From contig JANQKS010000040.1 in NCBI GenBank assembly GCA_028281005.1, forward strand, positions 1 to 64,000: a stretch of 64,000 nucleotides of DNA, read 5' to 3'. Made by a program: the position numbers and the translations under genes. Positions 1-64,000 of this stretch are shown here, piece after piece (the first letter of the stretch is position 1; every line of letters begins with the position of its first letter). Under the pieces are notes generated by a model. The model was not told the DNA's origin, did no database searches, and saw only the letters and a program-made list of their open reading frames with translations. Origin of the DNA: Pseudomonadales bacterium. GTDB lineage: Bacteria; Pseudomonadota; Gammaproteobacteria; Pseudomonadales; Azotimanducaceae.

Positions 1-239
1 AGCCCTAAAAAACCAATTTGTTGGGGATTGATATTGTACTGCTGAATCAAACGCAGAACGGCGGTGGCTGCCATGGTGTAGGCGTTTTCGTTGGCGCCCC
101 GCATACGGTAACTGTTGCCGACCACGCTGCGGATTTTATCGAATTGGTCCCCGGTCCATTTGCACCACGCTGCCAGCTGCACCCGGTGGGGAGGCAGATA
201 GCTGGCGAAGCCGCTTATCCCGATGTTGCCACGTGCCAT
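1..239 (-). CDS. HMG-CoA synthase-like protein, N-terminal part (runs off the left edge)
   Basis: Translating the minus strand from the ATG at 239 gives an open frame that runs off the window. It begins MARGNIGISGFASYLPPHRV and later has SVVGNSYRMRGANENAYTM, which resembles the N-terminus of 3-hydroxy-3-methylglutaryl-CoA synthase and related thiolase-fold condensing enzymes. HMG-CoA synthase joins acetyl-CoA to acetoacetyl-CoA, the committed entry to the mevalonate pathway. A GGAG Shine-Dalgarno site lies 7 bases before the start. The catalytic cysteine region is outside the window, so a PksG-like beta-branching enzyme or a diverged KAS III cannot be excluded. The isopentenyl-diphosphate isomerase gene immediately upstream on the same strand supports an isoprenoid role. 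Confidence 0.7.
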   Translation of the reverse strand, partial: MARGNIGISGFASYLPPHRVQLAAWCKWTGDQFDKIRSVVGNSYRMRGANENAYTMAATAVLRLIQQYNINPQQIGFLG

Positions 240-431
240 GCAATCTCCTATTTGCTGTTAAAGGCGCTTCCTGCCTGAGCGTATGCTGCCTGTAACGCGC
301 GCGCTTTTATTGTGTTTTCGCGTTCTTATTTTCATTCTCTTTTGTAGCCATTCTATAGTTCAAAGCGCCGGAGTTCGAGTACCTAAACTGGGGCTCAAAA
401 AGCACCTTCTGAGGTACGGTGATGGCGGCGA

Positions 432-995
432 TCAAGCGCCGGCAAGCGGTGACTGAGGGGCTGGGATGCTGTCTGCAAACTCCTTTTGGATGTGTTGCCA
501 CTCCAGCTTAAACCAAGGGGTAAATTGTTCCGGTTGGGCGGCCAGCTGCTGGGTCAGTTCAGCGGGCTGAAGCCATTGCCACTCTGCGATCTCGGTGGTG
601 TTTACGGTGACGCTGCCGTCATACACGCCGGCGTAGACGGAACACAACTCATGTTCGCTGCCAAGATCGCCAAACTGGGCGTTGTACTCAAATTTGTAGA
701 GGAACTTCAGCGCGGTACGAAAGCCGAGTTCCTGTTCGCAACGGCGCTGTACGGCTACGGCCATGTCTTCGCCTTCGCGCGGGTGGGAGCAGCAGGAATT
801 TGACCAATATCCTGGCCACAGGCGTTTACCGGCGGCACGTTTTTGCAGCAGCAGTTCGCCGTTGGGGTTAAAAATGAACAGTGAGAATGCCCGATGCAGG
901 ATGCCTGCACCGTCGTGGCAGCTGGATTTGTCGAGGTGTCCAAGTACGTTGTCTTCGGCGTCGACCAGAATCAAACGCTCCGCATCGTCGGACAC
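432..995 (-). CDS. idi: Isopentenyl-diphosphate delta-isomerase, type 1
   Basis: A 187-residue protein matching the NUDIX-fold type 1 IPP isomerase, which interconverts isopentenyl and dimethylallyl diphosphate in the cytosol. Visible features are metal-ligand histidines near residues 27 and 34, the catalytic-cysteine motif NSCCSHP (Cys69 by alignment with the usual NSxCxHP), the EHELC glutamate motif, and the tryptophan-rich EWQWL stretch. The start is a GTG at 995; the frame upstream is closed by TAA and contains only CTG or ATA as other options. Length is normal for the family. It lies upstream of the HMG-CoA synthase-like gene on the same strand with a gap of about 190 bases that holds no other gene. 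Type 1 isomerase is essential only with the mevalonate route, so the pair is informative. Confidence 0.93.
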   Translation of the reverse strand: MSDDAERLILVDAEDNVLGHLDKSSCHDGAGILHRAFSLFIFNPNGELLLQKRAAGKRLWPGYWSNSCCSHPREGEDMAVAVQRRCEQELGFRTALKFLYKFEYNAQFGDLGSEHELCSVYAGVYDGSVTVNTTEIAEWQWLQPAELTQQLAAQPEQFTPWFKLEWQHIQKEFADSIPAPQSPLAGA

Positions 996-1099
996 TATTT
1001 GGCTGCTGACGTTTTCCAGAACATCCTCGCCTAGTGGGTTTCGGGGTTATTGTACAATGCCCCGTTACGTTGTAACCAACTGTTGAAGGAAGGCCGTTC

Positions 1100-1984
1100 G
1101 TGCGTGAAATTTGCGAACATAAGCTGCGCATGGATGACGGTGCGCACATCTGCGTATTTGAGTCCGGTGTGCGGGGTGCACAACAGGTCCTGTTGGCCCA
1201 CGCCGCCGGCTTCCATGCTCGCTGTTGGGACAAAGTTGTGGCTCTGTTGCCGCAGGATTGGCATGTGCTGGCGATCGACATCCGCGGCCATGGCCGCAGT
1301 GACAAACAACCGCCCTACGTGTGGGACCGGTTTGCGAAGGACATCGAGCAGGTTGCGCGATATTTTGAGGTAGCTGATGCGGTTGGGGTTGGCCACTCCT
1401 TGGGCGGACACTGTGTCACCCATGTGTGTGCGCGCGCACCCGAACTGTTTGCGCGTCTATTGCTGATTGATCCCGTGATTTTTCCGCCGGAGATGTACAG
1501 CGCGGCGCGTGAGCCGCTGTTTGCTCGTGTGGAAGACCATCCGGTGGCGCGCCGACGCGGACATTTTGAGGATTGGCAAGCGATGTTCGAACGTTTTGCA
1601 GATCGCCCGCCCTACAGCCTGTGGCGGCCGGAGATTTTGCAGGACTATTGTCAGTTTGGGGTGTTAGCGGCGCGGCAGGGTGACGGTGTGGATCTGGCCT
1701 GCCCACCAGCAGTGGAAGCTGCGATTTATATGAGCAACTTTGATACTGACATTCACAGCTTGATGGGCCACATTCAACAACCGGTGACCATCCTGCGTGC
1801 CAAGCCACGCGCTGCCGAGGCCACGGAAATGGACTTTGCCACGTCGCCGACCTGGCCGGAGTTGGCTTCGGCGTTTACCAACGCTACAGACGTACCCTTA
1901 CCCAAGCTTACCCACTTTATTCCTATGCAAGAGCCGGAAATGGTGGCGGACTTTATTCAAAACAAACGGAGAGACTCGATATGA
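1100..1984 (+). CDS. Alpha/beta hydrolase
   Basis: A 294-residue alpha/beta-hydrolase fold protein. The nucleophile elbow is GHSLGGH with Ser100, preceded by the oxyanion-side strand AIDIRGHGRSD typical of the family. A histidine in the segment LPKLTHFIP near the C-terminus is the likely catalytic base. No signal peptide is seen, so it should be cytosolic. The GTG start at 1100 has a GAAGGA Shine-Dalgarno site about 9 bases upstream; an internal ATG at 1130 is a weaker option. Its stop overlaps the start of the following LLM oxidoreductase (ATGA), so the two are translationally coupled. The substrate cannot be told from sequence. Confidence 0.85.
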   Translation: MREICEHKLRMDDGAHICVFESGVRGAQQVLLAHAAGFHARCWDKVVALLPQDWHVLAIDIRGHGRSDKQPPYVWDRFAKDIEQVARYFEVADAVGVGHSLGGHCVTHVCARAPELFARLLLIDPVIFPPEMYSAAREPLFARVEDHPVARRRGHFEDWQAMFERFADRPPYSLWRPEILQDYCQFGVLAARQGDGVDLACPPAVEAAIYMSNFDTDIHSLMGHIQQPVTILRAKPRAAEATEMDFATSPTWPELASAFTNATDVPLPKLTHFIPMQEPEMVADFIQNKRRDSI

Positions 1985-2838
1985 AATTAGGTGTCGCCAT
2001 GGCGTTCAGCCAGCATACCCCAACCCCCTTCATGCGCGATGCAGTGCAACTGGTGGAGGCAAAAGGAGTGCACAGTATCTGGGTGCCGGAGCATGTGTTG
2101 TTCTTTCCGGACTATGCATCCACCTACCCATACAGTGATTCAGGGCGTATCCCGGGTGATCCCGAAGGTTTGCTGGACCCATTTACCGCGCTGACCTTCA
2201 TCGCGGCGCACACCGAACGGGTGCGTCTGGGTACGGGTATTTGCCTGGTCCCTCAGCGCCAACCGGTATACACCGCCAAGATGGTGGCGGATGTGGACTA
2301 TTTGTCTGGCGGCAGAGTGGACTTTGGTATCGGGATCGGTTGGCTCAAGGAGGAGTTTGATGCCTTGGGCGCAGATTTTTCCCAACGCGCTGCGTTGTGT
2401 GATGAATACGTGGATGTGATGAAGGCGCTGTGGTCTGAAGGCGTGACGGAATTTTCCGGCGCAACGGTGACCCTGACGCCGTGTCATTTTAATCCCAAAC
2501 CGGTGCAACAGCCGCACCCGCCGGTCTACTTTGGCGGAGAAAGTGCAGCGGCTCTACGTCGGGTCGCGCAGCGGGGTACCGGTTGGTACGGCTACGACAT
2601 GAGTCCGGAGATATTGGCCGAACGCCTCGCTAAACTCGATGAAGCGCTGCAACAAGCCGGCCGTACACGCAGCGACATCGACCTGGTGGTTGGGCCCAAT
2701 CGGCATCCGGTTAACACACAGACAATTGCACAGTACCGCGATTTGGGTGTGCAACAATTGGTGGTGCCCCTGTTTGCCTCCTCGGTGGACAAACTAGAAG
2801 CGCGTTTGGATGCGCTGCTCGAGCAGTTCAATGAGTAA
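1981..2838 (+). CDS. LLM-class (luciferase-like) flavin oxidoreductase
   Basis: A 285-residue protein of the bacterial luciferase-like TIM-barrel family, of the type usually annotated as F420-dependent LLM oxidoreductase (TIGR03619-like). The N-terminal MKLGVAMAFSQHTPTP, the VPEHVLFF segment, the RVRLGTGICLVPQR core and the strongly conserved GRVDFGIGIGWLKEEF motif are diagnostic. These enzymes use reduced F420 or FMN for oxidations or reductions of small molecules. It overlaps the hydrolase gene by four bases. A paralogue lies about 500 bases downstream on the opposite strand. Whether this organism makes F420 cannot be judged from the window; use of FMN is possible. Confidence 0.88.
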   Translation: MKLGVAMAFSQHTPTPFMRDAVQLVEAKGVHSIWVPEHVLFFPDYASTYPYSDSGRIPGDPEGLLDPFTALTFIAAHTERVRLGTGICLVPQRQPVYTAKMVADVDYLSGGRVDFGIGIGWLKEEFDALGADFSQRAALCDEYVDVMKALWSEGVTEFSGATVTLTPCHFNPKPVQQPHPPVYFGGESAAALRRVAQRGTGWYGYDMSPEILAERLAKLDEALQQAGRTRSDIDLVVGPNRHPVNTQTIAQYRDLGVQQLVVPLFASSVDKLEARLDALLEQFNE

Positions 2839-2959
2839 ATTGTTTATTTAAAACAAATACTTAGCAAAAGTACGAATAGGTTACATACCACACACTCTAT
2901 CCACAGACAGGTGCGTGCAGGTGTCACAAAATGCGCCCATCGCATCGAGGTATGTCCCT

Positions 2960-3262
2960 ATGAAAGTCGCTCGCAGCAATGAAGATCCGCGTGTTTGGTT
3001 TCGCTCTGAACGCGTCTATCTGGCCACGGATAACGAGTGGTTTTTTCAAACCCGCGAAGGAGTCGACGTGGGCCCCTACGAAAGCCAATTTGAGGCTGAA
3101 ATAGAGGCGGGTTTGTTAAAAGAACTGTTACAGGACTGCCACAGCGCGGACGCGGTGATGGAAATCATCCGCGAGTTTGTGCTCGATTCTTACGATATGG
3201 GCCGCCCGTTGAGCCCACGCTTTCGCGACGGCAGTCTGGTGCAGACGGCCGTCTCGTTCTAG
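2960..3262 (+). CDS. Small conserved protein, DUF6316-like
   Basis: A protein of about 100 residues with the central motif WFRSERVYLATDNEWFFQT followed by REGVDVGPYES and an acidic helix. This pattern resembles small gammaproteobacterial proteins grouped as DUF6316; the family name is from memory and is not certain. I chose the ATG at 2960 because GAGG lies 9 bases upstream; an upstream GTG at 2915 would add 15 residues without a clear ribosome site. No membrane segment, signal peptide or catalytic motif is visible. It stands between two LLM oxidoreductase genes that face each other and shows no obvious link to them. Function unknown. Confidence 0.6.
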   Translation: MKVARSNEDPRVWFRSERVYLATDNEWFFQTREGVDVGPYESQFEAEIEAGLLKELLQDCHSADAVMEIIREFVLDSYDMGRPLSPRFRDGSLVQTAVSF

Positions 3263-3342
3263 CCGCTGTTTGCTCGCCAGCTATCTAGCTGCTCAGCCAC
3301 CCAGCTATCCTGTGCGGGCGGCTAAGCGCGTGTTTTGACGCG

Positions 3343-4203
3343 TTAACTGACCGCTTCTTTGTAGGCTTGCGCAGCCTGCAAGTGCTGCTCCACTGAGTCA
3401 AACCCCGCACTGTCGGTGCGCACGGCAAGGTGTGTTGCCCCCAACCCGCGCCATCGGTCGGCGTGTTTTTTCCAGCGCTCCGGGTCACCGCCGGCAAACA
3501 TGGCCTGGGCCTGAACGCCAAATTGTTCCCAACTCAAACCCGCCGCTTCACGCTTGGCTTGCAGGGCCGCCAACATTTCTCGGGAGGCGTCGTTGGGGCC
3601 ACCTAAAGGCATCCAGCCGTCACCGAGGCGCGCGGCACGGTCAATTAACGCCGGTGCCGCACCACCAAACCAGATCGGAATAGGCTGGCTGGGTCTTGGG
3701 TTTATGCTGGCCAGCGGAATACGATGAAACTCGCCGTCAAAATCCAAACTGTCCTCCTGCCACAGCATCCGTAGCAGCTTCACTTGTTCTTCCTGGCGCT
3801 TGCCGCGTTGCGCAAACGGTACGTTCAAAGATTCGTATTCGACCTGATTCCAACCGGTGCCAACGCCCAGCCGCAGGCGGTTTTCCGATAGGATCGCAAC
3901 TTCCGCCGCTTGTTTGGCCAACAAAGCGCTTTGCCGCTGGGGCAGTATGAGGACATTGGTGACCAGTTCGACCGTTTGCGTGACCGCGGCGATAAACGCA
4001 AACGTGGTCATGGGTTCGTGGAACGCTATGTCTTTGTCATAGGGGCCGGAGAACCCGCCGGGGCGATTCGGATCTGCGCCCAGCACATGGTCATACAGCA
4101 GGATGTGGGTGAAACCTATGGCTTCCACCCCTTGCGCGTAAGCTTTCATGGCGCCTGGATCGGTACCGATTTCGTTGTGTGGCAGGACAGCCCCCAGTTG
4201 CAT
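3343..4203 (-). CDS. LLM-class (luciferase-like) flavin oxidoreductase, second copy
   Basis: A 286-residue luciferase-like protein, similar in architecture to the one ending at 2838. It starts MQLGAVLPHNEIG and carries ILLYDHVLGAD, VELVTNVLILPQR and the signature NRLRLGVGTGWNQVEYES, with PIWFGGAAPALIDRAARLGDG (split here at WFGG) near the C-terminal half. The family reduces or oxidises substrates with F420 or FMN. It points away from the isoleucyl-tRNA synthetase gene (divergent, gap about 110 bases) and converges on the small DUF6316-like gene. The substrate is unknown. Having two diverged members within 2.3 kb suggests an old duplication or two steps in one catabolic scheme. Confidence 0.88.
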   Translation of the reverse strand: MQLGAVLPHNEIGTDPGAMKAYAQGVEAIGFTHILLYDHVLGADPNRPGGFSGPYDKDIAFHEPMTTFAFIAAVTQTVELVTNVLILPQRQSALLAKQAAEVAILSENRLRLGVGTGWNQVEYESLNVPFAQRGKRQEEQVKLLRMLWQEDSLDFDGEFHRIPLASINPRPSQPIPIWFGGAAPALIDRAARLGDGWMPLGGPNDASREMLAALQAKREAAGLSWEQFGVQAQAMFAGGDPERWKKHADRWRGLGATHLAVRTDSAGFDSVEQHLQAAQAYKEAVS

Positions 4204-4315
4204 ACGACCCCCTCATATCCCGTGTGGTTATTAAGCTACGCACTTTCGCGCAGATGCGCACGTGGATGCAAGTTAAGGGCGCCATCGGTAAGATACGCGC
4301 CACTTTTTTTCCGGT

Positions 4316-7300
4316 ATGCAAACGAAGATGGAGCAGCCACCCGAGAGCGCGCAGTCCAGCGGCCAATTTTCATTCGTTGAGATGGAACATGACATTCTCA
4401 AGTTGTGGGAAGAGACCGGCGCGTTCCATAAATCTTTGGACAATACCAAGGGTAAGAAACCCTATATTTTTTACGACGGCCCGCCGTTTGCCACCGGCTT
4501 ACCTCATCACGGCCATTTGGTGGCCAGCACCATCAAAGACATAGTGCCGCGCTATTGGACGATGAACGGTCGCTACGTCATCCGCCGTTTCGGCTGGGAC
4601 TGCCACGGTTTGCCGATCGAACATGAGATCGACAAACAACTGAATATGTCTGCCCAGCAAGCGGTGGAAGAGCTGGGCGTGGCCGGTTACAACAACGCCT
4701 GCCGCGGTATTGTGCAGCGGTATGTCAGTGAGTGGCGCAACACCATCACCCGTTTGGGCCGGTGGATCGATTTCGACAATGACTACAAAACCATGGACGC
4801 CTGGTACATGGAGTCGGTGTGGTGGGTGTTTAAACAGTTGTGGGACAAAGGGCTGATCTACCAAGGTGTGAAGGTCATGCCCATTTCAACCGCCCTGGGT
4901 ACACCGCTGTCGAATTTTGAAGCCACTTCCAATTACATGGATGTGCAAGATCCTGCCATCACCGTCATGTTTAAGTTACGCGACGAAGACGCTTACCTCG
5001 CTGCGTGGACCACTACGCCCTGGACGTTGCCTTCCAACCTGGCGGTCTGTGTGGGTGCGGACATAGATTATGTGCTGGCGCATGACGAGGCCACCGGTCG
5101 GGACCTGTATGTGGCCGCGGAACGCTTACCCGCCTACCCCGGCTTGCAGGAAAAACGGCGCTTAAAGGGGCAAGACCTTGTCGGCCGTGCGTATGAGCCG
5201 CTGTTCCCGTATTTTGCCGACCAGGTAGAGCAGGGTGCCTTTGTGGTGGTCAGCGACGACTACGTGACGACCGAAAGCGGCACCGGCCTGGTGCATCAGG
5301 CGCCCGCGTTTGGCGAAGACGACTATCGCGTGCTGCGCGCCCACGACATTGAAGCGTTTGCCTGTCCGGTGACGTTGGCGGGGGAGTTCACCGAAGAAGT
5401 CACCGACTTTGCCGGTCAGTACGTAAAAGACGCTGACAAACACATCATCAAACACCTGAAGGATCAGGGCGCGCTGTATGCGCAAGATGTCATCCAGCAC
5501 GCTTATCCATACTGTTACCGTTCGGATACACCGCTGATTTACCGTGCCATCCCCTCATGGTATGTCAGCGTTACCAAAATTCGTGACAAACTGCTGGACG
5601 CTAACCAACAAATCCACTGGGTGCCTGAACACATCAAGGACGGGCGCTTCGGCAACTGGTTGGAAGGCGCCATCGATTGGTCGATCTCACGCAATCGAGT
5701 GTGGGGTACACCGCTGCCTGTGTGGATCAACGATGTCACCGGAAACTCGGTGTGTATGGGTTCCATTGAAGAACTTGAGCAGTATAGCGGCGTTCGAGTA
5801 GACGACCTGCATCGCGAATTTGTAGATCCGTTGGAGTTCAGTATCCCGGGGGAAGAAGGTACCTACCGGCGCATTACCGAGGTGCTTGATTGCTGGTTTG
5901 AATCCGGTTCGATGCCTTATGCGCAGTTGCATTATCCGTTTGAAAACGAAGACGTGTTTGCCGCGGGTTTTCCGGCGGAGTTTATCGCCGAAGGATTGGA
6001 TCAGACGCGCGGGTGGTTTTACACACTGACGGTGCTGGCTGCGGCCATTTACGACAAACCGGCGTTCCGCAATGTGATCGTCAACGGTATGGTCATGGCG
6101 GAAGACGGCAAAAAGATGTCGAAGCGCTTGCGCAACTACACCCCGCCGGATGAGCTGATGGAGAATTACGGCGCGGATGCGTTGCGTTTGTATCTCATTA
6201 ACTCCGGCTTGGTAAGGGGCGAGGAGCAACGCTTTGCCGATGCGGGTGTGCGTGATATGACCCGAAGAGCGCTGCTGCCCTGGTACAACGCGTTCTCCTT
6301 TTTGCGCACCTATGCGGCCATCGACGAGTGGGCGCCGGAAAAAGGTCTGCACTTTGGTGACAATGTGTTGGACCAATGGTTATTAAGCCGGCTACAAACG
6401 CTAAAGACCAATATTGCCGAAGAGATGCAAGGCTATCGCTTGTACAACGTAGTGCCGCAGTTGTTTGCTTTCATCGAGGATCTAACCAATTGGTACATCC
6501 GCCTGAATCGGTCACGTTTCTGGGGTGAAGGGGTGACCGCGGATAAAATCTCTGCCTACAGCACGCTGTATACTGTGCTGATGGAGCTGAGCCAGGTGAT
6601 GGCGCCTTTTGCGCCGTTTTTGTCGGAGCACCTCTATCGCAGCTTGGCGGAATTGTCGGGCAAGGCAGCTTCACCTGAATCGGTACACCTGTGTGACTAT
6701 CCTACGGCGGAAGAAAACCTGATAAAACCACAGCTGGAACAGGCAGTAGACCGCATGCAGCAGGTCATCTTACTTGGCCGGCAGAAGCGTGAAGACGTTA
6801 AGATTGGCCTACGCACACCGCTGGCTTGCTTAACCGTGATCAATCGCGACGCAGACTTGTTGGGCGAGATGCAACAGTTGGAAAGGTATATTCGCGACGA
6901 ATTGAACGTGCGCGACGTGCGTTATGCCGATGACGAAGCGGCTTATATTGAGCGGGTGGCGAAGCCAAACTTTCCGCTGCTCGGCAAGCGCCTCGGCAAA
7001 CGCATGAAAGAGTTTCAGCAAATGATCAGCAACCTGTCGGCGGATCAGATCGATACGCTGCAGCGGGAAGGCGAACTGTTGCTGCTGGATGAAACCTTCA
7101 GCACCGAAGAGATCCAAGTGTTGCAGCAGGCGCGGCCGGGGACCAACACCGTTTCGAACAGCAAGATCGCGGTGGACTTGGATTGTGAATTGACCCCTGA
7201 GCTGATTCGTGGTGGTTACGCCCGTGAGATGGTGAATCGTATACAGCGTGCGCGCAAGGAGCAGGGTTTTGAGGTGAGCGATCGTATAACCGTGGTCTTT

Positions 7301-7480
7301 CACGCCACGGGAGAGCTGGCCGTGGCTGCGCAAGAGCATCAGGATTACATCATGGCAGAAGTGTTGGCGCTGCAGTGGCAAGCCGGGGAGCCCGTGGCCG
7401 CTACAGCGGCGGACATCGACGGCATGGCCTTTCGCTTTAGTCTGGCCAAGGTGGCAGACCACGACAGCAGTGCAGGGTAG
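4316..7480 (+). CDS. ileS: Isoleucyl-tRNA synthetase, eukaryote-like (type 2) form
   Basis: A 1054-residue class I aminoacyl-tRNA synthetase that charges tRNA(Ile). The HIGH-type signature is GLPHHGHLV (His64-His65-Gly66-His67) and the KMSKS-type loop is KKMSKRLRNY (Lys600 to Arg604). The WDCHGLPIEHEIDKQL segment, the editing domain with TTPWTLPSNLAV, and the C-terminal region lacking the usual bacterial zinc-finger cysteines identify the type 2 family found in eukaryotes, archaea and some bacteria. E. coli IleS is about 938 residues, so the length also fits type 2. Members of this group are generally insensitive to mupirocin (family knowledge, not shown here). It starts 20 bases or less after a T-rich tract and is followed after 9 bases by the Rieske gene. 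Confidence 0.95.
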   Translation: MQTKMEQPPESAQSSGQFSFVEMEHDILKLWEETGAFHKSLDNTKGKKPYIFYDGPPFATGLPHHGHLVASTIKDIVPRYWTMNGRYVIRRFGWDCHGLPIEHEIDKQLNMSAQQAVEELGVAGYNNACRGIVQRYVSEWRNTITRLGRWIDFDNDYKTMDAWYMESVWWVFKQLWDKGLIYQGVKVMPISTALGTPLSNFEATSNYMDVQDPAITVMFKLRDEDAYLAAWTTTPWTLPSNLAVCVGADIDYVLAHDEATGRDLYVAAERLPAYPGLQEKRRLKGQDLVGRAYEPLFPYFADQVEQGAFVVVSDDYVTTESGTGLVHQAPAFGEDDYRVLRAHDIEAFACPVTLAGEFTEEVTDFAGQYVKDADKHIIKHLKDQGALYAQDVIQHAYPYCYRSDTPLIYRAIPSWYVSVTKIRDKLLDANQQIHWVPEHIKDGRFGNWLEGAIDWSISRNRVWGTPLPVWINDVTGNSVCMGSIEELEQYSGVRVDDLHREFVDPLEFSIPGEEGTYRRITEVLDCWFESGSMPYAQLHYPFENEDVFAAGFPAEFIAEGLDQTRGWFYTLTVLAAAIYDKPAFRNVIVNGMVMAEDGKKMSKRLRNYTPPDELMENYGADALRLYLINSGLVRGEEQRFADAGVRDMTRRALLPWYNAFSFLRTYAAIDEWAPEKGLHFGDNVLDQWLLSRLQTLKTNIAEEMQGYRLYNVVPQLFAFIEDLTNWYIRLNRSRFWGEGVTADKISAYSTLYTVLMELSQVMAPFAPFLSEHLYRSLAELSGKAASPESVHLCDYPTAEENLIKPQLEQAVDRMQQVILLGRQKREDVKIGLRTPLACLTVINRDADLLGEMQQLERYIRDELNVRDVRYADDEAAYIERVAKPNFPLLGKRLGKRMKEFQQMISNLSADQIDTLQREGELLLLDETFSTEEIQVLQQARPGTNTVSNSKIAVDLDCELTPELIRGGYAREMVNRIQRARKEQGFEVSDRITVVFHATGELAVAAQEHQDYIMAEVLALQWQAGEPVAATAADIDGMAFRFSLAKVADHDSSAG

Positions 7481-7489
7481 GGGGCGTTT

Positions 7490-8308
7490 ATGTCGCTACG
7501 TTATGAGTACGCGCCGCCGTACCCTGGTTCACGGGTGGACCACGTAGGTACCTACAAACGCACTTTGCCGGTGTCGCTGGAACGGATGTATGAAAACGCG
7601 CTGGATTGGGAGCACCTACCCCATCTGCATGGTTCGAGCTTCACCGCCATCAACTGCCTAGACAGCGGTGCTTGGGGGTGGCGGGCAGAGGTCACCGCGG
7701 CCAATGGCACCGCCAGCGTGTTGGAGCTGGCGCTTGATCGAGACTGCCGGCGTTGGATAACCCGCAACTTGCAAGGTCCAAACGTCGGTGCGGAGATCTG
7801 GACTCACGTTTTTGTAACCGCCCCGCGGCAGATGGATATTGTTATCGATTTTTTTGTCCCCGGTGTGCCGGATGAAGCGCGGGAAAAGGTGGGGCGCGCT
7901 TATGCAGCTGCTTATGAGCGATTGTACGACGAAGACGTGTGGATGATGTCCGAGCGTCAGGCGCAAATTGATCAACGCCTAGACAGCATACAAGCGGATC
8001 AAACCCTCACGCTGGATATGCCCGACGAAGCGACGCTGCCGTTGCAGATTGAGATGTCCGGTCGGCGTTTTATGCTCAGTCGCCATCAACAGCAATGGGT
8101 TGTTTACCCCGCCCAATGCCCGCATCAACTTGGGCCGTTAAGCGGCGATGTGACCGCGGCGGGCGAGGTGGTGTGTCCGTGGCACGGGTACCGCTTTGAC
8201 GTCATCAGCGGGGATTGCACCCATGGTGGCCATTGTCGTTTTGGGCAACGCCCTGAAATTAATGCCGGTGAGCAGACGCTTACCTTGTCCTGGGTCAGTT
8301 CCCGCTGA
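7490..8308 (+). CDS. Rieske non-heme iron oxygenase with reversed domain order
   Basis: A 272-residue protein carrying both halves of a Rieske oxygenase in the opposite order from the classic alpha subunit. The mononuclear-iron motif comes first: Asn36-x2-Asp39-x2-His42-x4-His47 (NALDWEHLPHLH). Asp149 in YDEDVWMMSERQ is the probable third iron ligand. The Rieske [2Fe-2S] motif comes last: Cys210-Pro-His212, a 16-residue spacer, then Cys229-Pro-Trp-His232 followed by GYRFD. In ordinary enzymes the Rieske domain is N-terminal and the protein is 350-450 residues. The gene lies 9 bases after ileS and its 3' end overlaps the convergent crotonase gene by 14 bases. No reductase or ferredoxin gene is nearby. 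The assignment of both cofactor sites is strong; the substrate is unknown. Confidence 0.85.
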   Translation: MSLRYEYAPPYPGSRVDHVGTYKRTLPVSLERMYENALDWEHLPHLHGSSFTAINCLDSGAWGWRAEVTAANGTASVLELALDRDCRRWITRNLQGPNVGAEIWTHVFVTAPRQMDIVIDFFVPGVPDEAREKVGRAYAAAYERLYDEDVWMMSERQAQIDQRLDSIQADQTLTLDMPDEATLPLQIEMSGRRFMLSRHQQQWVVYPAQCPHQLGPLSGDVTAAGEVVCPWHGYRFDVISGDCTHGGHCRFGQRPEINAGEQTLTLSWVSSR

Positions 8309-9092
8309 ACGTTGGCGTGGTTTTGTTGAGGTAAGCCTCGATTGCCGCAGCACGGTCTGCGGTGCTGGCGCTAAACATGTTTTGGTCGGTGTCCATGTGC
8401 ATGATGGCGTGATTCAGCGCATTGGCAATTTGGTTGGTTGACGCCTTGATCATCTGTGCGGCAACCGGCGGCTTGGCGGCGTAGTGCTGTGCCATGTCAT
8501 ATGCGCGTACGAGGAGCTCATCCAAGGGTACCACTTCATCCAGCACGCCCCAGCTTTCGAGTTGGCTCGCGTGCACGCGTTCGCCGCCGACCACGAGGCG
8601 CTTGCTACGCGCCGGTCCAACCAGATTCACCAACAGCGGTAAGCTCTTCCACATCAGGTTGACGCCGATGTCAATTTCCGGGTACTGCATAAAACAGTTG
8701 TCGGCGCCAATCCGAAAATCACACGCAGTTGCGACACAAGCGCCGCCACCCATGGCCGCGCCGTTCCACGCCGCGATGGTGATTTGGTCCATGTCCAAGA
8801 TGGCCTCGATGGTGCGTTCCCCCATGCGCATGCGCCGCCGCCGCTGTACCAAGGGGACTTTATACGCCTCGCCGCGGTCGGTGAGATCAGCGCCGGATGA
8901 AAAGTGTTTGCCGGCACCGGTGAAAACCACCACACGCGTGTCCGGGTCATCGCGAAATGCAAGCACAGCGTGTTCGATTTCACTCAGGTGTTCGTAGTTG
9001 AGCGCGTTGGCTTTGTCTGAGCGGTTAAAGGTGAGCGTGGCGATGTGGTGGTCGCGCGCAACGGTGATGTTTTGATAAGCGGTGGAATTCAT
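8295..9092 (-). CDS. Enoyl-CoA hydratase/isomerase (crotonase) family protein
   Basis: A 265-residue crotonase-fold protein acting on acyl-CoA thioesters. The oxyanion-hole segments are FSSGADL and AMGGGACVATACDFR, and the second catalytic-type glutamate is kept in YPEIDIGV. The first glutamate of true hydratases (in GGGCELA) is replaced by valine (GGGACVA), so it may be an isomerase, hydrolase or lyase rather than a classic hydratase. The start ATG at 9092 faces the LysR gene across a 243-base region rich in hairpins. It converges with the Rieske gene and overlaps it. The exact reaction cannot be told. Confidence 0.88.
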   Translation of the reverse strand: MNSTAYQNITVARDHHIATLTFNRSDKANALNYEHLSEIEHAVLAFRDDPDTRVVVFTGAGKHFSSGADLTDRGEAYKVPLVQRRRRMRMGERTIEAILDMDQITIAAWNGAAMGGGACVATACDFRIGADNCFMQYPEIDIGVNLMWKSLPLLVNLVGPARSKRLVVGGERVHASQLESWGVLDEVVPLDELLVRAYDMAQHYAAKPPVAAQMIKASTNQIANALNHAIMHMDTDQNMFSASTADRAAAIEAYLNKTTPTFSGN

Positions 9093-9123
9093 AACCCCAT
9101 CATATAAAAAAGACAGAAGGGCT

Positions 9124-9143
9124 GAGACCTTTATTAAGGTCTC
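9124..9143. promoter_or_regulatory. Perfect hairpin upstream of the crotonase gene
   Basis: Arms GAGACCTT (9124-9131) and AAGGTCTC (9136-9143) are exact inverted complements around a TATT loop, 32 bases before the crotonase start. It could be a protein operator or part of the 5' leader. No T-run follows on either strand that would make a convincing terminator. Confidence 0.45.
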
Positions 9144-9166
9144 CAGCCACTCCTGCCGGTGTATGT

Positions 9167-9214
9167 GAGGGACATCCGAGGAAGGGGAGGGGAGGGGAGG
9201 TTCGGATATCCCTC
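9167..9214. promoter_or_regulatory. Long imperfect hairpin with a G-tract loop (possible G-quadruplex)
   Basis: Arms 9167-9179 (GAGGGACATCCGA) and 9202-9214 (TCGGATATCCCTC) pair at 12 of 13 positions. The 22-base loop between them holds three GGGG runs separated by single A residues plus flanking GG pairs, a composition that can fold into a G-quadruplex. It lies between the divergent crotonase and LysR genes. Confidence 0.5.
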
Positions 9215-9280
9215 TGGGGAACTGATCTGTATTCGATGGATGTATGTTACTTTGGGTAACAAATAATGCAACCTAAGGTA

Positions 9281-9299
9281 ACGCAACACATTGTTGCGT
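9281..9299. promoter_or_regulatory. Palindromic site before the LysR gene
   Basis: Perfect inverted repeat ACGCAACA (9281-9288), spacer CAT, TGTTGCGT (9292-9299), 36 bases before the LysR start. Related TGCAAC copies sit on both sides (near 9267 and 9303), and a smaller GTTAC/GTAAC pair lies at 9246-9260. The position and clustering suit an autoregulatory LysR-type binding region. Confidence 0.5.
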
Positions 9300-9335
9300 A
9301 TATGCAACACAAAGCCGCTCTGGCATACTGGCCAT

Positions 9336-10226
9336 ATGCTCTGGGATGACTTCCGATATTTTGCCGCCCTGGCGCGTACCGGCAGTGTGCGCGGCGCCGC
9401 TGATGCTTTAGGGGTGAACCCATCCACGGTGACGCGGCGCCTGGATGCGCTTGAGGCTAACCTTGGCGTTTTGTTGTTCACCCGTTCCCCCAAAGGTTTG
9501 CAAATTACCCCTGAAGGCGCACAGGTGGTCGAACGTGTGGAACAGGTGGGGTTACAACTTCGGGACATTGAAAGTGAACTGAAAGGCCGCGACCAACGCC
9601 TGGAGGGCCGCATCCGCCTGGCGGTGCCAGATGTGCTGGCGGTGAGTTTTCTGCTTGCTGATTTAGCGCCGTTTACCGAACAGTACCCGGGCATTGAATT
9701 GCAGATAATGCCGGGTTATCAAAATCTCGATTTGCGCACCGGCGAAACCGATGTCGCTATTCGCGCCACTGAATCACCCCCGGAAGATATGGTGGGACGA
9801 CCGTTAAGCCGTATTGCCTTGGCCGCGTACGGCAGCCGCAAATACGTGGCTGAACATGAAGTGCTGGTGGACATGAGCAACGCCGCGTGGATCGATTGGG
9901 CGCGGCAGGGAGAGGTGATGTCTCTGTATCGAGAGCAGCAGCAGGCCTACTTTCAGGACGTACGTATACACGTGCGCTGTGATCAGATCTTCATGCAACA
10001 TGCGTGTATACGTGCGCATATGGGTTTGGGGATTTTACCGTGTTTGGTCGGTGAGCCGGACGAGACGTTGATGCGGTTGCCGCACATGCCGGTCCACGCC
10101 GGACCTAACCTCTGGCTGTTGACCCACCCGGATCTGCGCAGCGCGCGGCGGGTACTGCTGTTGATGGAATTTATTCGTGATGTGTTTGCGCAACGCCAGC
10201 ATGAGCTTGTAGACACCCATTTGTGA
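9336..10226 (+). CDS. LysR-family transcriptional regulator
   Basis: A 296-residue LysR-type regulator. The N-terminal winged helix-turn-helix is clear (DDFRYFAALARTGSVRGAA, then LGVNPSTVTRRLDALEANLG), followed by the linker helix and a periplasmic-binding-like effector domain with SPPEDMVGRPL and HMGLGILPCLVGE. The ATG at 9336 gives the usual LysR N-terminus; an in-frame upstream ATG at 9291 overlaps the palindromic site and is unlikely. It precedes, on the same strand, the hydrolase/GH78-like/nitrile hydratase genes with a gap of only 26 bases, so it may belong to their transcript or control it. The effector is unknown. Confidence 0.93.
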   Translation: MLWDDFRYFAALARTGSVRGAADALGVNPSTVTRRLDALEANLGVLLFTRSPKGLQITPEGAQVVERVEQVGLQLRDIESELKGRDQRLEGRIRLAVPDVLAVSFLLADLAPFTEQYPGIELQIMPGYQNLDLRTGETDVAIRATESPPEDMVGRPLSRIALAAYGSRKYVAEHEVLVDMSNAAWIDWARQGEVMSLYREQQQAYFQDVRIHVRCDQIFMQHACIRAHMGLGILPCLVGEPDETLMRLPHMPVHAGPNLWLLTHPDLRSARRVLLLMEFIRDVFAQRQHELVDTHL

Positions 10227-10252
10227 AACGATGAAACGAGTTAAGTAGTGTT

Positions 10253-11128
10253 ATGAGTCCAAATAATCGTGCGCCCGCTTCACACACATACTTTTCCCAG
10301 CGCTTGCGCCTGCACTACATCGACTGGGGTAACGAAGGAGCGCCAGTGATGGTGTTGGTGCATGGCCTGCATGATCATTGCCGCACGTGGGATGATTTGG
10401 CCGCTCACTTCTGCGATGACTACCATGTGATCGCGCCGGATCTGCGCGGACATGGTGACTCCGAATGGCTGCGCGGTTCCGGCTACCACTATAGCGACTA
10501 CATCTATGACCTACATCAGCTGATCGTGCAGGCGGATTTAGGGCCGGTGGTGTTGGTGGGCCACAGCCTCGGCGGGGCCATTGCGGCATTGTTCGCCGGT
10601 GTGTATCCGGAACTGGTGAGTCGCCTGGTGTTAATCGAAGCGATTGGTTTATGGAACGCAGAAGCACCGGCGGTACCGGCCCATACCCACATCCGCGAGT
10701 GGATTGAAGGCACCCGTGCGTTGGCGGCGCGCCAGCCGCGCGGCTATGCCGATTTAAGCGAGGCTTACCACCGCATGCAGCAAGCCAATCCTCAGCTAAG
10801 CGATGCGCAAGCCCTGCATCTGACTGTGCATGGTTCGAACCAAAACGAAGACGGTACCTACAGTTGGAAGTACGACAACTACACGTTTAACTTTATGCCG
10901 GGCAGCATTGGCCAGGAGGACATCATAGCGCTGTGGCGACGGATTGCCTGTGCCACCCTGGTGATCACCGCCGACAATGGCCTGGAACATCGCATTGGCC
11001 ATGACGACACCATGCAATATCTGGCCGCGGCGGAGTTGGTTGAGTTGGCTGACGCGGGTCATTGGACCTATCACGACCAACCCGCTGCGGTGCTGGAGCA
11101 CCTGCGGCGATTTCTGCAGGCTGCGTAG
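10253..11128 (+). CDS. Alpha/beta hydrolase in the nitrile hydratase gene set
   Basis: A 291-residue alpha/beta-hydrolase with the oxyanion segment VLVHGLHDHCRTW, the strand APDLRGHGDSEW, the nucleophile elbow GHSLGGA (Ser105) and the likely base histidine in LADAGHWTYHDQP. No signal peptide. It begins 26 bases after the LysR gene and ends about 80 bases before the GH78-like gene, all on one strand. A role with the nitrile hydratase downstream (for example hydrolysis of an ester or a cyanohydrin-type substrate) is only inference from position. The first few residues before YFSQRLRLHYIDWG are poorly conserved, so the exact start is uncertain. Confidence 0.87.
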   Translation: MSPNNRAPASHTYFSQRLRLHYIDWGNEGAPVMVLVHGLHDHCRTWDDLAAHFCDDYHVIAPDLRGHGDSEWLRGSGYHYSDYIYDLHQLIVQADLGPVVLVGHSLGGAIAALFAGVYPELVSRLVLIEAIGLWNAEAPAVPAHTHIREWIEGTRALAARQPRGYADLSEAYHRMQQANPQLSDAQALHLTVHGSNQNEDGTYSWKYDNYTFNFMPGSIGQEDIIALWRRIACATLVITADNGLEHRIGHDDTMQYLAAAELVELADAGHWTYHDQPAAVLEHLRRFLQAA

Positions 11129-11208
11129 ATTTGTCTCAGCTTGCGCGCGGCTTGCGCCTGGCGCACACTTGTCTTACTTCTTGATTGTCTAAGGGATCTA
11201 CCGCGAGC

Positions 11209-13827
11209 ATGTCTGGCGCGCCATTTCGTCTGCGTTGCGAGTTTGCCAGCAACCCGCTTGGGGTAACCCGCCAGCCGCCGCGTTTGTCCTGGTGGATCAA
11301 TGACCCGCGCCCTGCCGAACTACAAGCCGCTTATGAAATTATGGCCGCCTCCAGCAGCGATAAACTGGCGGCTGACCACGCTGATGTCTGGCACAGCGGC
11401 CGGGTCGAATCTGATCGTAGCAGCCACGTTGCTTTCGGGGCCACCACCTTAGCCTCCGGCCAACGGGTGTGGTGGAAAGTACGCACCTTCGACAGTGACG
11501 GCCTTGCCAGCCCATGGAGTGAGGCGGCCACTTTCCAGGTGGGCCTGGCAGATGTTGCCGACTGGCAGGGCCAATGGATGACCTCACGCCTGCGCGGTAG
11601 CCGCTCTCGCGGTGTGCATGCGGTGGCCATGCGACGAGAATTTGTGCTTACCGAACCTGTGGTGAGCGCCAGCCTGTTTATTTGCGCCTTGGGTGATTAT
11701 CGCGTGCAAATAAACGGCCGCACCGTACCGGGCGCGGACTGTAACGCTTGTTGGAGTGATTTTTCCGGCCAAGCGTATTACCAATCTTTTGAAGTGGCGC
11801 ATCTGCTGAAGGCGGAGCCAAATTGTATAGGCCTGCTGTTGGCCGACGGCTACTACGCCGGTGCTCTGGCGGACGTGGGCCGGGCCAACTACGGTGATCG
11901 GCCGCAGTTACTGCTGCAGCTCGACATCACGCTCGCTTCCGGGGCGCGCGCCCGGTTGACCAGTGATGCTCAGTGGCTGTGGTGTCCAAGTTGGGTGCTG
12001 GCCGCGGATGTCAACACCGGTGAACATCTGGATGCACGCCAATATCTGGACGGCTGGAGCGAAGCGGGGACGGAGACTGTGGGCTGGTCGCCGGTGGAAT
12101 TGCTGCCGCAGCAATCCATCAGTTTATTGTCACAGCCCTATGCCGGGTTTTCTGCACGGCAGATTCTGCGCCCGGTGGATTATCCGCGCACGCTGCGTAA
12201 CGCCCACCGCTTCACCAACATATACGATTTTGGCGAAGCCATTGTGGGTCGGGTTCAGGTCGCCATCAACAGCGCCGCGGCGGACGATATTGTCCTCAGT
12301 TATGCGCTTGATGCTGGCTTCGTTTCCGCCACGCAAGACACCTACACCGCTAGCGGTGCTGATCAAGGGGAACGTTTTATTGGCCATTTTGCGCTGCACA
12401 GTTTTCGTTATCTGCGCATCGAATATACCGGCGGCGCCACCAAACTGGATGAAGTGCAAGCCCTGCGTTTGATCAATTCGGAGTCTCCCAGCCTGCTGTT
12501 TAACTCTGATCACAGCAGCTTAAATCACTTGTTTGCGGCGGTGCAGAGCAGCCTACAGAACGTGGCCCAATCGGTGCCGATGAAAGGTTTGGCGCCGGCG
12601 GAACGTTTACCCGACGCAGCGTATGCCGCCACCTGGGTGCCGTTCTATGCGCAACAAGCACATACACGTGGGTTGGTGGGTAAGTGGGTCGCGGATTTAC
12701 GTTTTGCCTTGCACCAAGATGCCGGCTTACGGCTCGGTGGTGACGAGCTGTCTTCGCAAACGGTTCCGGCACTGTCGCGCGTAGACGGTGAAACTGATGA
12801 GTTTGCGCGTTTTGAAACCTTGGTGCGAACCTTATGGTCGTTGTACCGCTATCAGAACGACATTGAGCTGTTGCGCGAATGTTATGGCGAGCTGCGGGTT
12901 GCTGCGCTCAGCTACAAACACGCCCACCCCGAGTTGATCCGCCGCGCCGCCGCGCAACGTTTGTACGGCGATGTGCAGTGGTGTGAGCTGGTGGCCACCT
13001 GTTGCATGCATGGGGTGTTGCGAACCACTGCGCGCATCGCCGGCGTGCTGGGGCATCTGGGCGACTATGAACTGCTGGAAAGTTTGGCCGAAGAGGTCCG
13101 CAAAGCCTTCCGCCGCCGTTACTTAAGTCAAGACGGTCATCTATTGGGTGACTGTCAGTCGGTGTGCTTAGCGGCGTTGTATCACCAGATGTTAGACGCC
13201 GATGAAGTAACCACTGCGCAAACGCGTTTGGTGGAGCTGCTGCAACAGCAGAACTACCACATCGATGCAGCCCCCATCCTCGTACACACAGTGTTGCCTG
13301 TGTTGACCGACGCCGGCCGCTTGGACATGGCTTATATGGTGCTGCTGCAAACCAGTGCTCCGAGTTGGTTGGCCGGCATCGAACAGCGGCCTGGCTGTAT
13401 TGGCCGCAACACGGATGAGTTTGACATTGCCAACGTCGGCGTGTGGGAATGGTTGTTGGAATCCCTCATCGGTTTGCGCCTACACGAAGACTATTCGGTC
13501 AATATGAACGGCTGCCGCAGCGTACGCATCCGCCCGATGCCGCCGTTTGGGGCGCAGTTTCTTGCAGGTTCCCCGGTGCGCTTTGTGGAAGCCAGCGTGC
13601 AAACGTTGTACGGCCAATATGATGTTAAGTGGTGGATTAAGGAACAGGGATTTGAGCTTGAGTTGCTGATCCCTCCTGGCTGCCGCGCCCTGGTCACCAT
13701 GCCGGACGGCATTGAGCAGCAGGTGCAAAGCGGACATCACCGCTTTGTGATGGATTTTGATGCCGGTGGCGATGGCGTGCCGACACTGTTGGATTTAGCG
13801 GGAGGCGCAGATGGACGGCATTCATGA
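11209..13827 (+). CDS. GH78 alpha-L-rhamnosidase-like protein, catalytic residues apparently lost
   Basis: An 872-residue protein with the whole GH78 architecture: N-terminal fibronectin-like region (NPLGVTRQPPRLSWWI, then WHSGRVESD and RVWWKVRTFDSDG), Bac_rhamnosid_N-like beta domain (residues about 130-300), alpha/alpha barrel and C-terminal beta domain (TLYGQYDVKWW). The catalytic loop normally reads VPTDCPQRDERLGWTGD. Here the same-length segment starting at Val456 reads VPMKGLAPAERLPDAAY, so expected acids become Lys459, Ala464 and Tyr472; only Glu465-Arg-Leu is kept. The usual tryptophan-glutamate pair further on also seems replaced (APSWLAGIEQ). It may be a pseudoenzyme or have changed chemistry. 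I chose the ATG at 11209 (AAGGGA upstream) over a TTG at 11185. Its 3' end overlaps the nitrile hydratase beta gene by 17 bases. No signal peptide, so likely cytosolic. Confidence 0.82.
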   Translation: MSGAPFRLRCEFASNPLGVTRQPPRLSWWINDPRPAELQAAYEIMAASSSDKLAADHADVWHSGRVESDRSSHVAFGATTLASGQRVWWKVRTFDSDGLASPWSEAATFQVGLADVADWQGQWMTSRLRGSRSRGVHAVAMRREFVLTEPVVSASLFICALGDYRVQINGRTVPGADCNACWSDFSGQAYYQSFEVAHLLKAEPNCIGLLLADGYYAGALADVGRANYGDRPQLLLQLDITLASGARARLTSDAQWLWCPSWVLAADVNTGEHLDARQYLDGWSEAGTETVGWSPVELLPQQSISLLSQPYAGFSARQILRPVDYPRTLRNAHRFTNIYDFGEAIVGRVQVAINSAAADDIVLSYALDAGFVSATQDTYTASGADQGERFIGHFALHSFRYLRIEYTGGATKLDEVQALRLINSESPSLLFNSDHSSLNHLFAAVQSSLQNVAQSVPMKGLAPAERLPDAAYAATWVPFYAQQAHTRGLVGKWVADLRFALHQDAGLRLGGDELSSQTVPALSRVDGETDEFARFETLVRTLWSLYRYQNDIELLRECYGELRVAALSYKHAHPELIRRAAAQRLYGDVQWCELVATCCMHGVLRTTARIAGVLGHLGDYELLESLAEEVRKAFRRRYLSQDGHLLGDCQSVCLAALYHQMLDADEVTTAQTRLVELLQQQNYHIDAAPILVHTVLPVLTDAGRLDMAYMVLLQTSAPSWLAGIEQRPGCIGRNTDEFDIANVGVWEWLLESLIGLRLHEDYSVNMNGCRSVRIRPMPPFGAQFLAGSPVRFVEASVQTLYGQYDVKWWIKEQGFELELLIPPGCRALVTMPDGIEQQVQSGHHRFVMDFDAGGDGVPTLLDLAGGADGRHS

Positions 13828-14515
13828 CCTGGGCGGTAAACACGGTTTCGGAAAGGTGCAGACCGAAGCCGATGAGGTGGCATTCCCCGAACGCTGGCAG
13901 GGGGCGGTATTTACCATGGTCAACTCGTTGTTTTTCAGCGGTGTGGCCCATAACGCTGATCACTTTCGTCATGCCATAGAGCGCATTGATCCGGTCAGCT
14001 ATCTTAATGATGGCTACTATGGCCGCTGGCTAGGTGGTTTGGAAACGTTATTGGTGGAAGCGGACCGCGTTAGCCAAGCGGACATCAACGAGCGTGCCAT
14101 CACATTGGGGGCAGCAGCAGACGGCAGAATTGCCGCCCGTCCCAATCCGCAGCCTGATGTGTTCCCCGCAGAAGCCGCGGCTGCCAACGCGCAAGCGTCT
14201 GAAGATATGCCGCCCAGTGCGCACCGCGATGTTGAGCAAGCGCCGCGGTTTGCGGTGGATGAGACGGTGCGTACCATCACCACGTCAGTCCCAGGCCATA
14301 CCCGGTTACCCGCATACGCCCGTGGTGCTCCGGGCAAAATTGTGGCGTGGCACGGTGCTTGGGTTTATCCGGACAGCAACGCGCATGGGCAGGGTGAACA
14401 ACCGCAACATTTGTACACCGTCGCCTTTAGCGGAGCAGACTTGTGGGGGAGCGGCGGAGACAGCGGTCTCGAAGTGTGCTTAGACTTGTTCGAACCCTAC
14501 TTGCTGAAGGGATAA
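13811..14515 (+). CDS. nthB: Nitrile hydratase beta subunit
   Basis: A 234-residue protein beginning MDGIHDLGGKHGFG, the hallmark N-terminus of nitrile hydratase beta chains, and ending in the SH3-like barrel domain (PGKIVAWHGAWVYPDSNAHG and LYTVAFSGADLWG). The beta chain pairs with the alpha chain to form the cytosolic enzyme that hydrates nitriles to amides. A GGAGG site lies 6 bases before the ATG, inside the end of the GH78-like gene. Order beta-alpha-activator is the arrangement typical of cobalt-type enzymes. Length is normal. Confidence 0.95.
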   Translation: MDGIHDLGGKHGFGKVQTEADEVAFPERWQGAVFTMVNSLFFSGVAHNADHFRHAIERIDPVSYLNDGYYGRWLGGLETLLVEADRVSQADINERAITLGAAADGRIAARPNPQPDVFPAEAAAANAQASEDMPPSAHRDVEQAPRFAVDETVRTITTSVPGHTRLPAYARGAPGKIVAWHGAWVYPDSNAHGQGEQPQHLYTVAFSGADLWGSGGDSGLEVCLDLFEPYLLKG

Positions 14516-14557
14516 CCCCTACTTAACTGGAATCTCCGACACTTATAGGTCTCACCC

Positions 14558-15130
14558 ATGTCATCATCGCCTGCCGCCTTGCGCGCTGAAGCGCTGGAAA
14601 GTCTCCTTATCGAAAAAGGGTTGCTGGACCCTGCCGTCGTCGACGACGTTATCGAACGTTACAACGAACGTATCGGCCCCATGCGTGGGGCGCAGTTGGT
14701 GGCGCGCGCATGGACCGAGCCGGACTTTAAGCAGCGCTTGCTGGCGGACGGCAGCGCCGCCATCGCCGAATACGACTTCGAAGGCGGCCAGGTGGACAAA
14801 TTGGTGGTGGTGGAAAACACCGATACCGTGCACAACATGGTGGTATGTACGCTGTGTTCCTGTTACCCCTGGGCCGTGCTTGGCCTGCCGCCAAAATGGT
14901 ACAAAGATCCCGCCTACCGTTCGCGCGTGGTGCGTGAGCCTCGCGCGGTGCTTTCGGAGTTTGGTACTGATGTGCCTACCGATAAGACCATACGGGTATG
15001 GGATTCTTCTGCGGAGGTGCGTTACATGGTGCTGCCGCAGATGCCGCCAGCCTGGCGCTCCGCGGATGTTGGCACCTTGGCCGAGCGGGTGACCCGCGAC
15101 AGCATGATTGGTGTGGAAGTGCTGGCTTGA
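14558..15130 (+). CDS. nthA: Nitrile hydratase alpha subunit, cobalt type
   Basis: A 190-residue alpha chain with the metal-binding claw VCTLCSC (Cys97-Thr-Leu-Cys100-Ser-Cys102) followed by [14 protein letters not shown]. Threonine at the second position of the motif (CTLCSC) is associated with cobalt enzymes, serine (CSLCSC) with iron ones. In this family two of the cysteines are oxidised to sulfinic and sulfenic forms. The N-terminal helical region ([13 protein letters not shown]) and the C-terminal [15 protein letters not shown] strand are complete. It follows the beta gene by 42 bases and is followed by the activator gene. Confidence 0.96.
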
Positions 15131-15160
15131 ACCAGTCGAGCTTTGCAAGATAAACCATCA

Positions 15161-15496
15161 ATGAACGATATCAGCACCGCCTTAGACGAAAACCTGCAGC
15201 CGCCCATGGCCAATGGTGAGGTGCTGTTTGAACAGCCCTGGCAAAGCCGGGTGTTCGGCATGGCGGTGGCGTTACATGAGGCGGGCCTGTTCGAATGGTC
15301 TGAGTTTCAAGCCAGTCTCATCCGTGTGATTGGTCAGTGGGACCGCAGCGCCGAGGATACCGATCCGTATCACTATTACGATCACTTTCAGCAGGCTTTA
15401 AACGATTTGCTCGCCGCCAAAGGCCTGGTGAGCGAAGCGCGCTTGCGCGAACGTGAAGCGCAATACGCCGAACGTCTGCATGGGCACGATCACTGA
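15161..15496 (+). CDS. Nitrile hydratase accessory protein (P14K/NhlE-like activator)
   Basis: A protein of 111 residues with the pattern EVLFEQPWQSRVFGMAVAL, then GLFEWSEFQASL and DPYHYYDHFQQALNDLL, characteristic of the small nitrile hydratase accessory family. Such proteins resemble a beta-subunit N-terminal region and deliver the alpha chain and its cobalt by subunit swapping. I start it at the ATG at 15161; a TTG at 15143 would add six residues without better signals. It is the last gene of the plus-strand set and converges on selU, with overlapping 3' ends (15490-15496). Histidines at the very end (HGHDH) could bind metal. Confidence 0.88.
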   Translation: MNDISTALDENLQPPMANGEVLFEQPWQSRVFGMAVALHEAGLFEWSEFQASLIRVIGQWDRSAEDTDPYHYYDHFQQALNDLLAAKGLVSEARLREREAQYAERLHGHDH

Positions 15497-16587
15497 GGCT
15501 GCGCCAACTCTGCCAAATAGTCTTCGACCGCCCGCATGCTGCCGCGAAAGCGGATGCGCTCCTCTTTGCGGCTCAACTGATAGTCGTACATCGGGTCGTA
15601 GTATCCCTCAAGCAAGCACGCTACCCAGGCTTCATGCGAACCTTGGCCGTTAAATGCGGCGTTGAGCAGGCTATTAATCTCGGCGTACAGCACCCCGCCT
15701 AAGCGACGCGAGATACGTTGCAGGCTGTCGGCATAACGCTGCTCAAGTGCGTGTGCAGGTTCGCCCGCCGCGAGGGGTTCGCTGACGTACTCCTCGACGA
15801 TGTGTTGCACCCGCTCCTGCGGGCTGGCCTCAAGCAAAACCAGGGGCGCTTGTTGCATACACACGTGCCAGCTGGCGGGCAAGGCCAAACGGCCAATGGT
15901 GCGGCTTTCATCTTCCAACACCAACACGTCCTGTTGATGTTGGAGGTAGGCGCAAGCCAAGCTGTTTTCAAAGCTGGCGGGGTAGGGTTGGGGCTCTACG
16001 TGCGCACCGAAGGCGGAACCGCGATGGCGGGCTAACTTCTCCAAGTTGATGCTATTGTTGAGCCGCTCGATCAGCACCGTCTTTTGCACCCCGGTACGCC
16101 CGGCGACCACCCACCATCGTTTACCCTCACCGGGCGCAGTGTCCAGAGTCTCTAAACAAGCTCGACGCAGGGCCTTATAGCCGCCGGGGACACGTTCTAC
16201 ATCGCAGCCTTGGGTGCCCAACCATTGTTGCGCCAACGCCGAACGCTGGCCACCGCGCCAACACAGGATGCGCGCACTTGGGTGTGCGGTGAGAAATTGC
16301 AACCATGCGTCGATGCGTTCTGCTTTCACTGTACCGCTCACCAGTTTGTGCCCTAACGCCGCTGCTGCCGCACTGCCTGAATGTTTGTAGGTGGTGCCAA
16401 CTTGGGCACGCTCTTGGTCGTTTAATATCGGCAGATTGGTGCTGTTGGGGACAGCACCCTGGGCAAACTCTAAAGGCGCGCGCACGTCCAATAGGGGCGT
16501 ACCCCGCAGCAGCAGCTGTTGCGCGGCGTTGCGCGCATGCGACTCACGCAGTTGGCCGCTAGGGCGCTTGTTCGGTAATGGTGGCAC
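15490..16587 (-). CDS. selU: tRNA 2-selenouridine synthase (SelU/MnmH)
   Basis: Rhodanese domain followed by a P-loop domain, the composition of SelU, which converts wobble 2-thiouridine to 2-selenouridine in tRNA using selenophosphate. Seen are LLDVRAPLEFAQGAVPNS, the rhodanese catalytic loop ILCWRGGQRS with its cysteine, LARHRGSAFG, VLVLEDESRTIG and EGYYDPMYDYQL. The Walker A motif is unusual: GRTGVQKT, with glutamine in place of the last glycine. The open frame extends far upstream as a shadow of the neighbouring gene. Homology starts near LRESHARNAAQQ, and GTG at 16587 is the nearest ordinary start, overlapping the previous gene by 29 bases; this start is uncertain. Its presence implies selenophosphate synthetase (SelD) elsewhere. 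Confidence 0.9.
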   Translation of the reverse strand: MPPLPNKRPSGQLRESHARNAAQQLLLRGTPLLDVRAPLEFAQGAVPNSTNLPILNDQERAQVGTTYKHSGSAAAAALGHKLVSGTVKAERIDAWLQFLTAHPSARILCWRGGQRSALAQQWLGTQGCDVERVPGGYKALRRACLETLDTAPGEGKRWWVVAGRTGVQKTVLIERLNNSINLEKLARHRGSAFGAHVEPQPYPASFENSLACAYLQHQQDVLVLEDESRTIGRLALPASWHVCMQQAPLVLLEASPQERVQHIVEEYVSEPLAAGEPAHALEQRYADSLQRISRRLGGVLYAEINSLLNAAFNGQGSHEAWVACLLEGYYDPMYDYQLSRKEERIRFRGSMRAVEDYLAELAQPQ

Positions 16588-18217
16588 CGGCTTTAAACAG
16601 TTCCAGGTGGCCTTGCAGGATTTCGAGCACGTCTTCACGCTGCTGCTCCGTGGCCACTTCAATGGCGCGCTCCTGCAATGAGATGGCGCGTTCGAAGTCG
16701 CCGCTGGCGGCATAGGTAGCAGCCCAGGTGTCCAGGTACTCGGGCCGCTGGCGGGCATCTTCGCTGGTTTCCATGAGCGTATCCATGATGCGTCGGGCGA
16801 AGTTAGTGCGTTGTAAACCTTCGACGTCGGACACCGTCAATGTCCAAGCCACCTCGTTGATGATTTCGGCGTCTTCGGGGGCGGCTTTGACGGCTTTTTT
16901 GTACCAGCGCACAGCGTCCCTGTTGGAGGCCGGCGTTGCAATGCCGCGGGCGTGGAGGTTGCCGAGAATCACCATGGCTTCTGCTTCCGCATCGTCTGCC
17001 AGGCCTTCCAACCATTCATGGATGGCGCCGGTTTCTTTGCTGACATCGTCGCGCTGGGCAGAGAGGAAACGACCGTAACTCAGAATGGCCTGAGTGTTGT
17101 TCAGCGCGGCGGCGCGGGCAAAGTATTGGGCCGCCTTGGCCGGGTCTTGGGGGACTTCGCGCCCGGTATTGTGCAGGTAACCCATGTACAGCAGCGACTC
17201 GGGGTGACCCAGCTCACCGGCTTGGCGCAGCAGCGGTACGGCGGCGCTGCGGTTCTCTTCGCCGTAGTAGTCGTTGATGTACAGATTGGCCAACGTATAC
17301 ATGGCTTCGGTGGAACCCATGGCGATGGCGTGTAGGTAGTTTTCCATCACCAGGTCGAGCAACTCTTGATGCTCCTGCTGGTCTTCTTCGTTGTCTTTGC
17401 CGTCTGCCTGGCGCAGGTAAAGGCGCGCTAAGGAGATGTTGGCCAACACGTTGCCGGAGCGGGCCGCTACCTTAAACCAGCTCACCGCATCGTCGTAGCG
17501 CTGGCTGCCCATCATCATGCGGCCAATGGTGGTTTGCGCGGCGGAATCCATACGCGCCGCCAGCACTTGCAGCAAGCGCCAAGCATGTGGATCCGAGGCG
17601 TTGTTACTTTCCACCGCGCGCACCAGATGGCTGAGGTCGAAGTGGCTGGATTGCAGCCCGGCACTTTCCGGCTTGCTGACCAGCAACAGGTGCATGGAAG
17701 ACATATCGGTCACGCGGTACATCGAACCCACCGGCTGTTTGCCTTGGCTGCGGGCATACGCGTGGGCATCGTAGGTGGTCATGATTTTATAAGGCGCCGC
17801 TGCCGTGCCGCTGGCTGCACCGCTGCGCATGTAGGCCTGTATCTGTGCAAGCGCCGCGTCGTGGGTCGCTTTGGCATCGAGGGATTCAACATGGGCATAG
17901 AAGCGGCTCATGACGTAGTGCCCGGTTTGACTGCTTGGGAACACGTCAAGAATGGCGGAGCCGATGCTGCCCAGTTTCAACGGTTCGTCCACGGCTAACT
18001 GCAGGGCTTGCTGCTCAAGCTCTAACAGGCGCCGTAACCGTTCGGCAAGATCCGGCGCTGCTAAAAAAGCTTCGCGTTGGGCATCCAACTCTGCAATCCT
18101 GGCGCTATCCAGGCGTTGATGTGATGTGGCTTCTAGATTGGCGACGGGGCTTGTGCCAGGTGCAACTTGGCACCCCCACCCGAATGTGAGCAGGCACAGA
18201 AGGAAAAAAATTCGCAT
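16559..18217 (-). CDS. Sel1/TPR-repeat lipoprotein
   Basis: A 552-residue protein with a lipoprotein signal peptide (MRIFFLLCLLTFGWGC, cysteine 16 as the lipidation site) and many Sel1-like and TPR-like helical repeats between about residues 220 and 480, for example YDDAVSWFKVAARSGNVLAN, STEAMYTLANLYINDYYG, HPESLLYMGYLHNTGREV and AEAMVILGNLHARGI. A TPR-type unit (ATYAASGDFERAISLQERAI) closes the protein. Such repeats mediate protein-protein contacts; the location is expected to be the cell envelope. The ATG at 18217 is chosen because it begins the signal peptide. selU overlaps its 3' end. The specific role is unknown. Confidence 0.85.
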   Translation of the reverse strand: MRIFFLLCLLTFGWGCQVAPGTSPVANLEATSHQRLDSARIAELDAQREAFLAAPDLAERLRRLLELEQQALQLAVDEPLKLGSIGSAILDVFPSSQTGHYVMSRFYAHVESLDAKATHDAALAQIQAYMRSGAASGTAAAPYKIMTTYDAHAYARSQGKQPVGSMYRVTDMSSMHLLLVSKPESAGLQSSHFDLSHLVRAVESNNASDPHAWRLLQVLAARMDSAAQTTIGRMMMGSQRYDDAVSWFKVAARSGNVLANISLARLYLRQADGKDNEEDQQEHQELLDLVMENYLHAIAMGSTEAMYTLANLYINDYYGEENRSAAVPLLRQAGELGHPESLLYMGYLHNTGREVPQDPAKAAQYFARAAALNNTQAILSYGRFLSAQRDDVSKETGAIHEWLEGLADDAEAEAMVILGNLHARGIATPASNRDAVRWYKKAVKAAPEDAEIINEVAWTLTVSDVEGLQRTNFARRIMDTLMETSEDARQRPEYLDTWAATYAASGDFERAISLQERAIEVATEQQREDVLEILQGHLELFKAGATITEQAP

Positions 18218-18407
18218 GAGCGTGTTATAGCATCCAATGTGGTGACTGTGAACAAAGGCTTGGACCACGAACAGACCGGTTTGTTGTGTGATTATTTTGG
18301 CAACTGCTGGTGATAAACTGCGCCTTTTGAGGTCTACCTAGGGTTGATATTCAGGACGATCATTTAGCCTTGGTGAAAGGCGGGATGTAACCCCGCATTT
18401 GAAACCT

Positions 18408-18459
18408 GTTTGTCCTGTATGTTTGTCCTGTATGTTTGTCCTGTATGTTTGTCCTGTAT
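18408..18459. repeat. Four tandem copies of a 13-bp unit before msrA
   Basis: The unit GTTTGTCCTGTAT occurs four times without mismatch at 18408, 18421, 18434 and 18447. The array ends 18 bases before the msrA start and directly abuts the AAGGAAGGAG ribosome site. It lies in the 5' leader or promoter. Perfect identity suggests recent slippage and possible copy-number variation. Confidence 0.95.
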
Positions 18460-18477
18460 CTAAGGAAGGAGTATCCC

Positions 18478-19137
18478 ATGGCGTTTGGTGCAAAACTCAG
18501 TCTACCCACCGCAGAGCAAGCCTTGCCGGGCCGTCAACAGGTCATGCCGGTACCGCCGCAGCACTTTGTCAATGGTAATCCCCTGCAACCGCCCTTTCCC
18601 GAAGGTATGCAACAAGTGCAGTTTGGCATGGGCTGCTTCTGGGGTGCGGAGCGTCGCTTCTGGCAGATGCCCGGCGTGTTCACCACCGCCGTTGGCTACT
18701 CCGGCGGTTACACACCCAACCCCAGCTACGAAGAAGTGTGCAGCGGCATGACTGGCCACAGCGAAACGGTGCTGGTGGTTTACAACCCCGCCGAGGTGTC
18801 GTTCTTAGAATTGTTGAAGTCGTTTTGGGAAGGCCATGATCCGACCCAAGGCATGCGCCAGGGTAACGATATCGGCACCCAGTACCGCTCTGCCATTTAT
18901 ACCTATGATGATACTCAAGCGGCTGCGGTCGAAGCCACGCGCAAACAGTTTCAAATGGCCCTGGTGGCAGTGGGATATGGCGAAATCACCACTGAAATTG
19001 GTCCAGCGCCGGAGTTCTACTACGCGGAACATTTCCACCAGCAGTATTTGGCCAAGGTGCCGAACGGTTACTGTGGCCTTGGCGGTACCGGCGTAGGCTG
19101 CGACATTACTCCCTTGGCTGAGTTAGCCACCGCGTAA
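18478..19137 (+). CDS. msrA: Peptide-methionine (S)-S-oxide reductase
   Basis: A 219-residue MsrA of the long E. coli type, which reduces methionine-S-sulfoxide in proteins and free form. The active-site motif GCFWG gives catalytic Cys53; [20 protein letters not shown] and the C-terminal resolving-cysteine region ([14 protein letters not shown]) are intact. An upstream frame extension is only the tandem repeat region; the ATG at 18478 follows a strong AAGGAAGGAG site. It is a single-gene unit between the lipoprotein gene and the small zinc-ribbon gene. The 13-bp tandem repeat just upstream could influence its expression. Confidence 0.97.
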
Positions 19138-19156
19138 CGGGCTCACCGTGTCGCCC

Positions 19157-19351
19157 TCATGCAATATGGTTGCGGGTGGCGCCACAGCGGGTACAGCGCT
19201 CCACGCTGATGAGTTTGCCAAGTTTCACGTCGAACTGTTTGCGTCCGTCAAACTGCCATTTGTGAAAACCACGCTGGCATAAAGTCTTCCCTGCGGCAGT
19301 TTCCTTACGCTTGGCTTTACGGTACTTGCCGAGGTCCGTAGGCTTACTCAC
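19157..19351 (-). CDS. Small zinc-ribbon-like protein
   Basis: A 64-residue basic protein with a lysine-rich N-terminus (GKYRKAKRKETAAGKT) and a putative zinc site made from Cys25-x4-His30 (CQRGFHKW) and Cys53-x2-Cys56 (ERCTRCGATR). The start is a GTG at 19351 preceded by AGGGTGGGA. The gene converges on msrA and diverges from the flavin-binding protein gene. The composition suggests nucleic-acid binding, but no family function can be given. The conserved spacing of the metal ligands argues against a chance ORF. Confidence 0.6.
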   Translation of the reverse strand: MSKPTDLGKYRKAKRKETAAGKTLCQRGFHKWQFDGRKQFDVKLGKLISVERCTRCGATRNHIA

Positions 19352-19382
19352 TGTTGTCCCACCCTGTCATTTGGGAGTTGAT

Positions 19383-20030
19383 ATGCAACCCATGTCCGAG
19401 CGTGCCACGCTCAAGCGCAACGCGCGTCGTGCTGAATACGATCCAGCCGTGATGCGCGATATTCTACAAGCACAACAGGTCTGCACTGTAGCGTACGTGC
19501 ACAACGGCGAACCCCGGCAAATTGCGACGCTGTTCTTCTGTGATGCCACCCACCTATACCTCCACGGCAATCGTCAAAGCGCTCTGTTGCGGCACATGGC
19601 GGCTGGTGGAGAGGTCAGTGTTTCGGTGATGTTGGTGGACGGCGTGGTGGTGGCGCGCAGCGGTTTCCACTGTTCGTTAAATTATCGCTCGGTCACCTTG
19701 TACGGCAAAGGTGAACTGGTTGAGGGGCAGCAGCACCGTGCGGCCTTGGATGAGTTTGTCGCCAAGCTGGTGCCCGGGCATGAGCAAGCGGTGCGCGAGC
19801 CTACCGCTCAGGAGCTAGCCGCCACCATGGTGGTGCGGGTGTCGCTGCAAGAAATGGTGGCCAAGGTGCGTGCAGGTGACCCGATCGACGATGAAGCAGA
19901 TTTAGCCAGCGACGTTTGGGCCGGTGTCATACCGTTGTCCACCCACAAAGATGCGCCCCAACCGGCCGCGGATCTGCGTGAAGACGTGGCGCTGCCGGCG
20001 TATATCGCAAATTATGAAGTGAAGGGGTAA
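19383..20030 (+). CDS. Pyridoxamine 5'-phosphate oxidase-like flavin-binding protein
   Basis: A 215-residue protein of the split beta-barrel flavin-binding class. Features include the N-terminal helix with RNARRAEYDPAVMRDIL, the strand VAYVHNGEPRQIATLFFCD, LYLHGNRQSALLRHM and NYRSVTLYGKGELV, similar to proteins annotated as pyridoxamine 5'-phosphate oxidase family or NimA-like. It probably binds FMN, F420 or heme rather than making PLP, since PdxH-specific motifs are missing. The ATG at 19383 is preceded by GGGAG. It is followed after three bases by the CoA-transferase gene, suggesting an operon. Confidence 0.83.
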   Translation: MQPMSERATLKRNARRAEYDPAVMRDILQAQQVCTVAYVHNGEPRQIATLFFCDATHLYLHGNRQSALLRHMAAGGEVSVSVMLVDGVVVARSGFHCSLNYRSVTLYGKGELVEGQQHRAALDEFVAKLVPGHEQAVREPTAQELAATMVVRVSLQEMVAKVRAGDPIDDEADLASDVWAGVIPLSTHKDAPQPAADLREDVALPAYIANYEVKG

Positions 20031-20033
20031 GGC

Positions 20034-21221
20034 ATGACTTCATCAAACGCAGACGCTGCTACTTCACCCTTAACGGGTGTCAGAGTGTTGGACATGTCAC
20101 GGGTCCTGGCTGGACCTTTCGCCGGCCGCATGCTGTGTGACCTAGGTGCTGACGTGGTTAAGCTCGAGCCGCCGGAGGGCGACGTGACCCGCCTGTGGGG
20201 GCGCAAGATTGCCGGCATTTCCGGCTACTTCACCCAACAAAATGCCGGTAAACGTAATGTGTCGGTGGATTTAAGCCAGCCGCGAGGTAAAGAGCTGGTG
20301 AAAGCTCTGGTGGCCCAGGCGGATGTCTTGATCGAGAACTTTCGCCCGGATGTGATGGGTAGGTTAGGTCTCGACTATGCCACGTTGGCGGCGGTGAATC
20401 CGCGTTTGATCATGCTCTCTATTTCGGGCTTTGGCGCGGGCAATGTGGACAGCCGGCGGGCCGCCTATGCACCCATAGTGCACGCGGAAACCGGCCTGGT
20501 GCAGCGCCAGGCAGAACTCAGCAGCGCATTTCCGGCGGAAATGGCCTGCTCGATTGCTGATACCAACGCTGCCTTACATGGGTTGGTGGCCTTGTTGGCC
20601 GCTTTGTATGCACGGCATAGCACCGGGGTTGGTGAACATATTGACCTTGCCATGGTGGACGCCACCATGGTCACCAATGACGGTATGTCCCATGCCATGG
20701 ACGGGCTGTCGCGTCCATTGCCGAATGAAGTCCATGACACCGCAGGCGGACCGTTGATGTTGGCCGGAGAGTTTCGCTTCATTTGGAAACGCTTGCAGGA
20801 AGTCTTTGGCTTACAAGATGGATTGAGCCCGGACGCTGAGCTTGCGCAGAAAATCGAGGCACGCCGTGCGGCGGCGCATCAGTTTTTTACCGAAACCTGT
20901 CGCGACCGTGAAGCGGTCATTGCGGCGCTCGACAAAATGAATATTGCCTGGGGTGATGTGCGTCCTACGCCGGATGCGCTGCAGCTGCCCAGCGTGGTAG
21001 AGCGCGGGGTGATCACGCTAGTGGATGACCGTGCCGGCGGCACCCGCCCCACCACCCAATCCCCCTACCACTTCACCCACCTGCAGGCGCACGTGCGCGG
21101 CGGCGCGCCTCATCTTGGGGAACACAATCAGGAAGTGTTGCAGGAATGGCTGGCGTATGGCCCTGGGGATATCGACGCGTGGCAGGACGTGTTGGTACAG
21201 CGCGTGCCAGAGGCGCCCTAG
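20034..21221 (+). CDS. Family III (CaiB/BaiF) CoA transferase
   Basis: A 395-residue protein of the CaiB/BaiF family, which moves CoA between carboxylic acids through an aspartyl-CoA intermediate. Family landmarks are GVRVLDMSRVLAGPFAGRML, DLGADVVKLEPPEGD, NAGKRNVSVDL, the catalytic-aspartate region CSIADTNAALHG (Asp176) and the C-terminal THLQAHVRGGAPHLGEHN. It has no transmembrane segments and should be cytosolic. It sits between the flavin-binding gene and the Hsp70-like gene with gaps of three bases each, so the three are probably cotranscribed. Substrates cannot be assigned. Confidence 0.93.
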   Translation: MTSSNADAATSPLTGVRVLDMSRVLAGPFAGRMLCDLGADVVKLEPPEGDVTRLWGRKIAGISGYFTQQNAGKRNVSVDLSQPRGKELVKALVAQADVLIENFRPDVMGRLGLDYATLAAVNPRLIMLSISGFGAGNVDSRRAAYAPIVHAETGLVQRQAELSSAFPAEMACSIADTNAALHGLVALLAALYARHSTGVGEHIDLAMVDATMVTNDGMSHAMDGLSRPLPNEVHDTAGGPLMLAGEFRFIWKRLQEVFGLQDGLSPDAELAQKIEARRAAAHQFFTETCRDREAVIAALDKMNIAWGDVRPTPDALQLPSVVERGVITLVDDRAGGTRPTTQSPYHFTHLQAHVRGGAPHLGEHNQEVLQEWLAYGPGDIDAWQDVLVQRVPEAP

Positions 21222-21224
21222 CGC

Positions 21225-22637
21225 ATGGCGGTACCGCGTCCACAGCTTGGGGTCGGTATCGATTTTGGTACCACCAATTCCGCCGCCGCAATTTTCGACG
21301 GTACCGAACTGACGCTGGTGCCGTTGGAAACGTCCGGGCCGATCATGCCTTCGGCGACCTACATCGATATGGAGTTGCAAAGCAAAACCGGCCAAGCGGC
21401 CATTGATCAATACATTGCTGACAACACCGGCCGCACCGTGGAGATGATTCCAGAAGTGATTGGCGAGTACAGCCAATTTGTGGAACACGGCAGCGAAGGT
21501 GAAACCAACGAAGTGGAGACTTCCACGAAGAAGATCTACGGCGCCGCGGTGACAGACAGTGGTCTGCACGGGCGTTTGTTCCGCGGCACCAAACGCTTGC
21601 TCGGGGACGAACGGGTGCGGCGTTTGATGGTGTTTGATCATCCGTTTCGGCTGGTGGCGCTGATCACACCGCTGCTGTTGCGTATGCGTCAGGCGTTGCA
21701 ACAACAGCTCGGCACTGTGGAAGCGAGCTTCGGCCATCTCGGCCACCCGGTAAACTTTGAGGGGCGTGACCCCCACCGCAATCAGCTGGCGCTGAGCCGC
21801 TTAGGCGAGGCGTATAAATACGCCGGTGTGCTTGAACAGAAGTTTTATCCGGAACCCATCGCCGCGGCAGTGAGTTTTTTGCACAGCAATCCACAAGCGG
21901 CAGGAGAGACGTTGCTGACGGTTGATTTTGGCGGCGGCACCTTGGACCTTTGTGTGCTGCGCCACCGTGACCAGCACTTTGATGTAGTGGCTACCCACGG
22001 TATTGGCTTGGGCGGTGATCATCTCGATCAGTTGTTGTTCAAAGCACTGCTGTTTCCGTTGTTAGGTAAGGGCGAAATCTGGCGGCGCAAAGGTTTTGAC
22101 CGCGAGATCATCGAAACGCAGTTTCCGTTTGAGGACTATGCCGACCTTTTGCTGAATTGGGCGGTGTCCTACACCCTTAACCAGAACAAATACACCACGC
22201 CGGTGCAGGAATGTATCGAACAGGGCGGTACGGCGAAACGCAAATTTGAACGTTTGCGCGACGTCATCCAGCAGAATCTGAGTTACCTGTTGTTTGCCAA
22301 AATTAAGCAGTTTAAGGCAGAACTGTCGAATCAAGCGCAAGCACGCCTCGACATCCCTGAAATTGATGTGGATGTGGTGATGTCACGCGCCGAGTTTGAG
22401 ACGTTGATAGCACAACCGCTGGCCGACGTTGCCGAGGCGGTGGATGTCACCCTGGAGCAAGCGGGCTTAAGTTACGACGACATCGACATCGTCCTGCGTA
22501 CCGGTGGTTCCAGTTTAATTCCAGCGGTGAAGACCATGCTCGACGAGCGGTTTCCCGGCAAAGTGGTGGCCCACGATCCCTTCACCAGCGTGGCGGCGGG
22601 TTTGGCCATCGCCAGTTACGAAAACCTAACTGCGTGA
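21225..22637 (+). CDS. Hsp70-family (YegD-like) ATPase
   Basis: A 470-residue protein consisting mainly of the actin/Hsp70-like nucleotide-binding domain: phosphate-1 loop VGIDFGTTNSAAAIFDG, phosphate-2 loop LLTVDFGGGTLDLCVL, and the adenosine motif VLRTGGSSLIPAVKTML. The substrate-binding domain of DnaK is absent, as in YegD-type proteins. It starts three bases after the CoA-transferase stop. It converges on the NUDIX gene, with a 14-bp palindrome at the junction. The role is not defined in this family; a chaperone-like ATPase is the safest description. Confidence 0.9.
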   Translation: MAVPRPQLGVGIDFGTTNSAAAIFDGTELTLVPLETSGPIMPSATYIDMELQSKTGQAAIDQYIADNTGRTVEMIPEVIGEYSQFVEHGSEGETNEVETSTKKIYGAAVTDSGLHGRLFRGTKRLLGDERVRRLMVFDHPFRLVALITPLLLRMRQALQQQLGTVEASFGHLGHPVNFEGRDPHRNQLALSRLGEAYKYAGVLEQKFYPEPIAAAVSFLHSNPQAAGETLLTVDFGGGTLDLCVLRHRDQHFDVVATHGIGLGGDHLDQLLFKALLFPLLGKGEIWRRKGFDREIIETQFPFEDYADLLLNWAVSYTLNQNKYTTPVQECIEQGGTAKRKFERLRDVIQQNLSYLLFAKIKQFKAELSNQAQARLDIPEIDVDVVMSRAEFETLIAQPLADVAEAVDVTLEQAGLSYDDIDIVLRTGGSSLIPAVKTMLDERFPGKVVAHDPFTSVAAGLAIASYENLTA

Positions 22638-22640
22638 AAC

Positions 22641-22654
22641 CTAAGGCGCCTTAG
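22641..22654. other. 14-bp perfect palindrome between convergent genes
   Basis: CTAAGGCGCCTTAG at 22641-22654 overlaps the NUDIX stop codon and follows the Hsp70-like stop by three bases. It has no loop or T-run, so an intrinsic terminator is doubtful. Confidence 0.35.
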
Positions 22655-23292
22655 AGCTCTCGCGGTGGTACCCAATTAGGGTCCAGCGTGGTGAAAAACG
22701 TTTTCAACATACGGTAAGTGAGCCCCCAAACAAAGTGCCCGCGTTCCAAGCGGTAACCGTTAAATACCGTGGGGGTGCCTGCCATGGGTTTGGTTTCCGT
22801 ATCGTGCAGCGCATTGCTGGCCATCGCTTGCAGCGGCGCCCAGACAACTTCGGCCACCTCGTGATTAGGCGCAAACGTTGGATCGCCGTTGATCTGAAAC
22901 ACATGGGGGGCAATCAACATATCCAATACGCGGCCACGTGGTTGCGCTTGTTGATGGTCGAGGGCGCCGAGGTAATCGCTGCCTTCGAGGCTCAGGCCAG
23001 TTTCTTCCAAGGTTTCGCGCATGGCGGCGGCTTGCAGCGAGTCGTCAACCGGGTCTTTGTGGCCACCGGGGAAAGCCATGTGTCCGGACCACGGGTCACC
23101 TTCTTTGACGGCGCGTTGAATAAACAACATTTGCGGGCCACCGGCGGTGTCGCGAGGTGGTTCGCGCATGATGATCGCAACCGCGGCCTGGCGGGTGCTG
23201 GGTTTTGGCGCGACAAAGGTCGGCGTGTGCCGAGCCAAGGCCTGTCTGATTTGAGGCAGTGTGAACACTGATGCTTGTTTGAACGAAAACAT
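22651..23292 (-). CDS. NUDIX hydrolase, CoA pyrophosphatase-like
   Basis: A 213-residue protein with the NUDIX box region FPGGHKDPVDDSLQAAAMRE followed by TLEETGLSL, and the variant preceding segment WSGHMAFPGG seen in CoA pyrophosphatases of the NudL type, which split CoA into 4'-phosphopantetheine and 3',5'-ADP. The C-terminal segment GHFVWGLTYRMLKTFF also fits that subfamily. It begins only 35 bases from the divergent thioesterase gene. Substrate is inferred from the subfamily pattern, not proved. Confidence 0.87.
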   Translation of the reverse strand: MFSFKQASVFTLPQIRQALARHTPTFVAPKPSTRQAAVAIIMREPPRDTAGGPQMLFIQRAVKEGDPWSGHMAFPGGHKDPVDDSLQAAAMRETLEETGLSLEGSDYLGALDHQQAQPRGRVLDMLIAPHVFQINGDPTFAPNHEVAEVVWAPLQAMASNALHDTETKPMAGTPTVFNGYRLERGHFVWGLTYRMLKTFFTTLDPNWVPPREL

Positions 23293-23327
23293 GCATGATA
23301 ACCGATCCGACAGTTTTGATCTGAACC

Positions 23328-23816
23328 ATGAGCGAAGCGAACGCTACAGACGAAGCGAACTCTACAGACGAAGTGAATTCTGCAGACCATGCGGCACGGC
23401 GTGCTGCTATGTTGCAATCCGGCAGCAACCACTGTTTTGTCTGTGGTCCCGGTAATCCCATCGGCTTAGGCGTGACTTTTCGCTTGGATGGCGACGTCTG
23501 TCGCGGGGAGTTTACGCCGCAAGCGCAGCACATGGGTTACGACCAGGTGACCCACGGCGGGATTGTCTTCAGTCTGCTGGACGACGTCATGGCGAACTGG
23601 ATCTGGCTGCAGGGGCAACAGTGTTTTACCGCCAAGGCGGAGATTCGATACCGATCTGAACTCCCGGTGGGGACCCCGGTACGCCTGGAAGGCAGGTGTA
23701 TCAAACGTAAAGGCCGCCTGGCGCTGATGGCAGGGAAAGTCATGCGTGCGGCTGACGACTTTGTGGTTGCCGAAGCCACGGCGTCGTTTATGATTCCGCC
23801 GCAATCACAAGACTGA
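23328..23816 (+). CDS. PaaI/hotdog-fold thioesterase-like protein
   Basis: A 162-residue hotdog-fold protein. The core CFVCGPGNPIGLGVTFRLDG, then GYDQVTHGGIVFSLLDDVM and ELPVGTPVRLEGRCIKRKGR is typical of PaaI-family acyl-CoA thioesterases. The first 20 residues are encoded by three 18-bp tandem repeats and are probably unstructured (ANATDE, ANSTDE, VNSADH). The pair CFVC could bind metal, which is common in this subgroup. It is divergent from the NUDIX gene; start-to-start distance is 35 bases, so promoters must overlap. The acyl substrate is unknown. Confidence 0.85.
   Translation: MSEANATDEANSTDEVNSADHAARRAAMLQSGSNHCFVCGPGNPIGLGVTFRLDGDVCRGEFTPQAQHMGYDQVTHGGIVFSLLDDVMANWIWLQGQQCFTAKAEIRYRSELPVGTPVRLEGRCIKRKGRLALMAGKVMRAADDFVVAEATASFMIPPQSQD
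23334..23387 (+). repeat. Three in-frame 18-bp tandem repeats at the thioesterase N-terminus
   Basis: Units at 23334, 23352 and 23370 share the pattern GAAGCGAAC followed by an n-CTACAGAC type ending; the third has drifted (GAAGTGAATTCTGCAGAC). They encode variable acidic hexapeptides before the hotdog domain. Confidence 0.8.
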
Positions 23817-23879
23817 TCACTGTCTAGCCAAGAGTAAAATCGCGAGCTGACAGGCTAGCCGGACAGAAAACCAGACTGA

Positions 23880-23896
23880 TTGATCAGACTGATCAA
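23880..23896. promoter_or_regulatory. Perfect inverted repeat TTGATCA-GAC-TGATCAA
   Basis: Arms 23880-23886 and 23890-23896 are exact complements with a 3-base spacer. The site lies 24 bases before a 22-codon ORF with its own ribosome site, in the gap between two convergent genes where no promoter would otherwise be needed. Confidence 0.4.
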
Positions 23897-23919
23897 CCAA
23901 TAGGTTCACGGGAGAAACC

Positions 23920-23988
23920 ATGGCTTATGCCACCGTTATAGTGATGCAGGCGCTGGTGGGTGCTACCCGTGCCGCGCTTCTGAGTTAG
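23920..23988 (+). CDS. Possible 22-residue hydrophobic small ORF
   Basis: ATG at 23920 follows GGGAG at a good spacing (CACGGGAGAAACC). The peptide starts MAYATVIVMQALVGATRA and ends at TAG 23986-23988. It is hydrophobic and overlaps the antisense 3' end of the VOC gene by 26 bases. It may be a small membrane peptide or the head of a gene whose body was lost when the neighbouring minus-strand pair arrived. Nothing proves expression. Confidence 0.25.
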   Translation: MAYATVIVMQALVGATRAALLS

Positions 23989-24472
23989 CATTCCACTGCG
24001 CTAATTGTTGTTTGGCGCGCTCGGGATCGAACCCATTACCTGCTACGCCGGGTACCGGGGCAGCCAGTTCCACCACGTAGCCGTTCGGGTCTCTGAAGTA
24101 GATGGAATGGATAAAACCATGATCACTAACACCGCGGGTTTCGATGCCAGCGGCTTTACCTTTCTCAAACATGCGGTGCAGCGTGTCCTGATCGACCTCT
24201 AAGGCGATGTGCAGGTCAAAATCACGCTGGGTTTTGAAGTCAAACGGCTCGGCAGGTTCTTCAAAAAAAGCCAGACAACCACCGTTGTCCATCTGATAAA
24301 AGGTATGTAATACATCTGCGGCGCGGCCGGTGGCGGTGGTGCCGATGGGGAGCGCCTCGACCAGGGGTAACTCTAAGAAGTCTTCGTAAAACGCGCGGGT
24401 GTCTTCACTGTTTGCGCAACGATAAGCGGCGTGATGTAAACCTTTAATGGATACGGACGACGTAGTTGTCAT
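23963..24472 (-). CDS. VOC-superfamily (glyoxalase/dioxygenase fold) protein
   Basis: A 169-residue vicinal-oxygen-chelate protein with paired beta-alpha-beta-beta-beta modules. Candidate metal ligands are the histidine in LHHAAYRC, the histidine in DFDLHIALEV and the glutamate in YFRDPNGYVVEL. Members include glyoxalases, extradiol dioxygenases and fosfomycin-resistance-like proteins; this one is not assignable further. The ATG at 24472 overlaps the stop of the epoxide-hydrolase-like gene (ATGA), so the two are coupled and probably act on related substrates. Confidence 0.87.
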   Translation of the reverse strand: MTTTSSVSIKGLHHAAYRCANSEDTRAFYEDFLELPLVEALPIGTTATGRAADVLHTFYQMDNGGCLAFFEEPAEPFDFKTQRDFDLHIALEVDQDTLHRMFEKGKAAGIETRGVSDHGFIHSIYFRDPNGYVVELAAPVPGVAGNGFDPERAKQQLAQWNANSEARHG

Positions 24473-25401
24473 GCTGGATATTTCTCCTTCAGCCACTGCA
24501 ACATGGCGTTGTTGGTCTCTTCGGGGCACTCTTGTTGAATCCAGTGCCCGCAAGGGAATTGCACAACACGGAGATCATCCACTACCTGATCCAAGGTCGG
24601 TGAGGCCGGTACCATATCGTATTGACCGTGAATCATAAGCGTAGGTTGATAGATGTGTTGCTCGTATTCGCCTATGACCTCCCAGTTGCGGGAGAAGTTC
24701 CGGTACCAGTTTATGCCACCGGTGAAACCCGAATGCGCAAAAGCATCGCTAAAGACTTGCAGTTCAGCATCACTCATAAACATCTCGCCGGGTACGTCGT
24801 CGGCCTCGGCAATGGCGATCAAGGGCATCCCGACCGGTAATTCTGCCGGGGGCGCCAGCCACTGTTTGGTGCGATAGATGTTGCGCAGGAAACGTTCGCG
24901 ATTGTTGTCAAACGCTGCGTCAGCCACGCCGGGCTGGCGGTTGAAGTGTACGATGTAGAAATCGCCGCCCAACTGAGATTCCCAGAAGCCCACCCATTCG
25001 CTGGTGCCGCGGTCCATGAAGGGTACGCTCAAGTTGATGACGCCGCTGACCCGTTCGCGCTGCATCATGGCCATGTTCCACACCACAATGGCACCCCAGT
25101 CGTGGCCGACAAATACTGCGTCGTGGTAACCGAAGTGATCCAACAGTCCGGCCAGATCGCTGGTGAGGTGGGTGATGTCATAGTCGGTGACTGCCGCCGG
25201 ACGGGAAGAGTGGCCGTAGCCGCGTTGGTTAGGCGCAATGACGTGGTAGCCGGCATCCACCAGCGGCTGAATCTGATGACGCCAGGAATAGGCATGTTCA
25301 GGCCAGCCGTGGCATAACACCAAGGGTTTGCCACTGCCAGCCTGAAACACTTCTAACTCGATGTCGTTGGTGGCAATCATTTCAGCAGCTGGGAAATTCA
25401 T
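24469..25401 (-). CDS. Epoxide hydrolase-like alpha/beta hydrolase
   Basis: A 310-residue alpha/beta hydrolase of the epoxide hydrolase/haloalkane dehalogenase branch. HGWPE (residues 31-35) is the oxyanion motif, and the nucleophile is an aspartate in VGHDWGA (Asp101), not a serine. The base histidine is in FPCGHWIQQECPEE near the end. The N-terminal ATG at 25401 is chosen because GAGGA lies 10 bases upstream; the longer frame from 25440 lacks this. It is the first gene of a two-gene unit with the VOC protein. The intergenic region before it contains a pair of direct repeats. Confidence 0.9.
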   Translation of the reverse strand: MNFPAAEMIATNDIELEVFQAGSGKPLVLCHGWPEHAYSWRHQIQPLVDAGYHVIAPNQRGYGHSSRPAAVTDYDITHLTSDLAGLLDHFGYHDAVFVGHDWGAIVVWNMAMMQRERVSGVINLSVPFMDRGTSEWVGFWESQLGGDFYIVHFNRQPGVADAAFDNNRERFLRNIYRTKQWLAPPAELPVGMPLIAIAEADDVPGEMFMSDAELQVFSDAFAHSGFTGGINWYRNFSRNWEVIGEYEQHIYQPTLMIHGQYDMVPASPTLDQVVDDLRVVQFPCGHWIQQECPEETNNAMLQWLKEKYPA

Positions 25402-25438
25402 AACAGCTTGGTCCTCTAAGTGGTCGTAAGCGGTCGGC

Positions 25439-25481
25439 ATTGTACGGCCGGACTATATAGCCGGATCGCGGATTGTACGGC
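25439..25481. promoter_or_regulatory. Direct repeats flanking an 8-bp palindrome in a divergent promoter region
   Basis: ATTGTACGGC occurs at 25439-25448 and again at 25472-25481, exactly 33 bases apart (about three helical turns). Between them is the palindrome CTATATAG (25453-25460) with CCGGA on both sides. The spacing on one face of the helix suits a regulator site serving the epoxide hydrolase operon and/or the small peptide gene. Confidence 0.4.
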
Positions 25482-25656
25482 TGATCAGAGTAGCGGTTCG
25501 AGGGGGCTCGGTCACGTGACATTTGGGACCCGATGACTCCTGTTCTGACCTAACGTCGGGAGCATGTCGGTAGCGCAAGAGCGTGCGTCTCTGCTGTTGT
25601 CCACGCTGCGGGCGCCGTACGCTGACAAACCCTTAGATTACATATGGAGGCGCGCG

Positions 25657-25890
25657 ATGCAGCCGTTTCAGACCCAAAAACCCAAGAGCCGAGACTCCCA
25701 CACACAGCCCAGCGTGCTTGAACTCAGCGATCTGAGCCGTGTCAGCGGCGGCAGTAGTACCTCAACTTGGATGTCCACAATGAGCCCTAACGACGGCATT
25801 TTAGACCCCACCGGATTTGGCGGTGCGTTGTCGATCCGGTCCGGTCCGCTGACCCCATTTGGATTTATGGAGAACTTTTTGGGCTCGTAG
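25657..25890 (+). CDS. Candidate double-glycine-leader peptide precursor
   Basis: A 77-residue ORF with a textbook GGAGG site six bases before its ATG. Residues 20-32 read VLELSDLSRVSGG, matching the double-glycine leader pattern of secreted bacteriocin and microcin precursors (hydrophobic residues at intervals, then GG). The predicted 45-residue core after Gly32 is rich in Ser, Gly, Thr, Pro and Phe and contains DPTGFGGALSIR and PLTPFGFMENFL; it has no cysteine, so no lanthionine or disulfide is expected. A longer reading from 25564 lacks a ribosome site. The TM2-domain gene follows after 15 bases. No C39 peptidase/ABC exporter is within the window, so secretion would need a gene elsewhere. 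The family is not one I recognise. Confidence 0.5.
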   Translation: MQPFQTQKPKSRDSHTQPSVLELSDLSRVSGGSSTSTWMSTMSPNDGILDPTGFGGALSIRSGPLTPFGFMENFLGS

Positions 25891-25905
25891 TGCGACAATA
25901 ATGGT

Positions 25906-26334
25906 ATGAGCAGAAACAACGATACCCATAGTCTGCTGGTTGGCTATGTTCTATGGATCTTTGGCTTCCTGGGCGCGCATCGTTTTTACTTTGGGCGCCC
26001 GGTCAGCGGCACGATCTATCTTTTCACCCTGGGTTTGTTCTTCATTGGCTGGATTGTCGACTTATTCCTGATGCCCAGTCTCGAACGCAGCGCTGACCGG
26101 CGGTATCTGCAGGGTGACATAAATTACACAGCAGCCTGGGTATTGTTGACCTTCCTTGGCATCTTCGGTATTCACCGCTTCTATCAGGGCAAAATCATCA
26201 CCGGCATCTTGTACCTGATTTCGGGCGGTTTATGTTTCATTGGCGTCATTTACGACTATTGGACGTTGAATGAGCAGATCTCCGCGCAGAACGCTGAGCG
26301 CGGGCGTGGTGTCGGGGCTGCCTACATGCGCTAA
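25906..26334 (+). CDS. TM2-domain membrane protein with two TM2 units
   Basis: A 142-residue integral membrane protein made of two TM2-type modules. The first contains GFLGAHRFYFGRPVSGTIYL, the second GIFGIHRFYQGKIITGILYL; each has two hydrophobic helices and an aspartate near the end (WIVDLF, VIYDYW). The tail is short and arginine-rich. TM2 proteins are widespread and their function is unknown. It starts 15 bases after the double-glycine-leader candidate, so the two may be cotranscribed, which would be consistent with (but does not show) an immunity or export-related role. Confidence 0.88.
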   Translation: MSRNNDTHSLLVGYVLWIFGFLGAHRFYFGRPVSGTIYLFTLGLFFIGWIVDLFLMPSLERSADRRYLQGDINYTAAWVLLTFLGIFGIHRFYQGKIITGILYLISGGLCFIGVIYDYWTLNEQISAQNAERGRGVGAAYMR

Positions 26335-26385
26335 TCTGGCGGTCTGTTTTCTGTTTTTAAAGGGAATTGAGACCTCAGATTCGCT

Positions 26386-26802
26386 ATGACAACACCTGAT
26401 GCGGGCCACGCGCCCCAGACACCCCAGACACCCCAGAAAAGATGGTACGAAGGCGGCTGTCACTGCGGCAGAGTGCGTTTCCGTGTGCGTATCAACACGC
26501 CCCACGCACTCGCTTGTAACTGCTCTATGTGCGCCAAGAAGGGCATGATCAATCTCATCGCCTCAGCCGAAGATTTTGAGCTGCTACAAGGTGAGGAAGC
26601 GTTGGCGACCTATCAGTTCAACACCAAGGTGGCTGAACATCGCTTTTGTACCACCTGCGGAATACACCCTTTCAGCCGGCCACGCTCCCATCCGGATGGA
26701 TACGACGTGAATGCCCGTTGCCTGGACGCGGGTTTTGAATTTCTTGAAATTGCGCCGTTTGACGGGCAAAACTGGGAAGCGTCGGTGGATTCGATCCGCT
26801 AA
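26386..26802 (+). CDS. GFA/CENP-V family zinc protein
   Basis: A 138-residue protein of the glutathione-dependent formaldehyde-activating (GFA) fold. Zinc ligands are visible in GGCHCGRVRF, ACNCSMCAKKG and FCTTCGIHPFSRPRSHP. The family binds two zinc ions and includes S-(hydroxymethyl)glutathione synthase-like enzymes, although most members have no proven activity. The N-terminus holds a short 9-bp repeat encoding QTPQTPQ. It lies between the TM2 gene and the ruined PQQ dehydrogenase on the opposite strand. Confidence 0.9.
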   Translation: MTTPDAGHAPQTPQTPQKRWYEGGCHCGRVRFRVRINTPHALACNCSMCAKKGMINLIASAEDFELLQGEEALATYQFNTKVAEHRFCTTCGIHPFSRPRSHPDGYDVNARCLDAGFEFLEIAPFDGQNWEASVDSIR

Positions 26803-26841
26803 TGGCGCGCTTCCCTCCCGGCGCTAAGCTGTGTTTAAACC

Positions 26842-27560
26842 CTATTTCTCCAAAGCCAGATTAGCCTGGTGGCGTATAAAGTGACGCAGGGCTTCGAGGT
26901 GTTCATCTTCCAGGGCGTCATAAGCTGGCGAGCTCTGATCCTAAGTTTTCAAGTGGTTTGAGCACTAGTAACGAAACGTACTGTGTGCCATCCAATTCAT
27001 AGGTGATGGGCGGCGCAGCGATGCCGAGACCGGCCGGGAAACGCCACAGTTCTCTACCGTCCCTTGCGTTATAGGCCACTAAGTCGCCGTTGGCCGTGCC
27101 TTGAAACACCAGATTACCGGCGGTGGTTAGTGTGCCGGGATTCCATGGCTCCGGTAAGCGGAGCTCCCAAGCTTGTTTCTGTGCCACCGGGTCCCAGGCT
27201 TGCAAACTAGAAGTGGTCCCAGGAATTTGAACAAGGAGTTAAGGTCTAGTCGGTCAGCCTGAGGAGGCAATCGAGATGACAAAGGGAAAACAGTATTCAC
27301 CCGAGTTCAAATCGAAAGTGGCATTGGCGGCGATCCGGGGTGATGGCACCACCACGGAGCTTGCGAGCCACTACAAGATTCATCCCAACATGATCACCAA
27401 GTGGAAGCGCGAAGCGCTGTTCACTGTAGGTGCGGCGATGGGCAAGCCATTCGGTGTTATTTTCGTCGGCCATGGATGTGTCGTTGACGTCAACGGCCCA
27501 GCTGGTGGCAGGGCAGCGTAGGACAGCGGCGCATGAAACGCGCAGCAGGTCTTTGATCAT
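26842..27560 (-). pseudogene. Remnants of a PQQ-dependent quinohemoprotein alcohol dehydrogenase
   Basis: Three islands of one minus-strand gene remain. The 5' island (27560-27411) has a good ribosome site, a signal-peptide-like start (MIKDLLRVSCAAVL) and the mature N-terminus NTEWLAHRRTYSEQRF. The middle island (about 27205-26970) has [20 protein letters not shown], then [18 protein letters not shown] and [14 protein letters not shown], classic PQQ beta-propeller sequence. The 3' island (26940-26842) has [20 protein letters not shown], the end of the C-terminal cytochrome c domain. An IS3-type fragment interrupts the first junction and a scar of about 30 bases, changing the frame, marks the second. 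The heme motif and most of the propeller are gone, so the gene is dead. Intact proteins of this kind are about 700 residues. Confidence 0.85.
27210..27419 (+). mobile_element. Truncated IS3-family insertion sequence (left end plus start of orfA)
   Basis: Begins in the region after 27210 with sequence resembling an IS left end (AAGTGGTCCCAGGAATTTG) and a leader with GAGGAGG, then the N-terminal 48 codons of an IS3-type OrfA (27276-27419: MTKGKQYSPEFKSKVALAAI, then the helix-turn-helix TTELASHYKIHPNMITKW). OrfB and the right end are missing. The right breakpoint coincides with GAAGCGCTG (27411-27419), a segment that fits both OrfA and the PQQ dehydrogenase on the other strand. The exact left boundary is uncertain. 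Confidence 0.8.
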
Positions 27561-27716
27561 GGTTTCTCCCTCCTCTTGGATGACCACGAACTTGTGTTTG
27601 TCTGTTTCTAGCAGGGTATACGCTGTCTTGGCAAACCCTACAAAACTCGGCACCACGCACGTTTAAGTGTATGGTGGCCGCTCACCCAATCTCTCCCAAA
27701 CCTTAGGAATTTGCCG

Positions 27717-28541
27717 ATGTCTGCCACGACCGTCGAGAACAATTTGGCATTGTTTTGCGATTTCGAAAACATTGCCCTCGGTGTGCGCGACGCCAAATAC
27801 CCAAAGTTTGATATCGCGCTGGTCCTCGAACGGCTGCTGGTGAAAGGCAACGTGGTGGTCAAGAAAGCGTACTGTGATTGGGAGCGTTATAAGGAGTACA
27901 AACCCGCCATGCACGAGGCGGCGTTTGAGCTCATTGAAATTCCTCACACTCGCCAATCGGGCAAAAACTCAGCTGATATTCGGATGGTGGTGGACGCCTT
28001 GGACCTTTGTTACACCAAAGATCACATCGATACTTTTGTCATTATCAGCGGCGATTCGGACTTCTCCCCCCTGGTCAGCAAACTGCGGGAAAATGCCAAG
28101 GTGGTGATTGGCGTCGGCGTAAAAAACAGCACCTCAGACTTGTTGATGAGTAATTGCGACGAGTTCCTGTTCTACGATGACCTGGTGGTGGAAAGCACCA
28201 CGCAGAAAAAACGGCGCAGGGCGCCAAAGAAGAAGGCATCCGGTTCTGCTGGTTCAGCCAAGGCGGACAAAAAAAACAGCAGCGAAGTTGATGCGTCGGA
28301 AGAAGGCCTCGACTTGGTTTTAGACACGGCGGAAGCTCTAATCATGGAGCGGGGTGACGGTGTCTTCGGTTCGATGGTGAAGCAAACGTTGAAGCGGCGC
28401 CGGCCCGGATTCAGCGAAACCGCTTACGGTTTTCGCTCGTTTAATGAGCTACTCGAAGAAGCGGCCAACCGCGGCTTGTTGCGCATGGAAGCGGACGAAC
28501 GTTCCGGCGGTTATGTGATTGTTTCCATACAGCGAGATTGA
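27717..28541 (+). CDS. NYN-domain nuclease-like protein with C-terminal LOTUS (OST-HTH) domain
   Basis: A 274-residue protein with two domains. The N-terminal NYN (PIN-like, LabA/DUF88) domain shows the acidic motifs LFCDFENIALG, KNSADIRMVVDALD and FVIISGDSDFSPLV, the metal-binding pattern of ribonucleases of this fold. A lysine-rich linker (KKRRRAPKKK, about residues 162-190) leads to a LOTUS/OST-HTH-type winged helix (DTAEALIMERGDGVFGSMVK, then FNELLEEAANRGLL). The combination suggests an RNA-binding ribonuclease. The ATG at 27717 is preceded by TTAGGA; the TTG six bases upstream is less likely. It follows the promoter of the dead PQQ gene (divergent) and precedes the serine hydrolase by 38 bases. 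Confidence 0.88.
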   Translation: MSATTVENNLALFCDFENIALGVRDAKYPKFDIALVLERLLVKGNVVVKKAYCDWERYKEYKPAMHEAAFELIEIPHTRQSGKNSADIRMVVDALDLCYTKDHIDTFVIISGDSDFSPLVSKLRENAKVVIGVGVKNSTSDLLMSNCDEFLFYDDLVVESTTQKKRRRAPKKKASGSAGSAKADKKNSSEVDASEEGLDLVLDTAEALIMERGDGVFGSMVKQTLKRRRPGFSETAYGFRSFNELLEEAANRGLLRMEADERSGGYVIVSIQRD

Positions 28542-28579
28542 CAAGCGTGCAGGGTGGAGACTGACTACGGGGGGTTAAC

Positions 28580-29773
28580 ATGGCTGAAGCTGATCAATTC
28601 GAACCACTGCAGGCGGTTGATGACCCGAGCGAACTGGGTTTTGATGTGCGGCGATTGGGAACGCTTGAAGCCAACATCGCCGCGGATATTGAGGCGGGTT
28701 GGTATGACGGCGCCGCGCTTATTGTCGGCCGCCACGGGCGCACAGCTCTAACTTCCATTCAAGGCTACGCGGATCGCTCCAAACAACGCAAGCTGCTCGC
28801 CGATGACGTGCTGGTCACTTTTTCTTCCGGTAAACAATTCACCGTGGCTGCGGTGCTGCACTATGTGGAGAAGGGTTTGTTGCAGCTGCACCAGCCGGTG
28901 GCCGAAGTCATTGAAGAATTTGCCGCTAACGGCAAAGCCAAAATCAACTTGGGACACTTGTTGACCCACACCAGCGGTATCCTGCCGTTTGCACCCATGG
29001 CAAACCCGGCGGATCTTTATGATCAGGAAAAATACGTCGCTTCGATTTGTCAGACACCCCCGGAGACGTTGCCCAGCGAAGCGGTAAGGTATTCCATCAC
29101 CACCGCGCATGCGCTGATGGCGGAGATGGTGCGCCGTGTTGATGGGGGTACACGGCCGTTTCGGCAGATTATGCAAGATGAAATTTTCATCCCGTTAGGG
29201 ATGCACGATACCGCGCTGGGCCTGCCGGATCGGCTGAGGGAGCGAATCTGTCCGGTGGTGGTCACCGACCGCTCGCCCGGGTTGCTTGATCCGGCCATGT
29301 TGGAAGGTACTGAGCAGCGCCTGACCCCTGAGTCCGAAATGCCCGCGGGGGGTTATGTCACCACCATTGCGGACTTTGCCCGGTTTGCGGAAATGTTGCG
29401 CAACGGCGGTACGCTGAACGGCGCATCTATCTTGTCGCCGGCGATGATCTACACCGCAACGCAAAACTACACCGGCGATATGCCTAACGACATCTGGAAC
29501 TATTGTGTGGAGGCACGGAATTGGCCGGTGTTCCCGGCCAACCTCGGCTTAGGCTTTTTCTTGCGCGGCGAAGGTGTGTTCCCGACGCCGTTTGGCTCCC
29601 TTGCCAGCCCTAATACCTTTGGCGGCGTCGGCGCGGGGTCGACTTGTTTTCATATCGACCCGCAGCAAGATCTGTTTGTTGCGTTCCTCTCAACAGGGTT
29701 GTTGGAAGAATCTCGCTCGACGGAACGGCATCAGAAGGTAGCTGACATGGTGCAGGCTGCCATTGTGGATTAG
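28580..29773 (+). CDS. Serine hydrolase of the beta-lactamase class C/esterase family
   Basis: A 397-residue serine hydrolase. The SxxK nucleophile motif is Ser82-Ser-Gly-Lys85 (TFSSGKQF); LGHLLTHTSGI is the family-typical helix; the YxN-type motif appears as Tyr-Ser-Ile in AVRYSITTAHAL, so the third residue differs from penicillin-binding enzymes. GGVGAGSTCF near the C-terminus occupies the HxG/KTG strand position. No signal peptide is seen, which suggests a cytosolic esterase or lactonase rather than a periplasmic beta-lactamase. It is followed after 7 bases by the PQQ sugar dehydrogenase gene. Confidence 0.87.
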   Translation: MAEADQFEPLQAVDDPSELGFDVRRLGTLEANIAADIEAGWYDGAALIVGRHGRTALTSIQGYADRSKQRKLLADDVLVTFSSGKQFTVAAVLHYVEKGLLQLHQPVAEVIEEFAANGKAKINLGHLLTHTSGILPFAPMANPADLYDQEKYVASICQTPPETLPSEAVRYSITTAHALMAEMVRRVDGGTRPFRQIMQDEIFIPLGMHDTALGLPDRLRERICPVVVTDRSPGLLDPAMLEGTEQRLTPESEMPAGGYVTTIADFARFAEMLRNGGTLNGASILSPAMIYTATQNYTGDMPNDIWNYCVEARNWPVFPANLGLGFFLRGEGVFPTPFGSLASPNTFGGVGAGSTCFHIDPQQDLFVAFLSTGLLEESRSTERHQKVADMVQAAIVD

Positions 29774-29780
29774 TTAAAAT

Positions 29781-31277
29781 ATGGTTCTAAATATGCACAC
29801 ACTGGTAAGACCATTACTCCTGCCCGGAACGTTGTTGACCTTAGCAACGATGTTACTCATTGGTTGCACCACAAGTGCGATGCAGTCACCGAGTGGACCG
29901 CTCAGCGACCCGATACCCGCCAAAATCCAACCGGGTGACATTGTTGTTGGCGTTGAAGAGTTTATGCGCCTGCCACAAACCCAAGACTCCGGCACCACCA
30001 TGGTGAACGACGCCTGGGCCCGCATTCAGTACCTCATTCCGTTTGGCAATACCCACGGCACCCTGATGATTAACGATACCCGCGGTGTGTTGTATCTCAC
30101 GGACGATCAAGGCCAAGCGCCGGTGCAGTATTTAGATTTACGCACCCAAGATGTTGGCTTTGATGATTCTCAGTTTCCTAATGAGATGGGTGTGGCCAGC
30201 GTCGCCTTTCATCCGGAATTTACCAGCATCGGCAAGCCGGGGTTCGGTAAGTTTTATACGGCCTACAGCGCAGTCGCGCAGGCGGACACGTCTGGATACT
30301 TAAATGATGACGCCGGCAGTCATGTCAGTGTGATACGCGAATGGACAGCGTTTAATCCGCGCGGCCGTGAGTTTGAAGGCAGCAGTCGCGAAATCTTCCG
30401 GGTTGGGCAGTTTGCCCCCAACCACAACATCGGCACCATTGCATTTAACCCCATTGCGGAAGTGGGCAGCGCTGATTATGGCGTGCTGTACGTCGCGCTA
30501 GGGGACGGCGGCGCGGCCAACGATCCACGCGACTACAGTCAGTCCCTCGCCGCGCCGCTGGGTGCGATCTTACGCATCAAAACCCTGGCCACCAGAAGTT
30601 CTGGGGACGCGGCGGCGGATGGACACGTCAAACAGTATGGTATTCCGGCGGACAATCCCTTTGTCGGGCGGGAAGCGGAAGGTATTGCGCCGGAGATCTG
30701 GGTCAGTGGGTTGCGTCATGCGCAACATTTTTCCTGGGATTCGCGTGGGCGTATGTTCATCAATGACATTGGCCAGAATATGGTGGAAGAAGTGAATCTG
30801 GGTGTGGCGGGCGCCAACTATGGTTGGCGGCTGCGTGAAGGTGGTTTTGCCACCGGTTTTGCCGTTGGCGGCGGACAACCAGGTGAGGTATTCAGTCTGG
30901 CCGCGTCAGAGGATGAGTTTGTCTATCCGATAGCGCAGTACGATCATGATGAAGGCCACGCCATCGGCAGCGGCTTTTTCTACGAAGGCAACAAGATCCC
31001 ACAGCTGCTCGGCAAGTACGTGTTTGCTGATATCGTTAACGGACGCATTTTCTACATCGATGCCGACGAGGTCACACCCGGCGTCTACCAGGACATAAAG
31101 GAACTGCGTTTGTCCTTTGCCGGACAGGAGCGTGCGCTACAGGCTGTGGCCAGCATGGCCAATTCATACATGCAGGGGCGGCGTGTGGACTTGCGACTGG
31201 GGCAAGATGCGCTGGGCGAGCTGTATTTACTGACCAAGGCAGATGGGTGGGTACGCAAGCTGGTGCCGCTGGAATAG
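29781..31277 (+). CDS. PQQ-dependent sugar dehydrogenase-like lipoprotein
   Basis: A 498-residue soluble-aldose-dehydrogenase-type beta-propeller. A lipoprotein signal peptide is evident (LLTLATMLLIGCTTS, lipidated cysteine about residue 29). Propeller features include GVASVAFHPEF, PNHNIGTIAFNP, LYVALGDGGAANDPRDYSQ, IWVSGLRHAQHFSWD, FINDIGQNMVEEVNL and NYGWRLREGG, all shared with glucose/sorbosone dehydrogenases that use PQQ and calcium. The signature around the catalytic histidine (ASVAFHPEF) is intact. It probably acts in the periplasm or outer membrane and needs imported or made PQQ. Another PQQ enzyme gene 2.3 kb upstream is dead. A hairpin (31293-31316) follows. Confidence 0.88.
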   Translation: MVLNMHTLVRPLLLPGTLLTLATMLLIGCTTSAMQSPSGPLSDPIPAKIQPGDIVVGVEEFMRLPQTQDSGTTMVNDAWARIQYLIPFGNTHGTLMINDTRGVLYLTDDQGQAPVQYLDLRTQDVGFDDSQFPNEMGVASVAFHPEFTSIGKPGFGKFYTAYSAVAQADTSGYLNDDAGSHVSVIREWTAFNPRGREFEGSSREIFRVGQFAPNHNIGTIAFNPIAEVGSADYGVLYVALGDGGAANDPRDYSQSLAAPLGAILRIKTLATRSSGDAAADGHVKQYGIPADNPFVGREAEGIAPEIWVSGLRHAQHFSWDSRGRMFINDIGQNMVEEVNLGVAGANYGWRLREGGFATGFAVGGGQPGEVFSLAASEDEFVYPIAQYDHDEGHAIGSGFFYEGNKIPQLLGKYVFADIVNGRIFYIDADEVTPGVYQDIKELRLSFAGQERALQAVASMANSYMQGRRVDLRLGQDALGELYLLTKADGWVRKLVPLE

Positions 31278-31292
31278 CACCTATGGTAGGGT

Positions 31293-31316
31293 TTAGACTG
31301 ACCAGTTAGAGTCTAA
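31293..31316. terminator. Hairpin between the PQQ sugar dehydrogenase and heme-propeller genes
   Basis: Arms TTAGACT (31293-31299) and AGTCTAA (31310-31316) pair exactly across a 10-base loop and are followed by TTGTT. It could attenuate transcription between the two genes or mark the end of the upstream unit; the T-run is weak. Confidence 0.4.
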
Positions 31317-31338
31317 TTGTTCCAAGAGGGGGGAGATT

Positions 31339-33078
31339 ATGTCTCGATTCGTTAAGTGTATGGCGTCGCTGCAAGGCGCCGTTATTGCCCTAGCTGCAAT
31401 AGGTGCAGTAGGCGCTCATGCCGCCACCTTGACCGGCACGGTCAAAGACGCCGCCGGCGAACCCATGGAAGGGGTATTAATCCGCGTCAGTGACGACGCT
31501 AAAAACATCGCTGAATCGGTCTACACCGACCCACAAGGGGTGTACACTCTGGTTACCCGTATGGAAGGGACTTTGGCGTTGCGCGCACGCACGCCTTACT
31601 TCCGCGATGTCCATGCCACCGTTGAACTCGGCGGCACTGCCACCACGCGGGAAGATCTGGTCATGCAGAAAATGACGACGGATAAAGAAATATCCGATTC
31701 GTTGCCCGCGGCCTACCACTTCTACAGCCTGCCTTTTGAAGACGGCGACGACAAAGACTTCAACGCCTACCAGTTTCAACGGGACTGTTTGAGCTGCCAC
31801 CAGATGGGTAACCCATTTACCCGTCTATCGCGCACCCCGGAATCTTGGGCGGTGACCATACAGCGTATGCATCGCATGGTGGGTAACTTTGACGAGGCGT
31901 TACGCGACCGCCGCTCGGTGATCCTGGCCGAAGGGTTTGACGGCAAACCCATAGATTATCGGCCTGAGTTCCCCATCCACGCGGAACTGCAGACCGCCAA
32001 AATTTATGAGTACATGTTAGACCGCGCCTTCGTCCCGCATGATTCCATCGTGCACCCGAACGGGCTGATCTACACCGTGGACCAGGCGTTAGACCACATT
32101 GTTGTCACCGATCCCATCTCGCGCGAATCGCAGTACTTTGTGCAAACCGGTGGGGATGCGGCCAAGTACCACAAGGATGTGCCCAAGGCGGAGGTGTACG
32201 GCGAGTTTGAACCGGGCCACCGGCATGGACCCCATTCCTTAGACCTTGGCAAAGACGGCAAATACTACGTCACCAACACCGGCACCCACAGCATTGGTGT
32301 ATTTGACCCAGACACCAATACCTGGGAAGCCTCGCACATAATTCCGCGCGAGGAAAAAGCCTACTATCCGCATACCATCCGCGTAGACCAGAAAGGCTAC
32401 ATCTGGTTTACCTTGGCGGGTTCCGAGAAAGTAGGGCGCCTCAAGGCAGAACAAGGCACTTTCGACATTGTGGATCTGCCGCCGGCTAAGTCCGGTGGTA
32501 TTTCCGGGGGCACGCAGCCCTACGGCATCGACATCAGCCCGGTAGACGATCGCATGTGGTATGGGCGCCTGTTTGCCGACAAGATCGGCTGGGTGGATGC
32601 GGAGACCTTGGAAGTCACCGAGTATGACACCCCCATGCGTGGCCCGCGCCGCATGCGTTTCGATAAAGACGGCATCCTTTGGGTGGCCGGCTACTCTGAA
32701 GGTCAACTGATGCGCGTGGACGTATCTGAAGGTTTCGACGCCACCATTTACGACATGCCCGGCTTTGCCGAAGGCGTACGTCCAGCACCTTATGCCTTGG
32801 GTGTACATCCGCACACCCAGGACATTTGGCTGAACGAAAATATGACAGATCGTATTTTCCGTTTCATTCCTGCCGAAGAGCGCTGGGTGGTGTATCCGGT
32901 ACCGCTGTCCGGTACTTATACGCGCGACATGACGTTTATGGCGGATGGGCAGGTGTGTCTGTCTAACAACCCAATTCCGCCGCCGGCCTTGGAGGGTGGA
33001 AAGCTGAACATTATCTGCCTGGATCCGACTTATGAGCCGGAGGAAGAAGCTAAGCAGTTGATGGTGACCACCCGTTAG
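31339..33078 (+). CDS. Exported c-heme protein with carboxypeptidase-regulatory-like and Vgb-like beta-propeller domains
   Basis: A 579-residue exported protein. A Sec signal (GAVIALAAIGAVGAHA) is followed by a carboxypeptidase-regulatory-like Ig domain (TLTGTVKDAAGEPMEGVLIR, residues about 30-110). Next is a c-type heme motif CLSCHQ near residue 153, and then a virginiamycin B lyase-like six-bladed propeller with repeats such as HSIGVFDPDTNTWEA, YIWFTLAGSEKVGRL, GILWVAGYSEGQLMRVDV and DIWLNENMTDRIFRF. The ribosome site GAGGGGGGAG is strong. Proteins with this layout are seen near PQQ dehydrogenases and may pass electrons, but the reaction is unknown. True streptogramin lyase activity is unlikely to be inferred from the fold alone. 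It converges on the diheme cytochrome gene. Confidence 0.85.
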   Translation: MSRFVKCMASLQGAVIALAAIGAVGAHAATLTGTVKDAAGEPMEGVLIRVSDDAKNIAESVYTDPQGVYTLVTRMEGTLALRARTPYFRDVHATVELGGTATTREDLVMQKMTTDKEISDSLPAAYHFYSLPFEDGDDKDFNAYQFQRDCLSCHQMGNPFTRLSRTPESWAVTIQRMHRMVGNFDEALRDRRSVILAEGFDGKPIDYRPEFPIHAELQTAKIYEYMLDRAFVPHDSIVHPNGLIYTVDQALDHIVVTDPISRESQYFVQTGGDAAKYHKDVPKAEVYGEFEPGHRHGPHSLDLGKDGKYYVTNTGTHSIGVFDPDTNTWEASHIIPREEKAYYPHTIRVDQKGYIWFTLAGSEKVGRLKAEQGTFDIVDLPPAKSGGISGGTQPYGIDISPVDDRMWYGRLFADKIGWVDAETLEVTEYDTPMRGPRRMRFDKDGILWVAGYSEGQLMRVDVSEGFDATIYDMPGFAEGVRPAPYALGVHPHTQDIWLNENMTDRIFRFIPAEERWVVYPVPLSGTYTRDMTFMADGQVCLSNNPIPPPALEGGKLNIICLDPTYEPEEEAKQLMVTTR

Positions 33079-33162
33079 ATTCGCCTGGGACCTGGGAGTA
33101 GTCTCTACCCTGGCTTAAACTGAGGGTTCCTAACTCTTGTTCTTCCGGTCTATTCTTCCGGA

Positions 33163-33765
33163 TTACTCTTCCCGACTGCGGCCTCCCCAAATGGAGGGGC
33201 CGTAGCCTGGGTGTAAGTCTTCTTTGTCGAAGTAACCCCAATCCGCATCCCGATGGCAGTCTTTACAGGGCGCTAAATAGCCTTCGGGAAATGTCTCCAT
33301 CTCCAGCTGCTCGGCCACTTCTTGGTGCGCATCCAAGAAAGCCGGCAGTTCACTGATGCGCAGGGGTGGGTCCGTCGGTAGGTTACGCAGCATCTCACTG
33401 ATTTGTGTTGGTTTTCCTGGCCGTAAGGCTTCAGCGGCCAGGTAGTCGGACAAGTGGGCGGCACTTTCATCATCAATGGAGGCGTCTTCCCCAAAGTGAT
33501 CTTCCAACCCCGCCATAACTTTTTCCCAACTGGCCTGGGGTAACAGGCCGGGCGCGTAGTCGAGGTGACAAGCCCCGCACTCTTCGGTGTACAGATCGTC
33601 CTTCTTGTAGGGCACATCCAACGGCGCTTGGGCGTAGCTGACCACGCCGGAAATACCGAAAATCAGTACCGCCCCGAGCAGGGTGCTACCCAATAAAGTT
33701 TGTGGTCGAGACAGTTCGGCGGGCCCAGGCGTCTCGGGTTTTCGGTCTGGGTGCTGTGATTGCAT
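33163..33765 (-). CDS. Diheme cytochrome c (DHC family)
   Basis: A 200-residue protein with an N-terminal membrane anchor or uncleaved signal (TLLGSTLLGAVLIFGISGVV, residues about 27-46) and two c-type heme sites: CGACH near residue 63 and CKDCH near residue 168. The segments between (LLPQASWEKVMAGLEDHFGE, then AAHLSDYLAAEAL) match the dihaem cytochrome c (DHC) family, which transfers electrons to the sphaeroides heme protein SHP. It is the last gene of the four-gene minus-strand operon AhpD-like, cytochrome b561, SHP, DHC, beginning 9 bases after the SHP stop. Confidence 0.9.
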   Translation of the reverse strand: MQSQHPDRKPETPGPAELSRPQTLLGSTLLGAVLIFGISGVVSYAQAPLDVPYKKDDLYTEECGACHLDYAPGLLPQASWEKVMAGLEDHFGEDASIDDESAAHLSDYLAAEALRPGKPTQISEMLRNLPTDPPLRISELPAFLDAHQEVAEQLEMETFPEGYLAPCKDCHRDADWGYFDKEDLHPGYGPSIWGGRSREE

Positions 33766-33774
33766 AAAATGTCC

Positions 33775-34176
33775 TTACTGATCTCTCAGCCAGGTGAGAA
33801 TATCGCCTTTTTCTTGGGCGCTGCACTCGCGACCAAAGGTCCACTTGCAGTTGCGTTTGAACCATTTGTTGATTTTTTTGCGCTCCGTCAAACGTTCTGG
33901 ATTAACCGAAGGTGCCATGGGCGCTATGACCTTACCGGTGCGCTCATGCCGGCCTTCCACAAACAGAGAATCGGTGTGACATGACGGGCAGCTGCGACCG
34001 TCGACATCGCGATACCAGACAGCCTCGCCGGCTGCGGCGTTAAATGGTGTGGCCGCTTCGCTTTGCCACTCCTTAAGCAAATCGTCAACGACGTTGGCGT
34101 GTGTCTCCAAGGGTGCGACGAGCGAACATAGGAGTAACAAGCACGTTGGTTTAGTGCTTTTGGTGGGGCGATTCAT
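33775..34176 (-). CDS. Sphaeroides heme protein (SHP) homologue, oxygen-binding cytochrome c
   Basis: A 133-residue exported monoheme cytochrome with signal peptide, heme motif CPSCH near residue 64, and the family block GKVIAPMAPSVNPERLTERK followed by NKWFKRNCKWTFGRECSAQE, diagnostic of SHP (DUF1924). In Rhodobacter SHP the sixth iron ligand is an asparagine that leaves upon reduction so that oxygen or NO can bind; the asparagine of KRNCKW is the likely counterpart. Two cysteines (NCKW and RECS) may form the conserved disulfide. Its start overlaps the cytochrome b561 stop (ATGA). Partners are the DHC and b561 genes on either side. Confidence 0.93.
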   Translation of the reverse strand: MNRPTKSTKPTCLLLLCSLVAPLETHANVVDDLLKEWQSEAATPFNAAAGEAVWYRDVDGRSCPSCHTDSLFVEGRHERTGKVIAPMAPSVNPERLTERKKINKWFKRNCKWTFGRECSAQEKGDILTWLRDQ

Positions 34177-34751
34177 GATTGTTTCTTTTTGCCGGTAATC
34201 ATGGCCGCAATCAAATTCTGCTTATGCAAGAAACTGGTGACCAGCACACCGACGACGTGAACGATCACCAACACCAGCGTGGTATCCGCCAGCCAGCCGT
34301 GCCATTTCTCCACGGTACCGCCATGCCAATCAATCACCATGGCGCCCAACGCGGTGCCAACAAAGGGTCCGCTGCCTTCCATGGTAAACAGCACGGTTCC
34401 GGTGAACGCGGTAGCCGACAGGCACATTAACAAAACCACAATCATGACTGCGCCGGCGGGATCATGACCGCTAAAGCGGGGGGCTTGGCGTGCCAGCAGC
34501 TGTTGCAGATACAGCCATGTCGAGCTGGGTTTGGGCCAAAAGTCGGCCCAACGAGCATGTTTAGCGCCGATCACACCCCACAAGATGCGAAACAACACCA
34601 ACAAAGCGACGGTATAACCCGCGTGGCTGTGCAACACTGGTTCACTGCCTTCCAATAGATAAGCAAGCAGAAAAAAGGCCGCCAGCGACCAATGAAAGGT
34701 GCGGACCAGCGGATCCCAGGTCTTAACCGTAACGGGCGGACTTTTCGCCAT
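34173..34751 (-). CDS. Cytochrome b561-family membrane protein
   Basis: A 192-residue integral membrane protein of the bacterial b561/Ni-Fe hydrogenase cytochrome b type. Four hydrophobic helices are apparent, with heme-ligand-type histidines in VRTFHWSLAAFF, VLHSHAGYTVAL, EKWHGWLADTTL and LVIVHVVGVLV. Such proteins pass electrons between quinol and periplasmic cytochromes. I start it at the ATG at 34751; the open frame continues far upstream only as a shadow. It overlaps the end of the AhpD-like gene by 29 bases and the SHP start by four, so it lies inside a tightly coupled redox operon. Confidence 0.9.
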   Translation of the reverse strand: MAKSPPVTVKTWDPLVRTFHWSLAAFFLLAYLLEGSEPVLHSHAGYTVALLVLFRILWGVIGAKHARWADFWPKPSSTWLYLQQLLARQAPRFSGHDPAGAVMIVVLLMCLSATAFTGTVLFTMEGSGPFVGTALGAMVIDWHGGTVEKWHGWLADTTLVLVIVHVVGVLVTSFLHKQNLIAAMITGKKKQS

Positions 34752-35787
34752 AGTCAAAGCGTTGTATGCCGGTTTCTTCACGCAGGTCGGCGGTGCTCTC
34801 TGCGGTAGGCTGATCCAGCGGTATCCCGGTAGCGTCCGCCACCCGCGTAATGCCGTTAAACGCGGCGGCGACGGTGAGCGCATCCAGGGTTTGTTGGGCG
34901 CCCATGGCGGCTTCCGCCTTGGGTCGGATGTCCGCCAAGGCCAACCAATCCCCATGAATGGCTGCTTCGGTCAGCGCGCGCAGCCAATCGCCATGGGGTA
35001 CGCCGGGATCGATGCTGTCACTGGTGACACTGTTGATGTTATAGGTTTCGCTGTCTGACTGGCCGCTCACCCGGAGCAACATGGTGTGTGAGGTGGTTCA
35101 GTAAAAACACTCATTGATCGCAGATACCCGTGCTGCGACAAATTCCGCTTGTGCCTGGCTGATGGACAATGCAATGTCCTTCAACGCGTAGTGCGGACGG
35201 AAGGTGGTGAAAAACAGCGCCAACGCGCTCGGCACCAAGCCCAGAGATCTGGCGATGTTCGGCACTCTGGGTAAGCCGGTGTCCGCCATGGTGGCGTCCG
35301 CGTCCAGTACCGGCACCCATGCGCCGGCCTCAACAGCGTCTGGGTTGTGTTGGCGACGCGGGCGCCCGCTTTCAGGTTGTGGTAACGGCGGCAAACCTAA
35401 TCCCACGGCATTGTGCATGGTGTCGATAATGACTGAGCTGGTGACCACACTCACAATCTCGACATATTCCTGTTTGCTGATGGTTTTGGTGACCGTGTTG
35501 AACCATGCGTGGGTCAAGCGTCCGGGGTCGGTGCGGATGCGATGGATCATATCGACGATGACTGGGTCCATGCTGCCGCTGTGGTCATGTTCGCCGGTCA
35601 CGCTGTTAGGGCTAAGCGCTTGTTTGCGGCGTTCGCAAAATTCGCACGTTAAGGCCTCCCTCGCGGTACGCACCATGGCCACGCGATCCGCTCCGCTGAA
35701 AAAGTCTCCCGCGCGTGCTATCGCCTGCCAAGTCTGTGTGTGTGCTTGTTTCAGGTGTGGCGCTAAACGCACGTGATCCGGATACAT
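34723..35787 (-). CDS. AhpD-like alkylhydroperoxidase, predicted selenoprotein with in-frame UGA (Sec230)
   Basis: The frame from ATG 35787 (AAGGAGGGAG site just upstream) runs 229 codons to a TGA at 35100-35098, then continues in the same frame for 124 more codons to TAA at 34723. Around the TGA the protein reads AINECFY-U-TTSHTMLLR. This is the AhpD active-site motif CxxC-x3-H with selenocysteine for the second cysteine (Cys227-x2-Sec230-x3-His234). The sequence after the TGA (LDALTVAAAFNGITRVADAT and GIPLD) is strongly AhpD-like, so the second half is functional sequence. An N-terminal half carries another CxxC (CEFC, residues 48-51). A hairpin follows the UGA at SECIS distance. Expected role: thiol/selenol peroxidase or reductase. 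A sequencing error or a real nonsense mutation are the alternatives. First gene of the b561-SHP-DHC operon. Confidence 0.85.
35063..35096 (-). promoter_or_regulatory. Candidate bacterial SECIS hairpin after the in-frame UGA
   Basis: On the coding (minus) strand, CUCAC (nt 6-10 after UGA) pairs with GUGAG (nt 28-32), with CC/GG (nt 14-15 and 26-27) closing a 10-nt apical loop containing AUGUUGC; CC/GG at nt 2-3 and 34-35 can extend the base. A GU lies at nt 18-19 after the UGA, similar to the loop position in E. coli fdhF. Pairing is modest and needs comparison with homologues. Confidence 0.5.
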
Positions 35788-35853
35788 GGCCTCTCCCTCC
35801 TTAACAACGCCCGAGCGTATAGAATAGAGCGGCACACGATAAAAAGGTACTCC

Positions 35854-37176
35854 ATGAGCGACAGTGAACACCGCGGGCCCAAACCCAAAGGGTTTGACAC
35901 GCTGACCCTGCACGCCGGTCAGTCACCGGATCCAGCCACCGGCGCCCGTGCTACCCCAATATACCAATCGGCATCGTTTGTGTTTCCGGATGCGGATTAT
36001 GCCGCGGGGTTGTTCAACATAGAGCGCGCGGGGCACGTTTATTCGCGTTTGTCGAACCCTACCAACGCCGTTTTGGAAGAACGCATGGCGGCGCTCGACC
36101 ACGGTGTGGGCGCCATCGTCACGGCCAGCGGCCAGGCGGCCATGCATCTTGCGGTGGCAACGCTAATGAGCGCTGGCGATCACATTGTGTCGTCGCGTTC
36201 TTTGTACGGTGGCACGCACAATCTGTTGGAGTACACGTTAAAACGTTTTGGCATAGAGACAACGTTTGTCGATCCGCGTGATCTCGATGCGTTCCAAGCT
36301 GCCATCCGCCCCAACACCAAGCTCATTTTTGGCGAGATTCTGGGCAATCCGGGCTTGGAGGTGCTCAACGTCCCCGCCGTGGCCCAACTGGCGCATGCTC
36401 ACGGTCTACCGCTCATGGTAGATGCCACGTTTGCAACGCCCTATTTGTGTAAACCCATAGAACTTGGGGCAGATCTGGTGATGCACTCTGCCACCAAGTT
36501 TTTGAGCGGTCATGGCGTGGTGATTGGCGGCGTATTGGTGGATGGGGGCACCTTCGATTGGGAGGCGAGCGGAAAGTTTGCGACGCTTACGCAACCCTAC
36601 GACGGCTTTCATGACTTGGTGTTTGCCGAAGAATTTGGCCCCCAGGCGTTTATCACCCGCGCGCGCAAGGAGGGTTTGCGCGACTTTGGCGCGTGTATGG
36701 CGCCGATGACCGCGTTTCAAATTTTGCAGGGTTTAGAAACGTTGCCCCTGCGCATGCAAAAACACGTGGCGAATACCCAGCAGGTGGTAGAGTTTCTTGT
36801 CGAGCATCCGCTGGTGGAAGACGTGATTTACCCCGGCTTACCGCAGCATCCGGACCACAAGTTGGCCGATAGTTTGCTGCCCCGGGGTGCGGGTGCAGTG
36901 TTTAGTTTTACCATCAACCACCCAGGCACCGATCCGCGGGAAGCCGGGCGCATTTTTATCGAAGCGCTGCAGCTGTTTTCACATTTGGCGAATATTGGTG
37001 ATGCGAAATCCCTGGTGATTCATCCCGCCAGCACCACACACCACCGCATGGACGCTGACAGTCTGGCGGCGGCCGGTATCTCCGCCGGTATGGTGCGGGT
37101 CAGCGTAGGATTGGAAGACCCCGCTGATCTGATTACGGATTTGAAAACAGCACTGCGCGCGGTGGAGAAAGCATGA
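35854..37176 (+). CDS. metY: O-acetylhomoserine sulfhydrylase-type PLP enzyme
   Basis: A 440-residue Cys/Met-metabolism PLP enzyme. The N-terminal FDTLTLHAGQSPDPATGARA, ATPIYQSASFVF, the phosphate-binding TASGQAAMHLAV, SRLSNPTNAVLEERMAAL and the Schiff-base lysine in MHSATKFLSGHG are all present. Length and the DPATGARATPIYQ signature favour MetY, which makes homocysteine from O-acetylhomoserine and sulfide, over the shorter MetZ or gamma-lyases. The ATG at 35854 is chosen because homology begins there (AAGG upstream). It is divergent from the predicted selenoprotein gene (66-base gap) and overlaps the next hydrolase gene by ATGA. Confidence 0.9.
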   Translation: MSDSEHRGPKPKGFDTLTLHAGQSPDPATGARATPIYQSASFVFPDADYAAGLFNIERAGHVYSRLSNPTNAVLEERMAALDHGVGAIVTASGQAAMHLAVATLMSAGDHIVSSRSLYGGTHNLLEYTLKRFGIETTFVDPRDLDAFQAAIRPNTKLIFGEILGNPGLEVLNVPAVAQLAHAHGLPLMVDATFATPYLCKPIELGADLVMHSATKFLSGHGVVIGGVLVDGGTFDWEASGKFATLTQPYDGFHDLVFAEEFGPQAFITRARKEGLRDFGACMAPMTAFQILQGLETLPLRMQKHVANTQQVVEFLVEHPLVEDVIYPGLPQHPDHKLADSLLPRGAGAVFSFTINHPGTDPREAGRIFIEALQLFSHLANIGDAKSLVIHPASTTHHRMDADSLAAAGISAGMVRVSVGLEDPADLITDLKTALRAVEKA

Positions 37177-37979
37177 GAACCACACTGCAAGGTGAAACGG
37201 TTTACTACGGCACGGGCTCAGGCAGTCACGCGGCCGACGCTGAGGCGGCGGCCATTGTTTTTGTTCACGGCGCCGGTTTTGACCACAGCGTTTGGGTCAT
37301 GCCGGCACGCTACTTTGCCCGCCATGGTCTGCGTGTATTTGCACCCGATTTACCGGCCCATGGCCGCAGTGGCGGTGCGCCGCTGGAGAGCATCGAAGCC
37401 ATGGCGGATTGGGTGGCGGCGCTGTTGCGGCAAGAGGGTGTTAAATCGGCGGTTGCAGTGGGTCACAGCATGGGTTCGCTGATCTGTTTGGCGTTAGGTA
37501 ACCGTCACCCTCATCTGGTGGACAAAATTGCGCTGCTTGGTACCGCATTGCCGATGCCGGTAGGGCCGCCGTTGTTGCAGGCTGCGGCGGACAATCATCA
37601 CGCCGCCATCGACATGGCGAACACCTGGAGCCACAGTTTTGCCGGTGGTCTGGGGGCTGCGCAGGTGCCGGGTTTGAGCAACTTAAACAGCGGTGAGCGG
37701 TGGTTGGAGCGCATGCAACCCGGCGTATATCATGCGGATCTGGCGGCCTGTAACAATTTCTATGGTGCCGAGGGCGAAGCCGGTCAGGTCGACGTTGGTG
37801 ATATCCCGACGTTAGTCATCGCCGGACGCGAAGACCGCATGACACCCGCCCGCGCGGGGCTACAACTAGCTGCGGAGATTGCTCAGGCAGCCACCGTCGA
37901 GTTGGCCGGCTGCGGTCACGCCATGCTCAGCGAACAACCTAACCAGGTGTTAGATGCGCTTGCGGAGTTTGTGTTCTAA
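37173..37979 (+). CDS. Alpha/beta hydrolase coupled to metY
   Basis: A 268-residue alpha/beta hydrolase with oxyanion motif VFVHGAGFDHSVW, strand APDLPAHGRSGG, nucleophile elbow GHSMGS (Ser99), acid in LVIAGREDRMTPA and base in ELAGCGHAMLSEQP. Its start overlaps the MetY stop by four bases. No signal peptide. Placement next to MetY raises a homoserine O-acetyltransferase possibility, but the sequence lacks the MetX-type GGSMGGMQ elbow and looks like an ordinary esterase. The NnrU-family gene follows after 14 bases. Confidence 0.88.
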   Translation: MRTTLQGETVYYGTGSGSHAADAEAAAIVFVHGAGFDHSVWVMPARYFARHGLRVFAPDLPAHGRSGGAPLESIEAMADWVAALLRQEGVKSAVAVGHSMGSLICLALGNRHPHLVDKIALLGTALPMPVGPPLLQAAADNHHAAIDMANTWSHSFAGGLGAAQVPGLSNLNSGERWLERMQPGVYHADLAACNNFYGAEGEAGQVDVGDIPTLVIAGREDRMTPARAGLQLAAEIAQAATVELAGCGHAMLSEQPNQVLDALAEFVF

Positions 37980-37993
37980 ATGAGGAGAGATTG

Positions 37994-38677
37994 ATGTCTG
38001 AGATGATGTTCGCCGCTGTGGTTTGGGTGGTCACCCATCTGGGTATTTCCAGCACACCGTTACGCCGCATGTTAGTAGGCGGCATCGGTGAGCGGGCGTA
38101 CCTCGGCCTGTACTCGTTGGTTGCAGCCGCGGCGCTGGCGTACCTGATCTGGACCTATACCTCGGTGCCCCGGTTTGACTATTTGTGGATGCCAAATCCG
38201 GATCTCTATTGGGTTGCCAAAATCACCATGCCCATCGCCTTCATTTTGTTGTTGGGGGGGTTCATGGTGAGGAATCCCACCAATGTCGGCATGTCCATTG
38301 ATTCACCCGAACAGGCCGTGGAGATGGCGCGGGGGGTCACCCGTATCACTCGGCATCCATTGCAGTGGGCCGTGATCCTGTGGGCCCTGGGCCACATCGT
38401 CGCCAATGGGGATGTGGTCTCGGTGACCTTTTTTGGTTCGTTTTTGGTGTTGAGCCTGGCAGGCTCCTTCCTCATGGACATCAAAAAAGCCGCCGCCATG
38501 GGCGAGGGTTGGACCGCGTATGCCCAGGTAACTTCAAACGTCCCCTTTGCGGCACTTCTGAGCGGCCGCACCAAACTCAATTTGAAGGAGCTGGCGCTGC
38601 CGGTGGTGGTGGGGTTATTGGCGCATGTGCTGGCTTCGTACTTCCACGAAAGCTACACCGGCACCGTTATACTTTAG
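37994..38677 (+). CDS. NnrU-family integral membrane protein
   Basis: A 227-residue membrane protein with about six hydrophobic segments. The pattern MFAAVVWVVTHLGISSTPLR, RAYLGLYSLVAAAALAYLIW, GVTRITRHPLQWAVILWALG and GNGDVV-like loops matches the NnrU family, first seen near nitric oxide reductase genes in denitrifiers; biochemical function is unclear. The arginine-histidine pair in ITRHPLQW is characteristic. I use ATG 37994 (GAGGAGAG upstream) rather than the TTG immediately before. Its 3' end overlaps the convergent COG2945-like hydrolase gene by four bases. Confidence 0.88.
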   Translation: MSEMMFAAVVWVVTHLGISSTPLRRMLVGGIGERAYLGLYSLVAAAALAYLIWTYTSVPRFDYLWMPNPDLYWVAKITMPIAFILLLGGFMVRNPTNVGMSIDSPEQAVEMARGVTRITRHPLQWAVILWALGHIVANGDVVSVTFFGSFLVLSLAGSFLMDIKKAAAMGEGWTAYAQVTSNVPFAALLSGRTKLNLKELALPVVVGLLAHVLASYFHESYTGTVIL

Positions 38678-39267
38678 TCGAGAGCACCCAGTACCGCGTT
38701 AATTGCTCCGGCCAACTGGGTATGTTGACCGGCAAAGAAATGGTCTGCGCCGGGTAGCACGTGGCTGTTGACGCCGGTTAAAGCCGCCAACTTTGCGGTG
38801 TCAACAAAATCATCTTGATCCCCGGCGATCGCATTTATCTGCAAATCACCTGGCGTACCGCTGAAATCGAGCATACCAACCGGCGGTGCGATCAAAATTG
38901 CGCGCGCGGGTTGCTTCGATTGTAGAGCCCGCCATACCATCGCCGCGCCAAACGAATAACCCAGCCACCACTGCTGGTGCTGCGGATACTCCTGGCTGAC
39001 CCAATCGGCGACCGCCAAGACATCTTCCGCTTCGCCGTTACCGTTGTCATAACTGCCTGCGCTGCCGCCGACACCACGGAAGTTGAAACGCACACAGTCC
39101 ACGCCATGGGCTAACAGCACCTGTGCTGCAGTGTCTAACACGCCGTCGTACATACTGCCGCCATATTGGGGATGGGGGTGGCATAACACCGCGGTGGCAT
39201 TGCGGGATGTGGGAGCGCTGTCGTGCTGCGCTTGCAAAGGTCCTGCTGGGCCGGGGATGTCCACCAA
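38674..39267 (-). CDS. Small alpha/beta hydrolase, COG2945-like
   Basis: A 197-residue minimal alpha/beta hydrolase. CHPHPQYGGSMYDGVL followed by VRFNFRGVGGSAG is the signature of the COG2945 group; the nucleophile elbow is GYSFGA (Ser105), the acid is in AIAGDQDDFVD and the base in LPGADHFFAGQ. There is no cap domain or signal peptide. Function of the group is not established. It is convergent with the NnrU gene and divergent from the ABC transporter genes, with a 185-base region between that carries an inverted repeat. Confidence 0.87.
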   Translation of the reverse strand: MVDIPGPAGPLQAQHDSAPTSRNATAVLCHPHPQYGGSMYDGVLDTAAQVLLAHGVDCVRFNFRGVGGSAGSYDNGNGEAEDVLAVADWVSQEYPQHQQWWLGYSFGAAMVWRALQSKQPARAILIAPPVGMLDFSGTPGDLQINAIAGDQDDFVDTAKLAALTGVNSHVLPGADHFFAGQHTQLAGAINAVLGALD

Positions 39268-39389
39268 TTTTTGATCCTCAAGGAGCTATGAAGCGACGCA
39301 TGGTAACAATTTGCAGCAAATTGATGCGTGTTTTCAGCCCGAGACGCTTGAAATTTTCCTCCAGATACATAGTTTTCTCCGCCGGGCTA

Positions 39390-39410
39390 GTGCTCAATTA
39401 GATTGAGCAC
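39390..39410. promoter_or_regulatory. Inverted repeat upstream of the Gld-type ABC operon
   Basis: GTGCTCAA (39390-39397), spacer TTAGA, TTGAGCAC (39403-39410) is an exact inverted repeat ending 42 bases before the ATPase gene start. It is a good operator candidate for the ABC/GldG/DUF4340 operon; no T-run supports a terminator. Confidence 0.5.
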
Positions 39411-39452
39411 GGGTGACAACGAGAAAACAACGACAAAACAAAGAGTAGGGCC

Positions 39453-40361
39453 ATGATCGAAGCAAATAATCTGGTGCGGCGCTACGGCGACTTCGCCGCG
39501 GTAGACGATGTGTCTTTCACCATTGCGGCCGGTGAAGTAGTTGGTTTGCTGGGGCACAACGGAGCCGGTAAAACCACCATTATGAAAATGTTGACCGGGT
39601 TCCTCGAGCCGTCCGCGGGCACCATATTGGTGGACGGTGTGGACGTCTTTGCCGATTCCACCGCCGTGCAGGCGCAGATGGGGTATCTGTCAGAGAGTTC
39701 TCCGCTGTATCCGGAGCTCAGCGTGGTGGATTATTTGGCTTACGCGGCGGATCTGCGGGGTCTGGATCCGCAAAGCTGTGTGCCTGAGGCAATTGCCGCC
39801 ACACAGCTGGAAAGCAAAGCGCTGGACCCAATACAGACGCTGAGCCGCGGGTATAAACAACGCGTCGGTGTAGCGCAGGCCATCTTGCATAAACCTCGAT
39901 TCCTGATTCTGGACGAACCCTCCAATGGTCTTGATCCTACCCAAACCCAACACATGCGGGATTTGATCCGCAATCTAGCGCAGACCGCTACGATCATTTT
40001 GTCCACCCACATCATGCAAGAGGTTAACGCCGTGTGTGACCGGGCCATAATATTGCGCAGCGGCAAACTGGCGGTGGACGAACGTTTGGCGGAGTTACAG
40101 AAGACCGCAGGCGTGCGGTTACGCACGGCGCCCGAGGTAGACGTGGCCGCCTTGATGGCGCCGGTCAGCGCAGTGAGCGGTGTTCATCAGGTGGACGATG
40201 TGCAATGGAGTTTGACGCTGGCGGTAGAACCCGAAGAAGGCACGGCCGCCATCGCCCAGGCGCTGGTCAGTGCCGGGGCCCCTATCCACGCCTTAACCCC
40301 CCAGGTACGCGATTTGGAAACCATCTTCAATGAAGTCAGTGAGGTGCAGCATGCGGCTTAA
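39453..40361 (+). CDS. ABC transporter ATP-binding protein (Gld-type)
   Basis: A 302-residue ABC ATPase. Walker A is GHNGAGKTT (about residues 34-42), the signature is LSRGYKQRVGVAQAIL, and Walker B is FLILDEPSNGLDP followed by the switch histidine in ILSTHIMQEV. The C-terminal about 80 residues form the accessory domain common in ABC-2 type exporters. Together with the next two genes it matches the GldA-GldFG-DUF4340 arrangement found widely in Proteobacteria and Bacteroidetes. The next gene starts within its last 11 bases, so translation is coupled. Confidence 0.93.
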   Translation: MIEANNLVRRYGDFAAVDDVSFTIAAGEVVGLLGHNGAGKTTIMKMLTGFLEPSAGTILVDGVDVFADSTAVQAQMGYLSESSPLYPELSVVDYLAYAADLRGLDPQSCVPEAIAATQLESKALDPIQTLSRGYKQRVGVAQAILHKPRFLILDEPSNGLDPTQTQHMRDLIRNLAQTATIILSTHIMQEVNAVCDRAIILRSGKLAVDERLAELQKTAGVRLRTAPEVDVAALMAPVSAVSGVHQVDDVQWSLTLAVEPEEGTAAIAQALVSAGAPIHALTPQVRDLETIFNEVSEVQHAA

Positions 40362-43302
40362 GACCATCCTGCGTATCCAGAGCAAAGAACTTACGCTGTT
40401 TTTTGCCTCCCCGGTGGGATACCTATTCCTGGCTGCTTTCCTGGCCGTTACTTTGTTTGTGTTCTTCTGGGGTGAATCGTTTTTTGCCCGCAACATCGCC
40501 GATGTGCGGCCCATATTCGAGTGGCTGCCAGTATTGTTGGTGTTTTTAAGCGCCGCCCTAACCATGCGTATGTGGAGTGAAGAGCGGCGTAGCGGCACGT
40601 TGGAATTTGTCGCCACGGTACCCGCGGCCACCTGGGAGTTTGTGCTGGGTAAATTCCTGGCCTGTTGGACCTTGCTGGGTATTGCACTGCTGTTGACCTT
40701 GCCCCTGCCCATCACCGTTGCGGTCATCGGCGACCTGGATTGGGGCCCGGTGTTCGCGGGTTATGTTGCGGCCATGCTGCTTGGCGGTATGTACATTGCC
40801 ATCGGCCTGTTTGTTTCCGCGCGCACAGACAGCCAGATTGTGAGTCTCATGTTGGCGAGTCTGGTGTGTGGCCTCTTTTATCTGTTGGGTAGCCCGCTGA
40901 TCACCGCGCTGTTCGGCAGCGGGGTGCAGGAAGTGTTGGCTTTGGTTGGTAGCGGTACGCGCTTTGCTGCCATCACCCGTGGCGTGCTGGATTTTCGAGA
41001 TTTATATTTTTACGCCTCGGTGGCCTTGGTATTTCTCGGTCTGAACGTCTATGCGCTGGAAAGTGAGAAGTGGGCGCAACAAGGCAGCGCCCAGCGTCAC
41101 CAAAAATGGCGTTTAGGCACGGCACTGTTGGCGGTCAATTTGCTGGCGGCTAATTTCTGGCTGCAGCCGGTCAACGCGCTGCGTGTGGACATGACCGAAG
41201 GCAATATCTATTCGATTTCACCCGCCACGGAAGGCTACCTCAGTCAGCTGCGTGAACCGCTGCTTATCCGTGGCTACTTCAGCGAAAAAACCCACCCGCT
41301 GTTGGCACCCCTGGTGCCGCGCATGAAAGATCTGCTGCGCGAATACGAAGTGGCGGGGGGTGACAATGTGCGTGTTGAAATTATCGACCCTGCGAACGAC
41401 CCGGAACTGGAAAACGAAGCCAACACAAAATACGGTATACGCGCAGTGCCGTTTCAGGTCGCGGACCGCTATCAGGCCAGCTTGGTCAATTCCTATTTTG
41501 ATGTGCTCATCCTCTATGGTGATGAGTACGAAGTGTTGAGCTTCCGCGACCTGATAGAAGTAAAAGTGGCCGGTGAAGCGGATCTTGATGTACAGCTGAC
41601 CAACCCCGAGTTTGATGTCACCCGCAGCATTAAAAAAGTGTTGTACGGTTTCCAGGGTGGCTCATCGGTGTTCGATAACATTAACGAGCCGGTGGAGTTT
41701 GTTGGCTACATCTCCGACGAGCAGGTATTGCCGGAAGCCTTGGCGGCGCTTAAAGACGAACTCGGCGGCGTGCTGCAAGAGTTGGCGTTGGAAGGTGGCG
41801 ATAAGTTCTCCTACAGCTTATTGGACCCCCAAGCGGGTGATGGGCAGTTGGCCCTCGACATTGGCAGCCAATTTGGTTTCCAGCCCATGGCGGCCAGCTT
41901 GTTCGACGAAAATACCTTCTACTTTTACTTGACGTTGGCCGATGCCGAAACGGTGGTGCAGATCCCTCTGCCGGAAGGTATGTCCGCGGAGAGTCTCAAA
42001 CGCGGCATCGAGGAAGGCTTGAAGCGGTTTGCCACGGGTTTGTTGAAATCTGTGGTGTTGACCGCGCCGCAGCCTGTACCTCCCTACATGCAACAGCAGG
42101 GTATGCCGCCGGGTAACGAATTCACGCAGCTGCAGAGTTTCCTCACCAATGACTTCGATGTGGTGACAAATACGTTAGAAGACGGTGTTGTACCGGCCAA
42201 TGCAGACTTGGTGGTGGTGGTTGACCCGGATTCATTTACCGAGCAACAGGTGTTTGCCCTGGATCAGTTCCTCATGAAAGGCGGCACGGTGGTGGTGTCT
42301 AGCGGTGCGTTTGGCGTGCAACCTTCGCAAATGGGTCTCAACGCCACGCCGCGCGACAGCGGGCTGCAGGATTGGTTGCGTCACCACGGTGTGGAGATAG
42401 GTGACGCCTTTGTAATGGATCCGCAAAATGCCGCATTTCCCGTGCCGGTCACCCGGCAGGCCGGCGGTTTCACCTTTCAAGACCTGGTGATGCTCGACTA
42501 CCCGTACTTTGTCGATGTGCGCGCCGAGGGGATCAATCAGGAACCCCCCATAAGTGCCGGTTTACCACAAATTACCCTGTCCTGGGCATCGCCTTTGACG
42601 GTGGAAGGTGGCCAAGGTGTTGAGGTGACGCCGTTACTGACCAGCAGCGCCGGCAGTTGGATCTCCACCGATTTAGACGTCATGCCGCGCATCGATGACG
42701 ACGGCTTGAGTGCCTTTGTGCCCAGCGGAGAATTGGGTGAACAGACCTTGGCGGTGGTGTTGCAAGGGCGCTTCGACAGCTTCTTTGCCGGTCAGGATTC
42801 ACCGCTGTTAACCGCAGCGCGTCAAGCTGCGGCTGATGAAGCGGCAGCCGCCGCAAGTGATGGCAACTTAGACTCTGCGGAGATATCGGGTGATGCGCCA
42901 GCGGCGGGTGATGATGCGGTGGCGGATAAACTCGGTGTGGTCTCAAGTGTGATCGAGCGCTCACCCGAATCGGCTCGGCTGTTGGTGTTCGGTTCCAACG
43001 ATTTCCTGGCCGACCAGACCCTGCGGATGGTCGGCTCGGCAGACGGCACGTTGTACGGCAACTCGGTACAAATGGTGGCTAACGTGGTCGATTGGGCATT
43101 GGAAGACCAAAGTTTGATTGGCATTCGCTCACGCGGCAACTTTAACCGCACACTGCCGGGTATGGATACCGCGGAGCAGACGTTCCTCGAGTACCTCAAC
43201 TACGCTTTGGCGCTGGCAGGGGTTGGATTGGTTTGGTTGCTGTTCCGCGGACGTATGCAGCGGCGACAGCAGCAGCAACGCACGTGGTTGCAGGTAACTT
43301 AA
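40351..43302 (+). CDS. Fused ABC-2 permease and GldG-type extracytoplasmic protein
   Basis: A 983-residue fusion. The first about 240 residues form an ABC-2 permease with six membrane helices (for example VGYLFLAAFLAVTLFVFFW and SLMLASLVCGLFYLLG), matching GldF. After a further membrane segment (LGTALLAVNLLAANFWLQP) comes the GldG/IFT52-like exported domain (residues about 280-950) starting VDMTEGNIYSISPATEGYLS, and a final membrane helix (YLNYALALAGVGLVWLLF) with an arginine/glutamine-rich tail. Outside gliding Bacteroidetes the substrate is unknown. An Ala-rich insert near residues 830-870 looks disordered. ATG 40351 (GAGG upstream) is chosen over 40330. Confidence 0.9.
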   Translation: MRLKTILRIQSKELTLFFASPVGYLFLAAFLAVTLFVFFWGESFFARNIADVRPIFEWLPVLLVFLSAALTMRMWSEERRSGTLEFVATVPAATWEFVLGKFLACWTLLGIALLLTLPLPITVAVIGDLDWGPVFAGYVAAMLLGGMYIAIGLFVSARTDSQIVSLMLASLVCGLFYLLGSPLITALFGSGVQEVLALVGSGTRFAAITRGVLDFRDLYFYASVALVFLGLNVYALESEKWAQQGSAQRHQKWRLGTALLAVNLLAANFWLQPVNALRVDMTEGNIYSISPATEGYLSQLREPLLIRGYFSEKTHPLLAPLVPRMKDLLREYEVAGGDNVRVEIIDPANDPELENEANTKYGIRAVPFQVADRYQASLVNSYFDVLILYGDEYEVLSFRDLIEVKVAGEADLDVQLTNPEFDVTRSIKKVLYGFQGGSSVFDNINEPVEFVGYISDEQVLPEALAALKDELGGVLQELALEGGDKFSYSLLDPQAGDGQLALDIGSQFGFQPMAASLFDENTFYFYLTLADAETVVQIPLPEGMSAESLKRGIEEGLKRFATGLLKSVVLTAPQPVPPYMQQQGMPPGNEFTQLQSFLTNDFDVVTNTLEDGVVPANADLVVVVDPDSFTEQQVFALDQFLMKGGTVVVSSGAFGVQPSQMGLNATPRDSGLQDWLRHHGVEIGDAFVMDPQNAAFPVPVTRQAGGFTFQDLVMLDYPYFVDVRAEGINQEPPISAGLPQITLSWASPLTVEGGQGVEVTPLLTSSAGSWISTDLDVMPRIDDDGLSAFVPSGELGEQTLAVVLQGRFDSFFAGQDSPLLTAARQAAADEAAAAASDGNLDSAEISGDAPAAGDDAVADKLGVVSSVIERSPESARLLVFGSNDFLADQTLRMVGSADGTLYGNSVQMVANVVDWALEDQSLIGIRSRGNFNRTLPGMDTAEQTFLEYLNYALALAGVGLVWLLFRGRMQRRQQQQRTWLQVT

Positions 43303-43344
43303 GTGTGTACAAGCGTTTAAGCGGTATTTGAAAAGAGGTCAGGC

Positions 43345-44283
43345 ATGAACAGTAAGATTGGCTTATTAAGCGCGTTGTTGGTTTTTCAGTTAGTCCTGGT
43401 GGCCATTGCCTTAACGGCGCCGCTGGGTGACTCGGAAGCGCCAGGGCAGCTGCTTGAGTTTGCGGTGGACGACGTGGACCGCCTTACGGTGAGTGATGGC
43501 ACCAGCACCGTTGAAGTAGCCCTTGAAGATGGCCTATGGCAGGTGGCCGGGGTGCCGGCGGACGCTGACAAGGTGGCCGACATACTAGACAAATTAGCCG
43601 CCATTGAGGCGCCCTGGCCGGTGGCCACCAGCGCAGGCAGTGCAGCTCGCTTTGAGGTGAGTGAAGCTGATTATCAGCGCCATGTTTCAGTGTTTGCCGC
43701 GGGTGATACAGTGGCCGAGTTGTACCTTGGTACGTCCCCGGGTTACCAACGTGTGCATGCCCGTCGCGCCGACAGTGATGAAGTGTTCAGCGTAGCGCTG
43801 TCCAACTATGAGATTGGGGTGAGCACAGACAATTGGGTAGACAAGGCTGTGCTGGCCATGGCTGCCGCGCCGACTTCCATAGAGTTGACCAAGCCAGACG
43901 GCAGCGTAGAGACATTACGAAACGGCGATGAAGGCTGGCTCTACAACGGCGCGGCTGCCAATCAGGACGAAGCGGCGACTTATGCCAATCGCTTCACCAC
44001 CTTACGGGTACTTGGTCTGGTGGATGAGGATGCCGCGGTGGGTAATGATGGGCCCAGCGAACGCGGCCGCATCGTTGCCGCCAACGCGGATGTACAAACC
44101 ACTTTGATCATCAGCCGTCAGAGTGAAGAGGACGACTATTTGGTCACCACGCCAGACGGCGCAATCACGTATCGTCTCGCCACCTACATCGCGGAACAAT
44201 TGCTGATGGCGGACAGTAACTTTTCCGTGCAGGATGCCGCTGCAGAAGAGGTCGAGCCGCAGGACGAGGCCAAGGCTGAGTAA
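43345..44283 (+). CDS. DUF4340 domain protein of the Gld-type ABC operon
   Basis: A 312-residue protein with an N-terminal signal anchor (IGLLSALLVFQLVLVAIALT) and the DUF4340 pattern: VDRLTVSDGTSTVEVALEDG, LWQVAGVPADADKV, LYLGTSPGYQRVHARR and NWVDKAVLAM. DUF4340 proteins regularly follow GldG-type genes and are taken as the periplasmic partner of that transporter; function is unknown. It starts 42 bases after the fused permease gene. The acidic tail (residues about 295-312) is low complexity. Confidence 0.88.
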   Translation: MNSKIGLLSALLVFQLVLVAIALTAPLGDSEAPGQLLEFAVDDVDRLTVSDGTSTVEVALEDGLWQVAGVPADADKVADILDKLAAIEAPWPVATSAGSAARFEVSEADYQRHVSVFAAGDTVAELYLGTSPGYQRVHARRADSDEVFSVALSNYEIGVSTDNWVDKAVLAMAAAPTSIELTKPDGSVETLRNGDEGWLYNGAAANQDEAATYANRFTTLRVLGLVDEDAAVGNDGPSERGRIVAANADVQTTLIISRQSEEDDYLVTTPDGAITYRLATYIAEQLLMADSNFSVQDAAAEEVEPQDEAKAE

Positions 44284-44335
44284 AAGGTTGATAAGAGTCT
44301 GAGTAAGAGACTGAGAAAGAGGCGGGGCAAGCGTA

Positions 44336-45109
44336 ATGCGATGTTTGGCGGTGGTGTTGGTTGTTTTGTTGCTCAGTGGGTGCATCGGTCGAGGTGAGTG
44401 GGGTGTTGCCAGCGGATTTCCGGATGGCCAGCGCTTTTCCAGCGCCGCGGTAAATGCCGCCAAATCGCCGCAAACCTGGCTACCGCTGGTCACCGCGGGT
44501 TTGCTTATCGCGGCGGATGTAGACGATCAGTGGAGCGAAGACCTATTCGAAGATCAACCGCTGTTTGGTGACGACGCGGAGGATCTCAGCAGCGATCTGC
44601 GTGATATCGCCAGTGGCGCCTATGTGCTCACCGCGCTGTTGGCGCCTAGCCCCACGGTGGGTGCAAAGCTGCGGGGTTTGAGTGTAGGGGCCGGCACCGC
44701 CATTTTGGATGGAGTGGTGAACCGAGGCCTTAAAGACCTGACCCAGCGGGAGCGTCCGGATCGCTCAAACGACAACAGTATGCCTTCCGGGCATGCTTCC
44801 AAAGCGACATCGCGCGTGGTGATGGCGCAATATAATCTTGATTACATCAATATGCCGGCGTGGTCTCGGCATGCTGCGCAATGGGGTTTACACGGTGTGG
44901 CAGTGGGTACGGGTCTGGCGCGGGTTGAAGCAGGTAAACATCACCTCAGCGATGTGATGGTGGGGTATGCGCTCGGTCACTTCTTCGCTACCTTCATGCA
45001 CCATACATTCTTTTTGAGTGAAGCAAGGACAGGACAAGACAGTGGCCAGATTAGCTTTATGCCTTTGCAGGATGGTGGCGCTTTAACCCTGACTTTGCCG
45101 TTGCATTAA
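44336..45109 (+). CDS. PAP2-family phosphatase lipoprotein
   Basis: A 257-residue protein with a lipoprotein signal (LAVVLVVLLLSGCIG, Cys16) and the three-part PAP2 phosphatase motif: KDLTQRERP, then NSMPSGHASKA, then RVEAGKHHLSDVMVGY containing the nucleophile histidine. These enzymes remove phosphate from lipid phosphates or undecaprenyl pyrophosphate on the outer face of the membrane. It starts about 50 bases after the DUF4340 gene and may extend that operon. It converges on the GGDEF gene. Substrate unknown. Confidence 0.9.
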   Translation: MRCLAVVLVVLLLSGCIGRGEWGVASGFPDGQRFSSAAVNAAKSPQTWLPLVTAGLLIAADVDDQWSEDLFEDQPLFGDDAEDLSSDLRDIASGAYVLTALLAPSPTVGAKLRGLSVGAGTAILDGVVNRGLKDLTQRERPDRSNDNSMPSGHASKATSRVVMAQYNLDYINMPAWSRHAAQWGLHGVAVGTGLARVEAGKHHLSDVMVGYALGHFFATFMHHTFFLSEARTGQDSGQISFMPLQDGGALTLTLPLH

Positions 45110-45156
45110 GTGCGCGTTTTGCCTGCCTGGCTGTCCGCCTGGCTTAGGCAATGTTG

Positions 45157-46707
45157 CTAAGCGGCTTCTGATTCAAAACAAACCATGTTTCTGCCGCTGT
45201 CTTTGGCACGGTACAGGGCACGGTCAGCAATACGCAACACGTTTTCGGGATGTTGCGTCGCCGGTGTTACGGTCGCCACGCCGATACTGGCGGTCACGCT
45301 TAGTGCGTGATCGGTTTGGGTTGCGTAAGGGTAACGTTCAATAGCACTGCGCAGACGTTGGGCCAGATTGATGGCGCCGGTTTTGTCGGTCTCAGGCAAC
45401 AGCAGCGCAAACTCTTCACCGCCCAAACGGCAAGCAATGTCAGTGACACGCTTGATTTTGTTGACCACCTCAGCCACCGCCACCAGAACCAAGTCGCCCT
45501 GGTCGTGACCGAAGGTGTCGTTGATACGTTTGAAGTGGTCGAGGTCAAACACCAGCACCGACACAGCGCCGCCGTGACGCCGCACCCGTTCAAACTCCTC
45601 ACCTAAACGCTCCATAAAAAAGCGGCGGTTGTAGAGCTTGGTGAGCGCATCAGTATGCGCCATGTGCTCCAAGCGGGTTTTCATATTGTGCAGCTCACGC
45701 TCTTTTGCGCGCCGCTCGGTAACATCGCGGAATACAACCGCAACGTGAGTTTCCTCGTTGGTCGGGTCCAGCGGTGTTGCGGCTATCTCGTAAGCGCGGC
45801 CTTTGATGGTGGCTTCCGAGTTGGCCTTGGAATCTAACAGCTGCCGCAGAGGTAAGCTGTAGATGAAACGCGAGGCGTTGCTGTTCAGCAACGGGTCTTG
45901 ATCTTCCCAGTGGGCTAATGCCGACTGGTTAGCATCCAGGATGGTGCCGTCCTGAGTTAACACCAATACCGGATCTTTAAGCTGCTCCACCACACGCTCC
46001 CGGGCAATGGGAGCCGTGTGCAACAAGCCGCGCCGCACTATGCCGAGATCAAGCAACATGACGCCGGCAACAAAACCCAAGGTGGTGAGATCGAGCCAGG
46101 GGTAGGGATTGACCGGCGACAAATAAAATACGTTGGCCACCACGGCAATGATGGGCGCAAACACGGCCGCCAACACTGTTTGATAATGTTGTTTGTATTG
46201 CAGCAAAGCAAACGCCAGGATTGCCGTGGCGATGAGAATGAGGCTGTAGGAATAGAAGGCGTGTACGTAAAACCACAAACCATGGGTGGTGACCATGCCG
46301 AGGAAGCCGTTTACTTCGACGTATTCAATTTCCCGCCAGATCAGACCGTGCCAGCCGTTGGTGAGCGCCAACACCACGGTGATGCCGGGTAAGGCGCACA
46401 CGGTGTTAAATAGGTGCCGCGGCACCCTGCGTACACGCTGGCTGTAGCTCACCGCAAAAACAAACCAGGCCACTGGCGTCAGCGCGATGCCCACATAGGA
46501 GAACTGAGCTGCCAAGGTAATGGCGGCGGTAGTACCCATGAGCATCGACAGTGCTTGTGCGGTGGACCAGAGGAATAACGTGAGGAATAGAAAACGCAAC
46601 GCGTGCCCGCCGGGCACCCGATCTCGGGGACGTGCGCGTTGGTACGCTATCATCGCAAAGACAGCGGCGCACATTGGAGCGATGGACCAAGCGGTCAGCT
46701 GGAACAC
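45157..46707 (-). CDS. Membrane diguanylate cyclase: 7TM sensor, PAS and GGDEF domains
   Basis: A 516-residue signalling protein. The N-terminal about 210 residues contain seven hydrophobic helices of the histidine-kinase-N 7TM type (for example WFVFAVSYSQRVRRVPRHLF and WFYVHAFYSYSLILIATAIL). A PAS domain follows (VEQLKDPVLVLTQDGTILDA), then the GGDEF cyclase domain from about residue 350 with the active motif RLGGEEFALLLPE and DLDHFKRINDTFGH. No RxxD product-inhibition site is obvious just before GGEEF, although I cannot rule it out. It would make cyclic-di-GMP in response to a membrane or periplasmic cue. Divergent from the GST gene. Confidence 0.93.
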   Translation of the reverse strand: MFQLTAWSIAPMCAAVFAMIAYQRARPRDRVPGGHALRFLFLTLFLWSTAQALSMLMGTTAAITLAAQFSYVGIALTPVAWFVFAVSYSQRVRRVPRHLFNTVCALPGITVVLALTNGWHGLIWREIEYVEVNGFLGMVTTHGLWFYVHAFYSYSLILIATAILAFALLQYKQHYQTVLAAVFAPIIAVVANVFYLSPVNPYPWLDLTTLGFVAGVMLLDLGIVRRGLLHTAPIARERVVEQLKDPVLVLTQDGTILDANQSALAHWEDQDPLLNSNASRFIYSLPLRQLLDSKANSEATIKGRAYEIAATPLDPTNEETHVAVVFRDVTERRAKERELHNMKTRLEHMAHTDALTKLYNRRFFMERLGEEFERVRRHGGAVSVLVFDLDHFKRINDTFGHDQGDLVLVAVAEVVNKIKRVTDIACRLGGEEFALLLPETDKTGAINLAQRLRSAIERYPYATQTDHALSVTASIGVATVTPATQHPENVLRIADRALYRAKDSGRNMVCFESEAA

Positions 46708-46804
46708 GTACAGTAAATCCTTATTCTGTCAGTGTTGTGTGGATATATTTCCTCATCGCTAAGCTTCGCAGGTGTATGCGTTACCCTCAAATATCATGTT
46801 GTTG

Positions 46805-46824
46805 AGTGTGATGTGCGTCACACT
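46805..46824. promoter_or_regulatory. CRP/Vfr-like binding site upstream of the GST gene
   Basis: AGTGTGA (46805-46811), six-base spacer TGTGCG, TCACACT (46818-46824): perfect 7-base arms containing the CRP core TGTGA-N6-TCACA. It lies 48 bases before the GST start and 97 bases before the divergent GGDEF gene start. Confidence 0.6.
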
Positions 46825-46872
46825 TGGAAGCTGTCACAATCGCGGTTTTCAAATCTTGGGAACATTTGCCAC

Positions 46873-47496
46873 ATGATAGATCTATACACCTGGCCCACCC
46901 CCAATGGGCGCAAAGTTTCCATTGCGCTGGAGGAATTTGAGCTGCCTTATCAAGCTCACGCGGTCAATATCGGCAAAGACGAGCAGTTTACCCCTGAGTT
47001 TTTGGCGATCAGCCCTAACAACAAAGTCCCTGCCATCGTCGATCGGGAAAGCGGCCGCAGCATGATGGAATCCGGCGCAATCTTGATTTACTTAGCGGAT
47101 ACTCATAACCGTTTCTGGGGAGATGACCGTTATGTCACCTTGGAGTGGCTCATGTTGCAGATGGGCGGTGTAGGGCCCATGTTGGGACAGGCACACCATT
47201 TTCTGAAACACAATCCGGGAAAGGCCCGATATGCTGAAGAACGTTATGCCGCAGAAGCCAAACGTTTGTACGGCGTGCTGGATAAACGCTTGGCAGAGCA
47301 TGCTTATCTGGCCGGCGGCTGTTACTCGATCGCCGACATGGCGACGTGGCCCTGGATTTCACGGTATGAATGGCAGGCGGTGGACTTTGCCACTTACCCA
47401 AATTTGTTACGTTGGTATCTGGAGATCGCCGAGCGTCCTGCGGTGCAACGCGGTTACGACGTACCGATTTATGTCAATCCGATCCCGCGTCCTTGA
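46873..47496 (+). CDS. Glutathione S-transferase, YfcG/nu-class-like
   Basis: A 207-residue GST. The thioredoxin-fold half begins MIDLYTWPTPNGRKVSIALE with the TPN triad typical of the YfcG/YghU disulfide-reductase-like group, and has NNKVPAIVDRESGRSMMESG for the glutathione gamma-glutamyl site. The all-alpha half contains GGVGPMLGQAHHFLKHNPG and SIADMATWPWISRYEWQ, again like YfcG. It is cytosolic. The preceding CRP-like palindrome suggests catabolite or cAMP control. Its 3' end overlaps that of the HIT gene by 23 bases. Confidence 0.92.
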   Translation: MIDLYTWPTPNGRKVSIALEEFELPYQAHAVNIGKDEQFTPEFLAISPNNKVPAIVDRESGRSMMESGAILIYLADTHNRFWGDDRYVTLEWLMLQMGGVGPMLGQAHHFLKHNPGKARYAEERYAAEAKRLYGVLDKRLAEHAYLAGGCYSIADMATWPWISRYEWQAVDFATYPNLLRWYLEIAERPAVQRGYDVPIYVNPIPRP

Positions 47497-47908
47497 GCGC
47501 ATGGCGTAGTGTCTGCGTGAGCGCTTCCAGGCGTGCCGGGTCGTAAGGTTCAGCTGTACCAACACCCCAAACCGGTCCCGGCCAAGCGGCATCATTGGTT
47601 TGGCGGGCAATCACGTGTATGTGTAATTGCGGCACCTGGTTGCCCAGGGCGGCGACGTTGAGCTTGTGGGCCTGAGTTACCTGCTGCAGCGCAACGGACG
47701 CTTGTTCAATTTCATCGAGCAATTGCACTCGCTGATCTTTTGGCACCTCATGGAATTCGCGCAGGTTTGCTACCCGCGGCACCAGGATGAGCCAAGCAAA
47801 ACGCGCGTCCTGCGTGAGTAAGCAGCGGCAAAGGGGTAGGTCCACAAGCCACTCGGTGTCGGCGGCCAGTTTTTTGTGCAAGGCGAAGTTGTTGGTAGAA
47901 AGACTCAT
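47474..47908 (-). CDS. HIT-domain nucleotide hydrolase-like protein
   Basis: A 144-residue histidine-triad protein with the HxHx3-type motif as QLHIHVIARQTND and the upstream strand WLILVPRVANLREFHEVPK. HIT proteins hydrolyse nucleoside phosphoramidates or dinucleotide polyphosphates. It overlaps the DUF3604 gene stop by ATGA and is convergent with the GST gene. Length is normal. The precise substrate cannot be read from sequence. Confidence 0.9.
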   Translation of the reverse strand: MSLSTNNFALHKKLAADTEWLVDLPLCRCLLTQDARFAWLILVPRVANLREFHEVPKDQRVQLLDEIEQASVALQQVTQAHKLNVAALGNQVPQLHIHVIARQTNDAAWPGPVWGVGTAEPYDPARLEALTQTLRHALKDAGSD

Positions 47909-50460
47909 CGCTTGTTATGCCCCCCAATCCAAATTGGGCTCGACCAAGCAATGGCGTCGTTGGCTTGCACCACGCGGATAAAATAGTAGTCGCCGTGTTT
48001 AGCGGACGTGTCCGTCTGCTTGATCGTCAATTCGCGAGCGCCGTCACGGATGATGCGGCGCAGGGTGGTACGGTCGATGTAGTCATCTATGACCTGCGTA
48101 TGTCCAACTTCGCCGTTCAACAGGTCACGCAAACGCAAACTAAAACTCTCCGCGGGCACCCGTTGGGCAGGGCGATAAAACGGTGGAGCGCCGCCGCTTT
48201 CGGAAGTTTCCACCAAATCGAAGTCGATGCGCGTACTGCGTTGTACGTCACCGAGTTCCACCAGGTAAGAGCTGCTGTCACCGCGGGTTTTGGTGCTGAA
48301 GGTCACGCGGTTTGGATTCTCCGAAGAATTTTCCACGCTTTGCAGCGGGAAGCTGGCATCGACCGGTGTGATGCTTTTGAGCGTGGCATTGTGCACTTCC
48401 AAAGTCCCTTCCCAACCGCGCCATCCGCGGGGATTGTCGTGGGGGTGAAATGGTTCAGACGAGGAGAAGAATGACAGTAGGTAGGTGTCTTCTTTGTTTA
48501 GCCGTCCATCTTTGTTTTGCAGGTATGACTGCTGCCAAAGCACCGCATCGTTTTTGAACAGAGTCACTGTGTCTATGGGGGCCGTACCGATCACCCGGGC
48601 GCGGATGTCGCGGTTTTGTGCAAACGGGGCGCGCTGGCCCATGCCGGTATCGTTGACGGAGAAATCCAGAATGATGCGGTCGCCGGTAGTGGCGTAGACC
48701 TTCAGCTGTTTCATGCCGTCGAAAATGGCGTCGGTGCCCGCAGCCGGTGCCAGCACAGCGCCTAGTCCGCCTCGTTGGGAAAGAGAACCTCCGAGTGGCG
48801 CGGAGTATCCGGGCTGACTGAGGTGGTTGTCGGAGGCAGCGGTGAAGCCGACTTGATGGCCCTGTTTTAGATACATGCGGCCGAACCACTCAAAGTTGCC
48901 GTGTTGCGACATGATTTCCACCAGTGGTTCCAGCAACGGGTCGTTTTGACGGTAGTCGCCGGCTTGGTGGGCGTGGGGGATGATCACCACGTCTTGTGGA
49001 TCGGCTGTGGCGCGTAGTCCCTGGTACAACTCACTCAGGGTCGGGAAAAACTGCGCATCGATGCGAGCGCGGTTCTCCGGGGTGCGGAATAAGACGTTGT
49101 GATGCCCGCCGCGTTTTGCATCGACCGTCCACTCGTAGCCGAGGTAGGCGGCAAATTCGCCTTCTTTGCTGAACTCCCGCACGTTTTGCCGCAGCACCTC
49201 CCATTCGGCGTCGTCCAACCAAATGTCGTGCTCCGAATGGGTGACGTAGTCGAGGCGCGCATCGTCCCGGGCCCATAACATGAAGCGCTCGGGTGTACCG
49301 ATGCCTTCAGCAAATCCCGAGTGGCCGTGGGTGTCACCCCAAAAAATACGCTCCCGTGGCTCAGCCGTCACCAGGATCGGATTGACGTCTCCGCGGAAAT
49401 TGCCGTCAGTGCTTTCAAGGGTGAGATGGTAGGTGCCGGGTTCGGCAATACTGGTCTCGGTGAGGGTGATGGCGCCCGTGGCCGGGACCTCCAGCCAAGG
49501 TTCATCGTTTTTTAACACTCGCCAATTGGGAATGTCCCCGGTGGCTCGGTTGTAGAAGCGGTCCTTGGCGCGGATGGATAAAGTAAACGTCTCTCCCGGA
49601 GCGACGATGGACGGTGCAAAACCCGTGACGCCCGCGACCATGGCGCCTTCAACACGCACCGGCTGGATGGGTAAACTGAAAAAGTGGCCACCGTCTGTAA
49701 ATGCCACATACAAGGGCAGCGGCATGAGGTCGGATGAAAAGGTGGGCATGCGCAGAGCGCGATTACCACTGCTGGTGTCGCCGTAGGTCAGTGTCACCAC
49801 ATCCCCTGGTTGCAGGGTGCCCGACGCAACTTCAAATACCAGGGTCGGACGAGTGTTGCGGAAACCACCATGCATACCAGACATCGGTTTGGTGGTGGCC
49901 ACAAAACTCACCCGCGGATTGCTGCTGTCCACCGACATGAAATTCGGCTGAGTTGGATCAGCGGCCTGCCATGCACCGAAATTGGTCATGAAATGCCGCG
50001 CCACCATAATGCCGCCGCCGGTTTGAATCTGCTTGGCGCCAACCGTATAAGTTTGTGTGATGGTGCCTTCACTGCCGGCGACATAGGGCCCGGTATCCGC
50101 GCGCAAACTACCGAGCGCATCCGGGAAGTTGTCGAGAAAGGCAAACTCAGTGATGGTTTCATCCAGGGCACGAATCATCGCCGGGGTAACCACATCGCTG
50201 CCGAGGATAAAGGCGATGATCTGGGTGGCGTTGACAGGCAGGTAACCCCCGTTGAGTGCGTAGGCGTTGATCCATTCCCAGGTGAGTTTGGCACGAACCC
50301 GAGCGTTGATCTCAGTAGTGGGGATGTCTGCGCGGCTGGCCTTGAGTTGATCGACGCGGGCGCGTAAATCACTGGGTAGATAATCGTTTCCAGCAGCAGG
50401 GACTTGTGTGGTAATGATCACTAACAATAGCGCTAGCGCTTGTCGAACAGCAGACTTCAT
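47905..50460 (-). CDS. Exported DUF3604 protein (PHP-like metal-dependent domain)
   Basis: An 851-residue protein with a signal peptide (ALALLLVIITTQVPAAG). Residues about 100-370 are beta-rich. The DUF3604 core then shows PHP-type metal-ligand clusters: FWGDTHGHSGFAEG, YVTHSEHDIW, VVIIPHAHQAGDYR and GFTAASDNHLSQPG. PHP domains bind two or three metal ions and catalyse phosphoester or related hydrolysis, but DUF3604 has no assigned reaction. The C-terminal part is again beta-rich with RVTFSTKTRGDSSSYLVELG. It is coupled to the HIT gene downstream. The dioxygenase gene upstream on the same strand ends 27 bases before it. Confidence 0.87.
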   Translation of the reverse strand: MKSAVRQALALLLVIITTQVPAAGNDYLPSDLRARVDQLKASRADIPTTEINARVRAKLTWEWINAYALNGGYLPVNATQIIAFILGSDVVTPAMIRALDETITEFAFLDNFPDALGSLRADTGPYVAGSEGTITQTYTVGAKQIQTGGGIMVARHFMTNFGAWQAADPTQPNFMSVDSSNPRVSFVATTKPMSGMHGGFRNTRPTLVFEVASGTLQPGDVVTLTYGDTSSGNRALRMPTFSSDLMPLPLYVAFTDGGHFFSLPIQPVRVEGAMVAGVTGFAPSIVAPGETFTLSIRAKDRFYNRATGDIPNWRVLKNDEPWLEVPATGAITLTETSIAEPGTYHLTLESTDGNFRGDVNPILVTAEPRERIFWGDTHGHSGFAEGIGTPERFMLWARDDARLDYVTHSEHDIWLDDAEWEVLRQNVREFSKEGEFAAYLGYEWTVDAKRGGHHNVLFRTPENRARIDAQFFPTLSELYQGLRATADPQDVVIIPHAHQAGDYRQNDPLLEPLVEIMSQHGNFEWFGRMYLKQGHQVGFTAASDNHLSQPGYSAPLGGSLSQRGGLGAVLAPAAGTDAIFDGMKQLKVYATTGDRIILDFSVNDTGMGQRAPFAQNRDIRARVIGTAPIDTVTLFKNDAVLWQQSYLQNKDGRLNKEDTYLLSFFSSSEPFHPHDNPRGWRGWEGTLEVHNATLKSITPVDASFPLQSVENSSENPNRVTFSTKTRGDSSSYLVELGDVQRSTRIDFDLVETSESGGAPPFYRPAQRVPAESFSLRLRDLLNGEVGHTQVIDDYIDRTTLRRIIRDGARELTIKQTDTSAKHGDYYFIRVVQANDAIAWSSPIWIGGHNKR

Positions 50461-50487
50461 CGACGTTAGATAATCTGGCTACTTGAG

Positions 50488-51336
50488 TTAGTGAGGGGCT
50501 GTGCCCGCCACCGTGGTGCGGTGCATCACCCTGAGATGGCCATCGTATCCCCCTTGGGCGCAGTGTTGTACCGAACGGTTGTCCCACATGGTGAGCATAT
50601 CTGCTGCCCAGCGATGTACGTAGACAAACGCCGGCGACAGCGCGTGGCTAAACAGCTTGGCCAAGAGTTCGTCGGCGGCCTTGTCATCCATATTTTTGAT
50701 GGTGATGGTGTATACCGGATTGACCCATAACGCCTTGCGGCCGGATTCAGGATGGGTGCGGATCACAGGGTGTTCTTGGGTGGTCCATGCTTCATCGCTG
50801 GGCAGGATGGTCATGCTGCGTTGTTCGCCGCCGGAGCGTTGGAAACCTTCATGGCTATATGGCCGTCGCGCGCTGTGCACCGCTATAAGATCTTCAAGTT
50901 CTGCGGCAAAATCCGGATCAAGCGCGTCATACGCTCGGAAGCCGTCCGCAAAATGCGTATCCCCCCCTTGGGGTGGAACCACTTTACTGTGCAGGATGGT
51001 GGCGCTGGGGGGCGCGGCTTGAAAAGACCAATCGGAATGCCACGAGGCGCCGAACGGCGCAACTTCTTCTTGGGCTTCGCGACGGATCTCCAGCACGTTG
51101 GGGTGCCCGTCCACGGCTTTGACATAGGGGTCGTTACCGTGCTCGCCAAAGTAAGTGGTAAACCGTTCCAACTCGGCGTGATTGAGCCGCTGCTCGGGAA
51201 AATAAAGGATCTGATAGGTAAGCCACAGGTCTCGCAATTCGGAGACGGAGTTGGCATCTAGTTTTTGACTTAAATCTAAACCTTCGACCCTGGCGCCGAA
51301 ATTGTGCGCCTCGGGTGTGACTGCAAGGTTACTCAC
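50488..51336 (-). CDS. TauD/TfdA-family Fe(II)/2-oxoglutarate dioxygenase
   Basis: A 282-residue protein of the TauD/TfdA family. The iron-binding HxD lies in ASWHSDWSF, the third ligand histidine is in the DNRSVQHCAQ segment, and the 2-oxoglutarate arginine follows in LRVMHRTTV. N-terminal GARVEGLDLSQKLDANSVSE is family-typical. Such enzymes hydroxylate taurine, sulfonates, phenoxyacetates and similar acids. It follows, by ATGA overlap, a 64-residue membrane protein, and precedes the DUF3604 gene. Substrate unknown. Confidence 0.92.
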   Translation of the reverse strand: MSNLAVTPEAHNFGARVEGLDLSQKLDANSVSELRDLWLTYQILYFPEQRLNHAELERFTTYFGEHGNDPYVKAVDGHPNVLEIRREAQEEVAPFGASWHSDWSFQAAPPSATILHSKVVPPQGGDTHFADGFRAYDALDPDFAAELEDLIAVHSARRPYSHEGFQRSGGEQRSMTILPSDEAWTTQEHPVIRTHPESGRKALWVNPVYTITIKNMDDKAADELLAKLFSHALSPAFVYVHRWAADMLTMWDNRSVQHCAQGGYDGHLRVMHRTTVAGTAPH

Positions 51337-51527
51337 AAAGCATTCCAGTTCACCTGTAGAACAAAGAGGGTGGCAACGGCGACCACCGCGCCAATGACAA
51401 GAATGGTCAGAAACACGGCCGCACCATCGTCCTGTTCGTGGCTGGGATGGCGTTTCCGGCGGGTGACAGCGTAGACCACACCGAGAAAAATCAAAGCCGG
51501 AATCACAAACTGTATAAGGTAGCGCAT
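51333..51527 (-). CDS. Small two-helix membrane protein
   Basis: A 64-residue protein with two hydrophobic helices (YLIQFVIPALIFLGVVYAV and FLTILVIGAVVAVATLFVL) joined by a charged loop (TRRKRHPSHEQDDG), suggesting both ends on the outside and the basic loop inside. I take the ATG at 51527, which has AAGGA upstream; the longer open frame reads through low-complexity sequence. The stop overlaps the start of the TauD-like gene, so the pair is cotranscribed. No family recognised. Confidence 0.65.
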   Translation of the reverse strand: MRYLIQFVIPALIFLGVVYAVTRRKRHPSHEQDDGAAVFLTILVIGAVVAVATLFVLQVNWNAL

Positions 51528-51613
51528 AACATCGTTATCCTTACCAAAAGCCCAACTTACGAGCATACCAGTTCGAGAAATCGGCGCCAAAGGCGATATG
51601 TAAGGCGCGTTTG

Positions 51614-51720
51614 GGGAAAACCGGCAAAAGAGCCGATAAAAAAAGCCGACAAAACACGGACAAAAAAGACCGACAAAAAAGAGCGATAGAAAAAGGCTGC
51701 TAAAAGAAAGGCCGATAGAA
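51614..51720. repeat. Degenerate purine-rich repeats of about 12-14 bp
   Basis: About eight imperfect units of the form RCCGAYAAAAAAG occur in a row (for example AGCCGATAAAAAA, AGCCGACAAAACA, ACCGACAAAAAAG, GGCCGATAGAAG). The period is close to but not locked at 13 bases. It fills the leader of the sodium:solute symporter gene and separates it from the divergent small membrane protein gene. A-tracts at near-helical spacing may bend DNA. Confidence 0.7.
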
Positions 51721-51732
51721 GGGGACAATACC

Positions 51733-53166
51733 TTGCAGTGGATCATGCAGCACTGGCTCGCCGTTGTGCTGCTGCTGGCGTATACCGCCATGCTTTTGTA
51801 CAACGCCTATCTGGGTAGTCGCGCCAGCAGGGGCTTAGCCGACTACTACGTGGGTGGCAGAAACATGGGCGGTGTCATGATCGGCGTCTCCTTTTTTGCC
51901 ACGTTTGCATCCACCAACAGCTACATTGGGCATGCCGGTAAAGGCTACGCCTACGGTATACCGTGGCTGATCATGGCTGGGTCGTTGGTGTTTTTTACCT
52001 GGGCCTCGTGGCGCTGGGTGGGGCCACCCCTGCGGCGCTTTGCCAGCCAGTGGGATGCGCTGACCATCCCAGATTATCTCGGCAGCCGCTTTGTAGCGCC
52101 GGAGCAAGACTCCTCGCGCCATCCGCTGCGCATTGCCGCCGCGCTGGTGATTGTGTTTTCCAGCTTGCTTTACCTCATCGCCATCTTCAAAGGCGCCGGT
52201 CACCTGTTTCAACAGTTCCTCGGTGTGCCCTACGAAGCGGCGGTAGGCATCACGCTATTGATCGTGATGTTGTACACCTCCATCGGCGGCTTTGTATCGG
52301 TGGTGCGTACCGACGTGGCGCAAGGGGTACTTATGGTGTTGGGCTCGATGACCATCTTCTATTTTGTCACCGATGCTGCCGGTGGTGTCGGTGCTATCGC
52401 CGATTTAAAAACCATGCCGGATAAAGAGTTCCTGTTTGAATTGAATGGCGGCATTCCGTTCTTGGTGTTGTTGGGTATTTCGCTGTCCGGCTCGCTGAAA
52501 CTGTTTGTCGACCCGCGCCAGATTTCGCGTTTTTACGCCCTGCGAGATGATCGCGCGGTGCGGCAAGGTGTGTGGATTGCGGTCATCGGTCTGGCGCTGG
52601 TGCAGTTTTGTATTTTCCCGGTAGGGGTGTACGCCCACCTCATTATGGAAGGGGTGACCGATACGGATCTGATTGTGCCCACCTTGGTCACCGACCCCAC
52701 GGTGTTTCCGCTGTGGGCGGCAGATTTTCTGATAGTTGCCATTGTTGCCGCCGCCATGTCGTCCATGGACAGTGTGCTGCTGGTGGCGGCATCCACGCTC
52801 TACAAAAACTTGATCGAGCCGATTCGTCACTCTCGGCGCCAGTTGCAGTGGACACGACTGGCGGTTATCGGTTTTGCCGTGGTGGCGGCGGGTTTGGCCC
52901 TGCGTCCGCCTGGGGATATTGTGGAAATTACCATCTTCTCCGGCAGCCTTTACGCAGTCTGTTTTTTTCCTGCGGTGGTGCTGGGGTTACATTGGCGGCG
53001 CGGCAATGCCACTGCGGTATTAGCCTCCATGTCTGTGGGTGTGTTGGTACTATTGTTGTGGATCTTGTTGGGTTTACGCGGCAGCTTGCACGAAGTGTTT
53101 CCGGCGCTGTTAAGCTCCATCTTGGTGTACTGTATTGTGTCTGTATCAGGAAAAGAGAAGTTATGA
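51733..53166 (+). CDS. Sodium:solute symporter (SSS family)
   Basis: A 477-residue permease with about 13 hydrophobic helices. SSS-family features are DYYVGGRNMGGVMIGVSFFA, the sodium-site-type SFFATFASTNSYIG segment, LTIPDYLGSRFV, YTSIGGFVSVVRTDVAQG and AAAMSSMDSVLLVAAS. It imports an organic solute with sodium, consistent with a marine or saline habitat. The TTG at 51733 has AAGGGG at normal spacing, whereas the ATG at 51745 would be too far from it, so I keep TTG. Its stop overlaps the start of the ThDP enzyme gene (ATGA), which suggests the transported solute feeds that enzyme. Confidence 0.93.
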   Translation: MQWIMQHWLAVVLLLAYTAMLLYNAYLGSRASRGLADYYVGGRNMGGVMIGVSFFATFASTNSYIGHAGKGYAYGIPWLIMAGSLVFFTWASWRWVGPPLRRFASQWDALTIPDYLGSRFVAPEQDSSRHPLRIAAALVIVFSSLLYLIAIFKGAGHLFQQFLGVPYEAAVGITLLIVMLYTSIGGFVSVVRTDVAQGVLMVLGSMTIFYFVTDAAGGVGAIADLKTMPDKEFLFELNGGIPFLVLLGISLSGSLKLFVDPRQISRFYALRDDRAVRQGVWIAVIGLALVQFCIFPVGVYAHLIMEGVTDTDLIVPTLVTDPTVFPLWAADFLIVAIVAAAMSSMDSVLLVAASTLYKNLIEPIRHSRRQLQWTRLAVIGFAVVAAGLALRPPGDIVEITIFSGSLYAVCFFPAVVLGLHWRRGNATAVLASMSVGVLVLLLWILLGLRGSLHEVFPALLSSILVYCIVSVSGKEKL

Positions 53167-54722
53167 GCGAGCGGAAAGACCGCAGCGGCGCGGAAAGTTT
53201 GGTACAAACGTTGGTGGATGCGGACGTCGACGTCTGTTTTGCCAACCCGGGTACGTCCGAAATGCATTTTGTTGCGGCCTTAGACAGCAATCCCGAGATG
53301 CGCTGCGTGCTGGGTTTGTTTGAAGGCATTGTCACCGGCGCGGCCGATGGTTACGGGCGCATGGCGCAGCGGCCGGCGGTGACGCTGACCCATCTGGGCC
53401 CAGGCTTGGGTAATGGCTTAGCCAATCTGCATAACGCCAAGAAGGCGCGCACGCCGGTGGTGAATGTGGTTGGGGACCATGCCACCTTCCACCGTCAATA
53501 CGATGCCCCGTTAACCTCGGATGTGGAGGGTATTGCCCGCCCGGTTTCAGGTTGGGTCAAAGTATCCGAGAGCGCTGACGATGTTGCCGCAGACGGCGCA
53601 GCCGCGGTGCAGGCGGCCATGGCGCCGCCGGGGCAGGTGGCAACGCTGATTTTACCGGCGGACACGGCGTGGAACCGCACCACCGCGTCCGCGGCGCCGT
53701 TGCCGCTGACCGCGCCTAAGCCGTTTAGCACGGACAATGTAGATGCCGTTGCACAAGCGCTTGGTAGCGGTGAAAGCTGCGTGTTGTTAATGAATGGCTA
53801 CATCAGCGCGGAACGGGCGGCGTTGACTGACCGCATTGCGCAACATACAGGCGCCAGGGTGGTCATGGATACCTTTGTTGGCCGCGTGCAGCGGGGTGCG
53901 GGTCGCGCCGAGGTGGCGCGTCTGCCGTATTTTGGCGAGCAAGCCGCGGAGGTGTTGGCCGGCACCCAACATCTGATCTTGCTCAGCACTCAGGCACCGG
54001 TGACATTTTTCGCCTATCCGGACAAACCAAATTGGCTTACCCCCGAAGGCTGTGCGCTGCACACCTTGGTGGAACGTGATGAAGACATAGACGGTGCGCT
54101 GCAGGCGTTGGTAGAAGCAGTGGGGGCCACGGCTGCCGCCGCTGAGCTTGTACCGTTGCAAATACCTGAGCTGCCGAGTGGTACGTTAAACCCGATGAAT
54201 CTCGGTGCGGCGTTGGCGCATTACTTCCCCGAAAACGCGGTTGTGGTGGACGAAGGCGGAACCTGCGGCGGTGGCTGTAGTATCGCCACACGCACTGTCG
54301 CGCCGCACGATTGGCTCATGTTGACCGGTGGCTCTATCGGTTATGGTCTGCCCTGCGCCACCGGTGCGGCCGTGGCCTGTCCTGATCGCCGAGTGATCTG
54401 TTTACAAGCCGACGGCGGTGGTATGTACACCAACCAGGCGTTGTGGACCCAGGCGCGGGAAAAACTAGATGTCACGACAATTATTTTCGCCAATCAGAAA
54501 TACAGCATTTTGCAGATTGAATTTGGCCGCGTCGGTGCACACAACCCAGGCCCCAAAGCCATGAGCATGTTGGATTTGTCGAATCCGGAATTGAACTGGG
54601 TGTCCTTGGCCAACGGTATGGGTGTACCGGCCTGGCGCGTTCACACCGTAGAGGAGTTTGTTAGCGCTTTACAGGCGTCTTTGGCAACCTCGGGGCCGTC
54701 TCTTATAGAGGCGATGTTGTAG
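53163..54722 (+). CDS. Thiamine diphosphate-dependent enzyme, acetolactate synthase/decarboxylase-like
   Basis: A 519-residue three-domain ThDP enzyme. The N-terminal domain has FANPGTSEMHFVAAL and the cofactor-activating glutamate in LFEGIVTGAADGYGRM; the C-terminal domain has the ThDP/magnesium motif QADGGGMYTNQALWTQA (GDG-type, here ADG) and TTIIFANQKYSILQ. It resembles proteins annotated as acetolactate synthase large subunit but also benzoylformate and sulfopyruvate decarboxylases; no small regulatory subunit gene is near, which argues against branched-chain biosynthesis. Coupling to a sodium symporter suggests catabolism of a 2-oxo acid. An overlapping open frame that starts at 52572 inside the symporter is not the real start. 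Confidence 0.88.
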   Translation: MSERKDRSGAESLVQTLVDADVDVCFANPGTSEMHFVAALDSNPEMRCVLGLFEGIVTGAADGYGRMAQRPAVTLTHLGPGLGNGLANLHNAKKARTPVVNVVGDHATFHRQYDAPLTSDVEGIARPVSGWVKVSESADDVAADGAAAVQAAMAPPGQVATLILPADTAWNRTTASAAPLPLTAPKPFSTDNVDAVAQALGSGESCVLLMNGYISAERAALTDRIAQHTGARVVMDTFVGRVQRGAGRAEVARLPYFGEQAAEVLAGTQHLILLSTQAPVTFFAYPDKPNWLTPEGCALHTLVERDEDIDGALQALVEAVGATAAAAELVPLQIPELPSGTLNPMNLGAALAHYFPENAVVVDEGGTCGGGCSIATRTVAPHDWLMLTGGSIGYGLPCATGAAVACPDRRVICLQADGGGMYTNQALWTQAREKLDVTTIIFANQKYSILQIEFGRVGAHNPGPKAMSMLDLSNPELNWVSLANGMGVPAWRVHTVEEFVSALQASLATSGPSLIEAML

Positions 54723-54741
54723 CCACCAAGAGGTTTGAGCA

Positions 54742-56016
54742 CTAGTCGATAATGGCTTGGTAAGCCAGTACCTGAAAATCCTGGCGGATGTTGATGTGGG
54801 TATAGGGTCTGACTTGGGTCATCAAGACACCGACCAGCTCTTGCTCCGGGTCCAGCCAGGATATTGTGCAATAAGCGCCACCCCAATAGCCTGCGCCTTG
54901 GGACAGGGGGGTGGCGGCAGCACCACGGTCCACTACGACCCCATAACCGAGTCCAAAACCCATGCCGGGGCCGGTGAGCCACAAGGGTAGGTCGCCGGTG
55001 TGATTTTCCAACATCAAACTGACCGTGGTGGGCGACAGCAGCCGCACACCATCAAGCTCACCACCGTTTAACATCATGAGCTGGAATCGTAAGTAATCGC
55101 GAGCGGTGGAAGCGAGGCCGCCGGCACCTCGGAAGAGGGTTTTTGGCCCCTTGATCCAGCGGCTTTCGGCCGAACCGGGATCTTGCAGCTCAATTTTATT
55201 GCCGTCGGAACCGGGTGTGTACTGGGCGGTGAGGCGCTTGGCTTTGGCTGCGTCCATGTAGAAATGTGTGTCGCGCATGTCCAGCGGCTTAAAGATACGT
55301 TTGGCGAAAAATTCATCCAGGCTCATGCCGCTGATGATTTCCACTAAACGCCCCACAACATCTGTGGCCACGGAATACTGCCAGGCTTCACCAGGCTGGT
55401 AGTTGAGCGGCAGTTGGACCAACTTTTCGATTAAGTGGGCATTGTCACGGGTGGGTTCACCCCCCATGGCCGCGCGATAGGCGTCGACGTTGCCGATATA
55501 AGAATTGGCCAGGCCCGCGGTATGGGTGAGCATGTCACGAATTTGAATAGGTCGTTGTAAGTCCAACAGCTCGCCGGTGTTGCCGCTGGCATCCCCAGTA
55601 GAGCTGACTTTGACGTCGGCAAATTCGGGAATGAATTTGCTCACCGGGTCGCGCAGCTGGAAGTGACCTTCTTCCCATAACATCATCAGCGCGACAGATG
55701 TGATGGGTTTGGTCATGGACGCTATGCGGAAGATGGCGTCTGCGCGCATCGGTTTGTCGGCCTCGACGTCCATGTCGCCTTGCACTTCAAAGTGCACCAG
55801 CTTGCCTTTGCGTACGATGGCGGTAGTTACCCCGGGCGTCAGTTCGGCGTCGATATAACGTTGCATGGCCGGAGCTATGCGCGCCAAGCGGTCGCTCGAC
55901 ATACCGACGGATTCTGGGTTAGCCGACTTGATTTCACGGGCAAGAGCCGCGGGAACCAGCGCGGTTAGCAGCGCCGCCGCCAGCAGCCACGCCAGCGGAA
56001 GAAAACGACGAGCCAT
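54742..56016 (-). CDS. Exported serine hydrolase (beta-lactamase/EstB family)
   Basis: A 424-residue protein with a signal peptide (LPLAWLLAAALLTALVPAALA). The SxxK motif is Ser100-Met-Thr-Lys103 in FRIASMTKPITS, the helix RDMLTHTAGLANSY is family-typical, and the Tyr-x-x motif is YSV in AWQYSVATDVVG. GAGYWGGAYCTISW replaces the KTG-type strand. These features fit EstB-type esterases more than true beta-lactamases. The start is directly upstream of the signal peptide. The GST gene ends five bases upstream on the same strand. It converges on the ThDP enzyme gene. Confidence 0.88.
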   Translation of the reverse strand: MARRFLPLAWLLAAALLTALVPAALAREIKSANPESVGMSSDRLARIAPAMQRYIDAELTPGVTTAIVRKGKLVHFEVQGDMDVEADKPMRADAIFRIASMTKPITSVALMMLWEEGHFQLRDPVSKFIPEFADVKVSSTGDASGNTGELLDLQRPIQIRDMLTHTAGLANSYIGNVDAYRAAMGGEPTRDNAHLIEKLVQLPLNYQPGEAWQYSVATDVVGRLVEIISGMSLDEFFAKRIFKPLDMRDTHFYMDAAKAKRLTAQYTPGSDGNKIELQDPGSAESRWIKGPKTLFRGAGGLASTARDYLRFQLMMLNGGELDGVRLLSPTTVSLMLENHTGDLPLWLTGPGMGFGLGYGVVVDRGAAATPLSQGAGYWGGAYCTISWLDPEQELVGVLMTQVRPYTHINIRQDFQVLAYQAIID

Positions 56017-56020
56017 GCTG

Positions 56021-56638
56021 CTAACCCTTGCTGGCTTCGACCGCAGCGATGCTCGGGTGCTCAGCCAAGCGGGCCATCAATTCCGCCAAAGCCGGGCGGC
56101 CCTGCATGAGATCTAAGCTGAACATTTTTTGCGAGATCGCGTTGGCCAAACCGAAACAGTAAAACGCATAAAAGTCCGCCAAGGTGATGCTGCTGCCGGC
56201 AGCGTAGGGTTCACAGACCAGCAAGCGGTCAACTGCCTGCATACCGCGGTGTAGGTCTTTTTCAGTAGCGGCCTTGGTTTCGTCGCTCACACTCTGGCCA
56301 AAAAACGCTTCGGGCAGGCAGCGCCGCGCAACCAACTCTATGTCGAGTTTGATGTGGCAGGCCAATTCCACAACCTTGCCAGCGGCAAAAGGGTCCGAGG
56401 GTAACAGCGCCGGTTCAGGCTGCAGGCGCTCTAAATAGCTGGCGATGGCCAAGGACTCTGACATGAATTGTCCGTCGACACCGATGGAAGGCATTTTGCC
56501 CATGGGCGAGCGGGCCAAATTGTCTTCTTCCTGGGTGGGCGGGGCTTTAACCTCTTCAAACTCCAAACCTTTTTCGATGAGCAACGCCTTGGTCAGGCTG
56601 TAGTAGTTGCTTATGGTTAACCCGTATAGCTGGATCAT
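56021..56638 (-). CDS. Glutathione S-transferase
   Basis: A 205-residue GST. The N-terminal thioredoxin-fold half has MIQLYGLTISNYYSLTKALL with an SNYY/S active-site region, the cis-proline in GKMPSIGVDG and the ESLAIASYLE glutathione-binding motif. The C-terminal helical half contains SSITLADFYAFYCFGLAN. It is cytosolic. It lies upstream of the exported serine hydrolase with a gap of only a few bases, but the two have no clear functional tie. Substrate class not assignable. Confidence 0.9.
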   Translation of the reverse strand: MIQLYGLTISNYYSLTKALLIEKGLEFEEVKAPPTQEEDNLARSPMGKMPSIGVDGQFMSESLAIASYLERLQPEPALLPSDPFAAGKVVELACHIKLDIELVARRCLPEAFFGQSVSDETKAATEKDLHRGMQAVDRLLVCEPYAAGSSITLADFYAFYCFGLANAISQKMFSLDLMQGRPALAELMARLAEHPSIAAVEASKG

Positions 56639-56707
56639 GTCTCCCCCTTTTTTTGTTGCTCTTGCTGTGTTGCGTTGTTGATTCTGACTGGGACTTAAAG
56701 CAGACCC

Positions 56708-57676
56708 TTATGTTTGCGGGAAATAGGCGTTGGTTATTTTGGTATGTAGTGTCAGCAGTTGTTTCTGCCGCGCGTCGGTGTAGCGATGTAACCGTTCCCC
56801 TTCTAAGTTGCGTACTCTAGCGCGTTGCAATTGGCGGCGCATCTGATTGATCAGATCCAGCGGTTCCTGGTTTTTCGGCAGGGAACGTAGGCAGTGGCGG
56901 ATGGTGTTGAAACAGCGCAGCAACGATCGCGGCAGCTCGTCGTGCTTTAACAAAAATTCCAACACATCTGGTTGGTTAACCGGGTTTTGCATGCTCACGG
57001 TATAACTCTGCATCGAATCTAAGGAGCTCAACACGCTACGCCACTGGATGTCGGCAAACGGTTCCAAATCAGACTCGCTGGCCACCAAGTTGGCGGTGCC
57101 CAGGTCAATGATGCGTGTGGTCATATCGGCACGTTCGAGAAAGTTGCCGAGCCGGAAGAAATGCCAACTGGCGTTGTGCAACATCGTGGAAGAGAGGAAA
57201 CCGTTGATTTGGTCCAAGCGCGCGATGATGTGTTTCAGACCGTTGTTGCGTCGGGTGCGGCTGAGCGGTTCCTGCAGGATTTCTTTGGCAAAAAGGAACG
57301 CATCATTGATGTGTTCATAGGATGCACGGGGCAACGTGCCGCGCAGCGTGCGGGCGTTTTCCCGTGCATAACCGAGCGAATTGAGAAGTGAACCCGAGTT
57401 ACGCTGGTCGCTTAACAGAAAGCGGGACACACCTTTTTCGTTTTCATCCAGATTGCTGTTGTCGGATTGCGCCAATTCACCATATAGCGCCATGAACTCT
57501 TCCTCTAAAGCGAGGATGTCCACCAAGGGTGACCAACCGAGCGGCAAGCGGACCGGTAGATCAATTAACAAGCTGGCGTTCACAGATACTAAGCGCGCGG
57601 TGCTACCGGCACGCTCGAGATAACGTCCTAACCAATAAGCGCGGTATGCGGTGCTGGATAAGGTACGGTCGACCAT
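56708..57676 (-). CDS. Alpha-E domain protein
   Basis: A 322-residue all-helical alpha-E (DUF403) protein beginning with LSSTAYRAYWLGRYLERAGS, a very typical start, and containing NARTLRGTLPRASYEHINDA, FFRLGNFLERADMTTRI and LRCFNTIRHCLRSLP. Alpha-E proteins are almost always encoded next to a circularly permuted ATP-grasp protein and often a transglutaminase and a proteasome-like peptidase, and are thought to form a peptide or amide ligase system of unknown product. Here the ATP-grasp gene lies three bases upstream. No transglutaminase is present. Confidence 0.92.
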   Translation of the reverse strand: MVDRTLSSTAYRAYWLGRYLERAGSTARLVSVNASLLIDLPVRLPLGWSPLVDILALEEEFMALYGELAQSDNSNLDENEKGVSRFLLSDQRNSGSLLNSLGYARENARTLRGTLPRASYEHINDAFLFAKEILQEPLSRTRRNNGLKHIIARLDQINGFLSSTMLHNASWHFFRLGNFLERADMTTRIIDLGTANLVASESDLEPFADIQWRSVLSSLDSMQSYTVSMQNPVNQPDVLEFLLKHDELPRSLLRCFNTIRHCLRSLPKNQEPLDLINQMRRQLQRARVRNLEGERLHRYTDARQKQLLTLHTKITNAYFPQT

Positions 57677-57679
57677 AGG

Positions 57680-59128
57680 TTAGCCGTCCACCACCCAGGT
57701 ATCTTTGCTGCCGCCACCCTGGGAAGAATTCACCACGATGGAACCTTTGCGCATGGCCACACGGGTTAACCCCCCGGTGGTCACATACTGATGTTCGCCG
57801 GTTAATATGAAGGGGCGCAGGTCCAGATGGCGCGGCTCCGCATGGGTATCGATGAGCGTGGGTGCGGTGGACAAGTTTAACATCGGCTGGGCCATGTAGT
57901 TGCGCGGGTTGGCGCGGATTTGGCGTGCAAACTGATTGCGTTCACGGCGTGATGCCTTGGGCCCCACCAGCATGCCATAGCCGCCGGATTCGTTGGCGGG
58001 TTTCACCACCAGCTGGTCGAGATTGTCGAGGACGTAGTCGCGGTGGTCTTTCTCTACACAGCGGTAGGAAGGCACGTTGGGCAAAATGGGCTCTTCACTG
58101 AGGTAGTAGCGAATGATGTCCGGCACGTAGGTGTAGATCACCTTGTCATCCGCCACACCGCAGCCCGGTGCATTGGCCAAGGCTACCTTGCCCGCGCGCC
58201 AGGCGCGCATCAGTCCCGGTACACCCAATACCGAGTCGGGATTAAACACTTCCGGGTCAATAAAGGTATCGTCAATACGCCGGTATAAAACGTCGACACG
58301 CACCAAACCCTGAATAGTGCGCATGTAGAGGTAGTCGTCGTCACCCACTTCCAGGTCGCGGCCTTCGACCAGTTCCGCGGCCATGGCGTTGGCCAGGTAG
58401 GCGTGTTCAAAGTAAGCCGAGTTATAGATGCCAGGCGTCAGCACCGCCAGCTGCGGGGAGCGGGTGGCGTTGGGGTTGAGCGAGCGCAAACACCGCGCCA
58501 ACTGCGCCGGATAGTCGTCCACGGGGTGTATGACATAGTCGGAAAACAACTCCGGAAAGACGCGTTTCATGACTTCACGGTTTTCCAACATATACGACAC
58601 ACCGGAAGGCACGCGCAGGTTGTCTTCCAGCACGTACATGGTGCCGTCGCCATCGCGCACCAGATCGCTGCCGCACACATGCGACCAAGCCTCATGCGGC
58701 GGGGTGATACCCATACATTCAATGCGGAAGTCTTTTGACTTGTCGATGTAAACCCGCGGCAGTACTTCGTCTTTGAGAATCTCCTGTTCGTGGTAAACGT
58801 CGTTGATGAACATGTTTAGCGCTTTGACGCGCTGTTTCAGCCCTTTGGAAATCTGCTCCCATTCACTTTTTAAGATCAAGCGCGGCACAATATCAAACGG
58901 CCACTCGCGATCGATGGTGCTGCTTTCGTCACCGGAATAAACGGTAAAGGTGATACCCATGGAGCGGATGGCCAGCTCGGCGGCGGTGCGGCGCTCGGAC
59001 AGCTCCGCATCGTCGAGTTTGGCCAAGGCTTTTTTGAGGCCCGCTCCGCCTTTGCGTGCGCGGCCGCCCGGCGCGATCAGCTCGTCGTATACGTCTGTTG
59101 CTTCGTAGAGGTGCCAATCGATAGACAT
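57680..59128 (-). CDS. Circularly permuted ATP-grasp type 2 protein
   Basis: A 482-residue protein of the circularly permuted ATP-grasp type 2 family. Visible landmarks are RVYIDKSKDFRIECMGITPP, DGTMYVLEDNLRVPSGVSYM, GVPGLMRAWRAGKVALANAP, DQLVVKPANESGGYGMLVG and ILTGEHQYVTTGGLTRVAMR, the last including ATP and metal-binding residues. It probably forms an amide bond using ATP with the alpha-E protein downstream. Length is typical. An ABC-type membrane-domain gene lies seven bases upstream on the same strand, an unusual partner. Confidence 0.93.
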   Translation of the reverse strand: MSIDWHLYEATDVYDELIAPGGRARKGGAGLKKALAKLDDAELSERRTAAELAIRSMGITFTVYSGDESSTIDREWPFDIVPRLILKSEWEQISKGLKQRVKALNMFINDVYHEQEILKDEVLPRVYIDKSKDFRIECMGITPPHEAWSHVCGSDLVRDGDGTMYVLEDNLRVPSGVSYMLENREVMKRVFPELFSDYVIHPVDDYPAQLARCLRSLNPNATRSPQLAVLTPGIYNSAYFEHAYLANAMAAELVEGRDLEVGDDDYLYMRTIQGLVRVDVLYRRIDDTFIDPEVFNPDSVLGVPGLMRAWRAGKVALANAPGCGVADDKVIYTYVPDIIRYYLSEEPILPNVPSYRCVEKDHRDYVLDNLDQLVVKPANESGGYGMLVGPKASRRERNQFARQIRANPRNYMAQPMLNLSTAPTLIDTHAEPRHLDLRPFILTGEHQYVTTGGLTRVAMRKGSIVVNSSQGGGSKDTWVVDG

Positions 59129-59135
59129 GAAATGA

Positions 59136-60014
59136 CTATACCTTACCCTCGTCTGCTTGAGGAGAAGGTGAAGCCAGTCGTTGGGCGATTTCGCGCAGGC
59201 GGATCACTTGTTGGATGTGTAAAGGCAATTCCGATAGCCAGTCGATGAACTCAAACACATACAGCAGCAGCGAAAGGATCAGACCTGCTTTCAGCACCCC
59301 GGTGGTCACCGCGTGATAGGGAGCAAACAGAAACAACGCCACCGCGCCCAGCCAAAACACGGCAAAGTTGATGGTTTCAAGATCCGACAAGCGCACATTC
59401 CATTGCATCAACCGGCTAAAGTGGTTGGTAACCCGCGCTGTTTCACGGGATTCAATCACTTCAACCGCCTGTTCAAACTGATCGTTGTAGCCGGCGTTGA
59501 GGCGGTAGTTACGCCCTGCGGTGATGGTGTACACCAACGCCACCAGCACCAACAGCAGTAGGCAGCCGATGAATACCGGAAGCGATAAGCCGGCCACAAT
59601 AATGAGGATGCCAACTAAGGCCACCACCGCACCCAACAAGTCCGGCATGGAGTCTTCGAAGAAGTCGACAAACTCGGTCAGCAGATTGGTTCGCGCCGAG
59701 GTGCGCGAGACCGTGGCGTTGGCCGCTTGCTCACGCGACACCAACTCCACCGCAACCGTTTGATAGATCCCTGCATAGATGCGTGTGTCATAGAAACGCC
59801 GCGCACTACCGATGACGATGGAGGCGAGGCCAAGCAAGCCTAAGTGGATTAATCCCTGGTATTGCGCCTGCATCAGATCATCGATGGCAATACCAATCAG
59901 CAGGGGATACAACACGCCTAATGCGGACTCAACCACAACCAACAAAAACGTTGCGGATATTCGCCACTTGTAGCGCCGGAAAATGCCGCCCAGGGAAATT
60001 TGCGTTGCTTGCAT
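59136..60014 (-). CDS. ABC transporter six-helix membrane domain without ATPase
   Basis: A 292-residue protein consisting only of an ABC-exporter-type transmembrane domain. About six helices are seen, for example ISATFLLVVVESALGVLYPL, LLGLASIVIGSARRF, DLLGAVVALVGILIIVAGLS and FWLGAVALFLFAPYHAVTTG. The sequence ends at residue 292 with no Walker A, signature or Walker B motif, whereas an exporter half-transporter would be about 570-600 residues. The ATG at 60014 begins homology. It is the first gene of a unit with the ATP-grasp and alpha-E genes. It is divergent from the sirtuin gene (64-base gap). It may be a degenerate exporter or a specialised membrane anchor for the ATP-grasp/alpha-E pair. 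Confidence 0.85.
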   Translation of the reverse strand: MQATQISLGGIFRRYKWRISATFLLVVVESALGVLYPLLIGIAIDDLMQAQYQGLIHLGLLGLASIVIGSARRFYDTRIYAGIYQTVAVELVSREQAANATVSRTSARTNLLTEFVDFFEDSMPDLLGAVVALVGILIIVAGLSLPVFIGCLLLLVLVALVYTITAGRNYRLNAGYNDQFEQAVEVIESRETARVTNHFSRLMQWNVRLSDLETINFAVFWLGAVALFLFAPYHAVTTGVLKAGLILSLLLYVFEFIDWLSELPLHIQQVIRLREIAQRLASPSPQADEGKV

Positions 60015-60078
60015 GGGACTGTCTTTTGTTAGACATGCACTATACCTGCTGGCGCCTTGGGTGGGTAAGCTGTGGCGT

Positions 60079-60888
60079 ATGGAACAGCTGCACAGTTTTA
60101 TTGCCGCGAGCTCGCGTCTGCTGGTCATCAGCGGTGCCGGATGTAGTACCGGCTCCGGGATCGGTGACTATCGTGACGAGCAGGGCGAGTGGAAACGCGT
60201 GCAACCGGTGCAGCATCAGGAATTTATGGCGTCGCGGCATTGGCGCCAGCGATATTGGGCGCGCAGCCAAGTGGGTTATCCGGAGTTTATGCGTGCGCAG
60301 CCGAATGCGGCCCATGAGGTTTTGGCACGTTGGGAAGGTGAAGAGCGAGTCCACGGGCTCATCACCCAAAACGTTGACCGTTTACATCAAAAAGCCGGCC
60401 ATCAACGGGTGATCGATCTGCATGGTCGCCTGGATGAGGTGGTGTGTATGAGTTGTGGTGATATTACGACGCGTGCAGCCATGCAGCATTGGCTGGACCA
60501 ACACAACACCCGCGCCGACCCACAGGCGTTTTCCTTGGCACCGGACGGAGATGCCGATCTGCGGCGCGATGATTTTTCCAACGTGGTGGTGCCGCAGTGC
60601 CGCTTGTGTGGCGGCATCCTCAAACCTCACGTGGTGTTTTTTGGTGACAGCGTACCCAAACCCGTGGTGGAGCAGGCTTATGCCTGGGTCGATGCGGCAG
60701 ATGCAGTGTTAGTGGTGGGCAGTTCGTTGATGGTGTACTCCAGCTTCCGCTTTGTGCGTCGGGCCGCCGCCGCTGGGATTCCCATTGCTGCCATTAATCG
60801 TGGCAAGACTCGTGCGGATGACCTGCTCACTATTAAGGTGGCGGACGATTGCGCGACTGTGCTAGAACAAATTGCTGAATCCCTGTGA
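60079..60888 (+). CDS. NAD-dependent sirtuin deacylase, SIRT4/class II-like
   Basis: A 269-residue sirtuin. The NAD-binding loop is GAGCSTGSGIGDYRDEQGEW (usually SGIPDYR; here Gly replaces Pro), LITQNVDRLHQKAGH holds the catalytic-loop Asn-Asp, and the active-site histidine is in VIDLHGRLDEVVC. Zinc ligands are CMSC and CRLCGG; HVVFFGDSVPK and VVGSSLMVYSSFRF complete the fold. It removes acyl groups from lysine using NAD. The ATG at 60079 starts homology. The DUF6491-like gene follows after 19 bases. Confidence 0.92.
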   Translation: MEQLHSFIAASSRLLVISGAGCSTGSGIGDYRDEQGEWKRVQPVQHQEFMASRHWRQRYWARSQVGYPEFMRAQPNAAHEVLARWEGEERVHGLITQNVDRLHQKAGHQRVIDLHGRLDEVVCMSCGDITTRAAMQHWLDQHNTRADPQAFSLAPDGDADLRRDDFSNVVVPQCRLCGGILKPHVVFFGDSVPKPVVEQAYAWVDAADAVLVVGSSLMVYSSFRFVRRAAAAGIPIAAINRGKTRADDLLTIKVADDCATVLEQIAESL

Positions 60889-60907
60889 TAACAAGGAGGA
60901 ACTTCTT

Positions 60908-61516
60908 ATGCTGCAAGCCATGTGGATAAAACAGCTCACTCGTTGGGCCAAGTGGGTACCTGGGATCTTCGCTGCTGCCCTGTTGGCCGGCGCTCTGCCT
61001 GCCGTGGCCAACAATGACGCGGATGCCGATGGCGGCACACCCAGTGTCGAAGAGATTCTCACCCGTGAACCGGATGCCGAAGACTACACGGCGCAAGAGC
61101 GTTGCATCCAGACGCGCCGCATTCGGCGCACCGAAGTGTTGGATGAAAAACACATCGCGCTGCATATGGGGCGGGATGAGTATTACCTCATTCAGTTTGA
61201 TCACCGCTGTCCCGGCCTGCGCCCCAAACAAGCCGTGATTTTCGAAACCAGCATGAGTAATCGCTTGTGTTCGTTAGACGGCATCAGGTCCACCTACAAC
61301 ACCGGCTTGGGTGGGTTCTCCACCGGGCCGCGCTGTAGCGTGCCGGGCTTTCAGCAGGTGACTAAGGAGCAGGTGGTGCTGCTGAAAGACACGCTCAAGT
61401 TACAGGCGCGTCGGGAACGTGAAGAACGTAAAGCTTCCAAGCAAGCCGAGCGGGAAGCCCGGCGCCAAGAAAAAGCCCTGCAAAAAGCGGCCGAAGCCGC
61501 CGAGCGCGACAGTTAG
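60908..61516 (+). CDS. Exported DUF6491-like protein with charged coiled-coil tail
   Basis: A 202-residue protein with a cleavable signal (GIFAAALLAGALPAVA) and the core ERCIQTRRIRRTEVLDEKHI, EYYLIQFDHRCPGLRPKQA and TSMSNRLCSLDGI, a pattern I associate with DUF6491. Four cysteines in the core may form disulfides. The last about 40 residues are a highly charged coiled coil (REREERKASKQAEREARRQE). GGAGG lies nine bases before the ATG at 60908. Function unknown; periplasmic location expected. Confidence 0.78.
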   Translation: MLQAMWIKQLTRWAKWVPGIFAAALLAGALPAVANNDADADGGTPSVEEILTREPDAEDYTAQERCIQTRRIRRTEVLDEKHIALHMGRDEYYLIQFDHRCPGLRPKQAVIFETSMSNRLCSLDGIRSTYNTGLGGFSTGPRCSVPGFQQVTKEQVVLLKDTLKLQARREREERKASKQAEREARRQEKALQKAAEAAERDS

Positions 61517-61541
61517 CTGCGCCGCCAGCGGCGAACAGAGA

Positions 61542-62165
61542 ATGGAAGACCAATGGTTGCACTGGGCCAAGCGGTTACAGGCGATTGCATCCACCGGGCT
61601 GCATTTCAGCGCGGCGGATTATGACCAGGAACGTTACGCGGAGGTGGGTGAAATTGCCCAGCTGATGTTGTCCGCGCTGGGTGAGATTCCTCTACAGCGC
61701 ATTCAATCACTGGTGCCCGACTTCGCCAGAGGTTATGCCACGCCCAAAGTAGATGTACGCGGTGCGGTGTTTGACGGCGAGCGGGTCCTGTTGGTACAGG
61801 AACGCACGGATGGGCTGTGGACGTTACCGGGTGGTTATGCGGATGTGGGGCTGTCCGGCGCGGAAAACGTCGTTAAAGAAGTCGCCGAAGAGGCCGGGTT
61901 AGAGGTGCGCGCGCGGCAGCTTTATGCGGTGCGCCACAAGGCCAAACATGGCTATCGACCAGACACGCGTGATTTCTACAAGTTTTTCTATATTTGTGAA
62001 CAGCTCCAAAATGCGCCACCGCAACCCGGTTTGGAAACCCTGGCGGCGGACTTTTTCCCGCTGGATAACCTGCCGCAATTGTCCACCGGGCGTGTCATCG
62101 CGGCGGATATTGCCGCGGCGTTTAAACATCGTGATGATCCGCGTCGTATGACGTCGTTTGACTGA
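61542..62165 (+). CDS. NUDIX hydrolase with N-terminal helical domain and altered NUDIX box
   Basis: A 207-residue protein with the N-terminal helical domain common in ADP-ribose-type NUDIX enzymes (WLHWAKRLQAIASTGLHFSA, RYAEVGEIAQLMLSAL) followed by the NUDIX fold: PKVDVRGAVFDGERVLLVQE, then the box GGYADVGLSGAENVVKEVAE and EAGLEV. The canonical first glutamate after G-x5 is replaced by leucine and the arginine of REUxEE by lysine; relatives often read GGWADVGES here. Activity may still be possible since the EVAEE glutamates remain. It begins 25 bases after the DUF6491-like gene. Confidence 0.87.
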   Translation: MEDQWLHWAKRLQAIASTGLHFSAADYDQERYAEVGEIAQLMLSALGEIPLQRIQSLVPDFARGYATPKVDVRGAVFDGERVLLVQERTDGLWTLPGGYADVGLSGAENVVKEVAEEAGLEVRARQLYAVRHKAKHGYRPDTRDFYKFFYICEQLQNAPPQPGLETLAADFFPLDNLPQLSTGRVIAADIAAAFKHRDDPRRMTSFD

Positions 62166-62316
62166 AGCGGGTGCTGAACAAGCCTTTGATGAGCTTGCGC
62201 CGCAGCTCTGGATTTGCGCGACGAACGACTTGCACCGCTGCGCCTTGGCATTGGCCACAAATCTTGGCGCTGGGTGGTGATGAATCTCGTGCCGCCGACG
62301 TGGATCGGTGCGGCAT
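62122..62316 (-). CDS. Possible small CxxC protein
   Basis: A 64-residue frame on the minus strand filling the gap between the NUDIX gene and the MerR-TPR gene. It has one CxxC (AKICGQCQGAAVQVVRR) and a basic helix-like tail (ANPELRRKLIKGLFSTRF). There is no clear ribosome site before its ATG, and it overlaps the NUDIX 3' end by 44 bases. It may be a real zinc-binding small protein or a chance frame. Confidence 0.3.
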   Translation of the reverse strand: MPHRSTSAARDSSPPSAKICGQCQGAAVQVVRRANPELRRKLIKGLFSTRFSQTTSYDADHHDV

Positions 62317-62396
62317 TAATCGAAAATGTGGTTGACGTATTTGTCTCTTAAAAACAAAATCTCCGTTTGGGTGTGAGAGAGGTCAACTGCCGAAAG

Positions 62397-63221
62397 ATGA
62401 GCGGGTACAGAACGAAAGAAGTAGCTGAACTCATCGGCCTCAACACCGACCAAGTGCGCCACTATGTGCGGCGCAAACTGGTGCAACCAAGCCGCGGTCC
62501 GCGCGGCGAATTCCGCTTCGGTTTCCAAGATGTGGTGCTGTTAAAAACCGCGAAAGGTCTGATGGACGCTTCGGTTTCAACCCGCAAAGCTTATCGGGCG
62601 TTGGTCAAGCTCAAAAAGGAACTGGAGCAGGTTAAATCTTTGAGCTCCGTGCGAATTTACGCTGACGGTAGCAGCGTGGTGGTGCGTGATGACACCCATG
62701 TGTGGGAGGTTGAAACCGGGCAAGCACAGTTTGACTTTTCTACCCAAGAGCTGGCCGGTAACGTCGCTGAAATTGCCAACAAGCATGTACAGGAAGCGGC
62801 GGTTGCAGACGATCTAGACACCGACGAATGGTACAACCTGGGGTTAGACCTTGAAGAAGTTGATCCGGAGAAAGCGCCGGACGCCTACAAACAGGCCATC
62901 CGCCTCGATCCCAAAAACGCCGACGCCCACGTGAATTTGGGCCGCTTGTATCAGCTTGGCGGCGATCTGAAACACGCCAAGCGTCACTACGAGCTAGCGT
63001 TGACGGCCCGTCCTGGGCACCAGTTGGCGTATTACAACCTCGGCACGGTGTTTGATGAGTTGGATGAGATGAGTCAGGCGGCAGACTACTACCAACGCGC
63101 CCCTGGCATCCCCGATGCCCATTACAATCTTGCCCGCATACGCGAGCTACAGGGTGACGAAGTCAGCGCGTTGCGGCATATGCGTCAATACCGCGATCTG
63201 TTGGATCAAGAAGCGGAATAG
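62397..63221 (+). CDS. MerR-type helix-turn-helix protein with TPR repeats
   Basis: A 274-residue protein joining an N-terminal MerR-like winged helix (YRTKEVAELIGLNTDQVRHY, VRRKLVQPSRGPRGEFRFGF, residues 1-75) to a C-terminal set of TPR units (DAYKQAIRLDPKNADAHVNL, AKRHYELALTARPGHQLAYY, AADYYQRAPGIPDAHYNLAR). No metal-binding cysteines of classic MerR sensors are seen, so the TPRs probably provide protein contacts rather than ligand sensing. The ATG at 62397 is chosen because the DNA-binding domain begins there. It is convergent with the partial gene at the right edge. Confidence 0.88.
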   Translation: MSGYRTKEVAELIGLNTDQVRHYVRRKLVQPSRGPRGEFRFGFQDVVLLKTAKGLMDASVSTRKAYRALVKLKKELEQVKSLSSVRIYADGSSVVVRDDTHVWEVETGQAQFDFSTQELAGNVAEIANKHVQEAAVADDLDTDEWYNLGLDLEEVDPEKAPDAYKQAIRLDPKNADAHVNLGRLYQLGGDLKHAKRHYELALTARPGHQLAYYNLGTVFDELDEMSQAADYYQRAPGIPDAHYNLARIRELQGDEVSALRHMRQYRDLLDQEAE

Positions 63222-63235
63222 CGCTATCGCCCGCC

Positions 63236-64000
63236 CTAGCCCTCGTACTGGTAGGCCAATTCCAAGAGTCGATCGGTGCGCATGTCACCGCGATTGCAGG
63301 AGCGCACGTGATCCATCAAAAACGCCAAATATTCATTGCTGTTATTGCGGCGTATTGCAATCGTGACATAGCTATCTGAGCGCAGTGCTTTTAGAGTGGC
63401 GCCGTAGTCGCACACCGCCTGGGCAATAATGGTATTGGTATCGCGATTCGCCGCGGGTTGGGGTGAGGGACTGCTTGGCCCACCGCGGTAGTCTCTGAGC
63501 TCTTCGTACTGGCGATCAATGTCCTGAGACAGGGCGTCGGACTGGGCTTCTAAAGCTTGTAGCTCAAGCTCGAGCTGATCGATGCGTTGTTGTACCTTAT
63601 CTTTGTCGTCGGCTTCAGCACGCACTAAGTCGCGTCTTTCCTTACGCAGGTCGGAGCGCAGTTCACGCTGTTCCGAGCGCAGTTCCCGCTGTTCTTCGCG
63701 CAAGTCACGCAGGGCTTCCAGCGCCTCCGGTTCATAAGGTTTAACGTCGATTTTCAGGTCCGAGAGGATATTCTCCACCATGGTGGGGATCTCCTCTAAG
63801 TTCAGCTGCCCGTTAAATTCGATGGCGGAATCACCGTCATTAATCACCAGCCAGGGTGCATTCAGCTTTACCGAGATCAGCACACCTTGGCGAGCTAAGT
63901 ATTCAGCGCTCACCGTGGTCACCCTGACCCCATTACGCAGTTCGCTGCGCAACGCGGATTTCATGACATCGGCAACGATGCGCGCTTCGCGTTGCTTGTC
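63236..64000 (-). CDS. Coiled-coil protein of unknown function (5' end beyond the window)
   Basis: The minus-strand frame is open to the window edge. An internal ATG lies at 63964, but coherent coding sequence continues upstream (DKQREARIVADVMKSALRSE), so the true start is probably outside. The visible part has a mixed alpha/beta region (VRVTTVSAEYLARQGVLISV, IPTMVENILSDL), a long charged coiled coil (LREEQRELRSEQRELRSDL), a Pro/Ser linker (GGPSSPSPQPAA) and a C-terminal alpha/beta domain (AQAVCDYGATLKALRSDSYV). The arrangement suggests an envelope or scaffold protein. I do not recognise the family. Confidence 0.75.
   Translation of the reverse strand, partial: DKQREARIVADVMKSALRSELRNGVRVTTVSAEYLARQGVLISVKLNAPWLVINDGDSAIEFNGQLNLEEIPTMVENILSDLKIDVKPYEPEALEALRDLREEQRELRSEQRELRSDLRKERRDLVRAEADDKDKVQQRIDQLELELQALEAQSDALSQDIDRQYEELRDYRGGPSSPSPQPAANRDTNTIIAQAVCDYGATLKALRSDSYVTIAIRRNNSNEYLAFLMDHVRSCNRGDMRTDRLLELAYQYEG

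Follow-up and report, generated by a model that had tools for sequence, protein, structure and literature searches.

Selenoproteins related to the peroxide-reducing protein family AhpD have been predicted from marine metagenomes, and they provide the closest described systems for the gene considered here. In the passage of a 2026 review that deals with these proteins (PMC13188914), the family NF041238 is described as an "AhpD-related protein (hypothetical protein 1, Sargasso Sea metagenome)" with a CxxU motif. The corresponding passage of the 2005 Sargasso Sea selenoproteome (PMC1088965) reports four hypothetical protein 1 sequences and treats them separately from AhpD-like. A full-text literature search for NF041238 found no paper besides PMC13188914, and one for selenoprotein together with K189A found no papers.

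The gene lies in the window, that is, the whole stretch of 64,000 nucleotides that was analyzed, and its product resembles NF041238/hypothetical protein 1 in its full-length match, its CFYUT motif and its CxxU. There is no family-defining difference from NF041238; the window copy falls in a subclade whose members are 55-70% identical within the genus, apart from a 37%-identical paralogue type. The AhpD-like 1 (COG2128) and AhpD-like 2 (pfam02627) families of the marine surveys share with the window protein an AhpD-type core and, as listed, CxxU. They differ from it in that the 2005 survey, in the passage cited above, separates AhpD-like from hypothetical protein 1, and in that the window protein scores only 32.0 bits (cut-off 81.8) on TIGR01926 (peroxidase-related enzyme), the profile that the review passage links to AhpD-like protein (PMC13188914). 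The initial annotation had cited AhpD-like selenoproteins from marine metagenomes as precedent; the closest precedent is NF041238 and not AhpD-like 1 or 2. The AhpD-family structures 6k40, 2oyo and 2o4d/PA0269 share the relay of E, C, Y, Cys/Sec and H, and the first two align over residues about 150-322. In contrast to the window protein, however, these chains carry Cys in place of selenocysteine (Sec), are 165-197 residues long and have no counterpart of the additional N-terminal half, which spans some 150 residues and includes a CxxC of its own.

The gene and its family

On the minus strand of the window, positions 35787-34723 form a single frame that runs from an ATG at 35787 to a TAA at 34725-34723, with the TGA at 35100-35098 as its sole interruption. 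The initial annotation had joined two ORFs (35787-35098 and 35082-34723) across this TGA, and its coordinates were right. Translation of the TGA as Sec yields 354 residues, with U230 within INECFYUTTSHTMLLR, and restores the AhpD motif as CxxU-x3-H with C227 and H234 in place, again as had been proposed. The six frames of the window contain 1904 TGA triplets, 7 of which are flanked on both sides by at least 100 open codons; among these 7, CxxU-x3-H occurs only at the U230 site and CxU at one other. The features of the locus are collected in Table 1.

Table 1. Features of the selenoprotein locus (window coordinates)
Feature	Position	Strand	Basis
Selenoprotein gene, NF041238 family, 354 residues with U230	34723..35787, stop codon included	-	frame, translation, profile match
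In-frame TGA read as selenocysteine (U230)	35098..35100	-	translation; homologues have TGA at the same codon
Ribosome-binding-site-like AAGGAGGG ahead of ATG 35787	35795..35802	-	sequence
N-terminal C48-E-F-C51, second CxxC, kept in most aligned family members	35635..35646	-	alignment
bSECIS-like hairpin: 7-bp stem 35080-35074 with 35068-35062, loop CGGGU 35073-35069	35062..35080	-	folding, conservation
Cytochrome b561 gene, start overlaps end of selenoprotein gene	34173..34751	-	neighbour

In profile scans run with Cys substituted for Sec, the protein matches NF041238 (AhpD_rel_CFYUT) at 418.4 bits against a cut-off of 175, over residues 10-345 and positions 3-356 of the 357-position profile, and the CFY(U/C)T motif of that family falls at residues 227-231. 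The TIGR00778 AhpD core domain is also found (31.8 bits, cut-off 27.8, residues 209-247), whereas the paralogue P0002 stays under that cut-off at 22.7 bits; Pfam CMD is barely over (23.4 vs 23). On TIGR00777, the profile for AhpD proper, the score is 22.2 bits against a cut-off of 191.95, and the protein is therefore called AhpD-related rather than AhpD. The likeness to AhpD is confined to about residues 150-323. It is nearly certain that the locus is one gene for a full-length NF041238 (AhpD-related, CFYUT) selenoprotein, with Sec inserted at position 230. The family is already named and known, and the locus adds a further member. The description of the gene as unannotated and split by standard gene callers is correspondingly weaker, in that NCBIfam, NCBI's naming source, already covers this (seleno)protein with an equivalog model.

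One might instead suppose that the frame encodes two separate proteins, or a purposeful truncated product of 229 residues, with the ORF 35082-34723 translated from its own ATG. An ATG does follow the TGA in the window copy (at 35082), and among 95 family sequences 40 have an ATG at codon +6 and 45 have one at codon +7. Its position is not fixed, however, and it is missing there in L029 and L031-L034 (TTSHTLLLR). Separate proteins would also place the relay residues on separate chains, and the Cys homologue L062 (see below) is one continuous chain. Such an arrangement is very improbable.

Conservation of the in-frame TGA

A second copy of the gene in the same genome, on contig C57, is 37% identical and has TGA at the same codon. 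This paralogue (L002:1462-2592, minus strand) has 376 residues with Sec at residue 248, and lies between a peptidase-like and a carboxylesterase-like gene (names by reading of the ORFs). Long matches are present in 30 of 58 close genomes (own genome included in both counts), and the sequences from these genomes that span the site have TGA in 45 of 46 cases and a Cys codon in the remaining one (L062). L067 is a fragment that falls short of the Sec site, and L051 has an additional TAA. The close genomes also gave shorter, stop-free matches at E about 1e-7 to 1e-4; these represent other AhpD-type proteins, which rank below the family.

Among named genomes, a single-protein query found no loci and an alignment query found 271, of which the best 80, those most like the Sec queries, were kept. 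By record title these come from Pseudomonadales, other Gammaproteobacteria, the K189A clade, Myxococcota, Deltaproteobacteria and others. All of these best 80 of 271 have TGA at the site, and the matched stretch has exactly one TGA and no other stop in 78/80. The exceptions are L146, with one further stop, and L136, whose stretch is not a multiple of three and contains three TGA, while its own frame shows the Sec motif. Twelve of the 80 loci (L078 included) were read by coordinate, and each has one TGA and no other stop. The comparison with AhpD-like proteins that the initial annotation had suggested therefore places Sec in this column, with Cys in one homologue. The homologue sets overlap and share ancestry, so that they are not independent counts.

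These data bear on the suggestion that the TGA either genuinely ends the gene or arose in assembly, with the 3' part a decaying remnant. A single TGA does split the frame, and the genome is a draft (5.1 Mb in 135 contigs, 98.7% complete, 2.0% contamination). A pseudogene or sequencing error would not, however, account for a TGA that is shared by the paralogue and by every one of the kept named homologues, and non-synonymous divergence from 11 relatives is alike on the two sides of the TGA (0.210-0.316 before, 0.205-0.335 after). No dN/dS ratio is claimed, because synonymous sites are saturated (pS 0.58-0.84). The earlier argument that the 3' part is unlike a pseudogene is borne out, and the chance of decay or error is slight in the extreme.

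The only Cys homologue seen among the relatives examined, L062:1566-2708 (plus strand), comes from G030, a genome in which Sec copies and selB are retained. In a midpoint-rooted tree of 36 proteins without an outgroup it nests among Sec members, with support of 0.998 for the 18-sequence clade that contains it and 0.24 for its immediate placement. In its version of the hairpin described below, A replaces the loop G and the top pair is broken. The nesting of L062 among Sec members suggests a Sec-to-Cys replacement with loss of the element, in this one case.

The active site

The residues around U230, E215-x11-C227-x-Y229-U230-x3-H234, have the spacing of the AhpD proton relay, and E215, C227, Y229, position 230 and H234 are invariant columns among 61 aligned proteins. 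In the relevant passage of PMC3141380, the relay consists of Glu36, Cys48, Tyr50, Cys51 and His55 in PA0269, and of Glu118, Cys130, His132, Cys133 and His137 in Mycobacterium tuberculosis AhpD. By this shared spacing, Sec stands where the relay has its second cysteine. When the family profile was compared with solved chains, AhpD-family chains were matched (best 6k40 at 3.2e-12), and in the two alignments examined the solved chain has the second Cys of its CxxC in the Sec column.

The N-terminal half contains the second CxxC, in which C48 is invariant and C51 is present in at least 90% (alignment A4). The motif is absent from a subgroup (L048, L050 and L063) that keeps the Sec site, and L035 and L036 are without its second Cys; the C48/C51 pair is therefore not essential to the whole family. 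An origin of the N-terminal half by internal duplication of the AhpD domain was considered and is unproven, as the profile comparison of the two halves covers 14 columns with E 0.078.

The hairpin downstream of the TGA

The bSECIS model, as given in a passage of the review, calls for a loop of 3-9 nt with G in its first two positions, a stem of 4-16 bp, a spacing of 16-37 nt and an MFE of at most -7.5 kcal/mol (PMC13188914). In a by-hand comparison, the hairpin downstream of the TGA fits this model, with a 5-nt loop, G at loop position 2, 7 bp, a gap of 24 nt between TGA and loop, and an MFE of -8.2 kcal/mol. Stability alone is no evidence, since 183 of 200 shuffled sequences fold at least as well (z +1.22). 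The initial annotation, which had noted a hairpin at SECIS distance, is upheld as to fit, but the evidence lies in the conservation of the hairpin and not in its folding energy.

The conservation of the hairpin was assessed in several ways. With an alignment of 45 sequences (A2) as input, RNAalifold gave no base pairs. In those 45 sequences, standard pairs are formed in 87.0% of 315 cells and 11 cells are changed on both sides; none of 500 shuffles reached the observed pair share, two-sided cell count or covariation score, kinship being uncontrolled in this comparison. The number of pairs with two-sided changes and the number of extra pair types were unexceptional (192/500 and 165/500 shuffles). 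The two outer pairs are broken in 21/45 and 17/45. Of the 80 kept named loci, 79 were scored: all four inner pairs are formed in 77 and three of them in the other 2, and G is at loop position 2 in all 79.

The strongest RNA evidence is the constraint on synonymous codon choice, because here the background codons share the same kinship. Across 95 distinct coding sequences (close-genome and named loci, the Cys copy left out), synonymous departure from the gene-wide pool is highest at codons +8 to +11, the inner stem and loop of the hairpin, where it is 1.77, 1.73, 1.40 and 1.43, against a background with mean 0.29, SD 0.13 and maximum 0.72. At the stem ends, codons +6 and +12, the value is 0.73. 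For Leu +8, 87 of the sequences use CTC and 8 use CTT. Codon +9 is mostly Arg, yet CGC, which makes up 40% of the Arg pool, never occurs there.

Selenocysteine machinery

Weak matches to tRNA-Sec, selB, selA and selD also occur in control genomes (14, 14, 4 and 14 of 14 genomes, respectively, with 5, 2, 1 and 2 over cut-off), and for this reason only matches over cut-off were used. The initial annotation had called for selA, selB, selC and selD to be sought in the same genome, and all four are present there, each over its cut-off: tRNA-Sec at 71.7 bits (cut-off 47; ARAGORN also calls SeC), and, over the curated cut-offs, selB at 451 bits, selA at 537 bits and selD at 277 bits. All of them are on contig C47. 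SelD (L178:16317-18407, minus strand) carries a fused pyridine nucleotide-disulphide oxidoreductase domain, and its gene adjoins a DsbA-like gene.

A gene for the tRNA 2-selenouridine synthase MnmH/SelU is located in the window at 15490-16758 on the minus strand (NF008751, 405.5 bits, cut-off 361), and represents a second use of selenium in the organism. Its presence had been offered in support of the selenoprotein reading; it does mark selenium use, but SelU/MnmH is not part of Sec insertion.

The gene and selB occur together in 22 of the 58 close genomes, the own genome being one of the 58; 8 genomes have the gene without selB, 9 have selB without the gene, and 19 lack both (Fisher p = 0.0034, uncorrected for kinship). 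The 8 gene-bearing genomes without selB over cut-off, out of 30 with the own genome counted, include five that are 58-73% complete; the other three are G009 (96%), G029 (91%) and G031 (90%). One related genome, G047, has selA, selB and tRNA-Sec downstream of the gene (384-1469) and on its strand (L179:384-5335, plus strand).

UGA read-through is known in bacteria, but that the codon is read here as tryptophan or another standard residue instead of Sec is scarcely credible, given that the aligned residue is Cys in L062 and in the two solved chains, that Sec-tRNA and selA/B/D are present, and that the hairpin region is under constraint at the RNA level.

Distribution and neighbouring genes

A match over cut-off was found in 137 of 206 genomes of the taxonomic family. 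An in-frame TGA is present in 150/150 of the matches listed, its position not being given; among these matches, which do not include L062, 148 have exactly one TGA, one has two and one has a TGA and a TAG. Many genomes of this gammaproteobacterial family have NF041238 in several copies. The gene is in 2 of 21 genomes from other families of the order. An even sample across the class gave some match at E <=0.001 in 84/369 genomes, all below cut-off except the own genome, the single one (1/369) over it. Records titled Myxococcota and Deltaproteobacteria contain members of the family as well. Copies were sought on plasmids and viral contigs, and none was found there.

Two points count against a purely Sec family. 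The hypothetical protein 1 row in the 2005 table reads 4, 7, 0, 5 (PMC1088965), and the 7 and 5 are taken as Cys homologues, the column heads being outside the passage. The NCBI name "(seleno)protein" is the other.

On its 3' side (window 33163-34751, minus strand) the selenoprotein gene is followed by genes for cytochrome b561, a DUF1924 protein and a dihaem cytochrome c. A functional link to these was rejected, with 0 matches to any of the three at E <=1e-6 in 125 loci searched, many of which have short flanks or are cut by contig ends. The divergent upstream neighbour is an O-acetylhomoserine aminocarboxypropyltransferase, a PLP enzyme, which lies within about 2 kb of the gene in 12 of 14 window-type loci (L023-L036) and 19 of 80 loci in an overlapping set (L068-L147). 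Because all loci with an adjoining PLP enzyme are at least 51% identical to the window protein, this adjacency reads as local synteny of the window's subclade only, and a functional link was likewise set aside.

Proposed function and significance

During translation, SelB bound to Sec-tRNA would recognize the hairpin, which starts 18 bases after the UGA, and would then insert Sec at position 230; the presence of the machinery and the conservation of the hairpin are both consistent with this step. Failing Sec insertion, translation would stop after residue 229, and the product would lack U230, H234 and the rest of the C-terminus. The C-terminal half has an AhpD/peroxidase-related core with U230 in place of the second cysteine of CxxC. 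By analogy with AhpD, E215, Y229 and H234 may activate a selenolate at U230, which could attack a peroxide or disulfide substrate; C227 would resolve it to a selenenylsulfide, to be reduced in turn by a thiol donor. The proposed function is peroxide or disulfide reduction, by analogy with a remote fold family. A recycling role for the N-terminal C48/C51 pair is a guess.

A wider proposal is that NF041238 is a near-obligate hallmark selenoenzyme of the gammaproteobacterial family, that its single chain may hold two redox centres, with C48-x-x-C51 recycling the C227/U230 selenenylsulfide as a built-in electron relay, and that this enzyme may be a main reason the Sec trait is kept. The last point derives from the several copies per genome and from the position directly upstream of the Sec-insertion genes in G047. 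The proposal as a whole is unlikely, the more so in view of the Cys homologues of the 2005 survey and the occurrence of the family in other lineages.

With the TGA read as Sec, the reading of an apparently broken gene is fixed. The enzyme is common in one bacterial family (137/206), against 1/369 in the even class sample, and nearly every full-length member examined is a Sec form. The family is therefore a promising subject for finding out why selenocysteine is retained in some bacteria.
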